Assembly: GCA_022566215.1 (NCBI GenBank)
Contig: JADFJJ010000008.1
Coordinates: forward strand, 1 to 55,658
From: Pseudomonadota bacterium
GTDB taxonomy: Bacteria; Pseudomonadota; Alphaproteobacteria; Sphingomonadales; SMXR01
Direction: 5' to 3'
Length of the DNA stretch: 55,658 nucleotides
Part shown: positions 1 to 55,658 of the stretch, in pieces
Layout: every line of letters begins with the position of its first letter
How positions within the stretch are numbered: the stretch's first letter is position 1
Position numbers and translations under genes: made by a program
The notes under the pieces: model-generated
What the model was told of the DNA's origin: nothing
Seen by the model: the letters and a program-made list of their open reading frames with translations, nothing else
Database searches by the model: none

Positions 1-1328
<1,328 letters not shown>

Positions 1329-1350
1329 TATTCTTGCAAGCCTTTTGTGT

Positions 1351-1377
1351 AATTAAAAAGGTGGCCCAAAGCCACCC
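1351..1377 (-). terminator. Rho-independent terminator after the two-gene secreted-protein operon
   Basis: On the minus strand the perfect stem GGTGGC / GCCACC (1360-1365 with 1371-1376, 5-nt loop) is followed directly by TTTTTAATT. It sits about 35 bases beyond the stop of the gene at 1410-2024 and upstream of lon. It should therefore end the accessory operon and insulate lon, which must then have its own promoter in the short remaining gap. Confidence 0.75.
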
Positions 1378-1409
1378 CTGTGTCAATGTTATTGCATATG
1401 CTCTTATAT

Positions 1410-2024
1410 TCAAATGGGTTTTTTTGAGTGAGGGTCAAGGGGGGGCAAAACAGAAGTATGTTCAAAGGTATTAAAAACAACCTCATAAAGGGCAGTTGTT
1501 AATATTGGTTCAGAAATTTCTTTCATTAAAGCCCCTAGTTCGTCCTGTTTAGCTAAATAGTCACTAAAATATGGAGATTCCGATTTTAAATTCAAAATCG
1601 AATGTAATTCTTCCGGCGAAAAATATCTTAAGTGAACTATTGCTAAATTATGATCCCAATAATACCCATATTTAGCCATGGCTTTCAAAACTTCAAACTT
1701 TACAAAGGTCAAAACTTCTTCTATCCCATACGTGGCTGCCAAGCCTTGAATTGTTTGAGTTAGTGCAGCACCTTGAGAAAGAAATATTCCAAAATTTTTG
1801 TTATTTCCAGATTTACTCACAAACTCCAAGGTGCTTTGAAAATCTTTACAATTATATGTAAATGTATTGCCTCGAGGATCAGTAAAATCAAATTTTTCAA
1901 CGTTAGTATCATCACAATATGTGCGGGTTTGCCATTCCTCAGCCGAAACTAGATTATGCAATCCAAAATTAAAGCCAACAAATAACCCACTACACAACGT
2001 AATTATTTTTATCCATATTTTCAT
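1410..2024 (-). CDS. Hypothetical secreted protein, 204 aa
   Basis: I do not recognise the family. The protein starts with a typical signal peptide (MKIWIKIITLCSG, hydrophobic to about residue 28, likely cleaved near VSAEEW), so it is probably periplasmic. Two cysteines in the mature part (YCDD and YNCKDF, about residues 37 and 59) could form a disulfide. The rest is mixed alpha/beta with several aromatic residues. Its ATG overlaps the stop of the Sel1-repeat gene upstream (ATGA, 2021-2024), so the two are translationally coupled and probably work together. The coding sequence is clearly more AT-rich than clpX or lon, which suggests horizontal acquisition. Confidence 0.6.
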   Translation of the reverse strand: MKIWIKIITLCSGLFVGFNFGLHNLVSAEEWQTRTYCDDTNVEKFDFTDPRGNTFTYNCKDFQSTLEFVSKSGNNKNFGIFLSQGAALTQTIQGLAATYGIEEVLTFVKFEVLKAMAKYGYYWDHNLAIVHLRYFSPEELHSILNLKSESPYFSDYLAKQDELGALMKEISEPILTTALYEVVFNTFEHTSVLPPLDPHSKKPI

Positions 2025-2635
2025 TCGTTCATTAAATCCTCATAAGCCTCAGGATATAGTTCCTGTAACATTTCGCTGGCTTTTTGGTGCCCTTGCCGCG
2101 CCGCTAAAGTCAGATACTGCCTGACGTGCTTTTCCTTTTTTTTCACCCCTAACCCCTCATTGTGTAAAAGAGCCGTCTGGTATCTTGCATCAGATAAACC
2201 ATCTGTTCTTTGCCGGGCCTGGAATGACATGGCATAGCCTGAACTGCCTCCAATTCCCGGAATATAAACACTTTCCGTCCCGGAATCGGGTCTTGCTGCT
2301 CTCTTCAGATGTTTGGCAGCTTTCTTGTAATTTTGTTCAACCCCATTTCCATTAAGGTAAAACATCCCCAGCCAGTAAGATCCCATCCGGTCTCTGTTTT
2401 TGGCAAGGCATTCTACGTATTCGAAAGCGGGGTTAAATTCGGTATTTTTAACAGTAAGGTCAGGGCGAAGTTTAAAATCCGGTCCGTTAGGATTTAGCTT
2501 TTCACATTTTTTAGGGTGATTTCCAAAAAGAAATGTAGAAACATCTGCTTTTGCTGATTCGCTCGTAAACAAGCCGGAAAGAATCAGGGGAAGGACGCCC
2601 AAGACAATAAAGCCTGTGAACTTTAAATAACTCAT
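2021..2635 (-). CDS. Sel1-repeat (SLR) secreted protein, 204 aa
   Basis: An N-terminal signal peptide (hydrophobic stretch about residues 7-24) precedes two visible Sel1-like repeats. One is near GSYWLGMFYLNGNGVEQNY with KKAAKHLKRAAR (about residues 92-120). The second is near ARYQTALLHNEGLGV and YLTLAARQGHQKA (about 156-190). Sel1 repeats are TPR-like helical scaffolds for protein-protein contacts, often in envelope or signalling proteins. It is translationally coupled to the secreted protein downstream by a 4-base overlap. Function beyond scaffolding cannot be told. Two long palindromes lie within 170 bases upstream and may control it. Confidence 0.75.
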   Translation of the reverse strand: MSYLKFTGFIVLGVLPLILSGLFTSESAKADVSTFLFGNHPKKCEKLNPNGPDFKLRPDLTVKNTEFNPAFEYVECLAKNRDRMGSYWLGMFYLNGNGVEQNYKKAAKHLKRAARPDSGTESVYIPGIGGSSGYAMSFQARQRTDGLSDARYQTALLHNEGLGVKKKEKHVRQYLTLAARQGHQKASEMLQELYPEAYEDLMNE

Positions 2636-2711
2636 CCCGCAACACTACCTACAAAAGGTTACAGGAACAAGCGCCAAGTTAAGGATAAAGGTAAACCGGC
2701 GATGCCAACCA

Positions 2712-2736
2712 ACCTATGTAGAGTCTCTACATAGGT
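2712..2736. promoter_or_regulatory. Perfect 25-bp palindrome upstream of the Sel1 operon
   Basis: The arms ACCTATGTAGAG and CTCTACATAGGT are exact reverse complements around a single central T. A second copy lies 69 bases further on. The size and near-zero spacer suit a dimeric regulator binding site better than a transcription terminator, and neither side has a T-run. The site is 77 bases upstream of the Sel1 gene start. The binding protein is unknown. Confidence 0.5.
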
Positions 2737-2780
2737 CACCCTTTTGCCGCACCTGTTAGTGAAATGGCGGAAAAATTCAT

Positions 2781-2805
2781 ACCTATGTAGAGTTTCTGCA
2801 TAGGT
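2781..2805. promoter_or_regulatory. Second, imperfect copy of the 25-bp palindrome
   Basis: The left arm ACCTATGTAGAG is identical to the copy at 2712. The right arm TTCTGCATAGGT differs at two positions. A start-to-start distance of 69 bases (6-7 helical turns) would allow cooperative binding on nearly the same DNA face. The alternative is a small dispersed repeat. Confidence 0.45.
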
Positions 2806-3008
2806 GCTTATTTATTCCAATTTCTTGGTATTCGTTTCATCTAACCTTTAGAGAAAAAGACGGGAAACACACCACTATCGAAAACCGATAGTGGCGGAAT
2901 AAAATGAAAATGCCTGGAAATTTTCGGACCTGAATTGTCTTACATGCAAGACAAGTAAGACATCGTTACGCATCTCGTCAAAAAGGATTACACACACCAT
3001 ACATTGCC

Positions 3009-3056
3009 ATACCGGCGCTCAGGCCGGTATCCGGATGCCCGCTCTGAGGCGGGCAT
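3009..3056. repeat. Double-hairpin intergenic repeat (REP-like)
   Basis: Two perfect hairpins are adjacent: ATACCGGC / GCCGGTAT (3009-3016 with 3023-3030) and ATGCCCGC / GCGGGCAT (3035-3042 with 3049-3056). The first hairpin recurs at 8330-8350 with a different loop, so this is a dispersed intergenic repeat family of this genome. Confidence 0.7.
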
Positions 3057-3150
3057 GACAGGTTGGAGCAAAACCTGAATTTCCGTACGGAAGGAAGTAT
3101 GAGATGTATTACTTGTATTACAGGTGTTTGCTGGTTTGCGGGTATGACAT

Positions 3151-3582
3151 TTATTCCACCTCTTGCGGGCCGCGCGCCACCAATGTCTCCCAAACTTTTG
3201 TGAAATCCCCGGTATTGTTTTCAGTCATCATGAAGGTGCTGCTCAAAGTGTTCTCGATCGCCTCGACAATTCTTCTGCCGTCAAGGTTGCCCAGCAACCG
3301 CCCTTCATATTCCCATTGCCACAACCAGCCTTTTTCGGCGGGCTCCCTGATATCGATCCAAACCCAGCGGTTATCCCAGATAAACACCGATAGGGAGATG
3401 TCCCGCTCAGACCCGAAATAGCTGACCTCAAGTTCCAGCTTTTCTTCCGGTCCATCCTTTCCTTTTTCCATGACCCGCTGACATTTGATGCCTATTGATT
3501 TGTGCTGCAGGGCCTTGCTGCGCTTTTTCAAGCTCAACACCGTTGAGGACAGCAAATCGGATTCAAACTTTGGCCAGTACAT
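3151..3582 (-). CDS. Hypothetical protein, 143 aa
   Basis: No family recognised and no signal peptide or membrane segment. It has a lysine-rich N-terminal third (about residues 19-45), then a Trp-rich central strand region (about residues 65-100: IWDNRWVWIDI and GWLWQWEYEG) and an amphipathic C-terminal helix. The frame is open for 143 codons and the composition is protein-like. It lies alone between clpX and the Sel1 operon, between repeat sequences. The start ATG at 3580-3582 has no strong ribosome site, so the start is uncertain. Confidence 0.45.
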   Translation of the reverse strand: MYWPKFESDLLSSTVLSLKKRSKALQHKSIGIKCQRVMEKGKDGPEEKLELEVSYFGSERDISLSVFIWDNRWVWIDIREPAEKGWLWQWEYEGRLLGNLDGRRIVEAIENTLSSTFMMTENNTGDFTKVWETLVARGPQEVE

Positions 3583-3680
3583 GATGCGTCAGACCCTAAA
3601 GAGGGTTAGGGAAAAAGTACAGGTTTCTTAGGCCGGTTTGCTCTGCTTGGCGGGGCATGACAAGTCGCAAGCCACCCCCT

Positions 3681-3885
3681 CACCCCTCCCTCTCCCCTAT
3701 TTTATTTCGCTCACGCCAGTGAGCTTTGCTCACGGCTTCCGCCGTCGTCGAAGGCTATGGCGGAAGCGTTGACTTTAGTCATTTGCGTGAGGGATAAACT
3801 AAAGGGCCAAACGGCCCTCGCGCATCGTTGCGCGCCCCCGCGGAGTGATAGCTGAAAGCTATCTTACATGAGCGAAATAAAAGAG
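3681..3885. repeat. Dispersed ~200-bp non-coding repeat, copy 1
   Basis: It begins with a CACCCCTCCCTCTCCC tract and TTTCGCTCACGC, contains CGCGCATCGTTGCGCGCCC and nested hairpins (for example GATAGCT / AGCTATC near 3847-3863), and ends with a degenerate complement of its left end (ATGAGCGAAATAAA). The same order of blocks occurs at 8065-8290. Terminal inverted ends without an ORF suggest a MITE-like or RUP-like element. It occupies most of the 308-base gap between the 143-aa gene and clpX and ends only a few bases past the clpX stop. Confidence 0.6.
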
Positions 3886-3890
3886 CGATA

Positions 3891-5171
3891 TTAAGCCGGT
3901 TTCTTGGCCTTGGCGGGTTTTCCGGAATAGATATAAAGCGGCTGGGCGTTGCCGAACACCACTTCGCCGCTGATCACCACTTCCTCGACGTCTTTCAGGG
4001 ACGGCAGTTCGAACATGGTGTCCAAAAGAATGTTTTCCATGATCGAGCGCAGGCCGCGGGCGCCGGTTTTCCAGGCCATCGCCTTCTTGGCGATTGCTTT
4101 GAGGGCCTCCCCGGTAAAGACCAGCTGCACGTTTTCCATCTCGAACAGCCGCGCGTACTGCTTGATCAGCGCATTTTTCGGCAGGGTCAGGATTTTCACC
4201 AGGGTTTTCTCGTCGATATCCCCGAGCGTCGCCAGGATCGGCAGGCGGCCGACGAATTCCGGGATCAGGCCGAATTTCAAAAGATCCTCGGGCTTAAGCT
4301 CCTTCAGCAGCTCGCCGATCTTGCGCTCGTCCGGGGCCTCGACCTTGGCGCCGAAGCCCATCGACTTGTCCTGCATCCGGTTGGAGATAATCTTGTCCAG
4401 CCCGGTAAAAGCGCCGCCGCAGACAAACAGGATGTTGGTGGTGTCGACCTGCAGGAATTCCTGCTGCGGGTGCTTGCGCCCCCCTTGCGGCGGGACGCTG
4501 GCCACGGTCCCTTCCATGATCTTGAGTAGCGCCTGCTGCACCCCCTCACCCGAGACGTCCCGGGTGATAGAGGGGTTGTCGGACTTGCGGCTGATCTTGT
4601 CCACTTCATCGATGTAGACAATACCCCGCTGGGCTCGCTCAACATTATAATCAGCCGCCTGCAGCAGTTTCAGGATGATGTTTTCCACATCCTCACCGAC
4701 GTACCCGGCTTCGGTGAGGGTAGTGGCATCCGCCATGGTAAAGGGAACATCCAAAATCCGCGCCAAGGTCTGGGCCAGCAGCGTCTTGCCGCAGCCGGTC
4801 GGACCGACCAGCAGAATGTTGGATTTGGTAATTTCGACATCGCCGGCCCGGCCGGAATGATTGAGGCGCTTGTAATGGTTATGGACGGCGACCGCGAGAA
4901 CCTTCTTGGCCTTGTCCTGGCCGATCACATAATCATCCAGCACCGCCATGATCTCGGCCGGGGTCGGAACCCCCTCGCCGGCCTTGACGATGCCCGATTT
5001 ACTCTCTTCCTTGATGATATCGGTGCAAAGATCGACGCATTCGTTGCAGATAAAGACGGTCGGCCCGGCGATCAGTTTGTTGACCTCATGCTGGGACTTG
5101 CCGCAGAACGAGCAGTAAAGGGTCGAGGACCCCTTGGAGTCGTTTCCGTTATTGCCGCTATCTTTAGCCAT
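3891..5171 (-). CDS. clpX: ClpX, ATPase/unfoldase subunit of ClpXP
   Basis: Hexameric AAA+ unfoldase that recognises degradation tags and feeds proteins into ClpP in the cytosol. 426 aa, the normal family length. An N-terminal C4 zinc-binding domain (YCSFCGKS and [10 protein letters not shown], about residues 19-50) is followed by Walker A GPTGCGKT (~120), the GYVGED pore-loop region, Walker [10 protein letters not shown] (~185) and a C-terminal sensor-2 domain with GARGLRS. It lies downstream of clpP on the same strand with a 166-base gap, so it may have its own promoter. Identification is certain. Confidence 0.98.
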
Positions 5172-5337
5172 AAACCTTAACTTTTATTTGCCATTACTTG
5201 GATTTTATTGTGTCTCAATTGTTTTTTACATGAAATTCGTTAGCAAAACCTTAAAAGATCATATTTTTCGCCGCTGATGCAGCCATGGTAGCCAGAATAT
5301 TCCCTCCGGCACAATAAAAAATTGCGGCGCTCAAGGG

Positions 5338-5973
5338 TTATTTGTCAGATTTTCTTTGTGCGTCTTCGCGTTTATTGACCACTTTGTCGATCAGCCCGAA
5401 GGCTTTGGCCTCTTCCGGGCTCATGAACTTGTCGCGGTCCAGCGCCTTTTCCACGTCGCTCAGTTTCTGGCCGGTGTGATGAACGTAGATATTGTTCAGG
5501 CGCTCCCTGAGCTTGAGGATTTCCTGGGCGTGAATCTCGATATCCGAAGCCTGGCCGCGGACCCCGCCGTGGGGCTGGTGAACCATGATCCTGGAATTGG
5601 GAAGGGCGTAGCGCATGCCCGCCTCGCCGGCCGCCAGCAGCAAGGAACCCATCGAAGCCGCCTGGCCGATGCACAGGGTCGCGATCTTGGGCTTGACGTA
5701 TTGCATGGTGTCGTAAATCGCCAGGCCCGCCGACACTACCCCGCCCGGCGTGTTGATGTAAAAGGAGATGTCTTTCTTGGGATTTTCGGCCTCGAGGAAA
5801 AGAAGCTGGGCGGTCACCAGGGAAGCGACATAATCATCCATTGCGCCGGTCAGGAAGATAATGCGCTCCTTCAAAAGGCGCGAGTAGATATCCAGCGCGC
5901 GCTCGCCGCGGTTGGTCTGCTCGATCACCATCGGCACCAGGTGCTGGGCTTTTGCTATGTCATAGTCGCTCAT
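5338..5973 (-). CDS. clpP: ClpP, serine peptidase subunit
   Basis: Tetradecameric barrel peptidase that partners ClpX (and ClpA). 211 aa. The catalytic Ser is in [14 protein letters not shown] (about residue 105), the His in [10 protein letters not shown] (about 130) and the Asp in the [13 protein letters not shown] segment (about 178). All are present and spaced as usual. The start ATG at 5971-5973 follows AAGGAAAACC, a good ribosome site. It lies 42 bases downstream of tig, so tig-clpP are likely co-transcribed. Confidence 0.98.
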
Positions 5974-6015
5974 GGTTTTCCTTTTCGCTTGAGAATAGCC
6001 TAAAAATTCCGTCCG

Positions 6016-7491
6016 TCACTTCTTTTTTGACTTTGCCCCCGGCGCCGCTTTCTTTTTTGCCGCAGTTTTTTTGGGGGCGGCTTTTTTAGCGGCGGCTTTT
6101 TTTGCCGGTTTCTTTTCCACCTTGTCTTCAGCCTCCGCCGCATCCTCGGCTTCCATCGCCTCATAAGCCTTGGCCAGCTGATCACTGGTGACGGTCTTCT
6201 CGGTCACCTTGGCGGCGGTCAAAATCAAATCGACCACCTTGTCTTCATAGACCGGCGCGCGGGCGCTTTGAACGGCCTGGGCGTTGCCGCGGTAATAATC
6301 GAATACTTCCTGCTCCTGGCCGGGGAAACGTTTGGCCTCGAACAGGATCTGCTGGTTAACCTCTTCCTGGCTGACAATCACGTTGTTGGCCCGGCCAATC
6401 TCCGCCAGCAGCAGCCCCAGGCGCACCCGGCGCTCGGCAATGTTCTTGAAGTCTTCACGGTCGGCCTGGTCCTCGGGCTGGTCCAGTTTTTTAGCCTTCT
6501 CGGTCGAAAGCTCGCCGCTATGGATCAGATCCTCGCGGATGCTTTTCCAGATTTCCTGGTATTCACGCTCGACCATGCCAGGGGGGACGTCGAAGACGTT
6601 CTCGGCCGCCAGCACGTCCAGCAGCCGGCGCTTGATCATCGAGCGCGTAAGGCCATCGTTGTCATCCTTGATTTTCTTGCTGATGCTGGCTTTCAGCTCG
6701 TTCAAATCACCAAAGCCGAGCGACTTGGCAAACTCGTCATCGGCCTTGGTTTGCTTGCGGGTGCGGACCGATTTGACCGTCACCTCGAACTCGGCATCCT
6801 TTCCGGCAGCCCCTTCTATATTGTAGTTTTCCGGAAAGGTCACCTTGACCACACGCTGATCCCCGGCCCGGGCGCCGGTCAACTGATCCTCAAAACCCTC
6901 AATGAACGAGCCCGAACCCAGCTCCAGATGGAAATCCTCAGCCTCGGCGCCCTCGAACGGCTTGCCGCCGATCTTGCCGAGGAAGTCGATCACCACCGCG
7001 TCACCCTTCCTGGCGGCGCGGCTCTTGGGGGCGTCTTCAAACAATTTTTGCTGGGCCAGCAGGCCGTCCAGCACCTTGGTCACGGTCTCATCACCGGCTT
7101 TGGCGGTCAGGCGCTCCAATGAAATTTTCGACAGATCCGGGACCGTGATCTCGGGCAGGACGTGAATATCCAGCTGGAACTCCAGGTCACAGCCTTCCTC
7201 GTATTTGATCAGGTCGACACTCGGCCGGTCCGCGGTCTGGATGTTGTTGTCCTTGACCACCTGGTCGGCGGCGGTGTTGACCATCTTCTCCAGCACCTGG
7301 CTGCGGACCGCCGGGCCGTGCTGCTTTTTGAGCAGCGAAACCGGGGCGTGGCCGGGGCGGAACCCTTTAAGATTGATCCTGGTTTTCAGGCCTTCCAGTT
7401 CGGCGTTGATCTGGTCTTCGACGTCCTTGGCGGCGACCACCACCTTGTAGGACCGGGTGAGACCTTTAATGTTCAGTTCTTCGAATTTCAT
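6016..7491 (-). CDS. tig: Trigger factor, ribosome-associated chaperone
   Basis: Binds the ribosome exit tunnel and holds nascent chains. 491 aa: ribosome-binding N domain with the FRPGHAPVSLL signature loop (about residues 44-54), an FKBP-type prolyl isomerase domain (about 155-245, GDAVVIDFLGKI and GSFIEGFEDQL), and a helical C-terminal chaperone domain. The C-terminal ~40 residues are an extension of Lys, Ala and Pro (for example KKPAKKAAAKK). Such basic tails occur in alphaproteobacterial trigger factors and may add RNA or ribosome contacts. First gene of tig-clpP. Confidence 0.97.
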   Translation of the reverse strand: MKFEELNIKGLTRSYKVVVAAKDVEDQINAELEGLKTRINLKGFRPGHAPVSLLKKQHGPAVRSQVLEKMVNTAADQVVKDNNIQTADRPSVDLIKYEEGCDLEFQLDIHVLPEITVPDLSKISLERLTAKAGDETVTKVLDGLLAQQKLFEDAPKSRAARKGDAVVIDFLGKIGGKPFEGAEAEDFHLELGSGSFIEGFEDQLTGARAGDQRVVKVTFPENYNIEGAAGKDAEFEVTVKSVRTRKQTKADDEFAKSLGFGDLNELKASISKKIKDDNDGLTRSMIKRRLLDVLAAENVFDVPPGMVEREYQEIWKSIREDLIHSGELSTEKAKKLDQPEDQADREDFKNIAERRVRLGLLLAEIGRANNVIVSQEEVNQQILFEAKRFPGQEQEVFDYYRGNAQAVQSARAPVYEDKVVDLILTAAKVTEKTVTSDQLAKAYEAMEAEDAAEAEDKVEKKPAKKAAAKKAAPKKTAAKKKAAPGAKSKKK

Positions 7492-7651
7492 TGGTCTGCT
7501 CTTACTTTTTTCATTGTTCTTGCAGCTGGCTTGCTTCGGTTCCCGCTTGGTCCGGCTTCGTTCTTTAAACTTCGCCGGACAGGTTCGCTCTAATCTCGCT
7601 ACGACCCACTAAACTGAACGGCTGGCCAGGCGTAGCTCGAAGAGCGAAGCC

Positions 7652-7737
7652 TGGTGCGGGCGGAGGGATTTGAACCCCCACGTCGTAAAGACACTGGCAC
7701 CTAAAGCCAGCGCGTCTGCCAGTTCCGCCACGCCCGC
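7652..7737 (-). tRNA. tRNA-Leu (anticodon TAG)
   Basis: On the minus strand the acceptor GCGGGCG pairs with CGCCCGC and is followed by A and an encoded CCA. The anticodon stem CTGGC / GCCAG encloses TTTAGGT, giving anticodon TAG. A long variable arm (TGTCTTTACGACGT) marks a class II tRNA, and the T-arm reads GGTTCAAATCC. 86 nt with CCA. It lies upstream of tig. Confidence 0.95.
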
Positions 7738-8466
7738 TTATTTGGGGTAAAAACGGGGTAAATCCCGCATCTTTACCAAGCCTTACATTCGCCGTCAGGC
7801 ATATCGGGTGAGCCTATACCACACCTCTTTGAAAAAACACCAGTTTTTTTGTCGGGGATTTCATTATTTGTCATGCCCGATTCAGCCTATCCGCCATAGC
7901 CCCTCGCCTCGGCGAAGCTGTAGCTTCGCTACGGTCTAGCCTGGAAAGCGGGTATGACAATGAATGTGTTTTTTTGTCGGGGATTAGGGAAAAGATTTCA
8001 GAACTTTTGGCAGCGCCTCGATCAGGTCATCGGCGATCCGGGGGTTTTAGTAATTATTCCCTTGTCACCCTCACCCTACCCTCTCCCATTTTTTTTCGCT
8101 CACGCAAGATAGCCTCTGGCTATCGCTCCGCGGGGGCGGCGAACGGTCGCCGGGCGCACGCTTGTGCGCCGGGAGGTTATCATGAATTTCCGAGGCTAAT
8201 TGAGCCGAGGCAAGGGCAACTGCCCGTCGCGCATCGTTGCGCGCCCACGCGGAGCCGTGAGCAAAGCTCACTGGCGTGAGCGATAAAGAGAGAGGATTGA
8301 GGTGAGGGGGTGGAAAAAGAGTAATTGTCATACCGGCTTAAGGCCGGTATCCGGCAATTGTTTGCGCCACGCGCAAACCTTAAAAAAACAAAAGCCCAGA
8401 CCCCCGCCTGCGCGGGGGTGACAGTCCGGTGGTCATATCTGCGAAAGCAGGTATGGCAAATAGAAT
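7738..8466. other. Repeat-filled intergenic region between tRNA-Leu and nnr
   Basis: No gene is supported in 729 bases. It contains GTCATGCC...GGGTATGAC repeat remnants (about 7870-7960), a ~225-bp dispersed element (8065-8290) and a row of perfect hairpins: ATACCGGC / GCCGGTAT (8330-8350), TTTGCGC / GCGCAAA (8361-8377) and CCCCCGC / GCGGGGG (8401-8418). None has a T-run, so they read as genome repeats rather than terminators. Confidence 0.6.
8065..8290. repeat. Dispersed ~200-bp non-coding repeat, copy 2
   Basis: Same block order as 3681-3885: a CACCCTACCCTCTCCC tract, TTTCGCTCACGC, an internal CGCGCATCGTTGCGCGCCC, and at the right GTGAGCAAAGCTCACTGGCG with GCGTGAGCGATAAA, which is the complement of the left end. 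It has internal hairpins (GATAGCC...GGCTATC; GGCGCAC...GTGCGCC). The middle parts of the two copies differ, as if nested inserts were exchanged. Confidence 0.6.
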
Positions 8467-9930
8467 TTAGAGGCCCTTTAATGCCTCCGGAATCTCCTCA
8501 ATCAAATCATCGGCGATCAGGCCGGGGCCGAGGGAGAGCGCGGCGTCGCCGTGAAGCCAGGCGCCGGCAGAAGCCGCCAGAAATGGCGCCATCCCCTGGG
8601 TCATGAGCCCGGCGATAATGCCCGCCAGCACGTCGCCCGACCCCGCGGTCGCCAGTTGCGGGGCAGCGTGGGTGTTGATGATTGTTATCGTCCCATCGGA
8701 AATAACCGTATCGGGGCCTTTGAGCAGGACAACCGCGCCGGTCTTCGCCGCTGCCGTCTCAGCGGCCGCCACCTTGTCATCCCAGGAGAGATCAGGCCAG
8801 AGACGCTTGAACTCGCCCATATGGGGGGTCAGGACGCACTTTTCGTGAAGCGCGGCCTCGAGGCCCCCGGCATCGCCTTCAAAACTGGTCAGGGCATCGG
8901 CGTCAAGAACGCACGGCTTAGCCGTCGCCAAAACCTTAAGGACCCGCTTGCGTGTCCCCTCGCCGACCCCGTTGCCGGGGCCGATAACAAAGGCGCTGAA
9001 TTTGCCCGAGGTAACAAAGCCTGCAAATTCCTCATCATCGCCATAGCCCGCCGACATCACCGAGAGCTGTTTTTCAGCGTAGGCCAGGATTGCTTCCTCA
9101 GGCGCAAGCGTGGTTACCAGCCCGGCGCCGGTGCGCAGGCCGGCCCGCGCCGCCATCCGCGCCGCGCCGGACATACCCAAAGGCCCGCCGGCCACCAGCA
9201 GATGCCCGCGCTGGTGCTTGTGGCCGCCCTTGGCGAGCTTGGGAAAATCATCCCGCCACAACGCCGGATGGTTTTCGAAGATCCTCAAATCCACCTTCCT
9301 AAGGGCCTCCTCGCCGATACCGATGTCGACAACCTCGACCTCACCGGAAAGCTCCAGCCCGGGCATCAGCACATGCCCCCGTTTTTTGTGTGAAAAGGTC
9401 GCGGTCAGATCGGCCTTGAAGGCCGTCCCCATAACCTGCCCGGTATCGCTGGAAATACCCGAGGGAATATCGACCGCGACCCTGAGAGCATCGCTTTCAT
9501 TGGCGGCCTTGATCCATTTGGCCGCCCGGCCTTCAACCGGCCGCTCCAGCCCGGTGCCGAACAGGGCATCGACGATCACATCAAATTCGTTCAGGTCATC
9601 CGGGAATTCTCCGGTCTCCCCCTGATATTTTTCATAGGCGGTAAGCGCCGCGCAGGAATGGCCGTCGGGCAGCTTCAGGGCGGCGCATAAAACATCCCAG
9701 CCCTTCCGGCGCAATATCTCCGCCGCGACCCAGCCATCGCCGCCGTTGTTGCCGGGGCCGTTGAGAAACAGGATTTTACCGGTTTTCTTTTTTGCCAGGA
9801 TCGCCTTGGCCAGCCCCCCGCCCGCCTTGGCCATCAACGCATAGGCGGGAATGCCGGATTTAAACGCCGCGACCTCGGCGCGGATCATCTCCGCCGCCGT
9901 CAGGACCGCGTATTTGGAATCAAAGTGCAT
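8467..9930 (-). CDS. nnr: Bifunctional NAD(P)H-hydrate epimerase / ADP-dependent dehydratase
   Basis: Repairs hydrated NADH and NADPH: the N-terminal YjeF domain epimerises S/R-NAD(P)HX and the C-terminal ribokinase-like domain dehydrates the S form with ADP. 487 aa, the usual length of the fused enzyme. The epimerase motif GPGNNGGDGWVAA is at about residues 58-70. The kinase-fold domain starts at about residue 230 (KGGHKHQRGHLLVAGG) and carries LTPHMGEFKRL and the catalytic region TAGSGDVLAGIIAGL (about 430-444). The start ATG is at 9928-9930. Housekeeping gene, monocistronic here. Confidence 0.96.
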   Translation of the reverse strand: MHFDSKYAVLTAAEMIRAEVAAFKSGIPAYALMAKAGGGLAKAILAKKKTGKILFLNGPGNNGGDGWVAAEILRRKGWDVLCAALKLPDGHSCAALTAYEKYQGETGEFPDDLNEFDVIVDALFGTGLERPVEGRAAKWIKAANESDALRVAVDIPSGISSDTGQVMGTAFKADLTATFSHKKRGHVLMPGLELSGEVEVVDIGIGEEALRKVDLRIFENHPALWRDDFPKLAKGGHKHQRGHLLVAGGPLGMSGAARMAARAGLRTGAGLVTTLAPEEAILAYAEKQLSVMSAGYGDDEEFAGFVTSGKFSAFVIGPGNGVGEGTRKRVLKVLATAKPCVLDADALTSFEGDAGGLEAALHEKCVLTPHMGEFKRLWPDLSWDDKVAAAETAAAKTGAVVLLKGPDTVISDGTITIINTHAAPQLATAGSGDVLAGIIAGLMTQGMAPFLAASAGAWLHGDAALSLGPGLIADDLIEEIPEALKGL

Positions 9931-10014
9931 AAATGACGGATAGTATAAACATAGAATTGTTTTTCGCCAACAAGCGTTGGCGCGGCGACCGTTGAATCTC
10001 TATTCCCATTAGGA

Positions 10015-10725
10015 CTAGCTAATCTGGCTATTTTTCCCAAGTGGAATAGAAAAGCTACCATTACCCTCTTGCCTTATTTTTTCAGGATTGCCGATTAATG
10101 ATTTTCTGCTTCGTGCAGCCTCCTCGTCATATCCTTTGAATAAATCATGGTCGCAGGGGGAAATTATTTTTGCTTCATCATGTGTCGCATCATCGGGAAC
10201 AAAGTAAATAATTGTTTTAAAACAGTGTTCCCGGGTAATTGCCCAGAACGCTAGTAGTCTTATAACACCTTCACTAAGGCGAAAACGCCAATCCGTCGAA
10301 TATAACAAAAGGTGTATATGTGGAGTACTTGCGCTTCCATATTTTTTGGATTTAGATATTAGTTTCGACCAAACCCAATCAGCCATTTCACCGTGATTAT
10401 AGCTTGAAGAGGCAGCTTCGTATGATCCCCCAATTTTTTCTAGGGGTGCAACTTCCATGAGGTCCAAATACTCATCACCAAATTCAGTCTCAAGTGTAAA
10501 ATCAAAGTCATTTTCTTGATTTTGGGTTGGGTAGGAGACAATTTTGTAAAAAGTTCTTCCTGCTTTTCCCAATCCCTTTATAAAAAACTTAAAAATGAAT
10601 TCTTCAATTTTCGCTTTACCTTTTGGAAATTGAAGAGGCTGGAATTCTGCTGTTTTATCTTCTAGATTGATAGTAATCGGACCGATCTTGCCGGTTGGTT
10701 TCCTGTTTGACCCTGAGTTTGTCAT
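10015..10725 (-). CDS. Hypothetical protein, 236 aa
   Basis: No family recognised with confidence. The start at 10725 (MTNSGSNRKPTG) is chosen because the upstream extension of the frame runs through the GIY-YIG gene and looks non-coding. The middle has acidic strands (DFDFTLETEFGDEYLDLMEV, about residues 73-92) and a helix-rich C-terminal half with HIHLLLYSTDWRF (about 137-149). The D...E-x-x arrangement slightly recalls PD-(D/E)XK nucleases but I cannot place the core Lys. AT-rich like its GIY-YIG neighbour and unlike nnr, suggesting a transferred pair. Confidence 0.5.
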   Translation of the reverse strand: MTNSGSNRKPTGKIGPITINLEDKTAEFQPLQFPKGKAKIEEFIFKFFIKGLGKAGRTFYKIVSYPTQNQENDFDFTLETEFGDEYLDLMEVAPLEKIGGSYEAASSSYNHGEMADWVWSKLISKSKKYGSASTPHIHLLLYSTDWRFRLSEGVIRLLAFWAITREHCFKTIIYFVPDDATHDEAKIISPCDHDLFKGYDEEAARSRKSLIGNPEKIRQEGNGSFSIPLGKNSQIS

Positions 10726-10780
10726 TGAGTTGGACCTTTTAACTAGAAGAGTTTCTTCGAAGAAACACCTTTCCAGCAGT

Positions 10781-11023
10781 TTACCACAAATGTCTTTTTG
10801 CAAAAGCATGACCTGAGCCTTGCTTGATGTAAACTTCAAATTCTTTTGCCTTTTTCTTATCAGTAAAGACAATATAAGTGACAAGCTTCCAAGGTTTGAA
10901 TTTATTTGTATGAATGGAATTTCCGGAATTATGTTCAGACAATCTCTTTTTTAAATTCACGGTCAACCCGACATACTTTTCATCCGGGGAGGAAACACTT
11001 TGGATTAGATAAACATAATACAT
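10781..11023 (-). CDS. GIY-YIG nuclease-superfamily protein, 80 aa
   Basis: Single-domain GIY-YIG protein of the UPF0213/YhbQ-like size class. The family motif appears as YYVYLIQ ... EKYVGLT (residues 2-8 and 15-21), with LKKRLSEHN (about 24-32) and a C-terminal KAKEFEVYIKQGSGHAFAK (about 58-76) typical of this subfamily. The putative catalytic Arg (R27 region) and Glu (E63 region) are present. Small GIY-YIG proteins of this type are widespread and mostly uncharacterised. It may be co-transcribed with the unknown gene 55 bases downstream. Confidence 0.85.
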   Translation of the reverse strand: MYYVYLIQSVSSPDEKYVGLTVNLKKRLSEHNSGNSIHTNKFKPWKLVTYIVFTDKKKAKEFEVYIKQGSGHAFAKRHLW

Positions 11024-11034
11024 GATTAACTGCC

Positions 11035-11143
11035 CTGCGTCGCTAATCCTCCTTCGCCAAGGCTACGGAGGACAGGAGCTATGGAGGGCACTCCTGCTTG
11101 CAATTCAAGGCTACTTGGGGCGTAAGCCAGTCCGCCGTCGCTC
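11035..11143. repeat. Intergenic repeat left of the Ntn-hydrolase gene
   Basis: GC-rich imperfect repeat that shares the 18-base block GCCAGTCCGCCGTCGCTC (11126-11143) and the AGGAGCTATGG...GCAATT.AAG pattern with the copy at 12240-12360. It occupies the 287-base gap before the gene at 11311. Confidence 0.6.
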
Positions 11144-11310
11144 TTTCACCTTTACTTTTCAAATACTTTTCAAACTCGTCATGCTACACCGGAATTCGTG
11201 CACACCTTTAGGGAGAAAATATGTGGGATGCCGAATATCCGAATTTACTCAGCCATGTGGCATCCAGAGGAAAGGCAAGCAGGATCGATTAAAGAATATA
11301 AGGCAAACTT

Positions 11311-12225
11311 ATGACCCTCATTGTTTCCGCAAACGGACGTGAATCCATCTGGTTGCTAGCGGATCGCAGGCTTTCTTATAAGGGGCGCGATCCAAAGAAT
11401 GATGGTCGTAAAGTTATGACTCTCGAAACCCCAGATGGTGTGGCCATTCTTGGTTACGCCGGCCTTGGGGCGACGGCTTTAGGAACTGAGCCGGCCGACT
11501 GGATGAGTGCGGTACTTCGTGGCCGAAACCTCCATTTGGAACAATCGCTGGGAGTCCTTGCAAAAGCAATGAAGAAACAAATCCCCCCGCATTTATTGAA
11601 ATTACAAAATCAGGAAGCTCGAGTACATAATGTTCTAATTCCTGCTTTTCTCGAAGATAGTGTTAAGTTGTATACGATTGATCTTATTTTAAAGGGAAAA
11701 GGAGAACCCTTTGATTTTCATTTCATTCAACATGTTTCTAGTTCGCGGTCGGGGAAAATGCCACGTATTGGCATCGGTGGAAGCGGTAGACTGTTTTTGC
11801 TTAAAGACCAGAGCTGGGTTAGACCCCTGCTGCGCCTTATAAGCGCCTACGATCGTGGAAAGGTATCCGCTGGCTTGGTAGCGGATCACTTGGCAAGCTT
11901 GAACTTTAAGGTTCACAAAGGAGTTTTTGACCAGTCCGTTGGCTCCAACTGTATCGTCACTTGGCGTAATAAAAAGCCAGATTCTCACAAAGAAGGGAGC
12001 GGGCATCACTTCTATACTGAAGAAAAAAGGAATCCCGGTTCGGAAACCATACCCCAGATCGCTAATGGAATAGAAATAAACCCATTGGTTGGAGTTATGG
12101 AACCGTTTGTATCCAAAATTTTCGAGGCCATGTCGTCTGGTGGGCCCAAAAAGGAACTGAACAAGGACGAAATAAATAAGGCACTAGCACGTTTGCCAAG
12201 CAAGCCAGATGAAAATCTCCGATAG
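11311..12225 (+). CDS. Proteasome/HslV-like Ntn-hydrolase candidate, 304 aa
   Basis: After removal of the initiator Met the protein starts with Thr1. Counting from it, Asp is at 17 (LLADRR), Lys at 33 (GRKVM) and Gly at 47 in GYAG, the same register as the proteasome beta-subunit and HslV active site (Thr1, Asp17, Lys33, Gly47). This is read directly from the sequence; enzymatic activity is inference. At 304 aa it is longer than HslV (~175) or bacterial Anbu (~245), with an unknown C-terminal part after about residue 200. AAGG lies 8 bases upstream of the ATG. It is alone on the plus strand and flanked on both sides by related repeats. No HslU-like ATPase is nearby. Confidence 0.7.
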   Translation: MTLIVSANGRESIWLLADRRLSYKGRDPKNDGRKVMTLETPDGVAILGYAGLGATALGTEPADWMSAVLRGRNLHLEQSLGVLAKAMKKQIPPHLLKLQNQEARVHNVLIPAFLEDSVKLYTIDLILKGKGEPFDFHFIQHVSSSRSGKMPRIGIGGSGRLFLLKDQSWVRPLLRLISAYDRGKVSAGLVADHLASLNFKVHKGVFDQSVGSNCIVTWRNKKPDSHKEGSGHHFYTEEKRNPGSETIPQIANGIEINPLVGVMEPFVSKIFEAMSSGGPKKELNKDEINKALARLPSKPDENLR

Positions 12226-12239
12226 AGGTTCATTTTCGG

Positions 12240-12360
12240 GTGGCCTGCCAGTCCGCCGTCGCTCCTGAAGGAGCTATGGCGGGACACTCCGCTTCGCAAT
12301 TACAAGCCTTGGCGAGGGCTTGCCTCGCCGAAGCCTTGTGCGAAGGCGGGTGGTGGTGGG
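12240..12360. repeat. Intergenic repeat right of the Ntn-hydrolase gene
   Basis: Contains the same 18-base block GCCAGTCCGCCGTCGCTC (12247-12264) as the left flank at 11126, followed by GAAGGAGCTATGGCGGG and GCAATTACAAGCC. Together the two copies bracket the 11311-12225 gene as direct repeats. Confidence 0.6.
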
Positions 12361-12404
12361 TGCAGTCTAGAGCGAACCCGTCTCCGGCAAAATTTGGAGC
12401 GATT

Positions 12405-12580
12405 TCCCTATTAAACAGGGAAAATACAGGGAATTTTCGCGAATTTTAGCATTAATCGCAGTTCTGGCCCCTCTGTAACCCGCGGAGACAATGGGGTTTT
12501 CTGCTAAATTCCCTAGGTAAATTAACAGGGAATTTTTTCCGCGTATCAGGGAAATAAATCAATGGGACAGGGAATTATAT
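12405..12580. repeat. Array of CAGGGAA motifs
   Basis: Within 175 bases the motif CAGGGAA occurs five times in the same orientation (starts near 12416, 12427, 12525, 12547 and 12568), plus TTCCCT in reverse near 12404 and 12510. Spacing is irregular. No gene is visible from 12226 to 12706; this array and the repeat at 12240-12360 fill the gap. Confidence 0.6.
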
Positions 12581-12706
12581 GCATCATTCAGATGCCAGCG
12601 AAGGGCATTGTCAGGCTAAAGTGAACTGGCGTTCGGAAGGCCGCTACAGGGACCAGTGACAATTTGAATAGCCCCCATTTTATGCCTCTTAGGTTCTGAA
12701 AAAAAT

Positions 12707-13306
12707 TTAATTTGAGTTTTCGGTTTTGGATGACTTGGTTATCCATTTTGGCGGCGCATACACTTTAATCGTCACGTCATCACCGGCGTTAATGATACCA
12801 GCGACCTCGACGACGCCAACCACACCGCGGCAGTATTTAGCAGCTTTGGAAAAGGCAGTAACCCGGAGTGGTTGTCCTGAATTGGTGGTATGGATTGACG
12901 CGAGGTGTTGGCCCATTTCAAGGCATGGGGTATTGTATTCCGTCACCTCAAGCTCCGCGCCGGAGGGAAATATGAGGATCGTTCCTTTGGGCAAACGGGA
13001 CAAGTGAGGCACACCAGCGAGACAGATATTAGCACCAAGACTTGCCGCCGTTAAGGGTTCTTTCAGGTCCATTTTCTGTTGAATTTCGGCAAGTTCCTCT
13101 ACGGATACGGCTGACCACTGCCGTTCGTTGCGCCGGTTTGTACCCTCAGGTTGCTTGTCTCCCACCCAGGTTTGGCGAGAATAGGACTTGTGGCGGTCAC
13201 CCAGAAAACCGTCCAACTCGGCCTGAAGAAAGGGGCGTGGCTCCTTGCCCAAATCGTCTGGCGAGCCCAAATATACCGACATCACTTTTGCTGCGATTTT
13301 TCTCAT
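12707..13306 (-). CDS. MOSC-domain protein, 199 aa
   Basis: MOSC domains (molybdenum-cofactor sulfurase C-terminal) carry sulfur or bind pterin/Mo cofactors; stand-alone MOSC proteins such as YiiM and YuaD are poorly assigned. The sequence shows the core beta pattern: LGANICLAGVPHLSRLPKGTIL (about residues 88-109), GAELEVTEYNTPC, and the conserved Cys in KYCRGVVGVV followed by AGIINAGDDV. An N-terminal R-Q-T-W segment is typical of the YiiM-like class. I prefer the ATG at 13306; an upstream ATG at 13330 would overlap the GcvT-like gene by 11 bases. It is the last gene of the operon aminotransferase - flavoprotein - flavoprotein - GcvT, which hints at a cofactor or detoxifying role in the same pathway. 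Confidence 0.75.
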   Translation of the reverse strand: MRKIAAKVMSVYLGSPDDLGKEPRPFLQAELDGFLGDRHKSYSRQTWVGDKQPEGTNRRNERQWSAVSVEELAEIQQKMDLKEPLTAASLGANICLAGVPHLSRLPKGTILIFPSGAELEVTEYNTPCLEMGQHLASIHTTNSGQPLRVTAFSKAAKYCRGVVGVVEVAGIINAGDDVTIKVYAPPKWITKSSKTENSN

Positions 13307-13319
13307 GTTTAGTCTTTCA

Positions 13320-14525
13320 TCAATATGCATGGGGCGGCGTTGCTCGCGCCCGGGCTGGCGTCCAAAAGGGCTTTTTCCGGATAGTGCACTTGGCCACCTT
13401 GCTGGTCTGGCGCAGTTCTTTTTCGTAGTAGATTTCCGCCCAAATATCGCCTTGCAGGTATTCTGTCTTGATCATCGCCAGCGCGATGTTGGCTTTTACG
13501 ACCGGTGACCACATGGCGGAGGTGATATAGCCGATTTTTCGAGTACACCGTTTGTTGCTGTACAAATAGGCTTTTTCGGCCGGCTTATTGCCCTCAATAT
13601 CCAGCTTGGTCAATGTATACTCGGGGCCCTTGTCTCGCTCTTGTAACAGGGCGCGCCGGCCGTTGAAATGTGGTTTCTTGAAATCGACCAACCAACCCAG
13701 ATTTAACTCAAAGGGGGTCTGGTCGTGCTGAAAGTGAACCGTCTTGAGCGCTTCATTAAATTCCATTTCCGGCATGATAAATCCTGCTTCCAGCCGCGCC
13801 ATATTGGTGGCAGCCTCGCCGTAGGGTTGGATGCCATAGTCTTCGCCAGATGCATACAGCGCGTCCCAGAGGTCCAACGCCAGTTCCGGCGCGATCCACA
13901 GTTCGTAACCGAGGTCACCGGTAAATCCGGTGCGGGATACCATTAATGTGTCGCCGCTGCTGCCGTGAAAGGGGAAATGCATAATGTCATAGGGCTTGGC
14001 GGTTTCAATGCCCTCCAGCCCCAGTTTCTTCAATACCTCGCATGAGGTCGGTCCCTGAATGGACAGCGCCGCGATCCCATCGGACATATCAGTAAAGGTA
14101 ACATCATCGAAGCCAAAGGCGCTTTTCTTCAACCATCCCAGACATGGACTGCCACAGGTCAGCATAAACTTTTCAGGGCCCAATTTGAAAATGGTGCCAT
14201 CGTCAATCAACCGCCCCTCATCGGTACACCAGCAGACATAAGTGACCCGGTTTTCCATCATATTGGCAATATTACGGGTTACCATACGGTTCAACATAGC
14301 TTCGGCATCAGGGCCGCTGACGTCGTACTTCTGCATCGGGCAAATGTCGTAGGTGCCACAGGAATTGCGCACGCAGAAATACTCGTATTCCGCGTCGTAG
14401 TAATAGTCGGCGAATTTATAGCCATTCCAGCTGGACCAGGCATCGCGGAGGTTAAGCACCGCTTGCCGGGGGTGGAAATGGGTCTCCTTAAGCCGTTCGC
14501 CGGCCCAGCGGTCCTCAGTATTCAT
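13320..14525 (-). CDS. GcvT-like folate-binding protein, cassette 1
   Basis: Aminomethyltransferase-fold protein (GcvT / dimethylglycine oxidase C-domain / DmdA superfamily), 401 aa. Folate-site features are present: the Asp pair in LIDDGTIF (about residues 106-113), SIQGPTS (about 155), MVSRTGFTGDLGYELW (about 196-211), a C-terminal barrel with GRRALL, and GYITSAMWSP. Members take a one-carbon unit from an amine or sulfonium compound onto tetrahydrofolate. No gcvP or gcvH is nearby, so it is not the glycine cleavage T-protein. It lies 21 bases after flavoprotein A, in the same operon. It is a clear paralogue of the protein at 21129-22328, and both end in PFW.P.R.RATPP, a tail not needed for the fold. 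Confidence 0.88.
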   Translation of the reverse strand: MNTEDRWAGERLKETHFHPRQAVLNLRDAWSSWNGYKFADYYYDAEYEYFCVRNSCGTYDICPMQKYDVSGPDAEAMLNRMVTRNIANMMENRVTYVCWCTDEGRLIDDGTIFKLGPEKFMLTCGSPCLGWLKKSAFGFDDVTFTDMSDGIAALSIQGPTSCEVLKKLGLEGIETAKPYDIMHFPFHGSSGDTLMVSRTGFTGDLGYELWIAPELALDLWDALYASGEDYGIQPYGEAATNMARLEAGFIMPEMEFNEALKTVHFQHDQTPFELNLGWLVDFKKPHFNGRRALLQERDKGPEYTLTKLDIEGNKPAEKAYLYSNKRCTRKIGYITSAMWSPVVKANIALAMIKTEYLQGDIWAEIYYEKELRQTSKVAKCTIRKKPFWTPARARATPPHAY

Positions 14526-14546
14526 AATAGTGACCTTTCCAAGAGC

Positions 14547-16166
14547 TTATTCATCGTAGCAGTCGTCTTTGGGTACGGTGTTGGGAAGTTTCAGGTCGCG
14601 CAGAATTTCCCGGGCGGCATTGGCGCCACAAGCACAGGAGACACCGCCACCGGGATGCGTGGACGAGCCGCACATATACATGTTTTTGATCGGCATTCGA
14701 TATTGGGCATAACCGGGAAATGGGCGATTGAACAGCAGCTGGTCGATCGTCAGTTCACCCTGGAAGATATTGCCCTCGGTCAATCCCACCCCGGCCTCAA
14801 TTTCATGCGGCGTGAGAACTTCCATATGCACAATCAAGTCCTTGAAGCCTGGACTGTACCGCTCAATCTTGTCGATAACGGTTTGGCCGAACCGGTCGCG
14901 TTTCTCCGGCGTCCACGGCCCATCGGCCAATTTAGACGGGCAATATTGAATGAAATTGGACATCCAGTGCTTGCCCGGTGGCGCCACGGTGGGATCCCAG
15001 GCCGAAGGAATCACAGATTCAATAAAGGGATTGTCCGACCAACGACCGTGCTTCCAACAGTCGTAAGCGCGCTCCATGGTTTCCAGTGAGCCAACAAAAC
15101 CCTGACCCCCGCGGTCGATGTAGCGGTTATCGGGTACACCAGTAAATTTGGGCAGACCCGACAGGGCAATATTGACCTTACCGGACGAGCCACGAATTTT
15201 GAAGTTTTTGGCCTTGTCATAAATACCGGGCGGCAGGTCATTTTTATCCATGATTTGTGTGAAGGTACGCTTCGCGTCCAGGTTCGATACCACGATGCCG
15301 GCGCGCAGCTCGTCGCCGTTTTCCAAGGTCACCCCGACCGCCTTGCCATCCCGGACCAGTATCTGCTTCACGCCGGCATTGGTTCTGATCTCACCACCGT
15401 GTTCCTGACACGCACCAGCGATGGCATTGGAGATAGCCCCCATGCCGCCCCGGGCGAGACCCCAGGCTCCGATATTACCGTCGACATCACCCATCACGTG
15501 ATGCAGCAAGATGTAGGCGGATCCCGGCGAGTAGACGCCCAAAGCAGTTCCGATAATGCCTGGGCTGGCCATGGCTGCCTTAATCAAGTCATCCTCGAAG
15601 TAGTCATCGAGAAACTCTGCCGCGCTTATGGTGAAAAAGCGTATATACTCATACAATTCCTTTTCGCCCAGAGCCCAAAACTCTTTAGCCAGGAACAGCA
15701 TTTCTCGAATATCCCGCGGCCGGAAGGAGGTCGGGTCAGGGGGTGTTCGTAACAAAGTCTTACGGATCAGCTGTGCGTAGCGGGTCAGGTCAGTTTGGAA
15801 GCGAAACATCGAATCTGCGTCGTGCGGTGAGTGCCGCCTGAGTTGGTTGTAAGCCACTTCCTTAGAGTGGTAGCTCACCAAGGTTCGGCCGTCGTCGCCA
15901 AAATTCACTGTGCCGAGATAAGGCACCAGTAGCAATCCGTGCCGAGTAAGGTTGAGGTCGCGGTGTATTGTCTGACGCATCATGCTGCAAACATAGGAAA
16001 AGCTAGAGTAGGTAAATCCGCTATGCAATTCCCGCGATACCGCCGCGCCACCGATATATTCATTCTTTTCCACGACCACTACGTCCAGCCCGGCTTTGGC
16101 CAGATAGGCGGCATTGGTCAAGCCATTGTGGCCCGCGCCGATTATGATTGCGTCATACTGTTTCAT
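14547..16166 (-). CDS. PYROXD2/phytoene-desaturase-like flavoprotein A, cassette 1
   Basis: FAD-dependent dehydrogenase, 539 aa, with the Rossmann motif IIIGAGHNG at residues 7-15, VVVVEKNEYIGGAAVS (~30-45), a GGMGAIS segment (~245) and the C-terminal FAD loop MYMCGSSTHPGGGVS (~505-520). The closest recognisable family is the poorly understood PYROXD2 branch rather than carotenoid desaturases; no carotenoid genes are near. After PGGGV it reads SCACGANAA where paralogues have a GAPG-type sequence, an odd substitution near the flavin. Its ATG overlaps the stop of flavoprotein B (ATGA), implying coordinated synthesis, perhaps as a heterodimer. Orthologous in type to the protein at 23877-25493. 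Confidence 0.88.
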   Translation of the reverse strand: MKQYDAIIIGAGHNGLTNAAYLAKAGLDVVVVEKNEYIGGAAVSRELHSGFTYSSFSYVCSMMRQTIHRDLNLTRHGLLLVPYLGTVNFGDDGRTLVSYHSKEVAYNQLRRHSPHDADSMFRFQTDLTRYAQLIRKTLLRTPPDPTSFRPRDIREMLFLAKEFWALGEKELYEYIRFFTISAAEFLDDYFEDDLIKAAMASPGIIGTALGVYSPGSAYILLHHVMGDVDGNIGAWGLARGGMGAISNAIAGACQEHGGEIRTNAGVKQILVRDGKAVGVTLENGDELRAGIVVSNLDAKRTFTQIMDKNDLPPGIYDKAKNFKIRGSSGKVNIALSGLPKFTGVPDNRYIDRGGQGFVGSLETMERAYDCWKHGRWSDNPFIESVIPSAWDPTVAPPGKHWMSNFIQYCPSKLADGPWTPEKRDRFGQTVIDKIERYSPGFKDLIVHMEVLTPHEIEAGVGLTEGNIFQGELTIDQLLFNRPFPGYAQYRMPIKNMYMCGSSTHPGGGVSCACGANAAREILRDLKLPNTVPKDDCYDE

Positions 16167-17704
16167 TTGAGGATCTCGTGAGCAGCATTATGCCCCGGCC
16201 CGCCCATCAGGCCACCGCCCGGGTGGCAGCCTGCGCCGCAGAGATACAGGCCGGAAAGCGGTGTGCTGTACTGTGCGGCTTCGTATGTGGGTCGCATCAT
16301 CAGCATCTGGTCCAAAGCAAATTCAGTGTGATGCCAGTGGCCACCGGTGACATTGCAGATCTGTTCAAGGTCCAGAGGTGTCAGCAATTCCCGGTGAACA
16401 ATCTGCTCTCGTATCCCCGGTGCATAGTGCTCGATAGTGCCGATAATTCTCTCACACAGCGCTTCGCGAGCCTCATCGGTCCAACCACCCTTGAGCCGAT
16501 AAGGCACATACATAATATGGGCCGAGAGCACATGCTTCCCTGCTGGTGCAAGCGACGGATCGTGTAGGCTAGGAATTACGATTTCCATGACCGGCCGCTC
16601 TGAACTTTCTCCGTACTTGGCGTCGTCGAAGGCAAATTCGATGGCATCTAAATCCGGTGCGATAATCATTCGTCCATCAGATCGCTCAAGCCCACTAAAT
16701 TCCGGTAAACCGTCGAGCGCAAGATGTAATTTAGCCACATATCCGTCGCACCGCAGTCGCCGGATTCTGTTGCTGAACTCGATTTCGAGGTTTTGCGTAC
16801 CAACTAGTTCCAAGAAGGTTCGCTGCGGATCCGCTGACGAAACCACGCGGTCCGCCATAATCTGCTCATCATCGACCAGTTCCACACCGGTGGCGGTGAG
16901 ACCGGCCGCATTCGCCTCGATCAAGATGCGTCCAACCTTTGCGCCGGTTCTGATCTCGGCGCCAGCATCTTTCGCAGACGAGTATAGTGCCGTAATCAGG
17001 CCGCCAATGCCGCCGGCGGGTATGGCATGGTCGCCGTCGTACTCACCGCTCATGCGATAGAGCATTGTCAACACTGTGTGATTGGGCGAACGCGGTGCCA
17101 TCTTGGAGCCAATCAGTCCGTCCCAGCTAAGGACTGCCTTTAAGAGGTCACTATCGAAATTCTCATCCATAAGGTCCCGCGCCGGCAGAGCGGCAACGCG
17201 CAGGAACTCGCCCATATCGTCCTTGCCGAGCAGGCGCAGCTTGAGCCCGATCCGGGCGAAGGTCAGGATTTCCGAGAGGTTGTTATTGCCAATGCGAGGC
17301 ATGGTCTTGAGCCAAACCGGCTTCAGCACGTCGGCAAAGCGTCGCAGCAACTGGCGGTAATCAGCATAAGCGCTGGCATCGTCCGGGCTGACACCGCTGA
17401 CTGCGCCCTGCTGCACGATAACGTGATCTCCTGCGTCGCCTAGCCCCACGGTCGCCAGCGCTTTTCCCAATTTGAAACCATGGGCCTTGAGGTCGAGGTC
17501 GCGGACGATTTTCGTCGAAAACTGGCTCACAGAATGAGCGATCGATGTCTTGAAACCGGGATAAAACTCGCGCGTGGCGGCCAGGCCACCGAGGGTGTCA
17601 GCCGCTTCCAGTACCAGCACGCGCTGACCGCCTAGTGCCAGATAGGCGGCGCAAATTAGCCCGTTATGGCCTGCGCCGATTATGATTGTGTCAAAGTTTT
17701 TCAA
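16163..17704 (-). CDS. PYROXD2-like flavoprotein B, cassette 1
   Basis: FAD-dependent dehydrogenase of about 513 aa. The start is a TTG at 17702-17704, placed 7 bases after GGGAGG. A GTG further upstream directly abuts the aminotransferase stop but would put the ribosome site inside the gene. GAGHNG is at residues 10-15, VLVLEAADTLGG (~30-41), GGIGGL (~235) and a C-terminal LYLCGAGCHPGGGLMGG loop. It is more similar to the B-type protein of cassette 2 (22328-23884) than to its own neighbour A, so A and B diverged before the cassette was duplicated. Co-transcribed with the omega-aminotransferase upstream and flavoprotein A downstream. Confidence 0.88.
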   Translation of the reverse strand: MKNFDTIIIGAGHNGLICAAYLALGGQRVLVLEAADTLGGLAATREFYPGFKTSIAHSVSQFSTKIVRDLDLKAHGFKLGKALATVGLGDAGDHVIVQQGAVSGVSPDDASAYADYRQLLRRFADVLKPVWLKTMPRIGNNNLSEILTFARIGLKLRLLGKDDMGEFLRVAALPARDLMDENFDSDLLKAVLSWDGLIGSKMAPRSPNHTVLTMLYRMSGEYDGDHAIPAGGIGGLITALYSSAKDAGAEIRTGAKVGRILIEANAAGLTATGVELVDDEQIMADRVVSSADPQRTFLELVGTQNLEIEFSNRIRRLRCDGYVAKLHLALDGLPEFSGLERSDGRMIIAPDLDAIEFAFDDAKYGESSERPVMEIVIPSLHDPSLAPAGKHVLSAHIMYVPYRLKGGWTDEAREALCERIIGTIEHYAPGIREQIVHRELLTPLDLEQICNVTGGHWHHTEFALDQMLMMRPTYEAAQYSTPLSGLYLCGAGCHPGGGLMGGPGHNAAHEILK

Positions 17705-17725
17705 CTGAAGGCCTCCCTGATACAC

Positions 17726-19042
17726 TTAGCCAACGTCTTTTATGGTTTGTCGCATCAGTTCAGCGATTTTATCGATGTCGTTTTTCGTAACGATCAGTGG
17801 CGGCGCGATGGCCACCTGGTCACCGGTAATTCGAATTTTCAAACCATTCTCAAAGGCCCGCTGGAAAATAGCCCCCGAACGAGACATAGGCACCCCGTCC
17901 TTTTGTGCGACGGTCAGACCACACATCAGGCCAATATTGCGCACATCTGTAATGACATCCTCATCACCCAACGCATGTGCCATATCTTCGAAATAGCCTT
18001 CAAGCTTGCGGACATTTTCATAAACGCCTTCATTTTTGTAAATTTTCTGAACGGCGATTGCGGCTGCAACCGCCAAAGGGTGGGCTGAATAAGTATAGCC
18101 ATGGAACAGCTCAATACCTGATTTGGTCTCGTCAAGGAATGTATCGTAGATACCCTTCCTGACAGCCACCGCCCCCATGGGAACAGAGCCGTTGCTAATG
18201 GCTTTGGCGATGGTGATTATGTCCGGCGTCACACCGAAGCGTTCAGCGGCTGTAGCGTATCCAAGACGCCCGAATGCCGTGATGACCTCATCGAATATCA
18301 GGAGAATTCCGTGTTTTTCCGTAATCTCGCGCAGACGTTTCAAATACCCTTTGGGCGGAACATAGACGCCTGCCGATCCAAAAACCGGCTCAACAATCAC
18401 CGCCGCGATGGTACTGGAATCATGAAGGGCAATGATGTTTTCAAGCTCGTCGGCGTAAGCATCACACGGCTCGGGCTCGCCTCGGGAAAACGCCATGGTC
18501 TCGGGATCATAGGGAAATGGCAAATGATCTACCCCTGTCAGCAAGGTGCCAAAAAATTTGCGGTTGTTCACCATACCGCCCACCGAAATGCCCCCGAACC
18601 CGACGCCGTGATAGCCGTTTACACGGCCAATCATGCGAGTGCGTGTACCCTCGCCGCGAAGGAAATGGTATGCGGTCGCAATCTTGAGGGCGGTGTCCAC
18701 CGATTCCGAACCGGAATTGGTGAAAAAAATGTGGTTCAGGTCATCCGGCATATCGTCGGCCAGAATATTGGCCAGTTCAAACGCCGCCGGATGGCCGAAC
18801 TGGAACGGCGAGGCGTAATCAAGCTTGCCGGCCTGTTCACGGATGGCCTTCACCACCTTGGGATGATTGTGACCCAAGGCGCAGCACCAAAGCCCCGATG
18901 AACCGTCAAACACCTCGCGGCCATCGGTGGTCCGGTAATACAAACCATCGGCGCTTACGAACATGCGCGGATTGGCTTTAAACTCCCGGTTCGCGGTAAA
19001 CGGCATCCAATAGGCCGACAAGGTATCGTTTGTAAGTTTCAT
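17726..19042 (-). CDS. Omega-amino acid:pyruvate aminotransferase (class III)
   Basis: PLP enzyme, 438 aa, first gene of the cassette 1 operon. YWMPFTANREFKA, the GSSGLWCCALGHNHP segment (47-61), the NSGSESVDTALK segment (109-120), DEVITAFGRLG (251-261) and the Schiff-base Lys280 in TIAKAISNG match the beta-alanine / omega-amino acid:pyruvate transaminase branch closely. Likely reaction: beta-alanine (or another omega-amino acid or amine) + pyruvate to semialdehyde + alanine. It is divergent from spermidine dehydrogenase, whose product 1,3-diaminopropane can be converted to beta-alanine, so the two fit one route. A TGTGATCACA site lies in the shared promoter region. Confidence 0.9.
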   Translation of the reverse strand: MKLTNDTLSAYWMPFTANREFKANPRMFVSADGLYYRTTDGREVFDGSSGLWCCALGHNHPKVVKAIREQAGKLDYASPFQFGHPAAFELANILADDMPDDLNHIFFTNSGSESVDTALKIATAYHFLRGEGTRTRMIGRVNGYHGVGFGGISVGGMVNNRKFFGTLLTGVDHLPFPYDPETMAFSRGEPEPCDAYADELENIIALHDSSTIAAVIVEPVFGSAGVYVPPKGYLKRLREITEKHGILLIFDEVITAFGRLGYATAAERFGVTPDIITIAKAISNGSVPMGAVAVRKGIYDTFLDETKSGIELFHGYTYSAHPLAVAAAIAVQKIYKNEGVYENVRKLEGYFEDMAHALGDEDVITDVRNIGLMCGLTVAQKDGVPMSRSGAIFQRAFENGLKIRITGDQVAIAPPLIVTKNDIDKIAELMRQTIKDVG

Positions 19043-19190
19043 GTTATTTTCTGCTCTACTATGTTACTTGTACGAAATGGCTTGAACAGTCCTTTGTAGC
19101 CCGGTTTTACCAAGATACAATCGCCTGGTTACAGATTCTATGAAGCGTCCATATTAGGCCTATCTTTTGCCCTTTTCCCGATATAGATTT

Positions 19191-19200
19191 TGTGATCACA
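19191..19200. promoter_or_regulatory. TGTGATCACA operator, site 1 (spermidine dehydrogenase / cassette 1)
   Basis: Palindrome in the context ATTTTGTGATCACATAT, 36 bases before the SpdH ATG and 148 bases before the divergent aminotransferase start. One of seven such sites in the island. Confidence 0.75.
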
Positions 19201-19236
19201 TATTAGCCGATCTTTTTGACCTTGGAAAGTTCTATT

Positions 19237-21132
19237 ATGGTGCCTCGTCGCACAATAACCCGCCGTGATTTTATGAACGGCGTTGCCCTTAGTGTTGCCG
19301 CAGGAAGCCTTTTGTCGCCACTGGAAGTGGCTACCCGTTTTAGCAAGGCAGTAGGCAAAGAAGACTATTATCCCCCTAAACTTACAGGTATGAGAGGCGA
19401 TCACTTTGGTTCTTTTGAAGTTGCCCACGGCGTTGCCATAGAGGGCAGAAAATGGACCAGGCCCGCAGCGCAAGCCGATGATACCTACGACTTGATCGTC
19501 GTTGGCGGCGGAGTTTCGGGTCTTTCCGCGGCATGGCTGTACCGGGGCCAAACCGGGCCCGATGCAAGAATACTTATCCTTGACAACCATGATGACTTTG
19601 GCGGTCACGCAAAGCGAAATGAATTTAATGTCGATGGCCACAAATTAATCGGTTACGGCGGTAGCATGACCATAGAGGGGCCGAAGCATTATTCGCCTTC
19701 TGCAAAACAACTCCTGAAAAACATTTCCATCGACGTTCAGCGTTTTTATAAATTCTTCGATCAAGGTTTTTATGATCAATGGAACCTGACTAGCGGGATT
19801 TATTTCAACAAGAATGCCTACCAGGTGGACCGGCTGGTGCCTGACCCCTTCCGAAATTCGTACACTCCGATTAGTGGGAAACCCGCACAAGAGGTAGTCG
19901 GAATGTTCCCAATTGAGCAAGCGACCCGGGATGCCCTGGTCCGGCTTGTGGAAAGCGACATTGATTATTTGGCGGGTGTCCCAGTTCAGGCAAAAATCGA
20001 GATCCTGGCCAGCATTAGTTATGTTGATTTTCTTGAAAAATATGCCGGTGTTCCCCGTGAAGGAACGGATATTTTAAGGGATAAGGCCAAAGGGGTCTGG
20101 GCGCTTGGCTGGGATGCCTTGTCAGCCCTTGAAGGTGCCCGGCTGGAAATGCCCGGAACCAGCGGTATGGGTTTAAGCTATGAACAGTTGGGATGGGATG
20201 CTGCCGAAGAACCCTATATTTTTCATTTTCCTGACGGCAATGCCGGCATTGCCCGGTCACTGGTTCGCAGTTTGATCCCTGGCAGTTTGCCAGGAGACAC
20301 CATGGAGGACCTAGTGACTTCACGGGCAAACTACACATCTCTTGACCATGAAAACAATAGGGTTAACATTCGCCTTAACAGTACCGCCATTGATGTTCGT
20401 CACACAAAAGATGGCAAGGCTGTCGATGTCACCTATGTCCAAAAAGGGGTTGCCAACCGGGTGCGCGGGAAACATATCATTCTTGCCTGCAATAACCGGA
20501 TGATTCCTTTTATCTGCCCCGAGGTCCCTAAAGCGCAAGTTGAGGCCATCGATTATGCCATAAGAGCCCCTTTGGCTTATATTAACATTGCTCTTAGAAA
20601 CTGGCGGGGGTTTGTTGAAGCAGGTATTGACAGGTTTTATATCCCCCAGCCAAACATGATGCACTTCCTTACCTTGGATTACCCGGTCAGTATGGGCAGT
20701 TACAATTTCTCGAAAGGCCCGGATGAGCCAATCGTGGTTCATGGAAACTACGTTCCAGATTCCCCGGGGTTGGGTTTAACCGGCCGCGAACAGTTTGCCC
20801 TTGGCCAACAAAAATTATACCAGCTTGATTTCGCAGATTTTGAGGACGACGTTTTCCAGCAAATGAGTGGAGCGCTTGCTGGCACCAGTTTTGATGCGGA
20901 GCGGGATATTGCCGCTATCACAGTTAATCGTTGGCCCCACGGCTACGCCTATGAATACAATGAATTGTTTGATCCGGTAGACTGGAATCACACCAGGGGA
21001 CCGCACATCGTAGGACGGGCGCAAATTGGCAGAATCTCAATCGCCAACTCTGATGCCTCTGCTTACGCTTACGTTGATGGGGCTATTGATGCAGCGGCCC
21101 GGGCGGTGGATGAACAGGTCGCTTTGGACTAA
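19237..21132 (+). CDS. spdH: Spermidine dehydrogenase (SpdH-like), Tat-exported flavoprotein
   Basis: Oxidises spermidine, classically at the secondary amine, to 1,3-diaminopropane and 4-aminobutanal. 631 aa from the ATG at 19237, chosen for GGAAAG 7 bases upstream; a TTG at 19216 is less likely. The twin-Arg signal TRRDFMNG (residues 8-15) plus a hydrophobic stretch indicate folded export to the periplasm. The SpdH hallmark KLTGMRGDHFGSFEVAH lies at residues 48-64 and the FAD motif VVGGGVSGLSAAW at 88-100. The C-terminal region has RWPHGYAYEYN. The only plus-strand gene in the left half of the island. It converges on and overlaps the cassette 2 GcvT gene by 4 bases. Confidence 0.88.
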   Translation: MVPRRTITRRDFMNGVALSVAAGSLLSPLEVATRFSKAVGKEDYYPPKLTGMRGDHFGSFEVAHGVAIEGRKWTRPAAQADDTYDLIVVGGGVSGLSAAWLYRGQTGPDARILILDNHDDFGGHAKRNEFNVDGHKLIGYGGSMTIEGPKHYSPSAKQLLKNISIDVQRFYKFFDQGFYDQWNLTSGIYFNKNAYQVDRLVPDPFRNSYTPISGKPAQEVVGMFPIEQATRDALVRLVESDIDYLAGVPVQAKIEILASISYVDFLEKYAGVPREGTDILRDKAKGVWALGWDALSALEGARLEMPGTSGMGLSYEQLGWDAAEEPYIFHFPDGNAGIARSLVRSLIPGSLPGDTMEDLVTSRANYTSLDHENNRVNIRLNSTAIDVRHTKDGKAVDVTYVQKGVANRVRGKHIILACNNRMIPFICPEVPKAQVEAIDYAIRAPLAYINIALRNWRGFVEAGIDRFYIPQPNMMHFLTLDYPVSMGSYNFSKGPDEPIVVHGNYVPDSPGLGLTGREQFALGQQKLYQLDFADFEDDVFQQMSGALAGTSFDAERDIAAITVNRWPHGYAYEYNELFDPVDWNHTRGPHIVGRAQIGRISIANSDASAYAYVDGAIDAAARAVDEQVALD

Positions 21133-22328
21133 AACAAACCAGGAGGCGTGGCGCGGCGGCGTGGCGGGCTCCAGAAGGGTTCGTCGTGCACGCGGCATCG
21201 CTGCCAGACGCGATTCCACTGAAGTTCGCGCTGGTAATAAATCTCTGCCCAGAGGTCATTCAGGGGGTCGTCTATGGCCACTTCCAGCGATGCAAAGGCG
21301 ATATTCTGTTTGCAAGTTGGTGACCACACGGCGGACGTCACTACGCCCGCAACTTTTTTGCGGCCATGGAAAATATAGCTGGCGTGCGCGGGTTTGTTGC
21401 CGTCGATATCCAGCTTCACCAGGCGATATCTTGAGCCTTTTTCTTTTTCCCGGATCAGTGCCCTGCGGCCGGTGAAATTGGGCTTATCCAGATGCACCAA
21501 CCAACCAAGCCCAAGCTCGAAGGGCGAGCGATCATGATCCTTGCGAATAGTATGATTGGCTGGCGTGAAATCGTCGCCGGCCTGAATAAATCCGGCTTCA
21601 ATGCGGGCGATATCCAGTGCATGGGTGCCGATGGCACGAATGCCATAATGTTTTCCGGCCTCGAACAGCTCGTCCCAAAGGGTCAGCGCCTTTGAGCCCC
21701 CGACCCACAGCTCATAGCCCAGATCACCGGTAAAGCCGGTGCGTGACACCATTAACTTGCCACCATGATAGGGAAAGTGCACAATGCCAAAGGGCTTCAG
21801 TGTTTCGATACCCGAAAGACCCATCTTGCTTAGCACCGCGAATGACGTCGGCCCTTGCACGCTGAGGGCAGCCACCCCTTCGGTCTCGTCCGTGATGTCC
21901 ACGTCAAAACCGGCCGACGATATCATCAGCCATTCATATTGGCGCTCATAGGCGCACAATCTGTAGTCATGCTCACCGAAACGGAAAATGGTCCCGTCGT
22001 CGACAACCTTACCCTGGTCGTTGCACCAGACGCTGTAACCGACCCGGCCAGGTTTGAGCTTCGACATGTCGCGCGTGACCATGCGGTCGAAGAAAGCCTC
22101 CGCATCTTGGCCGCGGATGCGGTATTTGCTCATCGGCGACAGGTCCATGACTGAACAGGCATTGCGGATGGCAAAATACTCGAGCTCGACATTTTCGAAA
22201 TAATCCGCCGACAAATACCCCTTCCAGCAGTGCCAACTGCTGTCCTGCGACAGTTCCGCCATCCGCGGATAGAAGGGCGTCGGCAGCGAATGCTTGCGAA
22301 AATGCTCCTTGTCATACTGCGCGCGCAT
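21129..22328 (-). CDS. GcvT-like folate-binding protein, cassette 2
   Basis: Paralogue of 13320-14525 with the same architecture, 399 aa. The Asp pair in VVDDGTIFRF (~110), SVQGPTSF, MVSRTGFTGDLGYELW (~195-210), GRRALIREKEKGSRY and VVTSAVWSP are all retained, as is the shared C-terminal tail PFWSPPRRRATPP. The start ATG at 22326-22328 overlaps the flavoprotein B' stop (TGATG), so translation is coupled. It ends by overlapping the convergent spdH stop by 4 bases, leaving no terminator between them. Probable role: accept a one-carbon unit released by the A'/B' dehydrogenase onto tetrahydrofolate (inference). Confidence 0.88.
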   Translation of the reverse strand: MRAQYDKEHFRKHSLPTPFYPRMAELSQDSSWHCWKGYLSADYFENVELEYFAIRNACSVMDLSPMSKYRIRGQDAEAFFDRMVTRDMSKLKPGRVGYSVWCNDQGKVVDDGTIFRFGEHDYRLCAYERQYEWLMISSAGFDVDITDETEGVAALSVQGPTSFAVLSKMGLSGIETLKPFGIVHFPYHGGKLMVSRTGFTGDLGYELWVGGSKALTLWDELFEAGKHYGIRAIGTHALDIARIEAGFIQAGDDFTPANHTIRKDHDRSPFELGLGWLVHLDKPNFTGRRALIREKEKGSRYRLVKLDIDGNKPAHASYIFHGRKKVAGVVTSAVWSPTCKQNIAFASLEVAIDDPLNDLWAEIYYQRELQWNRVWQRCRVHDEPFWSPPRRRATPPGLF

Positions 22329-23884
22329 CACTTGTCTCCAGCGATAATGGCTTGCGCCGCGTTGTGACCGGCAGCACCCATAACGAATCCTCCCGGATGG
22401 GCACCGGCCCCGCACAAATACAGCCCATCGATCGGCGTGCGGTACTGGGCGGTGCCATAAGTGGGCCGCATCATGAACATCTGGTCAATGGCTAGTTCAC
22501 CATGGTGCCAGTGACCGCCGGTCATGCCAAATTCGCGTTCAATATCCACCGGCGTCAGGCATTCGACGGTGGTTATCTTGTCCCTGAAGTCAGGGGCATA
22601 GGCCGAAATAACATCGACAACGCGCTCGACAAAGGTATCTTTCTGGGCGTCCCAGCCGCCTTTCAGGTCGTACGGCGCATATTGCACGATGGCCGACAAT
22701 ACATGCTTCCCGGCCGGCGCCAACGATGGGTCAGCGAGGCTGGGAATAGTGATTTCCATCGCCGGGGCTGCTGAGAACTCGCCATATTTCGAGTGATTAA
22801 AAGCATGCTCCAGATATTTCCGAGACGGCGCGATTACCAGCCGATTGCCCAGCGCATCCTGCTCAAGACCGGTAAAATCGGGCAGGCTGTTCAGCGCCAT
22901 ATGTAGCTTGGCGGCCCGCCCAGAGGTGCGCAGATTGCTGATGCGATGTGCCAACCCGGCTTCCAGATTGCGCGCACCTACCAGCTTCAGGAATGTAGTT
23001 TTTGGGTCGGCATTCGAAATTATCGTTGGCGCGCGGACCTCTTCGCCACCCGCGAACACAACACCAACTGCACACCCGCCTTCCAGCAACACGCTCTCGA
23101 CCAGTGCCGCAGTCCTGATCTCGGCACCGAAACTGGTTGCGGCATCCGCTAGCGCCACTGTGACGCTGCCCATACCACCCATTGGCAGGATCGGAATGCT
23201 TTTCAGGCCGCCTGCCAGGCGATAGAGATAAGTCACCACAGTACCCGGCATGCGGGGTTCCATGGCGGTGCCCAGAACCGCATCCAGCGCCAAGGCACCT
23301 TTCAATGCCTCGCTTTCGAACACTTCATCCAGAAGATCATGGATATTCATGCCGATGATACGCAAGAAATCCCGCATGCGTTTTTTACCGAGCCCAAAGC
23401 GAATATCCCAGCCCATCCCGGCCAGTTTTATCACATTCCCGAACCCCGCGTTAGCGAGGCGTAGCGGAGTCTTGAGCAATTGCGGGGCCAGCGCCCTGGC
23501 GTGACGCTCCATTCGCTTGATGAACCTGGTGTAAGCCACCTTGTCGGTATCGGAGACCTCGGCCCCCTCAATATTGTGGCGACGGATGGTCAGTTTGTTG
23601 CCGTCTGCAGCCAATGAAATCGTTTCAATCGGCGGCCCGTTCAAATTGAGACCGTGGGTCTTGAGCTTAAGTTCGCGGACTATCTTTGGCTGTAGCATAT
23701 GAAGGATGTGGGCGCAGGCAGAGACCTTGAAGCCGGGCGCAAATTCCCGTGTTATTGCTGCGCCGCCGACCTGCTCGGAGCGCTCCAGAACCAGCACCTT
23801 CTGCCCGCCCTTTGCCAGGTAGGCGGCGCAAACAAGGCCATTGTGACCGGCACCGATAATCAGGGCATCATAACGATCAGTCAT
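22328..23884 (-). CDS. PYROXD2-like flavoprotein B, cassette 2
   Basis: 518 aa from the ATG at 23884, which follows GGAGG by 9 bases inside the end of the A' gene; an in-frame upstream extension is Arg-rich shadow and is not used. GAGHNG is at residues 11-16, VLVLERSEQVGGAA (~31-44), GGMGSVTVAL (~240) and the C-terminal LYLCGAGAHPGGFVMG. It overlaps the upstream gene by 8 bases and the downstream GcvT-like gene by 1 base. Same subtype as 16163-17704. Gene order differs between cassettes: B-A-GcvT in cassette 1, A-B-GcvT in cassette 2. Confidence 0.88.
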   Translation of the reverse strand: MTDRYDALIIGAGHNGLVCAAYLAKGGQKVLVLERSEQVGGAAITREFAPGFKVSACAHILHMLQPKIVRELKLKTHGLNLNGPPIETISLAADGNKLTIRRHNIEGAEVSDTDKVAYTRFIKRMERHARALAPQLLKTPLRLANAGFGNVIKLAGMGWDIRFGLGKKRMRDFLRIIGMNIHDLLDEVFESEALKGALALDAVLGTAMEPRMPGTVVTYLYRLAGGLKSIPILPMGGMGSVTVALADAATSFGAEIRTAALVESVLLEGGCAVGVVFAGGEEVRAPTIISNADPKTTFLKLVGARNLEAGLAHRISNLRTSGRAAKLHMALNSLPDFTGLEQDALGNRLVIAPSRKYLEHAFNHSKYGEFSAAPAMEITIPSLADPSLAPAGKHVLSAIVQYAPYDLKGGWDAQKDTFVERVVDVISAYAPDFRDKITTVECLTPVDIEREFGMTGGHWHHGELAIDQMFMMRPTYGTAQYRTPIDGLYLCGAGAHPGGFVMGAAGHNAAQAIIAGDK

Positions 23885-25493
23885 CGCCAAAATCCTCCGG
23901 AGTAATATTCTCCCTGCCCAGATCTGCAAGGATTTCGCGCGCCGCATTGGCGCCCGGCGCCGCCATGACACCACCTCCGGGGTGAGTGGTGGATCCGCAC
24001 ATATACATACCCTTCACCGGGCCGCGGTATTGGGCATAGCCCGGGAACGGCCGGTTAAACATCAGTTGGTCGAAGCTCAGATCGCCCTGGAAAATGTTGC
24101 CAGCGGTCAGCCCCACTTCAGCTTCGATCTCGTGTGGGGTGCGAACCTCGGTATGCAGGATCAGGTCCTTGAAATTGGGGCTGAAAGTGGCAATGGCGTC
24201 TATCACAGTCTGGCCAAAGGCCTCGCGCTTATCCGGCGTCCAGTCGCCATCTGCAAGCTTTGCGGGGCAATATTGAACGAAGACGCTCATCATATGCTTA
24301 CCCGGCGGGGCCATTGTCGGATCGGTCAATGTCGGGATCATCATGTCCACGTAGGGCCATTTGGACCAAGTGCCGTTCTTCCAGTCATCGTAGGCGCGCT
24401 CAAGTTGCTCGAAGTTTTCGGTAATATGCAGATCGCCCTTGATAAGGGGACAACCCACGGGGAACTGCGGGAATTCGGGCAGGCCGTCCAGCGCAATATT
24501 GAGCTTGCCCGACGACCCCTTGATCTTGAAGTTTTGGGCCCTCTCCACCACCTCATCAGGCAGGTCTTTCTGATCCATGATCTTCAGAAAAGTCCTTTTG
24601 GCATCAAGGTTCGAGACCACGATTGGGGCGTCGATTTCCTCGCCGCTTTCCAGAACTACGCCTTTGGTGCGACCGTTCCTGACCCGAATTTGGGCGACCG
24701 GCGCATCGGTGCGGAGTTCGCCGCCATGTTCCTGCAACGCGCCTGCCAAGGCCTTGGCGAGAGACCCCATGCCGCCGCGCGCGAAGCCCCAAGCACCGAC
24801 ATTGCCATCGATATCGCCCATATAATGGTGCAATAATACATAGGCCGTGCCCGGCGAATAAGGGCCCAGCGCGGTGCCGATGAGGCCCGATCCAGATAAT
24901 GCTGCCTTAACCAGTTCGCTTTCGAAATACTGGTCCAGAAATTCGGCAACGCTCATGGTGAAAAAACGGATAAACTCGTAAAGCTCCTCTTCGCCAAGCT
25001 CGTACAGATTTTTCCCCAGAAAAAAGAGCTCTGAAAGGTCTTTCGGCTTGAAGGATGTGGGGTCCGCCGGTGTGCGTAAAAGGAACGGGCGAATGAACCG
25101 GCAATAGCGCATCACGTCTGTGGAAAAGCGTTCATAGGCATCGGCGTCGTGCAACGAGTGACGGGCGAATTCACGGCGCTTCACCTCGTGATTGGTATAG
25201 CTGCCAAGATAGTCGCCCGACTGCGTCAGCGTTGCACCGCCACCAAATGGCACCACCTGCAGCCCATGGCGGGCCAGATTGAGGTCACGATAAATCTCGG
25301 GCCGCAGCAGACTGCTGACATAAGAACAGTTGGTATAGGTCCAGCCTTCATACAATTCGCGGCTGACCGTGGCACCGCCGATGTAGGGGTTGCGCTCGAC
25401 AATCAGGACGTTCAACCCGGATTTCGCCAGATAAGCGGCATTGGTCAGCCCGTTGTGTCCGGCTCCTATGACGATGGCATCGTATTTGTTCAT
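23877..25493 (-). CDS. PYROXD2-like flavoprotein A, cassette 2
   Basis: 538 aa with IVIGAGHNG at 7-15, LIVERNPYIGGATVS (~31-45) and MYMCGSTTHPGGGVMAAPGANAA near residues 505-527. Strongly similar along its length to flavoprotein A of cassette 1: the first 80 residues share AAYLAK.GL.V, the YIGGA.VSREL segment and RDLNL.RHGL, and the middle shares GIIGTALG.YSPG or GLIGTALGPYSPG. It lies 138 bases after the TonB receptor stop with no visible terminator, so it is probably transcribed from the receptor promoter and its TGTGATCACA site. Confidence 0.88.
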   Translation of the reverse strand: MNKYDAIVIGAGHNGLTNAAYLAKSGLNVLIVERNPYIGGATVSRELYEGWTYTNCSYVSSLLRPEIYRDLNLARHGLQVVPFGGGATLTQSGDYLGSYTNHEVKRREFARHSLHDADAYERFSTDVMRYCRFIRPFLLRTPADPTSFKPKDLSELFFLGKNLYELGEEELYEFIRFFTMSVAEFLDQYFESELVKAALSGSGLIGTALGPYSPGTAYVLLHHYMGDIDGNVGAWGFARGGMGSLAKALAGALQEHGGELRTDAPVAQIRVRNGRTKGVVLESGEEIDAPIVVSNLDAKRTFLKIMDQKDLPDEVVERAQNFKIKGSSGKLNIALDGLPEFPQFPVGCPLIKGDLHITENFEQLERAYDDWKNGTWSKWPYVDMMIPTLTDPTMAPPGKHMMSVFVQYCPAKLADGDWTPDKREAFGQTVIDAIATFSPNFKDLILHTEVRTPHEIEAEVGLTAGNIFQGDLSFDQLMFNRPFPGYAQYRGPVKGMYMCGSTTHPGGGVMAAPGANAAREILADLGRENITPEDFGDD

Positions 25494-25631
25494 TTATTCA
25501 CAAGATTCCACTGTTCGGGCCCATGCCGACTACACCGAGATTGAAACCAACTTTAGCCTGGGAGAAAAGCAAACACCAGCCGCTAATTCAGGCCCTCAGT
25601 GGGATTTTTGGGGCATTTTAAGGCTTGGCCG

Positions 25632-28070
25632 CTACCTTTCGCCGCCAAACGAAGTGGAAATGCGTACGCCAAACGACCTGGGTCTGCTTGCATTAAACCA
25701 CACCGACGGGAGAATTCCGTCGCCAGCGAAAATGCCGTCGTAATAGAGAGCGTTGGTGACATTCTCAACATAGGCGGTAATCGCCCAGCCATTGTTAGAT
25801 TCATAGCCAAATCGCAGGGAAATATCGGCATAGGCGTCAATAACTTCTGCCGGGTCCGTCGAGGCCGAAAGGGCCGAGGTTTTTGTCTGCCCGTACAATT
25901 CAGCAGCCGCCCTTATATAGCCGCCATTTACGGGGTATCGGAAATTAATCCTGGCGGCACCCGAAAGGTCGGGAACGTGGGAAAGGCTCGCACCCTCACA
26001 GGCGTCCGGATCTGGTCCCGGGCAAATGGGCTGGGCCCCCGACAGCTTGGTCGAGGCATGGGCCGCGGAAAACCTTAGGTCAACATATTGGCTAACCACC
26101 CATTGCATGGAGCCTTCGAAGCCATAGCCCTTCACAAAGCCGACATTATCGACCCTGGTGCCGCCACCCAAGCCAACTACGAAGAGTTGCATATCCTTAT
26201 AGGTATAGTAATAGGCATTTGCGTCATAACGAATTCTTCCATCATGAGTGGTTCCCTTGATCCCTATTTCATATGACCAAGCCCTTTCCGGCGCAAAATC
26301 GTCAGGTCTGGCATCGTTGTTGGTTAGACCCGTGACCCCAAAAGGAAGTTCAGGCTGACCAGCAAGTTCCTGGACGGAAAAGCTGCCAAAGCCACCAGAT
26401 TTGAAGCCCCGCGTCGCACTGGCGAATAGCATTGTGTTGTCGTTGGGACGATAGCGCGCAACAAATTGCGGGGTAAATGCACTCCAGCTCCGTGTGTCGA
26501 TCAAGGGCTCAGCTGTTGTAAAGCCCAGTGCGAAAAAAGGCCCGAGATTACTGGCTACCGGGAAGCCCTCTATAGAGAATTCCTTGGTGTCTTTGGTGTA
26601 GCGCACACCGACTCCGATATCGAACTTATCGCTGAAGGCATAGTTCAGATTTACGTAGGCTCCCCAACCCTTGTAGTGACCGATCGCCCGGTTATCTTCG
26701 ATCAATTCACCGTTCAGCGGATCATCATAGGGGGAATTGTTATAATAATAATATTGACAGCCGAGGAGGCCATAATAAGCTGCGGAAGCCCCGGTAAGGT
26801 AATACGGGTACCCTTCATAATATGGCGCAAAATAATAGGCGCACATGATTCCTTCATTGGATTTTTCTGAGAAAAATGCGTTAATATTTTCCTTGTAGAA
26901 AGAGACACCCCCATACCACGAAAGGGGCTCATCAGTATCCGAAGCTAATCGTATTTCCTGTTGAAAATAATTGCCTTTTTGATCCTGAAGATAATCGTTA
27001 ATTTGAAGGTTAGTGCCGTCAAAATCCTCTACATAAAAATAACTGTGATCCGTATAACCGGTAATTGAGGTAAGCGTCACACCCCCCAGATCCCAGTCAA
27101 GCTGGAAACCAATGGTGAAAATCTCACTATCATCAGCAATGTCGTTAAATCCGAGATCTTGATCAATATCGCGCCCGTTGCCGCCAACTGTAACGCCAAA
27201 AAGATCATTCAGGCGCTGAAACGTACTGCTTCCAGCAATGGCCCGGTAGGTTGTTCCGTCCTGATTGCGATCCTCATATTCAACGGTTAAAGCGGCTGAA
27301 ATATTTTCATTTTCATAGAGGGCGGTCCCGCGAATGCCAAATTTTTCATGGGCGAGCCGTCTTGGGTCGGCTGGCCGGAAAACATTATCTACGTACCCGT
27401 TTTCGGTGGAATAGTAGCCGGCGATCCGAACGCCAAAATTATCATTCGAGGATAAATTGATTGCAGCTTCGCCAACATAATGACCGCGTTGGCCAGCATC
27501 AAATTCAGCATAACCGCCGTTCGAATTGAGGTCCGGTCGCTTGGTGAAAACGCTGATTGCGCCGCCAATGGCGTTGCGGCCAAACAGGAAGCCCTGGGGG
27601 CCACGCAATGCCTCGGCACGGTCCATATCATAAAGGCTGGTAATGGCCACGCCGTTACGGCCCATATAGAGGTTGTTCTTGAAAAATCCGATCGAAGGAT
27701 CGCCGCCGACCCCGAAATCATTGGTCAGAATCCCGCGTACCGAGACAGCATCGATGAAACTGTCCTGCGAATTGCCAGTAAAGCCGGGCGTCCAGAGGAT
27801 CAGGTCCTTCATGTCATTGAGGTTCACATCGCGCGTAAAATCGCCCGAGAGCGCGGTAATCGCCAGTGGCACGTCCTGAATGGAGGTCTCACGTTTTAGC
27901 GCCGTAACCAAAACTTCCTCAACAACCAGATTTTCCCTGGGTTGTTGGGCGGTGGCCTCGTTTTCCTCAGGTTGTTGGGCGGTGGCTACGTTCGGCATGG
28001 AAGTCATCAATGCGATTGCCGAGATTGAACACCCCGCCAGCAGCTTCGATTTCAATTTGGATTTTTTCAT
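25632..28070 (-). CDS. TonB-dependent receptor, 812 aa
   Basis: Outer-membrane gated transporter of the FecA/CirA superfamily. Signal peptide about residues 1-31 (AIALMTSMPNVATA), then a short linker and a plug starting EEVLVTALKRETSIQDVPLAI, with VRG..TND and EALRGPQGFLFGRNAIGGAI typical of the plug. The rest is a 22-strand barrel rich in Tyr. An insertion of many Tyr/Asn residues lies near residues 405-460 (YYFAPYYEGYPYY and CQYYYYNNS), probably an extracellular loop. The linker holds a 30-bp tandem duplication coding for ATAQQP.EN twice. GGGGGAG precedes the ATG. Its place ahead of cassette 2, under the shared operator, suggests import of the cassette's substrate. Confidence 0.93.
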   Translation of the reverse strand: MKKSKLKSKLLAGCSISAIALMTSMPNVATAQQPEENEATAQQPRENLVVEEVLVTALKRETSIQDVPLAITALSGDFTRDVNLNDMKDLILWTPGFTGNSQDSFIDAVSVRGILTNDFGVGGDPSIGFFKNNLYMGRNGVAITSLYDMDRAEALRGPQGFLFGRNAIGGAISVFTKRPDLNSNGGYAEFDAGQRGHYVGEAAINLSSNDNFGVRIAGYYSTENGYVDNVFRPADPRRLAHEKFGIRGTALYENENISAALTVEYEDRNQDGTTYRAIAGSSTFQRLNDLFGVTVGGNGRDIDQDLGFNDIADDSEIFTIGFQLDWDLGGVTLTSITGYTDHSYFYVEDFDGTNLQINDYLQDQKGNYFQQEIRLASDTDEPLSWYGGVSFYKENINAFFSEKSNEGIMCAYYFAPYYEGYPYYLTGASAAYYGLLGCQYYYYNNSPYDDPLNGELIEDNRAIGHYKGWGAYVNLNYAFSDKFDIGVGVRYTKDTKEFSIEGFPVASNLGPFFALGFTTAEPLIDTRSWSAFTPQFVARYRPNDNTMLFASATRGFKSGGFGSFSVQELAGQPELPFGVTGLTNNDARPDDFAPERAWSYEIGIKGTTHDGRIRYDANAYYYTYKDMQLFVVGLGGGTRVDNVGFVKGYGFEGSMQWVVSQYVDLRFSAAHASTKLSGAQPICPGPDPDACEGASLSHVPDLSGAARINFRYPVNGGYIRAAAELYGQTKTSALSASTDPAEVIDAYADISLRFGYESNNGWAITAYVENVTNALYYDGIFAGDGILPSVWFNASRPRSFGVRISTSFGGER

Positions 28071-28170
28071 GATTATATTTCTCCCCCTCAGATTGAAACA
28101 CCATTGGCAGAAATCGCTTTATCTATTGACATCAAAATAGCCGAAAACCCAAATTTTTTCAAGGCATAAT

Positions 28171-28180
28171 TGTGATCACA
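28171..28180. promoter_or_regulatory. TGTGATCACA operator, site 2 (TonB receptor / cassette 2)
   Basis: Perfect core in the context CATAATTGTGATCACAAAAA, 100 bases upstream of the TonB receptor ATG and just past the end of the sulfotransferase gene. Confidence 0.75.
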
Positions 28181-28216
28181 AAAAAAATAAAGGAAAAGCC
28201 CCAAGCGCGCCGACGA

Positions 28217-29821
28217 TCAAGCCACAACATCCGCTTCGTGTAGAATTTCCAGCACCGGTCTGAGTTGACTTTCATATTTGCGCCAGCGATCTACCGATCT
28301 GGTGTGGACCTTCTCACGAACCTGAACCGCACTTGCGGTGGTCACCGCCTGGTCCTGGCGGTGAAAATCAAGACAAGCATCTTCCCATGGCAAATCAAGA
28401 TAGCCGACCAGGCGCCGTGCGTTTGATTCCAAATCACTAACAACCTCTTCGTACTTGACGTCAAGAAAATGCCCGGGGAAAAGGGAGCGCCAATAGGCCA
28501 TCAGGCGATGATAGCGAACGTGATGCCGCGCCATTTCCTCCAAAGTGTAGGAATGAAAATAAGCTTCGGCAAAAAGCTGCTTAAAACTTGAAAAGCAACT
28601 ATCCATAGGATCGCGGACCAGATGTATAATTTTTGCATTGGGAAGCGCCTTCACGATCATGGGGATAAAAAGGTAATTAATCGGCATCTTATCGACGAAT
28701 CTGGGCAAACTACCTTGCATGCTGGCGGACGACTTCATGTATGTTTCGCCAATTTTAGCCGGATCGGCGGCGGCGGAGGCCCGCACCAGTTCGGATGAAA
28801 GCTGCTTAGGTGTCTCGATCCGGACATTGCGTCGAAGGGCAAGCCTGAGTTGCTGCAATTCGCCAGCCGAATGAACCATTGAGTGACTTGTGATGATACG
28901 CTCGACCAGAGTCGTTCCGGTCCGGGGTTGGCCAACAATGAAAATCGGGGCTTTTGTTTCAAACCCTGAAGTCTCCCGGGCTACCCAATCGGAAGTGAAG
29001 GTCTCCTTTAGCGCCTCGAACATCTCTTTTTCTGCGGCTTCGTCAAATTCGATTGTTTGTTTCTTTGCTTTTGCGCCCCTTTCGAAGCATCTGAACGCTT
29101 CGGCCCATTCCCCCAAATCCTCATATTCCTTGCCCGCAGCGTAAGCGACGAACGAAAGCGCCTTTGGGTCTGAACTGAACCTTCCCATAAGGGTTTCAAG
29201 GGTTTCGAGATGGCTGTGATCCGTGGCCCGGCGCAAGGCGGACTTGCGCCAGTGGGCCTGAGGCTCAAACGGCCTGACCTTTAATGCCCGATCCAGGGCC
29301 GCCTCGGCTTTTTCTGTTTCTCCCAGGAAAATCAGGCTGCTTGCCAAATTGAGATTAAAGGCCGGTGATTTGGGAGCCTTTTTCACCGCCCGGCTGTACC
29401 ATCTCTTGGCCTGGTGTTGATCGCCAAGCGCCGACCAGGTGGTTCCGATCAGATCCTCTACCATGGGATCCTTCGTGCCGGCTTTTATGGCGCTCTCGAC
29501 TGCATTTTCGGCGCGCTTGGGCTGCCCGATTTTCATAAAATTTCGGGCCAATTGCGCCCACCCGGCAGAATGTTTGGGGTCAAGGGTTGTCACCGAACCA
29601 AATGCCTGGATGGCAACCTTTAGTTCCTTGGTCTCGGTTGCGATAAGTCCCACCAGAAAATGGCCTTCGATATTTTTCGGGGCTGCGGAAAGAACCTGTC
29701 TGCAACAATCCCCGGCTTCATCAAAACGCCGCGCGTTTAATGCATCGAACCCACGTTTCAAAAGCATATGAATATCATTCGTGGTCCTTATTTGGGGGTG
29801 TCCGCGCGGTGATTTGTTCAT
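28217..29821 (-). CDS. TPR-repeat sulfotransferase, ~534 aa
   Basis: An N-terminal half of TPR helices (about residues 15-240, with regular A..Y/F patterns such as AIQAFGSVTTLDPKHSAGW) is fused to a PAPS-dependent sulfotransferase domain. The 5'-phosphosulfate loop GQPRTGTTLVERI starts near residue 297 and the 3'-phosphate motif LVRDPMDSCFSSFKQLF near residue 390. Fusions of this type are common in marine alpha- and gammaproteobacteria, with unknown acceptors. The start at 29821 has GGAAGG upstream at short spacing; an ATG at 29857 is possible but lacks a ribosome site. It precedes the TonB receptor on the same strand with a 146-base gap. Confidence 0.88.
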   Translation of the reverse strand: MNKSPRGHPQIRTTNDIHMLLKRGFDALNARRFDEAGDCCRQVLSAAPKNIEGHFLVGLIATETKELKVAIQAFGSVTTLDPKHSAGWAQLARNFMKIGQPKRAENAVESAIKAGTKDPMVEDLIGTTWSALGDQHQAKRWYSRAVKKAPKSPAFNLNLASSLIFLGETEKAEAALDRALKVRPFEPQAHWRKSALRRATDHSHLETLETLMGRFSSDPKALSFVAYAAGKEYEDLGEWAEAFRCFERGAKAKKQTIEFDEAAEKEMFEALKETFTSDWVARETSGFETKAPIFIVGQPRTGTTLVERIITSHSMVHSAGELQQLRLALRRNVRIETPKQLSSELVRASAAADPAKIGETYMKSSASMQGSLPRFVDKMPINYLFIPMIVKALPNAKIIHLVRDPMDSCFSSFKQLFAEAYFHSYTLEEMARHHVRYHRLMAYWRSLFPGHFLDVKYEEVVSDLESNARRLVGYLDLPWEDACLDFHRQDQAVTTASAVQVREKVHTRSVDRWRKYESQLRPVLEILHEADVVA

Positions 29822-29995
29822 ATGGCCTTCCAGAGTTTTTCTCGTACGGTGGTCCATTGTCTAGTCATAATTTCTGATTGTCAATACAACCGCCGCCAGT
29901 TCCGCCATATCTCGGTATTCGTGTATTCGCATAATTTTCGTGACAGTCGTTTCTTCCCTGAGTTTGGCCAAACCGACTAAAAAGAACGGCTAATT

Positions 29996-30005
29996 TGTGA
30001 TCAAA
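29996..30005. promoter_or_regulatory. TGTGATCAAA operator-like site 3 (sulfotransferase)
   Basis: One mismatch from the core palindrome in the context TAATTTGTGATCAAATAA, in the gap between the aldehyde dehydrogenase stop and the sulfotransferase start. The weakest member of the set. Confidence 0.45.
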
Positions 30006-30090
30006 TAATGCAGTTAGCCGCTGCCGGATATTGGAGCAGTTCGAGGAGCAAGCATTGACCGCGGAGTAGCATCGACCCTGATCGCCCGGA

Positions 30091-31590
30091 TCAGCTGCCC
30101 AGATTTATCCAAGTTGCCTTCATCTCGGTATATTTTTCGAGCGCGTGTAGCGATTTGTCACGCCCGGTTCCTGACTGTTTAAAACCACCGAAGGGCGCTG
30201 TCATGTCGCCGCCGTCATAATAATTAACCCAGACACTGCCGGCCCTGATTTTACGGGCGACCCGGTGAGCCCTGCTCAAATCACTCGTCCAGACGGCTGC
30301 GGCGAGGCCGTAAGGAGTGTCATTGGCAATACGGACGGCTTCATCTTCATCGGAAAAGCTAATGCAGGAAAGCACCGGGCCGAAAATTTCTTCACGGGCA
30401 ATCTTCATCTTGTTCGTTACCTGATCAAAGACTGTTGGTTCAATGTAATAGCCATTTTCCTCGACTTTGGCGCGATGACCCCCGCAGCGCAATGTCGCGC
30501 CTTCCTTGGTACCTCTTTTCACATAACCCATAACGCGTTCGGTCTGAATGTCGTCAACCATTGCCCCCATCGCCGCATCCGGTTCAAGCGGGTGCATGGG
30601 CTGCATTGTGCCGGCGGCTTTGACGACTTCATCAACAAAATCATCTTTGATTGATTTGTGGACCAATAATCGTGAGGCGGCGGTACAAACTTCACCCTGA
30701 TTGAAGAAAATGGCTGAAGCCGCTGCGTTCGCCGCTGTTTCAAGATCTGGCGCATCAGCAAAGACAATGTTAGGGCTCTTGCCACCACATTCAACGAAAG
30801 TACGCTTCATATTGCTGAGTGCGGCGATGCTTAACAAATGTTTGCCAACCGGGGTTGAACCGGTAAATACCAGCCCATCGACATCCATATGGGTTGCAAT
30901 CGGCTCGCCTGCTTCTTTGCCAAACCCGGGCAAGACGTTGAACACGCCTGGGGGAAGGCCAGCTTCCAACGCCAACTCTGCCAGTCGAATAGCCGTAAGC
31001 GGCGATTTCTCTGAAGGCTTAAGAACAACAGAATTGCCTGTAGCAAGCGCAGGAGCTAGCTTCCACGCTGCCATCAACATCGGGAAGTTCCAGGGCACAA
31101 TGGCGCCGATAACCCCCAGCGGCTCTCGGGTTATTAGGCCCAGTTCAGTCTGTCCGGTTGGCGCAATCTCGCCATAGACCTTGTCGATGGCTTCAGCGTT
31201 CCAGTCAAAGCAGCGCACAGTCGCGGCTACATCAACAGCCAGGCTGTCGCCAATCGGTTTACCCATATCCAGGGTTTCAAGCAGCGCCAACTCTTCCCCA
31301 TGATCGGCAATTATCATTGCAAAGCGCTGCAGAACCTTCTTACGGCCGACTGGCGGCATGTTGGCCCAAACGCCGCTTTCGAAGGCTTTGCGAGCCGCCG
31401 CAACCGCGCGCTCTACATCCTCGGCGCCACACCTGGCAACCGACGCCAGTTTTTTACCGTCAATCGGGCTGATGCAATCAAATGTTTCGCCTGACGCAGA
31501 ATCCACAGGCCGACCGTCGATGATTGCCTGATGCGAAATTTTCAGATTCGGGATCATGTGCTCCCATTCGGATCTTGATTTTTGTTTCAT
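30091..31590 (-). CDS. puuC: PuuC-like gamma-glutamyl-aminobutyraldehyde dehydrogenase
   Basis: NAD(P)-dependent aldehyde dehydrogenase, 499 aa. IVPWNFPMLMAAWKLAPAL (~164-182), FTGSTPVGK (242-250), the catalytic general base Glu267 in FVECGGKSP and the nucleophile Cys302 in QGEVCTAASR are all present. The stretch around GGKSPNIVFADAPDL and the Cys region resemble PuuC/AldH, which turns gamma-glutamyl-gamma-aminobutyraldehyde into gamma-glutamyl-GABA. Related enzymes oxidise 3-aminopropanal or betaine aldehyde, so the substrate is not certain. Last gene of the operon PuuB-like - membrane protein - ALDH, with a 33-base gap to the gene before it. Confidence 0.85.
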   Translation of the reverse strand: MKQKSRSEWEHMIPNLKISHQAIIDGRPVDSASGETFDCISPIDGKKLASVARCGAEDVERAVAAARKAFESGVWANMPPVGRKKVLQRFAMIIADHGEELALLETLDMGKPIGDSLAVDVAATVRCFDWNAEAIDKVYGEIAPTGQTELGLITREPLGVIGAIVPWNFPMLMAAWKLAPALATGNSVVLKPSEKSPLTAIRLAELALEAGLPPGVFNVLPGFGKEAGEPIATHMDVDGLVFTGSTPVGKHLLSIAALSNMKRTFVECGGKSPNIVFADAPDLETAANAAASAIFFNQGEVCTAASRLLVHKSIKDDFVDEVVKAAGTMQPMHPLEPDAAMGAMVDDIQTERVMGYVKRGTKEGATLRCGGHRAKVEENGYYIEPTVFDQVTNKMKIAREEIFGPVLSCISFSDEDEAVRIANDTPYGLAAAVWTSDLSRAHRVARKIRAGSVWVNYYDGGDMTAPFGGFKQSGTGRDKSLHALEKYTEMKATWINLGS

Positions 31591-31623
31591 AAGCTTTTTC
31601 CACGTGTTGAGAGTCAGGCCCGG

Positions 31624-32469
31624 TCAGGAAAGGGCCGCCTCTTGTTCGGTTTCCTGCTGCCATTGAAAGAGGTTCATTTCTATAAAAAAGAACGCGAAAA
31701 GCCACACAATCGCATCCACAAAATCCAATAGCACGCCGGTAATTCCCCAGGCAACTGCACAGGCGAACAGGATGGTATAGAAAATACCCTTCAGGATATT
31801 ACTGACCCGCAGCAGGCGGCCTTTGAGACCACCCTTTAGCTGGTACCAAACATCGATTTCCAGTATCGCGACAATACCCAGCCAGGTTGAGGCGTTGAAA
31901 ATATCGATCCAGGCAACGTTTCTAGCATAAATAAGGTCATCCAGCGGGGCAATAATGTTGTGGCCATTTAGCTGATAAAGCTCTTCCCCGGCAAGCATTT
32001 GGCAATTCTCTGCCGTTAGGGGTAAATAATCCTCAACGGCAAGAAGAATTGAAAAATTCTGGTTAACCAAATCACAGGCATTTGCAATGGCAAGCGGCGC
32101 CATATCCGACTGAAAACCCGTTTTTACAATGTACCCGTAAAGCGCATACACAATTATGAGATAACACATCGTCCGCAGGCTAATCATGCCCCATTTCACA
32201 AGCGGTCGCTTCAGGATATTATCTTCAATGACATAGGTCTCAAGCTCCAGCAGAATAACCAATAAAATCCAGAAGCTGGTATCGATCGTGGCCGAGTACA
32301 CTTTTATAATCTCGGATAGGGTCAAGCTGCTTGAAAATGTTACATCCGAGGCCAGTGATTCATCGAGGAAAAACATATAGCCGTCCCAAGCCAAAAGCCC
32401 ATAGACCAAATATTTGATGGCAGTAAACAGCCGTTCACGAACAACCGGACTTTGTGGAATAATGCTCAT
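31624..32469 (-). CDS. Unknown integral membrane protein inside the puu-like operon, 281 aa
   Basis: I do not recognise the family. About six hydrophobic segments are visible (near residues 15-33, 62-82, 95-115, 190-207, 228-250 and 252-270), with a large loop of about 70 residues between the third and fourth holding CDLVNQ and a second Cys (ENCQMLAGEE). Acidic residues within or next to helices (LLELETYVIED; AILEIDVWYQL) could handle cations. GGAGG sits 9 bases before the ATG. It is flanked by the PuuB-like oxidase (20-base gap) and the PuuC-like dehydrogenase (33 bases), so it probably serves the same pathway, as transporter or electron-transfer anchor. Both are guesses. Confidence 0.7.
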   Translation of the reverse strand: MSIIPQSPVVRERLFTAIKYLVYGLLAWDGYMFFLDESLASDVTFSSSLTLSEIIKVYSATIDTSFWILLVILLELETYVIEDNILKRPLVKWGMISLRTMCYLIIVYALYGYIVKTGFQSDMAPLAIANACDLVNQNFSILLAVEDYLPLTAENCQMLAGEELYQLNGHNIIAPLDDLIYARNVAWIDIFNASTWLGIVAILEIDVWYQLKGGLKGRLLRVSNILKGIFYTILFACAVAWGITGVLLDFVDAIVWLFAFFFIEMNLFQWQQETEQEAALS

Positions 32470-32489
32470 TCAGTTGTGCCTCCGAACCG

Positions 32490-33767
32490 TCACAGAAGGT
32501 CCTTCATCCGGTAATATAGCATGCCGAGGGCAACCATATTGTTGCCGACCCAGCGCGGGGCCGGGATTTTCCAGTGTTTTGCCTTGGCATAAACATCAAA
32601 ATCTTCCATCTGACCACAAATTGCTTCGGTCAGAATTTCACCGACAATATGGGCTTGATTCATGCCGTGCCCGGAATACCCCTGGGCATAATAGACATTG
32701 TCGCCAATCCGCCCCACTTGAGGAATTCGATTGATGACAATGCCGATTTTCCCGCCCCACTGGAAGTCAATCCTTGCGTCTTTCAACTGCGGAAAAACCT
32801 TCAGCATGCGTGGGCGAATCGTCGCTTTAATGTCCTTGGGCTCCCGCCCGGAATAGTTACACCGCCCACCGAACAGCATTCTCTTGTCGCTGGACAAGCG
32901 ATAATAATCAAGCATTTCGTTGACATCGCAGGCAGCCAGATCACGGGGCATTACTTCGTCGGCCAAGTCATCACTTAATGGTTCTGTGGCGATAATATAA
33001 GTTCCCGCCGGAAACAAAATACCACCGACTTTCTTTTGCTCCAGCAAGTGATAGGCATTCCCCGCCAGAATAACCTTCTTTGCCCGTACAGTTCCATGTT
33101 TGGTGTGAACCACGGGCTCTTTGCCATGGGTAATGCTGAGAACCGGGCTCTGTTCGTAAATTTTTGTACCCAGCCCAGCCGCAGCGCGCGCTTCGCCCAG
33201 ACAAAGATTCAGTGGATGCAGATGCGCGTCACGATCATTAAATAAACCACCTTTATAAACCGAGGTCCCGACATACTCGCTTATTTCATCGGCACCGACC
33301 AAACGAAAGTGATCCGCCATATCCATTGAACTGGATTTTTCAAATTCAGCCTCCAGATCTCGCATCTGGCGGTCCTTGAATGCGCAGTCGATATATCCAT
33401 ATTTAAGATCACATTCGATGTCGTATTTCCTGATATTCTCCTCAACGATTTCATTTCCGCGCCAGCGGAGCCGGTTGATAAATGCCTCAATATCCGGTCC
33501 ATATTTTTTCCTGAGGGCCTTCTGGCCGCTAAGCCCGCGGATCAGTTGCCCCCCGTTCCTGCCGGAGGCGCCCCAACCAATTGTATGCGACTCTATGAGA
33601 GTAACCGCGTAATCCCTTTCAGCCAACTTGAGCGCCGCCGAAAGGCCTGTGAAACCACCACCAATGACACAAATATCTGCGACCTCGTCCCCCTGAAGGC
33701 GGGGATATTCAGTCGTATTATTGACCGTGGCGGCGTAATAGGATTGGCGTTCCGGCGCTTTGTTCAT
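32490..33767 (-). CDS. puuB: PuuB-like gamma-glutamyl-polyamine oxidase
   Basis: DAO-fold FAD oxidoreductase, 425 aa. The N-terminus matches the PuuB/OrdL group: QSYYAATVN (~9-17), a Rossmann motif CVIGGGFTGLSAALKLAE (~34-51) and GWGASGRNGGQLIRG (~65-79). The C-terminal part has YYAQGYSGHGMNQAH (~370-384). Expected reaction: oxidation of gamma-glutamylputrescine (or a longer gamma-glutamylated amine) to the aldehyde plus ammonia and H2O2. First gene of an operon with the unknown membrane protein and PuuC-like enzyme. A perfect TGTGATCACA site lies 28 bases before the ATG, positioned to block transcription. Confidence 0.87.
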   Translation of the reverse strand: MNKAPERQSYYAATVNNTTEYPRLQGDEVADICVIGGGFTGLSAALKLAERDYAVTLIESHTIGWGASGRNGGQLIRGLSGQKALRKKYGPDIEAFINRLRWRGNEIVEENIRKYDIECDLKYGYIDCAFKDRQMRDLEAEFEKSSSMDMADHFRLVGADEISEYVGTSVYKGGLFNDRDAHLHPLNLCLGEARAAAGLGTKIYEQSPVLSITHGKEPVVHTKHGTVRAKKVILAGNAYHLLEQKKVGGILFPAGTYIIATEPLSDDLADEVMPRDLAACDVNEMLDYYRLSSDKRMLFGGRCNYSGREPKDIKATIRPRMLKVFPQLKDARIDFQWGGKIGIVINRIPQVGRIGDNVYYAQGYSGHGMNQAHIVGEILTEAICGQMEDFDVYAKAKHWKIPAPRWVGNNMVALGMLYYRMKDLL

Positions 33768-33795
33768 TTCATCTGTCCATGCATCATATCGTATT

Positions 33796-33805
33796 TGTGA
33801 TCACA
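33796..33805. promoter_or_regulatory. TGTGATCACA operator, site 4 (PuuB operon)
   Basis: Context GTATTTGTGATCACATATTA, 28 bases upstream of the PuuB-like start. It matches site 1 over 14 of its bases. Confidence 0.78.
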
Positions 33806-33866
33806 TATTATGGTGCACAAACTGCTCAATTATCAAGTGAAATGTCACCCCCATTAAATCTTCGTT

Positions 33867-35240
33867 TTAGGACAGTCCAAGATCGCTGGCCGTAAGGTCA
33901 AGACAGTGTTCGGCCTTTTCCAGCAACTCATCAATTTCACTCTTGCTTATGGTTAGCGGGGGGCTCATGACCATCGACTGATCCACAGCGCGCATGATCA
34001 GATTGTTCTCGAAACAGTGAGTGCGACACTTGAGGGCAACCTCCTCATCTTTGGCAAAAAGCGTCTTTTGATCCTTGTCCTTGACCAACTGGATTGCACA
34101 GATCATGCCTATGCCCCGCACTTCACCAATCAGCGGGTGACGTTCCGCCAATTGCCGAAAGCCCTCCTGCAGATACGGCCCGGTAGTTTGTCTGACCATT
34201 TCCACCAAGCCATGGTCGCGGATAAAGTTGATGTTGGCAATCGCCACTGCACAGGCAACCGGATGCCCGGAATAAGTATAGCCGTGATTTATTTCACCAC
34301 CCTCTATCAGTACGTCTGCCACCCGCTGATGCAGAGCCACGGCGGAGATCGGCAGATACCCGGAAGACATGCCCTTTGCCATGGTGAGTATATCAGCGCT
34401 GATCCCCATGGTCTCGGAACCGAACCAGTTGCCGATGCGACCAAATCCGCAAATCACTTCGTCGACCACTAACAGAATGTCATATTTCGTGCATATTCTT
34501 TGAATCTCGGGCCAATAACTATCGGGTGGCACAATGACACCGCCAGCGCCCTGAATAGGCTCAGCAATAAATGCCGCAACGTTATCTGATCCAAGCTCGT
34601 TAATCTTGTCTTCGAGTTCCCTGGCCCGCGCCAGCCCGAACTCCTCCTCCGAGAGGTCTCCTCCTTCCAGATACCAATGGGGCTGATTTATGTGTTCAAA
34701 CCCCGGCAACAGAGAGCCGCCCATATTGTGCATATATTTCATGCCGCCCAGGCTGGTGGCAGCCAAAGTGCTGCCGTGATAGGCATTATGTCGGCTGATA
34801 ATAACCTTTCTTGAAGGCTTGCCCTGCACCTCCCAATAGTGACGCACAAGCCGCACAACCGTATCATTTGCTTCGGAGCCGGAGCTCGAATAGAAAAAAT
34901 GGTCAAAGCCTTCCGGGGTCACCTCCGAAAGCAGCCTGCCAAGTTCAATCTGTGGTGGGTTCGACGTTTGAAAAAAGGAATTATAATAGGGAAGTTCTTT
35001 CATTTGTCGGTTGGCAGCCTCAATAAGTTCGCTACGGCCATACCCCACGTTCACACACCAAAGCCCCGCCATACCATCAAGAATTTTGTTGCCCTCCGAA
35101 TCCCAGATATACGAGCCTTCGGCTTTGGTTATGACGCGTGTTCCCTTGGCATTCAGCTGTGCCGGATCGGTAAAGGGATGGATGTGGTGGTCCCGGTCCA
35201 GCTGCTGCCATATTTCAGTATTTCTGTTGAATCTTTTCAT
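33867..35240 (-). CDS. spuC: SpuC-like polyamine:pyruvate aminotransferase
   Basis: Class III PLP aminotransferase, 457 aa. The N-terminal LDRDHHIHPFTD, the LDGMAGLWCVNVGYGR segment, LPYYNSFFQT and FIAEPIQGAGGVIVPPD match the Pseudomonas SpuC group (putrescine/cadaverine/spermidine:pyruvate aminotransferases). Lys289 in TMAKGMSSGYLP is the PLP lysine. It would convert putrescine to 4-aminobutanal, or 1,3-diaminopropane to 3-aminopropanal, or take gamma-glutamyl derivatives. It follows the PuuA-like ligase by 77 bases and is probably transcribed with it. The start ATG lacks a strong Shine-Dalgarno sequence. Confidence 0.9.
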   Translation of the reverse strand: MKRFNRNTEIWQQLDRDHHIHPFTDPAQLNAKGTRVITKAEGSYIWDSEGNKILDGMAGLWCVNVGYGRSELIEAANRQMKELPYYNSFFQTSNPPQIELGRLLSEVTPEGFDHFFYSSSGSEANDTVVRLVRHYWEVQGKPSRKVIISRHNAYHGSTLAATSLGGMKYMHNMGGSLLPGFEHINQPHWYLEGGDLSEEEFGLARARELEDKINELGSDNVAAFIAEPIQGAGGVIVPPDSYWPEIQRICTKYDILLVVDEVICGFGRIGNWFGSETMGISADILTMAKGMSSGYLPISAVALHQRVADVLIEGGEINHGYTYSGHPVACAVAIANINFIRDHGLVEMVRQTTGPYLQEGFRQLAERHPLIGEVRGIGMICAIQLVKDKDQKTLFAKDEEVALKCRTHCFENNLIMRAVDQSMVMSPPLTISKSEIDELLEKAEHCLDLTASDLGLS

Positions 35241-35317
35241 ACTTTAATTCCCGGTTGGTCAATTCCCATGAATGTTTTCGACTGGATTGCCCCCGGCTGG
35301 TTCTCGCGTACACTCAG

Positions 35318-36688
35318 TTAAACATTGGTCAGCAGGTATTTAATGTCCCAAGACGACAGGACATTTGACCTGGTCTTTACTTCTGCCCTTTTGACATCGA
35401 GATAGGTGCTGATAAATTCATCACCAAGCAAATCTCTGAAGGTGTCACAATCCTCCAGAGCTTTCAGACTGGCATAGATGTTTTGCGGCAGGCGATTGGT
35501 CGTCAGGCCATAGGCAGACCCGGTCACAGGCTCGGAGGGTTTGCCGCCTTCAATCATTCCAAGATATCCACAAAGTAAAGATGCAGCAATTGCCAGATAC
35601 GGATTGGTATCCGAACCGGCAATACGGTTCTCGATCCGGCGAGACGCTCCCCCACCGGCCGGGACGCGCAAGCCAACGGAGCGGTTCTCTCGTCCCCAGT
35701 GAGTATTTACAGGCGAGCTTAGTTTGCTGCTCAGACGCAAATAGGAATTCGAATAAGGAGCAAAAAACAGCATCGCCGCAGCTGCATATTTTTGCAGTCC
35801 CGCGATATGGGCGCCAAATAGTTCGGTATCGTTTCCATCCTTATCAGCAAAAACATTCAGATCCGTTTTTGCATCAACAACACTTTGATGGATATGCATG
35901 GCGTTGCCGAAATCGCCCGGATAGGGCTTGGCCATAAAACTGGCGTAAAGACCGTGCTTGACCGCCGCCCATTTCATAATCCTTTTGAACTGAAACGAGT
36001 GGTCTGCCATGTGCAGCGGCTCTCCATGCGCCACATTGAATTCAAATTGACCCACTCCAGTTTCCTGAACCAGCGCATCCACCGGCAGTCCCATGGATTT
36101 GCAATAGCGCCGAACATCGTCAAACAAGGACCCAAACTCGGTGATGCCATCAATCGAAAGAATACCTTTGTCGACAATCAGGCGGCCTGATTTACCCGTC
36201 GGTGGGGCAGGGGATGCAGGCGGGTTATCAGGGTCGCCGTCCCTGGCCAGCAACGTAAATTCGAACTCGGGTGCGATTATCGGTTTCCAACCCCTTTCGG
36301 CGTAAAGCGACAATACATTTTTCAAGACCTGACGGGGCGCCATGCTGAGCATTGCGCCATCCATTTTCCTGACATCACAAATAAAAAAAGCAGTTGCTCT
36401 CTCGCACCACGGCACTAGCCCCGCGGTGGCAAAATCTGGCTCTAGAAACACATCCTCTTCAAGGTCGGTGATATATTTGTTGCCAATAAAATCGCAATCT
36501 ATTGTCATGCCAAAAAGTGATTCCGGCAGCCGCAGGCCGCCTGAACCCAGCGCCCGGACAAATTTATTGACGGGTAATTTCTTGCCACGGCTGATGCCGG
36601 CAAAATCACTCACCAGAATCTCAACATCCTGAACGCTGTTTTCGTTCAGCCATTTCTCGATTTTCGCATTCTCATCGCTATTCGGCAT
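35318..36688 (-). CDS. puuA: Gamma-glutamyl-polyamine synthetase (PuuA/GlnA-like ligase)
   Basis: Glutamine-synthetase fold, 456 aa, the PuuA/SpuI size class. An N-terminal beta-grasp domain (VEILVSDFAGISRGKKLP, ~22-39) is followed by APEFEFTL with its metal Glu (~140), a second metal region QETGVGQFEFNVAHG, AMHIHQS (~266), the ATP/substrate segment NRSVGLRVPAGG and RRIENRIAGSDTNPYLA (~355). The amine-ligase group uses Glu + ATP + a polyamine to make a gamma-glutamyl amide, the first step of the Puu route. GGTGAA precedes the ATG; an operator lies only 13 bases upstream of the start. Confidence 0.85.
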   Translation of the reverse strand: MPNSDENAKIEKWLNENSVQDVEILVSDFAGISRGKKLPVNKFVRALGSGGLRLPESLFGMTIDCDFIGNKYITDLEEDVFLEPDFATAGLVPWCERATAFFICDVRKMDGAMLSMAPRQVLKNVLSLYAERGWKPIIAPEFEFTLLARDGDPDNPPASPAPPTGKSGRLIVDKGILSIDGITEFGSLFDDVRRYCKSMGLPVDALVQETGVGQFEFNVAHGEPLHMADHSFQFKRIMKWAAVKHGLYASFMAKPYPGDFGNAMHIHQSVVDAKTDLNVFADKDGNDTELFGAHIAGLQKYAAAAMLFFAPYSNSYLRLSSKLSSPVNTHWGRENRSVGLRVPAGGGASRRIENRIAGSDTNPYLAIAASLLCGYLGMIEGGKPSEPVTGSAYGLTTNRLPQNIYASLKALEDCDTFRDLLGDEFISTYLDVKRAEVKTRSNVLSSWDIKYLLTNV

Positions 36689-36701
36689 GCTTCACCATAT
36701 T

Positions 36702-36711
36702 TGTGATCACA
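36702..36711. promoter_or_regulatory. TGTGATCACA operator, site 5 (PuuA-like ligase / SpuC operon)
   Basis: Context CATATTTGTGATCACAAAAT, 13 bases upstream of the ligase ATG, where a bound repressor would cover the transcription start or ribosome site. Confidence 0.78.
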
Positions 36712-36769
36712 AAATGAGGCTAAGTCTTTCTTGTCCGGCATTCAAGCATAGAATCATGGATGACGCCTG

Positions 36770-37630
36770 TTATTTACTCGTACTGGCATTAGTTTTAGCC
36801 TGCCGCAAGTAGGAAAGCCAGTTCGACAGCTCCAATAAGCGAGAGCGGAAATCCAGCACATCGCTGCCAAGACAATATTGCCTTTTCAGGTCATTTCCGC
36901 CCTCGTCATGCTGCGCTGTCGTCAAGTCGGCTGCCCACTTTTCCACATCAGCTTCATCCTTGCAAATGCCTTCGTCAATCAACACTTTGTTGTATCTGCG
37001 GATAAGGCCGGCGATATATTCGAGATCAAATTCGGGATGGTATTGCACACCCCAAAACAGAGATTTTCCCTGCTTGATTTCAATCGCCTGAACTTGGCTC
37101 ATATCATTGCCCGAAAGAACCTTGGATCCGGCAGGAAGTCGAACAATATGGTCAAGGTGAATGGTGATGGCATCAAAGGCAGGGGGTTTCCCTCTGTATA
37201 GTGGATGGGAAAGCCCCTCCTCTGTGATCCGGATATCACGGGCTATGCCGATCTCCCGACCCTTTGCATTTGCGGCGACCTCGCCCCCTGCTGCAACAGC
37301 GGCCACTTCCAATCCCCAGCAACTGCCAAAAATTCGGGTTTCTTCCCCAAGTCCCTGTTTCATGAAATCGATTTGACGATCAACCGCGGGGCTTCGATTG
37401 TAAATGTTAAGGGCTGATCCGGTCCAGGCAATACCGTCAAAGTCAGCCAATTCAGATTGCCCCGGCAGGACCGTGTCTTCATCGGCGGGATAAACTATTG
37501 TGCAGATCAAATCATCTGCCAAGGTGTGCAGGATTTCTTGATACAGATCGCTTTGTGCCACCGACCCCGCCTTTACGGCCTTGTCACGCAACTCTTTTAC
37601 ATTTCCCTCAACAATCAAAATTTTCAGCAT
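36770..37630 (-). CDS. Class I glutamine amidotransferase-like protein, 286 aa
   Basis: Triad-type glutaminase with nucleophile Cys104 in FGSCWGLEVA and the His198/Glu200 pair in VQYHPEFD. The order and spacing are those of GMP-synthase-type GATases, not of the C26 hydrolase PuuD. Such stand-alone domains can hydrolyse gamma-glutamyl amides, so it may take the PuuD step (gamma-Glu-GABA to Glu + GABA); this is inference. A ~60-residue C-terminal extension after the domain (KWAADLTTAQHDEGG to the end) is unusual. Divergent from the GntR gene and 81 bases upstream of the PuuA-like ligase start on the same strand. No TGTGATCACA site precedes it. Confidence 0.8.
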   Translation of the reverse strand: MLKILIVEGNVKELRDKAVKAGSVAQSDLYQEILHTLADDLICTIVYPADEDTVLPGQSELADFDGIAWTGSALNIYNRSPAVDRQIDFMKQGLGEETRIFGSCWGLEVAAVAAGGEVAANAKGREIGIARDIRITEEGLSHPLYRGKPPAFDAITIHLDHIVRLPAGSKVLSGNDMSQVQAIEIKQGKSLFWGVQYHPEFDLEYIAGLIRRYNKVLIDEGICKDEADVEKWAADLTTAQHDEGGNDLKRQYCLGSDVLDFRSRLLELSNWLSYLRQAKTNASTSK

Positions 37631-37785
37631 CAGAAAAATCCGGGATTTAGGTTTACTTTGGCTTTCGATAACCTCAATTACATCATTTGCCCGTATTTCT
37701 TGACGAAATCAAGAGGATGGGGCAGTGTCGCCTATGCCCAAACCAGCGAATTCGGTTTTGGCACCGGAAGGAGAGAGAGCAAACT

Positions 37786-38460
37786 TTGCCCCCTAGAGGA
37801 TCAAATAAAAAGGACGACGTTCCCGACCGGAAGATTGCCCACGAAGAGACGTATAAGACGCTTTATTACGCCATCATCACGGGCCATTTTGAACCTGGAA
37901 AGGCGCTGACAATCAGGGGATTGGCAAAGCAATTGGGTTGCAGCCCGATGCCGGTGCGTGAGGCGGTACGGCGCCTGGTCGCGCTTGGTGCGCTGGAAAT
38001 ACGGAGCACGCGCAGGATATCAGTGGCCCCAATGACAGAAAAGCGTTTTCAAGAAATTTGGGCGGCCCGAACCATGCTGGAACCTGAGATTGCTGCCCGC
38101 GCCATGCCCCATGCCGACAAAGCCCTGGTTCGGGAACTTCAGCGAATTGACGAGGAGCTCGATGAGGCGATCAATAGAGGCGACCCTGACAAATACAGCT
38201 TGAAAAACTGGGAATTCCATTTCACGCTTTATCGCGCCGCCGCATGTCCCATCTTTCTTCGTTTAATCGAGAGCGTCTGGCTCCAGTTTGGACCTTTCAT
38301 GCGCATGGTTATTGGTCGTCTTGGCACATCCCTTCTGGTAGACCAGCACGAAATGGCAGTTGAGGCCTTAAAGAACAAAGACGAGGCCGCTCTTAGAGAA
38401 GCCATCCGCCTGGACATTCAGGACGGCATGAGCCGGATAGGATCAGACTTCCCCGAATAG
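37786..38460 (+). CDS. GntR-family regulator (FadR/FCD type)
   Basis: About 224 aa from a TTG at 37786-37788, preceded by AAGGAG; the upstream extension of the frame is unlikely because it overlaps the promoter side. A winged helix-turn-helix with TIRGLAKQLGCSPMPVREAV (about residues 39-58) and RLVALGALEI is followed by an all-helical FCD effector domain (AARTMLEPEIAARAM, WEFHFTLYRAA with its metal/ligand His, and DQHEMAVEALKN). FCD proteins bind short palindromes as dimers and are released by small acids or amines. It is the only regulator gene in the island and lies in its middle, so it is the best candidate for the seven TGTGATCACA sites. Its own promoter lacks one. Confidence 0.9.
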   Translation: MPPRGSNKKDDVPDRKIAHEETYKTLYYAIITGHFEPGKALTIRGLAKQLGCSPMPVREAVRRLVALGALEIRSTRRISVAPMTEKRFQEIWAARTMLEPEIAARAMPHADKALVRELQRIDEELDEAINRGDPDKYSLKNWEFHFTLYRAAACPIFLRLIESVWLQFGPFMRMVIGRLGTSLLVDQHEMAVEALKNKDEAALREAIRLDIQDGMSRIGSDFPE

Positions 38461-38480
38461 CAGTATCTTAGAGTCCCTCA

Positions 38481-39968
38481 TCACTGATCTGTAATGGCTT
38501 TTTTCCGCGAAAACAAAGGTAAAATACCGAGCCGCCCTTTGAGGTCGATTTGTTTGCCATCACAATCTACCAGTGGCTTCGGCGGGTCCTGTTTTTGGGT
38601 AAGGTTTGTGACTATAATTATCGTCACTAAAGCAAAAACAAGCCCAATGACATCGCCCGCCATCTCTGGGAAAAACCATTCAGATCCGCCCCAGGCCAAC
38701 AAGCCCACAGCCATTGCCGAAAGGGCGCCGGTGCGGTTGGCCTTTTTCCACCAAATCCCCGCAATGAAGGGAACAATGATACAAACCAGAATAAAAGAAT
38801 TGGCGTCGAACATAAGCTCAAGCACCAACTGAACCTTTAGGGCAATGTAAACCGCAAGAATCCCCACCACAGGGATGGAAATCCGCGTAACCAGGAGTTT
38901 CTGTTTGTCCGTGAGATTCTTCTTAAACAATGGAGCAAGATTTACACTTATGATACTGGCGGTTGCCAGAAGCGCACTATCGGCACTGCTCATGATAGCG
39001 GCCAGCATCGCCCCAACAAAGACAGCAATGGCTATCGGGTGTAAATGTTCAACTGCCAGTCTTGGAATAACGGTCTCAGGGTCGTCGAGGCCGGGAATGG
39101 TGACACTGGCGATAATGCCGAGTAGGACCGGAATAACGCCCAGCGCCAGATGCCCAAACCCCGCCAGATAAAAAGCGTTTTGCGCAACCCGTTCAGTCTT
39201 GGCGGCAAAGATACGTTGTATCAGGGTTTGCGCCGTGAGGTCTGCAAGGCCAAAAATTAGCCACAGCCGCATATAGCGCAGCCACCTTTCCGCAGTATGC
39301 TCAAGCGGGATCATGCGGAATGAATGTTCCGGAAGTTGCGGAGCAATCGTACTCCAGCCGCCAACGTCTATCAAAACAACCGTCAACAGCATGACCAGGC
39401 CAATGGCGATAATTACCACCTGGACAAAGTCCGTTATGGCAACAGCCCACATGCCGCCGATGGTGGTATAGGCTAAAACAACAACCGCCCCGCCCAGGAT
39501 GCCCCACTCCATCGGGACGTTGGTCAGGGTTTGAAAGACATAGCCAAACGCAACCAAAAGCGCGCCCGTCCACCCAACATTAGACACTATCAGGCCAATG
39601 GAGGCTACCACCCCGGCAAACTTCCCAAACCGATCCTCAAAATATTCTATGAAAGTTAATAATTTCATGCGCCGAAAGGTTCGGACAAAAAAGAAACCCA
39701 TAAGAAACATGACAACTGCAGCGCCGAAAGGGTCGGCAATCGAGGCCAGAAAGCCACCCTGATAGCCCATGCCCGCAGAGCCTAACATGGTGCCGCCGCC
39801 AAACCAGGTGGCAATAATTGTCGCGCTTAATATCCAAACCGGCAGGCGCCGCCCAGCCACTATAAAATCTTCCTGGGACTTTGTCCGGCGGGCAACGGCA
39901 ATGCCAATAACCAGCATGGCCACAAGGTAAATACTTACCCCGACAAAAATTATCATTTCAGTACTCAT
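38481..39968 (-). CDS. Sodium:solute symporter family transporter
   Basis: SSS (LeuT-fold) secondary transporter, 495 aa with about 13 membrane helices, starting FVGVSIYLVAMLVIGIAVARR and carrying the family region TKSQEDFIVAGRRLPVWI (~29-46) and WFGGGTMLGSAGMGYQGG (~55-72), plus SSADSALLATASI (~325-337) near the sodium site. The substrate cannot be read from the sequence; context suggests an amine or amino acid entering the cytosol. Its ATG follows GGGGG, placed over the stop of the membrane gene upstream (1-base gap), so the two are translated together. Convergent with gntR, 20 bases apart. Confidence 0.93.
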   Translation of the reverse strand: MSTEMIIFVGVSIYLVAMLVIGIAVARRTKSQEDFIVAGRRLPVWILSATIIATWFGGGTMLGSAGMGYQGGFLASIADPFGAAVVMFLMGFFFVRTFRRMKLLTFIEYFEDRFGKFAGVVASIGLIVSNVGWTGALLVAFGYVFQTLTNVPMEWGILGGAVVVLAYTTIGGMWAVAITDFVQVVIIAIGLVMLLTVVLIDVGGWSTIAPQLPEHSFRMIPLEHTAERWLRYMRLWLIFGLADLTAQTLIQRIFAAKTERVAQNAFYLAGFGHLALGVIPVLLGIIASVTIPGLDDPETVIPRLAVEHLHPIAIAVFVGAMLAAIMSSADSALLATASIISVNLAPLFKKNLTDKQKLLVTRISIPVVGILAVYIALKVQLVLELMFDANSFILVCIIVPFIAGIWWKKANRTGALSAMAVGLLAWGGSEWFFPEMAGDVIGLVFALVTIIIVTNLTQKQDPPKPLVDCDGKQIDLKGRLGILPLFSRKKAITDQ

Positions 39969-39969
39969 A

Positions 39970-40842
39970 TTACCCCCTTGCCGGACTAGCCACTACAGCG
40001 GCTGCAAAAATTGGTACCATGGCCAGGTATGGAACAAAAAGCGCCGCCCACCCGGCAAACGAAAAAGAATCAAAAGTATCTGGGTTTAAAGGTGTCCAGA
40101 GATTCCCAAATAATAGCAAGAAAAAACCAATTCCAATTAACCCTCCACTGACAATTAGGGCTGGCAATCCGGGCATCCCTTCCAGTTTTTGCTTCAATCT
40201 CCGTTTCAAGCCCCACGCCACGATGCGCACCCCCCAGGCAGCAATTCCTATCCAGTAATAAACGTAGTCAATTGTTTGAAGTTCATCATACATGTCATCG
40301 TAAAAATAAAGTTCAAACCAATAGGTGCCCCACACCACCGCCCATATGAAATAAATGCTTCCTTTATGCAGGATACGCCATTGCCTGGGACTGAGCATGT
40401 TTCGTCCAAACTTGAATGACGTGAAAGTCATAGCGAAAAGAACTAAGTATCCCGGTATTTGTTCAGACAAATCGTAGTAGCTATAAGCTTCCTCCATATA
40501 GTAACCAAAAAAACCAAAAACGAACCAAAAAATGAAGAACAGCTGCCAGGCCATTCCTGCCGCGAAGCAAAGGCCAATTAACCGACGATTGCGCATGACC
40601 CATTTGGTCAAATTATTCGGCAACACATAAACCATTGAGGAGGCAGCGAATGCTATGAATAACCAGGGCACAGCCAGTCGAACCGAAAACTGGATCATTC
40701 CGGAAATATCAGCAGGATTGGTCGTATTAATTTGCGTGAGCCGAGATACTACCGCCACAGAAATCAAAAAGACAATCAGGCCAAACAGCTTCCACCCATT
40801 AAGGTGTTTGTGACCTAGAATTGAATCCCCGCCGCTCGCCAT
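39970..40842 (-). CDS. Ferric-reductase-like (MsrQ/YedZ-type) membrane protein, 290 aa
   Basis: About seven hydrophobic segments. The central part resembles the heme-binding ferric-reductase-like transmembrane domain: RNRRLIGLCFAAGMAW (~84-99), a loop with SEQIPGYLVLFAMTFTS, then SPRQWRILHKGSIYFIWAVVWGTY (~150-173), close to the W..LHRL.Y pattern. The His that usually ligates heme in the RR.LGL..A..H helix seems to be replaced (MAWQ), so heme binding is doubtful. GGGGAAACGT precedes the ATG and an operator lies 23 bases upstream. Tight coupling with the symporter gene suggests a two-part system or electron disposal for the dehydrogenases. Alternative: unrelated membrane protein. Confidence 0.6.
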   Translation of the reverse strand: MASGGDSILGHKHLNGWKLFGLIVFLISVAVVSRLTQINTTNPADISGMIQFSVRLAVPWLFIAFAASSMVYVLPNNLTKWVMRNRRLIGLCFAAGMAWQLFFIFWFVFGFFGYYMEEAYSYYDLSEQIPGYLVLFAMTFTSFKFGRNMLSPRQWRILHKGSIYFIWAVVWGTYWFELYFYDDMYDELQTIDYVYYWIGIAAWGVRIVAWGLKRRLKQKLEGMPGLPALIVSGGLIGIGFFLLLFGNLWTPLNPDTFDSFSFAGWAALFVPYLAMVPIFAAAVVASPARG

Positions 40843-40865
40843 ACGTTTCCCCTGGTTGCGAATTT

Positions 40866-40875
40866 AGTGATCACA
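40866..40875. promoter_or_regulatory. AGTGATCACA operator, site 6 (membrane protein / symporter operon)
   Basis: One mismatch in the first base of the core; context AATTTAGTGATCACAAATTA. 23 bases upstream of the membrane-protein ATG. Confidence 0.68.
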
Positions 40876-40900
40876 AATTAAGGAAAAAGGCAAATAAAAA

Positions 40901-42271
40901 TCAAACAGAATCTTTGGAAGCCGGGCTTGGATGAGGAACAACCTTACTTGGTCTGAACTTTATAAAAAGCAAAACGGCCAAAACCAGTGCCAGTATTTCC
41001 CCGCCCGTTACCGCTGCCGGGAAGGGAACATCAGGGAAAAATTCAATCAGGATATAAAGCAAACCGAGGGGGAAAATCATTGCCCTTAAAACCGCTATTG
41101 AGGCTGAGGGTCCGGGGCGGTGAACAGCGGTAAGGTACCCGGAAATCATGATATTCAGCCCGTTGAAAATGAAAATGGGCGACAGAACCAAAATAAAACT
41201 CCTGGACAGGGCAACCAGGTCCGCCTCACTCGGATCAATGAAAAAGCCGATGAAAACTTCTCCAAAGAAAAATAATATAGTCGTCAAAAGAGCCCCGGAT
41301 ATTACCACCATAATTGTGTTTATTTTTAAAAATGCCCGTAGCCGATAAACATTCCTTGCACCGAAACACTGGCTGGATACAGCCTGCAGGGCCTCCGATA
41401 GTCCAAAATAAAAAAGGTAGCCGACATAAAGGCTGTAAATTGCAACACTAAAGGCCGCAACCCCACCGTTGCCCCAGGTTTGAATGATCAGCAGGTTTAA
41501 GACAAAGGCGACAATGCCACCAGAAATCTCATCCATGAAATCGGAAATACCGTTATAGGCGGCACGGGCCATGACCCTCCACCCCGATTTTGAAAAGCTG
41601 AACCTGAGCCAACTATCTTTAAAAAGCCGGTAGGTCAGCATTATCACCAACATCACGATCGAGGAAATCCCTGTGGCAAGTGCTGCGCCGGTCATGCCAT
41701 ACCCCAAAAGTCCGATCAGGATGTAATTCAAAACCACATTAACTAGAACCCCGACAACAATGGCGACCGAAACCAGGGTCGGGAAACCGGATATCCGAAC
41801 ATAATAATAATAAACAATCCCGACAATATAGGTCGGCAGGAACCACACCAGCCAGTCAAGATAATCGTGCATCAATGGAAACAGGTCTGGCTGTGCACCA
41901 AGCAGGTAAAACAGCTCCTCGGTCCAAACTTTCCCGGCAAACAAAAGCAAAAAACTGTATAGAATCCCAACAATTAAGGTCTTGCTGAAAACATCCGAGG
42001 CAGCCCCTTGGTTTTTTTCCCCAATAAACTTCCCGGCAGTCACCGAGCCACCGATGGCAATCATATAAGCTCCACCAAGGACAACTGTGAAAACAGGGAT
42101 AATCAGGTTCACGGCAGCAAGGCCCTCGATGCCGACATAATTGGCAATGAACAAACCGTCGACAATAGGCGCTGCCGACATGGCCAAAAGCGCAATAACC
42201 GACGGAATGGCAAATTTCAGGTAACCTTTAAGCGGGCTTCCCTCAAGGGCTGGGTTTAAGGTTTTGATCAT
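40901..42271 (-). CDS. MATE-family efflux transporter
   Basis: 12-helix multidrug/toxin extrusion antiporter, 456 aa, with two homologous six-helix halves: the first begins PLKGYLKFAIPSVIALLAMSAAPIVDGLFIANYVG (given here as family start pattern, about residues 13-47 in two parts) and the second near residue 230 with FSKSGWRVMARAAYNGISD. GLSEALQAVSSQCFGARN (~305-322) is typical. Uses Na+ or H+ to expel cationic compounds. Its ATG overlaps the stop of flavoprotein C (ATGA), so it is linked to that enzyme and may export its product or excess substrate. Confidence 0.92.
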   Translation of the reverse strand: MIKTLNPALEGSPLKGYLKFAIPSVIALLAMSAAPIVDGLFIANYVGIEGLAAVNLIIPVFTVVLGGAYMIAIGGSVTAGKFIGEKNQGAASDVFSKTLIVGILYSFLLLFAGKVWTEELFYLLGAQPDLFPLMHDYLDWLVWFLPTYIVGIVYYYYVRISGFPTLVSVAIVVGVLVNVVLNYILIGLLGYGMTGAALATGISSIVMLVIMLTYRLFKDSWLRFSFSKSGWRVMARAAYNGISDFMDEISGGIVAFVLNLLIIQTWGNGGVAAFSVAIYSLYVGYLFYFGLSEALQAVSSQCFGARNVYRLRAFLKINTIMVVISGALLTTILFFFGEVFIGFFIDPSEADLVALSRSFILVLSPIFIFNGLNIMISGYLTAVHRPGPSASIAVLRAMIFPLGLLYILIEFFPDVPFPAAVTGGEILALVLAVLLFIKFRPSKVVPHPSPASKDSV

Positions 42272-43872
42272 TTAAATTTCGAAAGGTCTTTCAGGATACG
42301 TTTGGCGGCATTTCGGCCGGGTGCCCCGGTAACCCCGCCCCCAGGATGAGCACCAGAACCGCATAAAGATAAACCTTTGACAGGGGTGGCGTATTGAGCG
42401 GCATCCGGGTGAGGGCGGGCGCTGAACATTTGATCCGGTTCCAGACGGCCGTGGCAGATGTCGCCACGCGTCATGCCGAACATCCGCTCCATATCCAAGG
42501 GTGTCAGACATTGGTGGGCCACAAGAATATCCGGCAGGTTTGGAATAAATTTTGTCAAATATCCTAAAATGTTTTGAACGATTTTTTCTTTTTCTTTATC
42601 CCAACTTTTTCCATCCGCCAGATCATAGGGCATATATTTGCACAACAGGCTCATGACGTGGGTCCCGGGTTTGTCGGTCAGGGTATCATCCATGGTACTG
42701 GGTATAAGGGCGTCGATAATCGGTGGGTCGGCGGGTATTCCGGCGCGGGATGAACGATAGGCTTGCTCGACGTGGTCTTTGCTTTCGATGATCATAATGC
42801 TGCTGCGATGATGCGCGCCAATTTTCCGGCCGGGAATACATGCAAATTGGGGCAAGCTGCTCAAGGCCAGATTCATGCGCAATTGAGCCGATTCTTGGCG
42901 AAACACCTTAATATCTTCAGCAAATGCCTTGGGTAAATGTTCTTCTCCCAAAAGAGTGATGAAGGTCCGCTTAGGATCGGTGTTGGCGGCGATTATATTT
43001 GCGAAAATCGTCTCACCGCCTTTCAGGCGTACACCTTTGGTTGCGCCCTTATCTGTCAGAATTTTTTCAACCGGCACTTCTGTTCGAATGACGACCCCCT
43101 TCGAGACGGCGGATGCCGCCATGGCTTTGGTGATGGAACCCATGCCGCCCTTCACTAATCCCCAGGCACCTTTCCGGCCTTCAAGCTCGCCGACGGAATG
43201 ATGAAGCATCGCCAGCCCAGCCCCAGGTTGATAAAGCGACGCATAATTGCCAGGCAAGCACCGGCTGGCGACCATTGCCTTGACTTTATTGCTATCAAAC
43301 CAGCGCTCAATTATGGAATCCGGCGCGCCTACGAAAAATTGTACAAGCCGGAACCGGGTGTCATCATCAAGCTTATAAATATCACGTCCCAGTTTGACGC
43401 TGTTGATTAAATCGCTCAGGCCTCCGCCGGAAAGTTTAGGCGGCTCCTTTAGCCACTGATCGGATATGATATCGCCAATCTTTTCAACGATGGCATTGAA
43501 CGCCTTGATGGAGTTGTAATCCGTTTCAGAAAACTTTGCGTATTGTTTTTGGTTGTGGTTTTCATCCTCGGTTAACAGCAAATAATCGCCCTTGGAATCT
43601 GGATAAAAAGCGCTCGTTAGGGGTATCGGGTGGTAGCCGTACTTTTTTAACTCAAGTTCATTGACCACCTCCGGGCGGAGCAAGCTAACAGCATAAGAAG
43701 CGATGGAATTGCGATATCCCGGATGAAACTCTTCGCTAACCGCCGCCCCGCCAACAATATGGCGCTGTTCAAGCACACAGACGCTTAACCCGCCCATAGC
43801 GAGATAATTAGCCGTGGTAAGGCCGTTGTGTCCTGCCCCGATGACAATTACGTCAAATTGGTTGCCGTCCAT
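42268..43872 (-). CDS. PYROXD2-like flavoprotein C, fifth paralogue
   Basis: 534 aa from the ATG at 43872; an in-frame GTG further up lies inside the operator and is rejected. IVIGAGHNGL at residues 9-18, VCVLEQRHIVGGAA (~33-46), GGMGSITKAM (~245) and a C-terminal LSLCGSGAHPGGGVTGAPG with NAAKRIL. It is less similar to the A and B types than they are to their cassette partners, and has no GcvT-like neighbour. It is coupled by a 4-base overlap to the MATE gene, with a TGTGATCACA site 27 bases upstream, and is divergent from a cupin gene. Confidence 0.87.
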   Translation of the reverse strand: MDGNQFDVIVIGAGHNGLTTANYLAMGGLSVCVLEQRHIVGGAAVSEEFHPGYRNSIASYAVSLLRPEVVNELELKKYGYHPIPLTSAFYPDSKGDYLLLTEDENHNQKQYAKFSETDYNSIKAFNAIVEKIGDIISDQWLKEPPKLSGGGLSDLINSVKLGRDIYKLDDDTRFRLVQFFVGAPDSIIERWFDSNKVKAMVASRCLPGNYASLYQPGAGLAMLHHSVGELEGRKGAWGLVKGGMGSITKAMAASAVSKGVVIRTEVPVEKILTDKGATKGVRLKGGETIFANIIAANTDPKRTFITLLGEEHLPKAFAEDIKVFRQESAQLRMNLALSSLPQFACIPGRKIGAHHRSSIMIIESKDHVEQAYRSSRAGIPADPPIIDALIPSTMDDTLTDKPGTHVMSLLCKYMPYDLADGKSWDKEKEKIVQNILGYLTKFIPNLPDILVAHQCLTPLDMERMFGMTRGDICHGRLEPDQMFSARPHPDAAQYATPVKGLSLCGSGAHPGGGVTGAPGRNAAKRILKDLSKFK

Positions 43873-43899
43873 ATTGAGCTTGCCTTTTGCCCCAAGTTT

Positions 43900-43909
43900 T
43901 GTGATCACA
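43900..43909. promoter_or_regulatory. TGTGATCACA operator, site 7 (flavoprotein C / cupin divergent promoter)
   Basis: Context AGTTTTGTGATCACATATAG. It lies 27 bases upstream of flavoprotein C and 77 bases upstream of the divergent cupin gene, so it may control both. Confidence 0.78.
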
Positions 43910-43986
43910 TATAGTTATAGGTCTGACCGGGATGCTAAACAACACAAAATCTTTGTCGGGATTGCAAACAAGTGAAAGGAAAATCA

Positions 43987-44331
43987 ATGCCAGAGATCAG
44001 TATTCAGAAACAATGCGCCATGCTAACAGATTTGATCGAAACGGAATCTTTTGGTGAACCCATAGGGAATCTTCCAAAACAAACGGACAGTGGGTTTTTT
44101 GAAAAAGGAAATTTATTTGCTGGGACATGGGAGTGCGAACCGGGCAAATTGCAACTTGATCTCGATGTCATGGAATTCTGCCACCTGCTTAAGGGGCATT
44201 GGGTTCTTACGTCGGAATCCGGCGTTGTGACTGAGGTAAAGGCGGGCGATAGCTGGATTTTCCCAAATGGCTGGAAAGGAACCGCCGAAGTCTTGGAAAC
44301 CGTCCGCAAGGTCTATTTTATGATCAGTTGA
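43987..44331 (+). CDS. Small cupin protein (Cupin_3/DUF861 type), 114 aa
   Basis: Single-domain beta-barrel. The ATG at 43987 is chosen for GGAAAA upstream; a GTG at 43972 is an alternative. The core resembles DUF861 cupins: GNLFAGTWECEPGKLQLDLDVMEFCHLLKGHWVLT (about residues 40-75, quoted in two blocks of the same strand pair) followed by GDSWIFPNGWKGTAEV (~87-102). The Glu/His metal residues appear as EFCHLL, and the P.GW.G pattern is retained. Relatives include ureidoglycine aminohydrolase-like and many unassigned proteins. Divergent from flavoprotein C across a shared operator, so probably part of the regulon. Confidence 0.8.
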   Translation: MPEISIQKQCAMLTDLIETESFGEPIGNLPKQTDSGFFEKGNLFAGTWECEPGKLQLDLDVMEFCHLLKGHWVLTSESGVVTEVKAGDSWIFPNGWKGTAEVLETVRKVYFMIS

Positions 44332-44733
44332 TCATTCGGGCGGGGCACCTTCATACTGCTCTGCGTCGTCGGTAATTTCATGCCACGGTGCCTTTGAGCC
44401 GACAAATTGATGGTATTCCTTTGGATGGTCTGGATTTCCATCAACCAAACCCATGCTCAGATAAAGGTAATCTGGATAGGATTTCGTCAAGACCAGAATG
44501 TTCGAGCCGCAGGTCCCACAAAAAACCCGATCATAATCATCGGAAGATGCGTAAACCTTGATTTTGTCTTCGCCGATAACATAATGGAATTTTTTGGTTT
44601 CCACTTCAGCAAAGGTCGCAAAAGCCGCCCCGTGCAGGCGTCTGCATTGTGAGCAATGGCAGTGGCTGAAATCCGAAATTTCACAATCGGCCTCAAAGGA
44701 AACGAGGCCGCATTCGCAATGTCCATGTATCAT
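44332..44733 (-). CDS. GFA/CENP-V-type zinc protein, 133 aa
   Basis: Glutathione-dependent formaldehyde-activating (GFA) family fold. The zinc-site cysteines are visible: CECG (residues 6-9), CHCSQC (25-30) with RRLHGAAFATFA, and FCGTCGSN (~74-81). The ATG at 44733 follows GAGGAG by 6 bases. Most members are not proven to act on formaldehyde, but the family name comes from Gfa, which speeds formaldehyde-glutathione adduct formation. That would fit an island in which amine demethylation is proposed. It converges with the cupin gene with no gap (stops adjacent). Confidence 0.88.
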   Translation of the reverse strand: MIHGHCECGLVSFEADCEISDFSHCHCSQCRRLHGAAFATFAEVETKKFHYVIGEDKIKVYASSDDYDRVFCGTCGSNILVLTKSYPDYLYLSMGLVDGNPDHPKEYHQFVGSKAPWHEITDDAEQYEGAPPE

Positions 44734-44985
44734 CAATAACTCCTCAGGTGTGGGGTAAAACCAATTTACGGATAACCTTAATTAGAAAACCCAAACAAGT
44801 CAATTTCACTCCGCAGCACCATTATTCGGACCTGTTCAACGCCGGGGGGCGTAACATCCACGGTTGGCCGGGTGGAGATGCCAATCTTTATCCGGGTTCG
44901 ACCGGCTTCAATTGCCCTACATGATCATAGGTTGCGCATACTGTGAACGGGCTATAACAATGGAACCTGAAGTGGACACGTTAAT

Positions 44986-46044
44986 ATGAATTTTGATGAA
45001 GTTACGCCGCAGGACATGCGTTTTAACCCGCCAACTTTTAACGTGGCAGACGTTGCGGAAAAGGTAGCAAAGGCGTACGGCCTAAGAGGTCAGTGGGAAC
45101 CGCTTACAGGGGAGCGCGATCAAAACTTTCAACTAACGACGGAAGACGGCCGAAAGTTTGTTGTGAAAATTGCTGGCCCTGACGAAGACCCTGATGTGGC
45201 GGACTTTCAGGTACAGGCACTGCTTTATTTGGAAAAAGGCAGCCCCCAAATACCCGTGCCGCGCATCATCCGCACCAAAGGCGGTAATGTCTTGAGCGAA
45301 ATTAGTAATAACAAAGAGGTCAAGCATGCCCTTCGGGTTGTCACTTATCTGGACGGTATTCCCTACGGGCGAGGGGCGTTTCCGGATGCCCAGAACTTGC
45401 AAAAAATTGGTGCCTTTCAGGGAGGGGTAGTAAAAGCGCTGGCAGGGTTTGAACATAAGGCATCAAGGCATTTCATGCCGTGGAACCTGTCAAACGGTAT
45501 TGCTGTATCCAGGGACTTGTGGGCTGAGGCCGCTGATGACGTCAAGACGCTCGCCGCACCGTTGCTGCACAGACTACGCCATGAGGTCCTGCCGAAGCTG
45601 AACGCCGGGCGGTCGCAAATAATTCACAATGATGGGCATCCATATAATCTCTTGCGGGCAGATGCCGTATCAATGGACGTAGTAGGCCTGATTGACTTTG
45701 GAGACATGGTCTACGCCCCCATCATCAATGAATTGGCAGTTTCAGCCACGACATTTTATCGCTGGAGTAATGAAGATCTGAATACTGTGGAAAATCTGTT
45801 GATTGGATTTCATAGTAAACACCCGCTTTCGGATACAGAGGTATCTTTATTATGGGATGCCATGACATTGCGCGCTATCATCACAATCTTGTTGAGCGAC
45901 ATAAAGCTGTCTATGGATATGGGGGCTGATCATGATCCTGATGTAATTGAGGAGAGAATGGAAGGATACACAACGCTAAAAATTATTTGCGATCTGGACC
46001 ATAAGTCTGTGGTGAAAAGATTGCGGGCTGCGTGTGGGATGTAA
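44986..46044 (+). CDS. APH-fold kinase, hydroxylysine kinase (HYKK/AGPHD1)-like
   Basis: Aminoglycoside-phosphotransferase fold, 352 aa: ATP-site Lys61 in KFVVKIA, hinge region VVTYLDG (~118), catalytic loop IIHNDGHPYNLL with Asp216 and Asn221, and Mg site IDFGD (236-240). The combination with a class III PLP protein directly downstream recalls the eukaryotic pair hydroxylysine kinase plus phospho-hydroxylysine phospho-lyase, and bacterial fusions of the two. Likely substrate: a hydroxylated amine or amino acid. It overlaps no neighbour and is 2 bases from the next start. The ribosome site is weak. Confidence 0.75.
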   Translation: MNFDEVTPQDMRFNPPTFNVADVAEKVAKAYGLRGQWEPLTGERDQNFQLTTEDGRKFVVKIAGPDEDPDVADFQVQALLYLEKGSPQIPVPRIIRTKGGNVLSEISNNKEVKHALRVVTYLDGIPYGRGAFPDAQNLQKIGAFQGGVVKALAGFEHKASRHFMPWNLSNGIAVSRDLWAEAADDVKTLAAPLLHRLRHEVLPKLNAGRSQIIHNDGHPYNLLRADAVSMDVVGLIDFGDMVYAPIINELAVSATTFYRWSNEDLNTVENLLIGFHSKHPLSDTEVSLLWDAMTLRAIITILLSDIKLSMDMGADHDPDVIEERMEGYTTLKIICDLDHKSVVKRLRAACGM

Positions 46045-46046
46045 TC

Positions 46047-47306
46047 ATGGACCTGATAGAACGCAGAAAAAGAGCCTTAGGCCCGTCATATCGTCTGTTT
46101 TACGGGAACCCGGTCCACCTTGTGCGGGGGGAAGGGGTCTGGCTATGGGACGCAGAGGGACGCAAATATCTCGATTGTTATAATAATGTCGCGTCTGTCG
46201 GTCATTGTCATCCGGATGTTGTGGCAGCACTTGCCAGCCAAGCGGCAACACTGAACACGCATACAAGGTACCTGCATGTAAATGTGATTGAGCTGTCAGA
46301 AAAAATAGCCTCAAAAATGCCGGGTGATTTAAGCGTCTGTATTTTCGTTTGTACTGGCACAGAAGCCAATGATTTGGCGACCCGCATCGCCCGTACAATC
46401 ACCGGCCACGCAGGCATGATTGTGTCCGAGTATAGTTATCACGGCAACTCGACACTGGTGCACACCCTGTCGACCGCCGAAAGTGACGAACGTCCTGACT
46501 GGCTCTCGCTTTTTGAAGCTCCATGTCGTTATCGCCCGGCTTTTAAAGGCGATGATCTGCTTGACGGCTATGTCGGTTCCGTTCGCGATGCCATTGGCAG
46601 CTTGAAGAGGAAAGGCCAGGAGCCCGCTGCGATCATGATTGACAGTATCTTTGATTGCCCGGGCACGATCGAAGCGCCACAAGGATATTTTCAGCAGGTC
46701 TACAAGACGGTGCGTGACGCGGGCGGTCTTGTGATTGCAGACGAGGTACAAGCTGGCTATTGCCGTACCGGCAATCATTGGTGGGGATTCGAGCACGACA
46801 GTGCTGTGCCAGATATTGTGACGCTGGGTAAGCCAATGGGGGCCGGCCATCCGCTGGCTGCTGTTGTGACCACCCCGGATATTGCAGCCAGATTTGCTGC
46901 CAAATTTGACTACTTCAATACATTTGGCGGCAACCCTGTTTCTGCTGCTGTCGGCAAGGCTGTTATTGATGTCATTGACAATGAAAGCCTTCTTGAAAAT
47001 GTCACCAGATTGGGCGCATATACAAAGGCTGGGCTACAAAAACTTCAAAATAAATACGACATCATCGGTGATGTCCGCGGTCGTGGTTTGTTTCTGGGTA
47101 TTGATTTGGTAAAGGACCGCGCTTCGAGGACCCCGGATGCAGACACGGCCCTTAAAATGATAAATTTGATGAAAGACGAAGGGGTGTTGATATCCAAGCA
47201 TGGCCGGTATGAAAACGTTCTAAAAATCAGGCCGCCGATAGTTTTTTCAAAAGACAATGCGGACCAGTTGCTTAGCGCCCTGGATGCGTGTTTCAGCAGA
47301 CTATAA
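46047..47306 (+). CDS. Class III PLP enzyme, phospho-lyase (PHYKPL/ETNPPL)-like
   Basis: 419 aa from the ATG at 46047, just after the kinase stop; GGGATG lies upstream. The start [26 protein letters not shown] (45-56), [14 protein letters not shown] (70-83), [13 protein letters not shown] (104-116), [11 protein letters not shown] (232-242) and the PLP Lys262 in [12 protein letters not shown] fit the AGXT2L branch, whose characterised members remove phosphate and ammonia from 5-phosphohydroxylysine or phosphoethanolamine rather than transaminate. The kinase-lyase pair would turn a hydroxyamine into a semialdehyde + phosphate + ammonia. Last gene of the island before the recombinase module. Confidence 0.8.
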
Positions 47307-47666
47307 CCGGTTCAATGGAAGGTACATTGTTGACGGTCCTCGACCGAGATCAGCAAGAACACTTTAGGGAAAACTGGCGCGCTCTTTTGAAAGTGCTCGA
47401 GAAGAGTGAACTCAAGCCAGCCTGTTTTCGTGGTCTCAAACCTCTTTGATTCTCAAAGTGCAATTGTCCGCTTCGGGTCAAAAGCGGACTCTTTTCTTCG
47501 AATGATTATGCATCTTTTTCCGACTGGACTTCTTCTCCCGAATAAGCCGTACTGGAAGGGCCTGACGCACCGAAAATGGAAGAGCAACAGGCGCTCGGAC
47601 CGTGTTCCGGGCTTTGGCTGGTGAGGACGTTGCGATGGACGCAGCACCGAGCATCAGGAGCCCGAC
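47307..47666. other. Intergenic region with a hairpin repeat and a doubtful 44-codon ORF
   Basis: A 44-codon frame (47315-47449, MEGTLLTVLDRDQQEHF start) is open but has no ribosome site and no known relative; it may be a remnant. The inverted repeat GTCCGCTT / AAGCGGAC (47466-47473 with 47482-47489) is a common intergenic repeat type in alphaproteobacteria. Nothing else is seen until the AGGAG ribosome site of the DUF2924 gene. Confidence 0.5.
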
Positions 47667-48110
47667 ATGACCTCTCGATCACTTGACGACAATCTTCATA
47701 ACCTGACCGAACTCTCCCGGGACCAGTTGGTAAGCAACTGGCAATCCCTTCTTCGATGCGATCCACCGAGGGGCATCAGCACGCGGCTGATGGTTCGGGC
47801 TATCGCCTATCAGATGCAGGCAAGACAATACGGAGGGCTCAAGTCCGCGATAGTGCGGCGGCTCGAAAAGATTGCCGGTGGCAAGACCGGGGGCAAAACT
47901 GAAGACGCTCCAAGGGCACTTGCGCTCGATCCCGGCACCCGGCTGGTGCGGGATTGGAACGGCGCGACGCATACAGTCGATGTGATCGACAACGGCTTCG
48001 AATGGCAAGGCCAGCAATACGGGTCCTTGTCCGAGATCGCCCGGAAAATCACCGGCGCCCGCTGGTCCGGCCCCAGGTTCTTCGGCCTGAACCGGAGGGC
48101 GGCACCATGA
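47667..48110 (+). CDS. DUF2924 protein, 147 aa
   Basis: Small basic protein of the DUF2924 family, which is regularly encoded directly before a serine recombinase in alphaproteobacterial mobile DNA. The family pattern RGISTRLMVRAIAYQMQAR (about residues 35-53), GTRLVRDWNGATHTVDVIDNGF (about 90-111) and the C-terminal YGSLSEIARKITGARWSGPRFFGL (118-141, shown as pattern) are visible. The latter resembles a DNA-binding motif. AGGAG precedes the ATG. The stop overlaps the recombinase ATG (ATGA), so the products are made together; it may act as a recombination accessory factor (inference). Confidence 0.85.
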   Translation: MTSRSLDDNLHNLTELSRDQLVSNWQSLLRCDPPRGISTRLMVRAIAYQMQARQYGGLKSAIVRRLEKIAGGKTGGKTEDAPRALALDPGTRLVRDWNGATHTVDVIDNGFEWQGQQYGSLSEIARKITGARWSGPRFFGLNRRAAP

Positions 48111-49789
48111 CCCGCAAGCTCCGCTGCGCGATCTACACCCGCAAATCCACTGAGGATGGCCTGGAGCAGGACTTCAACTCTCTCGATGCCCAGCGGGACT
48201 CTTGCGAGGCCTATATTAGGAGCCAGCAGCACGAGGGATGGAGGTTACTGCCGGACCATTACGACGACGGTGGCATATCAGGGGGCACTATGGTGCGACC
48301 GGCGCTGCAGCGTCTGCTGGATGAGGTGAGGGCAGGGCGGGTCGATATCATCGTTGTCTACAAGGTGGACCGTTTGACCCGGGCACTTTCCGACTTTGCA
48401 AAGATGGTCGATCTTTTCGACGCGCATGACGTCTCCTTCGTCAGTGTTACCCAGCAGTTCAATACGACGACGTCGATGGGCAGGCTGACCCTCAATGTTC
48501 TTCTCTCCTTTGCCCAGTTCGAGCGGGAGGTCACGGCCGAGCGCATCCGCGACAAGATTGCCGCCTCCAAAAAGAGGGGCATGTGGATGGGCGGCCCGGT
48601 GCCACTGGGCTATGACAGTGTGGATAAGAAGCTGGTGATCAATGAGGCCGAAACCGAGACGGTCAGGACCCTGTTCCGGCTCTATCTGGAGAAGGGCAAT
48701 GTCAGACTGATGAAAAGGCAAGCGGATCAGCGAGGGTTGAGGTCAAAGCAACGCGACTATAAGAGCGGAAGACGAACCGGTGGCGGGTGCTTCACCCGCG
48801 GTCACCTCTATCGGCTGCTCTCGAACCCGGTCTATATCGGTGAGGTGCTCCACAAGGGGGAACGCTACGAGGGCGCCCATGACGCGATCGTCGACCAGGA
48901 GACTTGGGATGCGGTCCAGGCACAGCTGGAAAGAAATGCGGCCAATCGACGCAATGCCACCAATGCAAAATCCCCGAGTTTGCTCACAGGTCTTCTCCAA
49001 GACGAGAACGGCAACCGCTTGACACCAAGCCATGCCTGCAAGCAGGGCAAGCGATACCGTTATTATATCTCGGCCCCTGATGAGGACGGCAGGCCCGGAG
49101 CCGATTGGCGGCTGCCGGCAGGGGAGATTGAAAGCGTCGTTGTGGATAGCTTAGCCGAGTTCCTGTATGATCCGTCCCGGCTTGCAAATGCTGTCTCGAT
49201 GGCGGTTGCCTCGCCGGCGGCGTTGCGGGTGTTCTTCCAGAAAGCAGAATTGCTGGCAAAGGAACTTACCGACGGATCGGCCCCGGACAGAAAGCCGTTG
49301 CTGCAAAAACTGGTGCGCCGGATCACGATCGAACAAGGCAGAGTACAGGTCACTGTTAAGGCGGATTATCTGACCCATCTTGCCGGAGAGCCTGACACCA
49401 AGGCCGATGAAGACGATGATGTAATAATAGATATTCCAGTCTCCTTCCGCCGCCGGGCGTATGGCGAAAAGCTAATTATCCCGGCAAGCGGCGCCTCCGC
49501 AAATAAGCCGGATCATCAACTGATCAGAGCCGTCGCTCTGGGCCACACATGGTTCCGGGAAATGCGTGATGGAAGTTCCGTTTCTCTGACGGAACTGGCT
49601 TGCCGGGACAAAGTGGAAAGAACGGATGCCGGTCGCTTCCTGAGAATGGCCTTTCTCGCTCCCGATATTGTCGAAGCCATCCTTCAAGGGCGCCAGCCCC
49701 GGAATCTTACTTTCAGGTGGATGAAGCGCCTCACCGACCTGCCGCTTTCCTGGGAAAAGCAACGCCAGGTCCTCGGATTCGCCTCGTAA
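48107..49789 (+). CDS. Large serine recombinase
   Basis: Site-specific recombinase of the resolvase/invertase superfamily, 560 aa. The catalytic Ser14 is in YTRKSTEDG; further motifs are the DGGISGGTMVRPALQRLL segment (~48-65), VYKVDRLTRAL, NTTTSMGRLTLNVLLSFAQFERE (~120-142) and a recombinase domain with PLGYD. A degenerate zinc-ribbon region follows (HACKQGKRYRYYISAPD, ~307-323). The C-terminal half is unlike phage integrases. The ATG at 48107 is used; upstream codons in this frame are a shadow of the DUF2924 gene. It could catalyse excision/integration of local DNA. It ends about 200 bases from the tRNA-Ile gene. Confidence 0.92.
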   Translation: MTRKLRCAIYTRKSTEDGLEQDFNSLDAQRDSCEAYIRSQQHEGWRLLPDHYDDGGISGGTMVRPALQRLLDEVRAGRVDIIVVYKVDRLTRALSDFAKMVDLFDAHDVSFVSVTQQFNTTTSMGRLTLNVLLSFAQFEREVTAERIRDKIAASKKRGMWMGGPVPLGYDSVDKKLVINEAETETVRTLFRLYLEKGNVRLMKRQADQRGLRSKQRDYKSGRRTGGGCFTRGHLYRLLSNPVYIGEVLHKGERYEGAHDAIVDQETWDAVQAQLERNAANRRNATNAKSPSLLTGLLQDENGNRLTPSHACKQGKRYRYYISAPDEDGRPGADWRLPAGEIESVVVDSLAEFLYDPSRLANAVSMAVASPAALRVFFQKAELLAKELTDGSAPDRKPLLQKLVRRITIEQGRVQVTVKADYLTHLAGEPDTKADEDDDVIIDIPVSFRRRAYGEKLIIPASGASANKPDHQLIRAVALGHTWFREMRDGSSVSLTELACRDKVERTDAGRFLRMAFLAPDIVEAILQGRQPRNLTFRWMKRLTDLPLSWEKQRQVLGFAS

Positions 49790-49837
49790 TCCAATTTCTT
49801 TCTGATCCTCAGAATCCAATAGTGTGGTTGCGTTTTG

Positions 49838-49851
49838 CGTCTCCGGAGACG
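49838..49851. repeat. Perfect 14-bp palindrome downstream of the recombinase
   Basis: CGTCTCCGGAGACG has no spacer. The half TGCGTCTCC recurs at 49885-49893, and a CGCCG / CGGCG hairpin lies between (49862-49877). It could be part of a recombination site for the neighbouring recombinase, but no matching partner was found elsewhere in the window. Confidence 0.4.
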
Positions 49852-49988
49852 ATTAGGGAAACGCCGCCAAATCGGCGCGAAATATGCGTCTCCCGACCAC
49901 AATATGCTAGGATATACACGTCTAAGTCATTGAAATCCCGATACTATTTCCGGTGCGCCCTAGCACCACAGGTTCGCAGGGATTTGGG

Positions 49989-50065
49989 TGGTGGGCCCGG
50001 CAGGACTCGAACCTGCGACCAGACCGTTATGAGCGGCCCGCTCTAACCACCTGAGCTACAGGCCC
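49989..50065 (-). tRNA. tRNA with anticodon CAT, probably tRNA-Ile2
   Basis: Minus strand: acceptor GGGCCTG pairs with CGGGCCC, then A and an encoded CCA. D-arm GCTCAGGTGGTTAGAGC; anticodon loop CTCATAA gives CAT; T-arm GCAGGTTCGAGTCCTGC. Total 77 nt. The acceptor and D-arm match the tRNA-Ile type (lysidine-modified CAT, read as Ile for AUA) better than initiator or elongator Met. Confidence 0.88.
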
Positions 50066-50120
50066 ATCAGGTTGGAAGTCTTCTATCAGATAAGCTTAAG
50101 ATAGGTAAATACAAATATCT

Positions 50121-52226
<2,106 letters not shown>

Positions 52227-52340
52227 TAATGTTCCTTTGTAATCCTGGGCAGACCTTTAATTGTTGTTTTTGTTCTGGTTTGGAACCAGCGGAGATTATA
52301 CATTTTAGAAAATAAGTGCAAATGCCCTTTTGATATAGGT

Positions 52341-54227
52341 TTAAATTATCATATTTGAAGTGGAATCCAGTTCGTAATCCCTCATGAATTCCTCATTTAG
52401 CACAATTTTATCGATTTCCGTTTTCATTGCGGTCAAGCGCCGCCATTTTTGCTCGTCCGGGTTTTCCACACAATCCTTTTCCAGTTCCTCCAAATCCTTG
52501 CGCAGGGTTGATATCTGCTGCAACCGGCTGAGGGTCTTGTGCCACCATTTTTCAGCCAGTTCAAACGCCGAGTTTTGACTGGCAAAGCGGACGTTGCGGG
52601 CCGCACTGCGCTCTGAAAGACGTTTATAAAGTTCCGCAAAGCCCGAATTCAAGAGGTGTTCCTTTAAATTTTCCAGATTTATTACATCCTGCTCTTGGGA
52701 AAAGTCCAGAATCGCCTTTTGCAGCCCGGCCAGATCCTGATCCTTGAAGACCAGCGAGGACAAGTCTTCAAAGTGATTGTGCGCGAGCTGCGGATGATTA
52801 AGAACCGCCAGCAAGATCAGCTCTTCCAGGAAGGTCGGCACCGGCTCATTTCCCCTGGCCCGGCCAATCTGGGTTTTCAGGAGGTTATGGGATTTTTCCA
52901 GTTTACCCTTGAGGGGCCTTGGCGGCATGCCCATCCGCCGGGGCCGGCCGGGTCTGGGGCTGGCGCGGAATTTCTGGTTGAGCCGTTTGCCGAAGTCCGA
53001 GCGGTAGTAGCCCTTGACCTTTTCATCCTTAATCTCGTTCAGCATGGTGAACACCTTGCGCTCCATCCCGGCGCGCTGTTCCGGGGTTTCAAAAGCCTTG
53101 CGTTTGGTCAGGGTTTGCCACAACAAATCCGCCAGCGGCAGGGCCTTGTCGGTGAGCACCCTGAAACTTTGCGCCCCTTCGCGGCGCACCAGGGTATCCG
53201 GGTCGTCGCCCTCCGGCAGGAGTATAAACTTCAGCGAACGTCCAGCCCTTAAAAGGGGTAAGGCGCGCTCCATAGCCCGCACCGCCGCTTTCATGCCAGC
53301 GGGATCGCCGTCAAAACACAAAACCGGTTCCGGCGCCAGCCGCCACAGCAAATAAAGCTGGTCTTCGGTCAGCGCCGTCCCCAATGGCGCCACGGTATTT
53401 TCAAACCCGGCTTGGGCGAGCGCGATGACATCCATATAGCCCTCGACGACAATCACTTCCCCGGCCTCAACCGCCGCCTTCCTGGCCCCGGCATGGTTGT
53501 AGAGAACCTTGCCTTTGTGGAACAGGGCGGTTTCCGGTGAATTCAGGTACTTGGCCGGGGCCTCGTCAAGCGCCCGGCCGCCGAAGGCTATGGTCCGGCC
53601 CCGGGCATCGAGGATCGGGAACATCAGCCGGTTGCGGAACCGGTCAAAGGTATCGCTTTTATCCTCGGGCTCGATCAGCAAGCCGCAGGCGATCAGTTCC
53701 TGGTGTTTGATGTTGCGCGCTTGCAAGGCTTCCTTGAGGGCGGTTTTGCGCGCTGGGGCAAAGCCCAGTGAGAAACGCTGGATGATATCCTGGCTCAGGC
53801 CGCGTTGCTTCAGATAATTCCGGGCCGCTTTTCCTTGATCAGTGTTCAGCTGGGCGATAAACCAGTCCGAGGCCCTGGCCATAACGTCATAAAGGGAGGT
53901 GCGTTTTTTTTCCGCCTCCAGGTCTTCAGCCGAAAACTTCGGCAGCGGCAAGCCGGCCCCGGCCGCAAGTTTTTCGATCGCTTCATGAAAGTGCAGGCCT
54001 TCCTGGTCCATGACAAAACGGATCACATCCCCATGCGCCCCGCAGCCAAAGCAGTGGTAAAAGCCTTTTTCCTCGACCACCGTGAAAGAGGGGGTTTTCT
54101 CGTTGTGGAAGGGGCACAGGCCCAATAGCTCCCGCCCGCGCCGGGTCAACTTGACTTTCCGGGAAATAACACTTTCCAGAGACGTCCGCGCCCTGATCTC
54201 GTCCAGAAATTCATTTGGGTAGGCCAT
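52341..54227 (-). CDS. dnaG: DNA primase
   Basis: Synthesises RNA primers at the fork. 628 aa from the ATG at 54227 (GGGAAA upstream); the upstream extension in frame is rejected. Zinc-binding domain LCPFHNEKTPSF...YHCFGCGAHGD (about residues 37-66), catalytic TOPRIM core with VVEGYMDVIALAQAG (~258-272) and CFDGDPAGMKAA (~302), and a C-terminal DnaB-interaction region that diverges from E. coli as expected. An Arg/Pro-rich insert lies near residues 420-440 (RASPRPGRPRRMGMPPRP). Same strand and order as other alphaproteobacteria: yqeY-dnaG-rpoD. Confidence 0.98.
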   Translation of the reverse strand: MAYPNEFLDEIRARTSLESVISRKVKLTRRGRELLGLCPFHNEKTPSFTVVEEKGFYHCFGCGAHGDVIRFVMDQEGLHFHEAIEKLAAGAGLPLPKFSAEDLEAEKKRTSLYDVMARASDWFIAQLNTDQGKAARNYLKQRGLSQDIIQRFSLGFAPARKTALKEALQARNIKHQELIACGLLIEPEDKSDTFDRFRNRLMFPILDARGRTIAFGGRALDEAPAKYLNSPETALFHKGKVLYNHAGARKAAVEAGEVIVVEGYMDVIALAQAGFENTVAPLGTALTEDQLYLLWRLAPEPVLCFDGDPAGMKAAVRAMERALPLLRAGRSLKFILLPEGDDPDTLVRREGAQSFRVLTDKALPLADLLWQTLTKRKAFETPEQRAGMERKVFTMLNEIKDEKVKGYYRSDFGKRLNQKFRASPRPGRPRRMGMPPRPLKGKLEKSHNLLKTQIGRARGNEPVPTFLEELILLAVLNHPQLAHNHFEDLSSLVFKDQDLAGLQKAILDFSQEQDVINLENLKEHLLNSGFAELYKRLSERSAARNVRFASQNSAFELAEKWWHKTLSRLQQISTLRKDLEELEKDCVENPDEQKWRRLTAMKTEIDKIVLNEEFMRDYELDSTSNMII

Positions 54228-54285
54228 AAAATTTCCCTTTTCCCCCAGCCCCTGTCTGCGGGGAACAAGTATGGCGAACTTTTCG

Positions 54286-54741
54286 TTAGGATAAAAGGCT
54301 TTTGACCACCTGCGAGGCTTTACCGAAATCCATGGTTCCGGCATATTTGGCTTTTAACACCGCCATCACCCCGCCCATGTCTTTCAGGCTCTCCGCTCCG
54401 GTTTCCTGAACCGCCGCCCGCGCCGCCGCGTCAATCTCCTGTTCGGACATTTGCTCGGGCAGAAATTCGCCGATAATTTCTATTTCCAGGCGTTCCTGTT
54501 CGGCCAGCTCCAGCCTTCCCCCCTCTTCGTAGGCCTTGATGCTGTCGTGGCGCTGTTTGACCATTTTGCTCAGGATTTCAAGAATCAAGGTGTCATCATC
54601 CAGCTCGGTTACATCCTCAACCCGAAGCGCGATGTCACGATCCTTGACCGCCGCCAGGATTAACCTCATGGTCGCCACCCGGCAGCTTTCCCTGGCGCGC
54701 ATGGCGTCTTTCAAGGCCTCTTTGATCTTTTCCCGCAGCAT
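54286..54741 (-). CDS. yqeY: GatB/YqeY domain protein
   Basis: 151 aa from the ATG at 54741 (AGGGATT before it). The family relates to the tail domain of GatB (tRNA amidotransferase); the stand-alone protein's role is unsettled. Typical features: LREKIKEALKDAMRAR (start), RMRLILAAVKDRD-type pattern (here ATMRLILAAVKDRDI, ~24-38), MVKQRHDSIKAYEEGGR (~61-77) and the C-terminal MGGVMAVLKAKYAGTMDFGKAS (shown as family pattern). It lies 58 bases upstream of dnaG and is divergent from carA. Confidence 0.95.
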   Translation of the reverse strand: MLREKIKEALKDAMRARESCRVATMRLILAAVKDRDIALRVEDVTELDDDTLILEILSKMVKQRHDSIKAYEEGGRLELAEQERLEIEIIGEFLPEQMSEQEIDAAARAAVQETGAESLKDMGGVMAVLKAKYAGTMDFGKASQVVKSLLS

Positions 54742-54961
54742 AATCCCTGCCAACACTCCTGACGAATCGAAGGCCACATGATAGGGCAAGAAAAAGCCAT
54801 CCGTAAACCCAAAAAGTGTATTTCTAAGTCATTGATTTTATTGAACAATTTTTTCAAAACTGTGACTTGACGACCGGCCTTTAATTGCTTATTGTCCGCT
54901 GGATTTGATTTTTGCCGGCGGGTTTCGGCAAAAAAATTTTGCCCAGAGGACGCCAATCCAG

Positions 54962-55658
54962 ATGTCTGGTAAGAAAATGACTACCGCGATCGCACCAAAA
55001 ACAAAAGCGACCGCGGTATTGGTTTTGGCTGATGGAACCCTCTTTTGGGGGGCTGGCGCCGGGATCGAGGGTGAAGCGGTTGGCGAGGTCTGTTTCAACA
55101 CCGCCATGACCGGCTACCAGGAAATTCTGACCGATCCTTCATATGCCGGACAAATCATCAACTTTACCTTCCCCCATATTGGCAATGTGGGGGCGAACCC
55201 GGAAGATATGGAAACCCAAACCCCGGCGGCCCGGGGTTTTATTTTGCGCGAAGCGATTACCCCGCCCTCCAGCTTCCGGGCTGAAAAAACCCTCGGTGAC
55301 TGGGCGGCCTCGATGAACCTGGTCGGGATTTCGGGCGTCGATACCCGGCGCCTAACCCGCCATATCCGCCTTGCCGGCGCCCCAAACGGGGTGGTGGCGC
55401 ATAACCAGGCGGGCAAGTTCGATATCCCGGCGCTGTTAAAGAGGGCGCGTGATTGGCCCGGGCTGGAAGGGATGGACCTGGCCAAAGAGGTCACCTGCCG
55501 CCAGAGCTATCGCTGGGACGCCACCCGCTGGGTGCTCGGAAAGGGGTACGGGAAACAAACCAAACCGCGCTTTCATGTGGTCGCGGTCGATTACGGCATC
55601 AAGCGCAACATTCTCCGCTGCCTTGCCTCGGTGGGGGCGAAAGTGACGGTGGTGCCGT
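54962..55658 (+). CDS. carA: Carbamoyl-phosphate synthase small subunit, 3' part outside the window
   Basis: Glutaminase subunit that feeds ammonia to CarB for carbamoyl phosphate (pyrimidine and arginine synthesis). The first ~232 codons show VLADGTLFWG, FNTAMTGYQEILTDPSYAGQ (~48-67), GISGVDTRRLTRHIR (~122-136) and the start of the amidotransferase domain (VVAVDYGIKRNILR). The catalytic Cys lies beyond the edge. Start at 54962 or the ATG at 54977; an AGAGGACG lies upstream of the former. It has the usual place divergent from yqeY-dnaG-rpoD. Confidence 0.97.
   Translation, partial: MSGKKMTTAIAPKTKATAVLVLADGTLFWGAGAGIEGEAVGEVCFNTAMTGYQEILTDPSYAGQIINFTFPHIGNVGANPEDMETQTPAARGFILREAITPPSSFRAEKTLGDWAASMNLVGISGVDTRRLTRHIRLAGAPNGVVAHNQAGKFDIPALLKRARDWPGLEGMDLAKEVTCRQSYRWDATRWVLGKGYGKQTKPRFHVVAVDYGIKRNILRCLASVGAKVTVVP

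What the first reader, a model, noticed from the sequence alone, without database searches (positions are those of the whole stretch)
11311..12225. Proteasome-like Ntn-hydrolase with Thr1, Asp17, Lys33 and Gly47 in exact register
Counting from Thr1 (after Met removal) the residues at 17, 33 and 47 are Asp, Lys and Gly, the latter in GYAG, which is the proteasome/HslV catalytic layout. The protein is 304 aa, longer than HslV or Anbu, has no ATPase partner here, and is bracketed by direct copies of an 18-base repeat block. It may be an unstudied self-compartmentalising or single-chain member of the family.
Basis: partly seen in the sequence, partly recalled or inferred. Interest (0 to 1): 0.72.

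Follow-up and report, generated by a model that had tools for sequence, protein, structure and literature searches.

The report
Mobile-element-borne proteasome-like threonine hydrolase
This gene encodes an uncharacterised relative of the proteasome's cutting subunit that is scattered thinly across bacteria and mostly rides on prophages and other mobile DNA, so it is probably a cargo enzyme of mobile elements rather than part of the cell's own protein-recycling machinery.

Summary
ORF 11311-12225 has one possible start (in-frame stop 4 codons upstream); after Met removal Thr1, Asp17, Lys33 and Gly47 (GYAG) are in place. No Pfam, NCBIfam, PHROG, PADLOC or PDB sequence match exists, but degenerate-motif and profile searches found six family relatives (40-55% identity), all keeping the four residues. 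With four relatives AlphaFold gives pLDDT 81/pTM 0.81; Foldseek matches Anbu and 20S subunits (E about 1e-5, probability 1.0) and Gordonia phage Nymphadora gp30 (E 2.4e-9). So it is a proteasome-like Ntn hydrolase, distinct from HslV, which the genome carries elsewhere. Four relatives lie in prophages or next to recombinases. A more distant relative, beside an integrase, links them to Nymphadora gp30 and CarolAnn gp36, between tail genes and integrase; published RNA-seq shows CarolAnn genes 34-36 expressed in the lysogen, and that phage has an unassigned second defence system. Best reading: a mobile-element cargo threonine protease, plausibly for phage exclusion (inferred). Fuchs et al. 2021 already described 22 uncharacterised proteasome-homologue subfamilies, some phage-borne; whether this is one of them could not be tested.

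The parts
11311..12225 (+). Proteasome-like Ntn hydrolase, 304 aa; Met1 expected to be removed to expose Thr1
11314..11316 (+). Codon for Thr1 (nucleophile, inferred); M-T start in every relative
11362..11364 (+). Codon for Asp17 (in LLADRRLS)
11410..11412 (+). Codon for Lys33
11452..11463 (+). GYAG motif; Gly47 = predicted oxyanion-hole glycine
11779..11787 (+). Invariant GSG (residues 157-159 counted with Met), candidate counterpart of the proteasome Ser129 loop
   Evidence: for invariance; the counterpart assignment is inference
12052..12225 (+). C-terminal extension with two predicted helices (256-275, 285-293), in the position of the H5 element of Anbu/proteasome
   Evidence: comparison from PMC8665760
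11300..11303 (+). AAGG, weak ribosome-binding site 7 nt before ATG
   Evidence: by eye
11049..11143 (.). Intergenic repeat block upstream (palindromic unit 11049-11074, 18-bp repeat 11126-11143)
12247..12318 (.). Intergenic repeat block downstream (18-bp repeat 12247-12264, unit 12269-12289)
10781..11023 (-). GIY-YIG domain protein, divergent neighbour in the same low-GC islet
   Evidence: GC
10015..10884 (-). Unknown 289-aa accessory ORF in the same low-GC islet

Best explanation
The gene encodes a proteasome-like Ntn hydrolase of a family carried as accessory cargo by mobile elements. Shown by computation: proteasome fold, Thr1/Asp17/Lys33/Gly47 in place and conserved, no sequence membership in HslV or Anbu, frequent location in prophages or beside recombinases. 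Inferred from established proteasome chemistry: methionine aminopeptidase exposes Thr1 (no propeptide), whose hydroxyl attacks a peptide bond, with Lys33 (held by Asp17) and the free alpha-amino group for proton transfer and the Gly47 amide as oxyanion hole. Inferred and less certain: subunits assemble into a ring without a dedicated ATPase, and the enzyme is expressed from the lysogen to cleave a protein involved in infection by rival phages or in prophage control. In this genome it sits in a low-GC islet without a recombinase among the neighbours examined, possibly a relic of such an element.
For: Forced M-T start and residues in register. All four residues invariant in 7 members, relatives 40-55% identical to P0001. 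AF2 on a 5-row alignment: pLDDT 80.8, pTM 0.81; Thr1 before S1, Asp17 at the end of S2, Lys33 before S3, Gly47 in S4. Foldseek: Anbu and 20S subunits, best E 1.1e-5, probability 1.0, 275 hits below 1e-3; Nymphadora gp30 TM 0.60, E 2.4e-9. Profile match to HslV starts exactly Thr1-to-Thr1, score 29.3 versus 24.7 maximum in 60 column shuffles. Context: L005 among phage genes and abutting an integrase; L006 in a P2-like prophage between tail gene S and baseplate gene J; L008 1.4 kb from an integrase; L012 beside a resolvase. Distant relative L009 beside an integrase, linked to the family (group profile: hhalign probability 91.7, score 53.3 versus shuffled maximum 23.9) and to CarolAnn gp36 (blastp E 1.4e-11); gp36/gp30 lie between tail genes and integrase. 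CarolAnn genes 34-36 are expressed in the lysogen and a second defence system is unassigned (PMC6426606). The P2 orf30 locus is a known site of acquired genes (PMC3091744).
Against: No activity, N-terminus or assembly data. Fold evidence is a prediction from a shallow alignment; TM-scores are 0.3-0.6. L007, L014 and the window copy show no recombinase nearby (L007 and L014 are on short contigs). PADLOC models do not match. Lysogenic expression is of a very distant relative, and PMC6426606 does not test gene 36. The position of proteasome Ser169 appears not to be Ser (Val210 by eye).
Confidence: 0.72

Rival explanations
1. The fold and Thr1 chemistry are right but the enzyme is not a degradative protease: a specific peptide ligase/transpeptidase (as connectase is) or an amidohydrolase acting on one substrate.
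For: Connectase, a monomeric member of the same superfamily, is a ligase (PMC8665760). No unfoldase gene was seen beside the copies examined, and the strong conservation of surface-type motifs (ADRRLS, GYAGLG, TEPxxWM) could reflect one defined substrate.
Against: The connectase signature, a two-helix insertion between S3 and S4 over the active site (PMC8665760), is absent: S3 35-40 and S4 43-50 are adjacent.
Confidence: 0.22
2. A question of classification rather than mechanism: it belongs to one of the described uncharacterised subfamilies of Fuchs et al. 2021 (DPH or RPC of Proteobacteria, or DAH of Actinobacteria and phages), so only this copy is new.
For: DPH and RPC are restricted to Proteobacteria with 37 and 79 sequences, similar in rarity to this family; DAH and RPC have C-terminal extensions; DAH occurs in phages and Actinobacteria, like the Gordonia phage relatives (PMC8665760).
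Against: RPC and PPH lack helix H2, whereas H2 (76-89) is predicted here. No direct sequence comparison was possible.
Confidence: 0.55
3. A housekeeping HslV- or Anbu-type protease of the host, without mobile-element role.
For: HslV profile match in exact register; Anbu are among the best solved structural matches.
Against: PF00227 does not match it while finding HslV elsewhere in the same genome; the Anbu profile match is no better than shuffles; the family is very rare: only the query in 399 phylum-wide genomes, and only one distant relative besides it in 385 of the class, against HslV/proteasome-family proteins in 58 of 60.
Confidence: 0.06
4. A phage structural or maturation protease that lies among tail genes because it works with them.
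For: L006 and the Gordonia phage genes lie next to tail genes; FC4 homologues carry tail-like domains (PMC8665760).
Against: In L006, CarolAnn and Nymphadora it is transcribed opposite to the neighbouring tail genes and CarolAnn genes 34-36 are expressed in the lysogen (PMC6426606); rare and variable, unlike morphogenesis genes.
Confidence: 0.08

Closest known systems
Anbu (ancestral beta subunit), PDB 5loy, 5nyw, 5nyj
   Same: Best solved structural match (E 1.1e-5, probability 1.0), M-T start without propeptide, extra C-terminal helix
   Different: No detectable sequence relation, about 60 aa longer, found on mobile elements
HslV
   Same: Thr1/Asp17/Lys33 and the glycine in register; weak profile match over residues 2-52
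   Different: About 173 aa and HslU-dependent; this genome has its own HslV on another contig; Pfam PF00227 does not hit the window protein
Gordonia phage Nymphadora gp30 / CarolAnn gp36 (annotated hypothetical)
   Same: gp30 is the best structural match overall (TM 0.60, E 2.4e-9, 289 aa); M-T start, D17; site between tail genes and integrase; CarolAnn gene 36 is in the lysogenically expressed set 34-36 (PMC6426606)
   Different: Sequence similarity to the core family is weak and confined to the N-terminal third, reached mainly through L009
PPH, AAH, RPC, DPH, DAH subfamilies (Fuchs, Alva and Lupas 2021, PMC8665760)
   Same: Uncharacterised bacterial/phage proteasome homologues without ATPase partner, some spread by phages
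   Different: PPH is about 140 residues and lacks H2; membership in DPH/RPC/DAH could not be tested because their sequences are not held here

Membership tests
Proteasome-like Ntn hydrolases (proteasome homologue superfamily) | N-terminal Thr (or Ser) nucleophile at position 1 | tested here: met
   M-T start forced by the upstream stop; conserved in all relatives. Actual Met removal not testable
Proteasome-like Ntn hydrolases (proteasome homologue superfamily) | Asp17, Lys33, Gly47 | tested here: met
   invariant in 7 of 7
Proteasome-like Ntn hydrolases (proteasome homologue superfamily) | Beta-sheet core with two pairs of flanking helices | tested here: met
   Prediction pLDDT 80.8, pTM 0.81 and Foldseek hits to Anbu/20S
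Proteasome-like Ntn hydrolases (proteasome homologue superfamily) | Thr-dependent peptide hydrolysis | not testable with these tools
   Needs purified protein
Proteasome-like Ntn hydrolases (proteasome homologue superfamily) | Ring assembly | not testable with these tools
   No complex prediction; absence of an H3/H4 insertion leaves double rings possible
HslV | Match to Pfam Proteasome model PF00227 / HslV profile over full length | tested here: not met
   profile match only over residues 2-52
Anbu | Sequence-profile match to Anbu | tested here: not met
   score 16.7, shuffled maximum 26.1
PPH (phage proteasome homologue) | About 140 residues, no helix H2 | tested here: not met
   304 aa, H2 predicted; definition from PMC8665760
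DPH / RPC / DAH | Clustering with the published reference sequences | not testable with these tools
Connectase | Two-helix insertion between S3 and S4 | tested here: not met
   S3 35-40 directly followed by S4 43-50
Known anti-phage defence proteins | Match to a PADLOC model | tested here: not met

The most novel reading that the evidence does not exclude
Prophage- and island-borne proteasome-like hydrolases (this family plus the L009/Gordonia phage group) are an unrecognised class of phage-exclusion effectors that act by Thr1-dependent proteolysis in the lysogen; CarolAnn gp36 would be a candidate for that phage's unassigned second defence system.
Probability: 0.22. Interest if true: 0.75.

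Novelty: new member of a known kind. Interest (0 to 1): 0.46.

Why it matters
Fuchs et al. 2021 reported that genome context and co-occurrence gave no clue to the function of the many new proteasome homologues. The repeated location in prophages and beside recombinases, and the bridge to a phage gene known to be expressed in the lysogen, give one group of them a concrete, testable setting: does a proteasome-like enzyme serve mobile elements in conflicts with phages? It also points to two laboratory-tractable proteins (CarolAnn gp36, Nymphadora gp30).

Tried and rejected
Pfam, NCBIfam, PHROGs, PADLOC and PDB sequence searches with the single protein: nothing. Exact 8-mer scans of genomes and viral contigs with the single protein: nothing. 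The only hits of the first phylum-wide search, L003 and L004 (E about 0.006), were checked and rejected: short, with a stop inside, overlapping other ORFs. Relatives were then found by giving the scanner alignments padded with artificially substituted copies of P0001 and P0002, only to make the patterns degenerate; the motifs kept were chosen partly from my own recollection of such proteins. Those artificial rows carry no evidential weight and were not used in any conservation, profile or fold analysis. A stricter DNA pattern in viral contigs added nothing. Single-sequence AlphaFold was useless (pLDDT 35). Plasmid and phage collections held no close relative. The idea that the 18-bp repeats are target-site duplications: rejected, because they sit inside differently arranged repeat blocks and related units occur elsewhere. 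Rfam found no RNA there. L012 carries a premature stop, so only its N-terminal half was used.

Full report
OBSERVATION. The ORF at 11311-12225 (+) encodes 304 residues. Its start is not a matter of choice: an in-frame TAA lies at 11299-11301, the three codons before ATG are not start codons, and AAGG lies 7 nt upstream (read directly). Counted from Thr after removal of Met, residues 17, 33 and 47 are Asp, Lys and Gly, the last in GYAG. Methionine aminopeptidase normally removes Met before Thr (established knowledge), so no propeptide is needed.

IS IT MORE THAN CHANCE? The single protein matches nothing in Pfam, NCBIfam, PHROGs, PADLOC or the PDB, and a first structure prediction without relatives failed (pLDDT 35). 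Relatives were found with degenerate motifs and then with profiles: L005 and L006 (IMG/VR viral contigs), L007 (Hyphomicrobiales MAG) and L008 (Pelomonas sp. KK5), L012 and L014. To get degenerate patterns I padded the query alignment with artificially substituted copies; these served only as search patterns. In the alignment of the seven natural proteins, identity to the window protein is 40-55% and Thr1, Asp17, Lys33 and Gly47 are invariant in all seven, as is a GSG at residues 157-159 (Met counted) that could be the counterpart of the Ser129 loop. The family is rare: apart from the query no member in 399 genomes of the phylum, one distant relative in 385 of the class, one further member each in 301 and 369 genomes around the Pelomonas copy, none further in 298 around the Hyphomicrobiales copy. 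PF00227 proteins, mostly HslV, were found by the same tool in 58 of 60 genomes.

FOLD. With four relatives in the alignment AlphaFold2 gives mean pLDDT 80.8 and pTM 0.81. Strand and helix order is that of a proteasome subunit: strands 4-8, 12-18, 35-40 and 43-50, helices 61-69 and 76-89, strands between 104 and 156, helices 160-181 and 187-204, strands 214-220 and 230-236, then two C-terminal helices (256-275, 285-293). Thr1 precedes S1, Asp17 ends S2, Lys33 precedes S3 and Gly47 lies in S4. The extra length relative to HslV comes mainly from the stretch around 128-151 and from the tail; there is one Ntn domain, not two. Foldseek against the PDB returns Anbu and 20S proteasome subunits (best E 1.1e-5, probability 1.0, 275 matches below 1e-3). 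Against viral models the best match is an uncharacterised protein of Gordonia phage Nymphadora (E 2.4e-9, TM 0.60, 289 aa). A profile comparison with 31 HslV sequences aligns residues 2-52 exactly Thr1 on Thr1, score 29.3 against a maximum of 24.7 in 60 column-shuffled controls; the Anbu profile does not exceed its controls. I could not read the model's coordinates, so side-chain geometry was not measured.

NOT HslV. The genome has a normal HslV on contig 88, and Pfam's proteasome model does not hit the window protein. A AAA+ unfoldase, ClpX, is in the window at 3891-5171, but in the housekeeping tig-clpP-clpX cluster, so there is no dedicated ATPase partner.

SURROUNDINGS. In the window the gene sits in an islet of lower GC (36-55%, against 56-66% just before it) between an NAD(P)H-hydrate repair gene and MOSC/GCV_T genes, with a GIY-YIG protein and an unknown ORF. 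The 18-bp repeat on either side is exact and its core is unique to these two places in the genome, but it is embedded in dispersed intergenic repeats whose neighbouring units occur elsewhere, and the two blocks are arranged differently, so I do not read it as a target-site duplication. No recombinase was seen among the neighbours examined (3891-19042); the rest of the window was not searched for one.

MOBILE CONTEXT OF RELATIVES. L005: a phage contig, the gene 10 bp after an HExxH (weakly M41/M50-like) ORF and abutting a convergent integrase. L006: a P2-like prophage, between tail gene S and baseplate gene J, opposite in strand to them; this corresponds to the P2 orf30 locus, a known locus of horizontally acquired genes (PMC3091744). 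L008: 1.4 kb from a convergent integrase of the same DUF6538 type as in L005. L012: beside a resolvase, and broken by a stop codon. L007 and L014 lie on short contigs without a visible recombinase. Thus four of six relatives are on or next to mobile elements. No random-gene control was run for this count.

BRIDGE TO PHAGES WITH DATA. A profile search also returned L009, a 318-aa protein of the same class, again next to an integrase. The group L009/gp30/gp36 is linked to the family (hhalign probability 91.7, score 53.3 versus 23.9 maximum of 60 shuffles), and L009 to Gordonia phage CarolAnn gp36 (blastp E 1.4e-11) and Nymphadora gp30 (E 5e-9). These also begin M-T and carry Asp at 17. In both phages the gene lies between tail genes and the integrase, opposite in strand to the annotated minor tail genes. 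Montgomery et al. 2019 (PMC6426606) report by RNA-seq that CarolAnn genes 34 to 36 are expressed in the lysogen, and that CarolAnn has at least two defence systems, of which only genes 43/44 are assigned. They did not test gene 36; the link to defence is my inference.

HOW IT PROBABLY WORKS. Shown computationally: fold, active-site layout, conservation, mobile context. Inferred from established proteasome chemistry: Thr1 hydroxyl as nucleophile, Lys33/Asp17 and the free amino group for proton transfer, Gly47 amide as oxyanion hole. Less certain: assembly into an ATPase-free ring (no insertion between the H3 and H4 helices forbids a double ring) and a role for the lysogen, such as degrading a protein of an incoming phage or of the host on which it depends. 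I put fold and superfamily at about 0.95, an active Thr1 hydrolase at about 0.75, a mobile-element cargo role at about 0.65, and phage exclusion proper at about 0.22.

PRIOR WORK AND NOVELTY. Fuchs, Alva and Lupas 2021 (PMC8665760) described 22 new proteasome-homologue subfamilies, noted that PPH and AAH spread with phages, and found no AAA+ partners and no telling genomic context. The window protein is not PPH (about 140 aa, no H2) and lacks the connectase insertion; membership in DPH, RPC or DAH could not be tested because those sequences are not held here. I therefore file it as a new member of a known kind, with the mobile and lysogenic context as the interesting addition.

Noticed in passing
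L065:5001-5753 (Gordonia phage CarolAnn gp35): The gene next to CarolAnn gp36 has GHG and SLSC motifs by eye, reminiscent of CHAT/caspase-like peptidases; Pfam and PADLOC give no match. If right, two protease-like genes lie side by side in the lysogenically expressed set 34-36.
   Followed up: partly
L005:4292-4990: An HExxH protein with weak M50/M41 peptidase resemblance lies 10 bp upstream of the proteasome-like gene in a phage contig, apparently in one operon.
   Followed up: partly
L012:1297-2214: A copy in a relative of Pelomonas is interrupted by an in-frame stop (pseudogene or sequencing error), beside a resolvase.
   Followed up: partly
window:11049-11074: Palindromic intergenic repeat CTCCTTCGCCAAGGCTACGGAGGACA has 9 copies (up to 3 mismatches) across the genome.
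   Followed up: partly
window:12400-12580: Non-coding stretch downstream of the gene with several CAGGGAA(A/T) repeats; Rfam finds nothing.
   Followed up: partly
L013:4264-5973: The element holding L009 has an ORF with a Walker A-like motif that looks like a primase/helicase by eye, so it may be a phage-satellite-like element.
   Followed up: no
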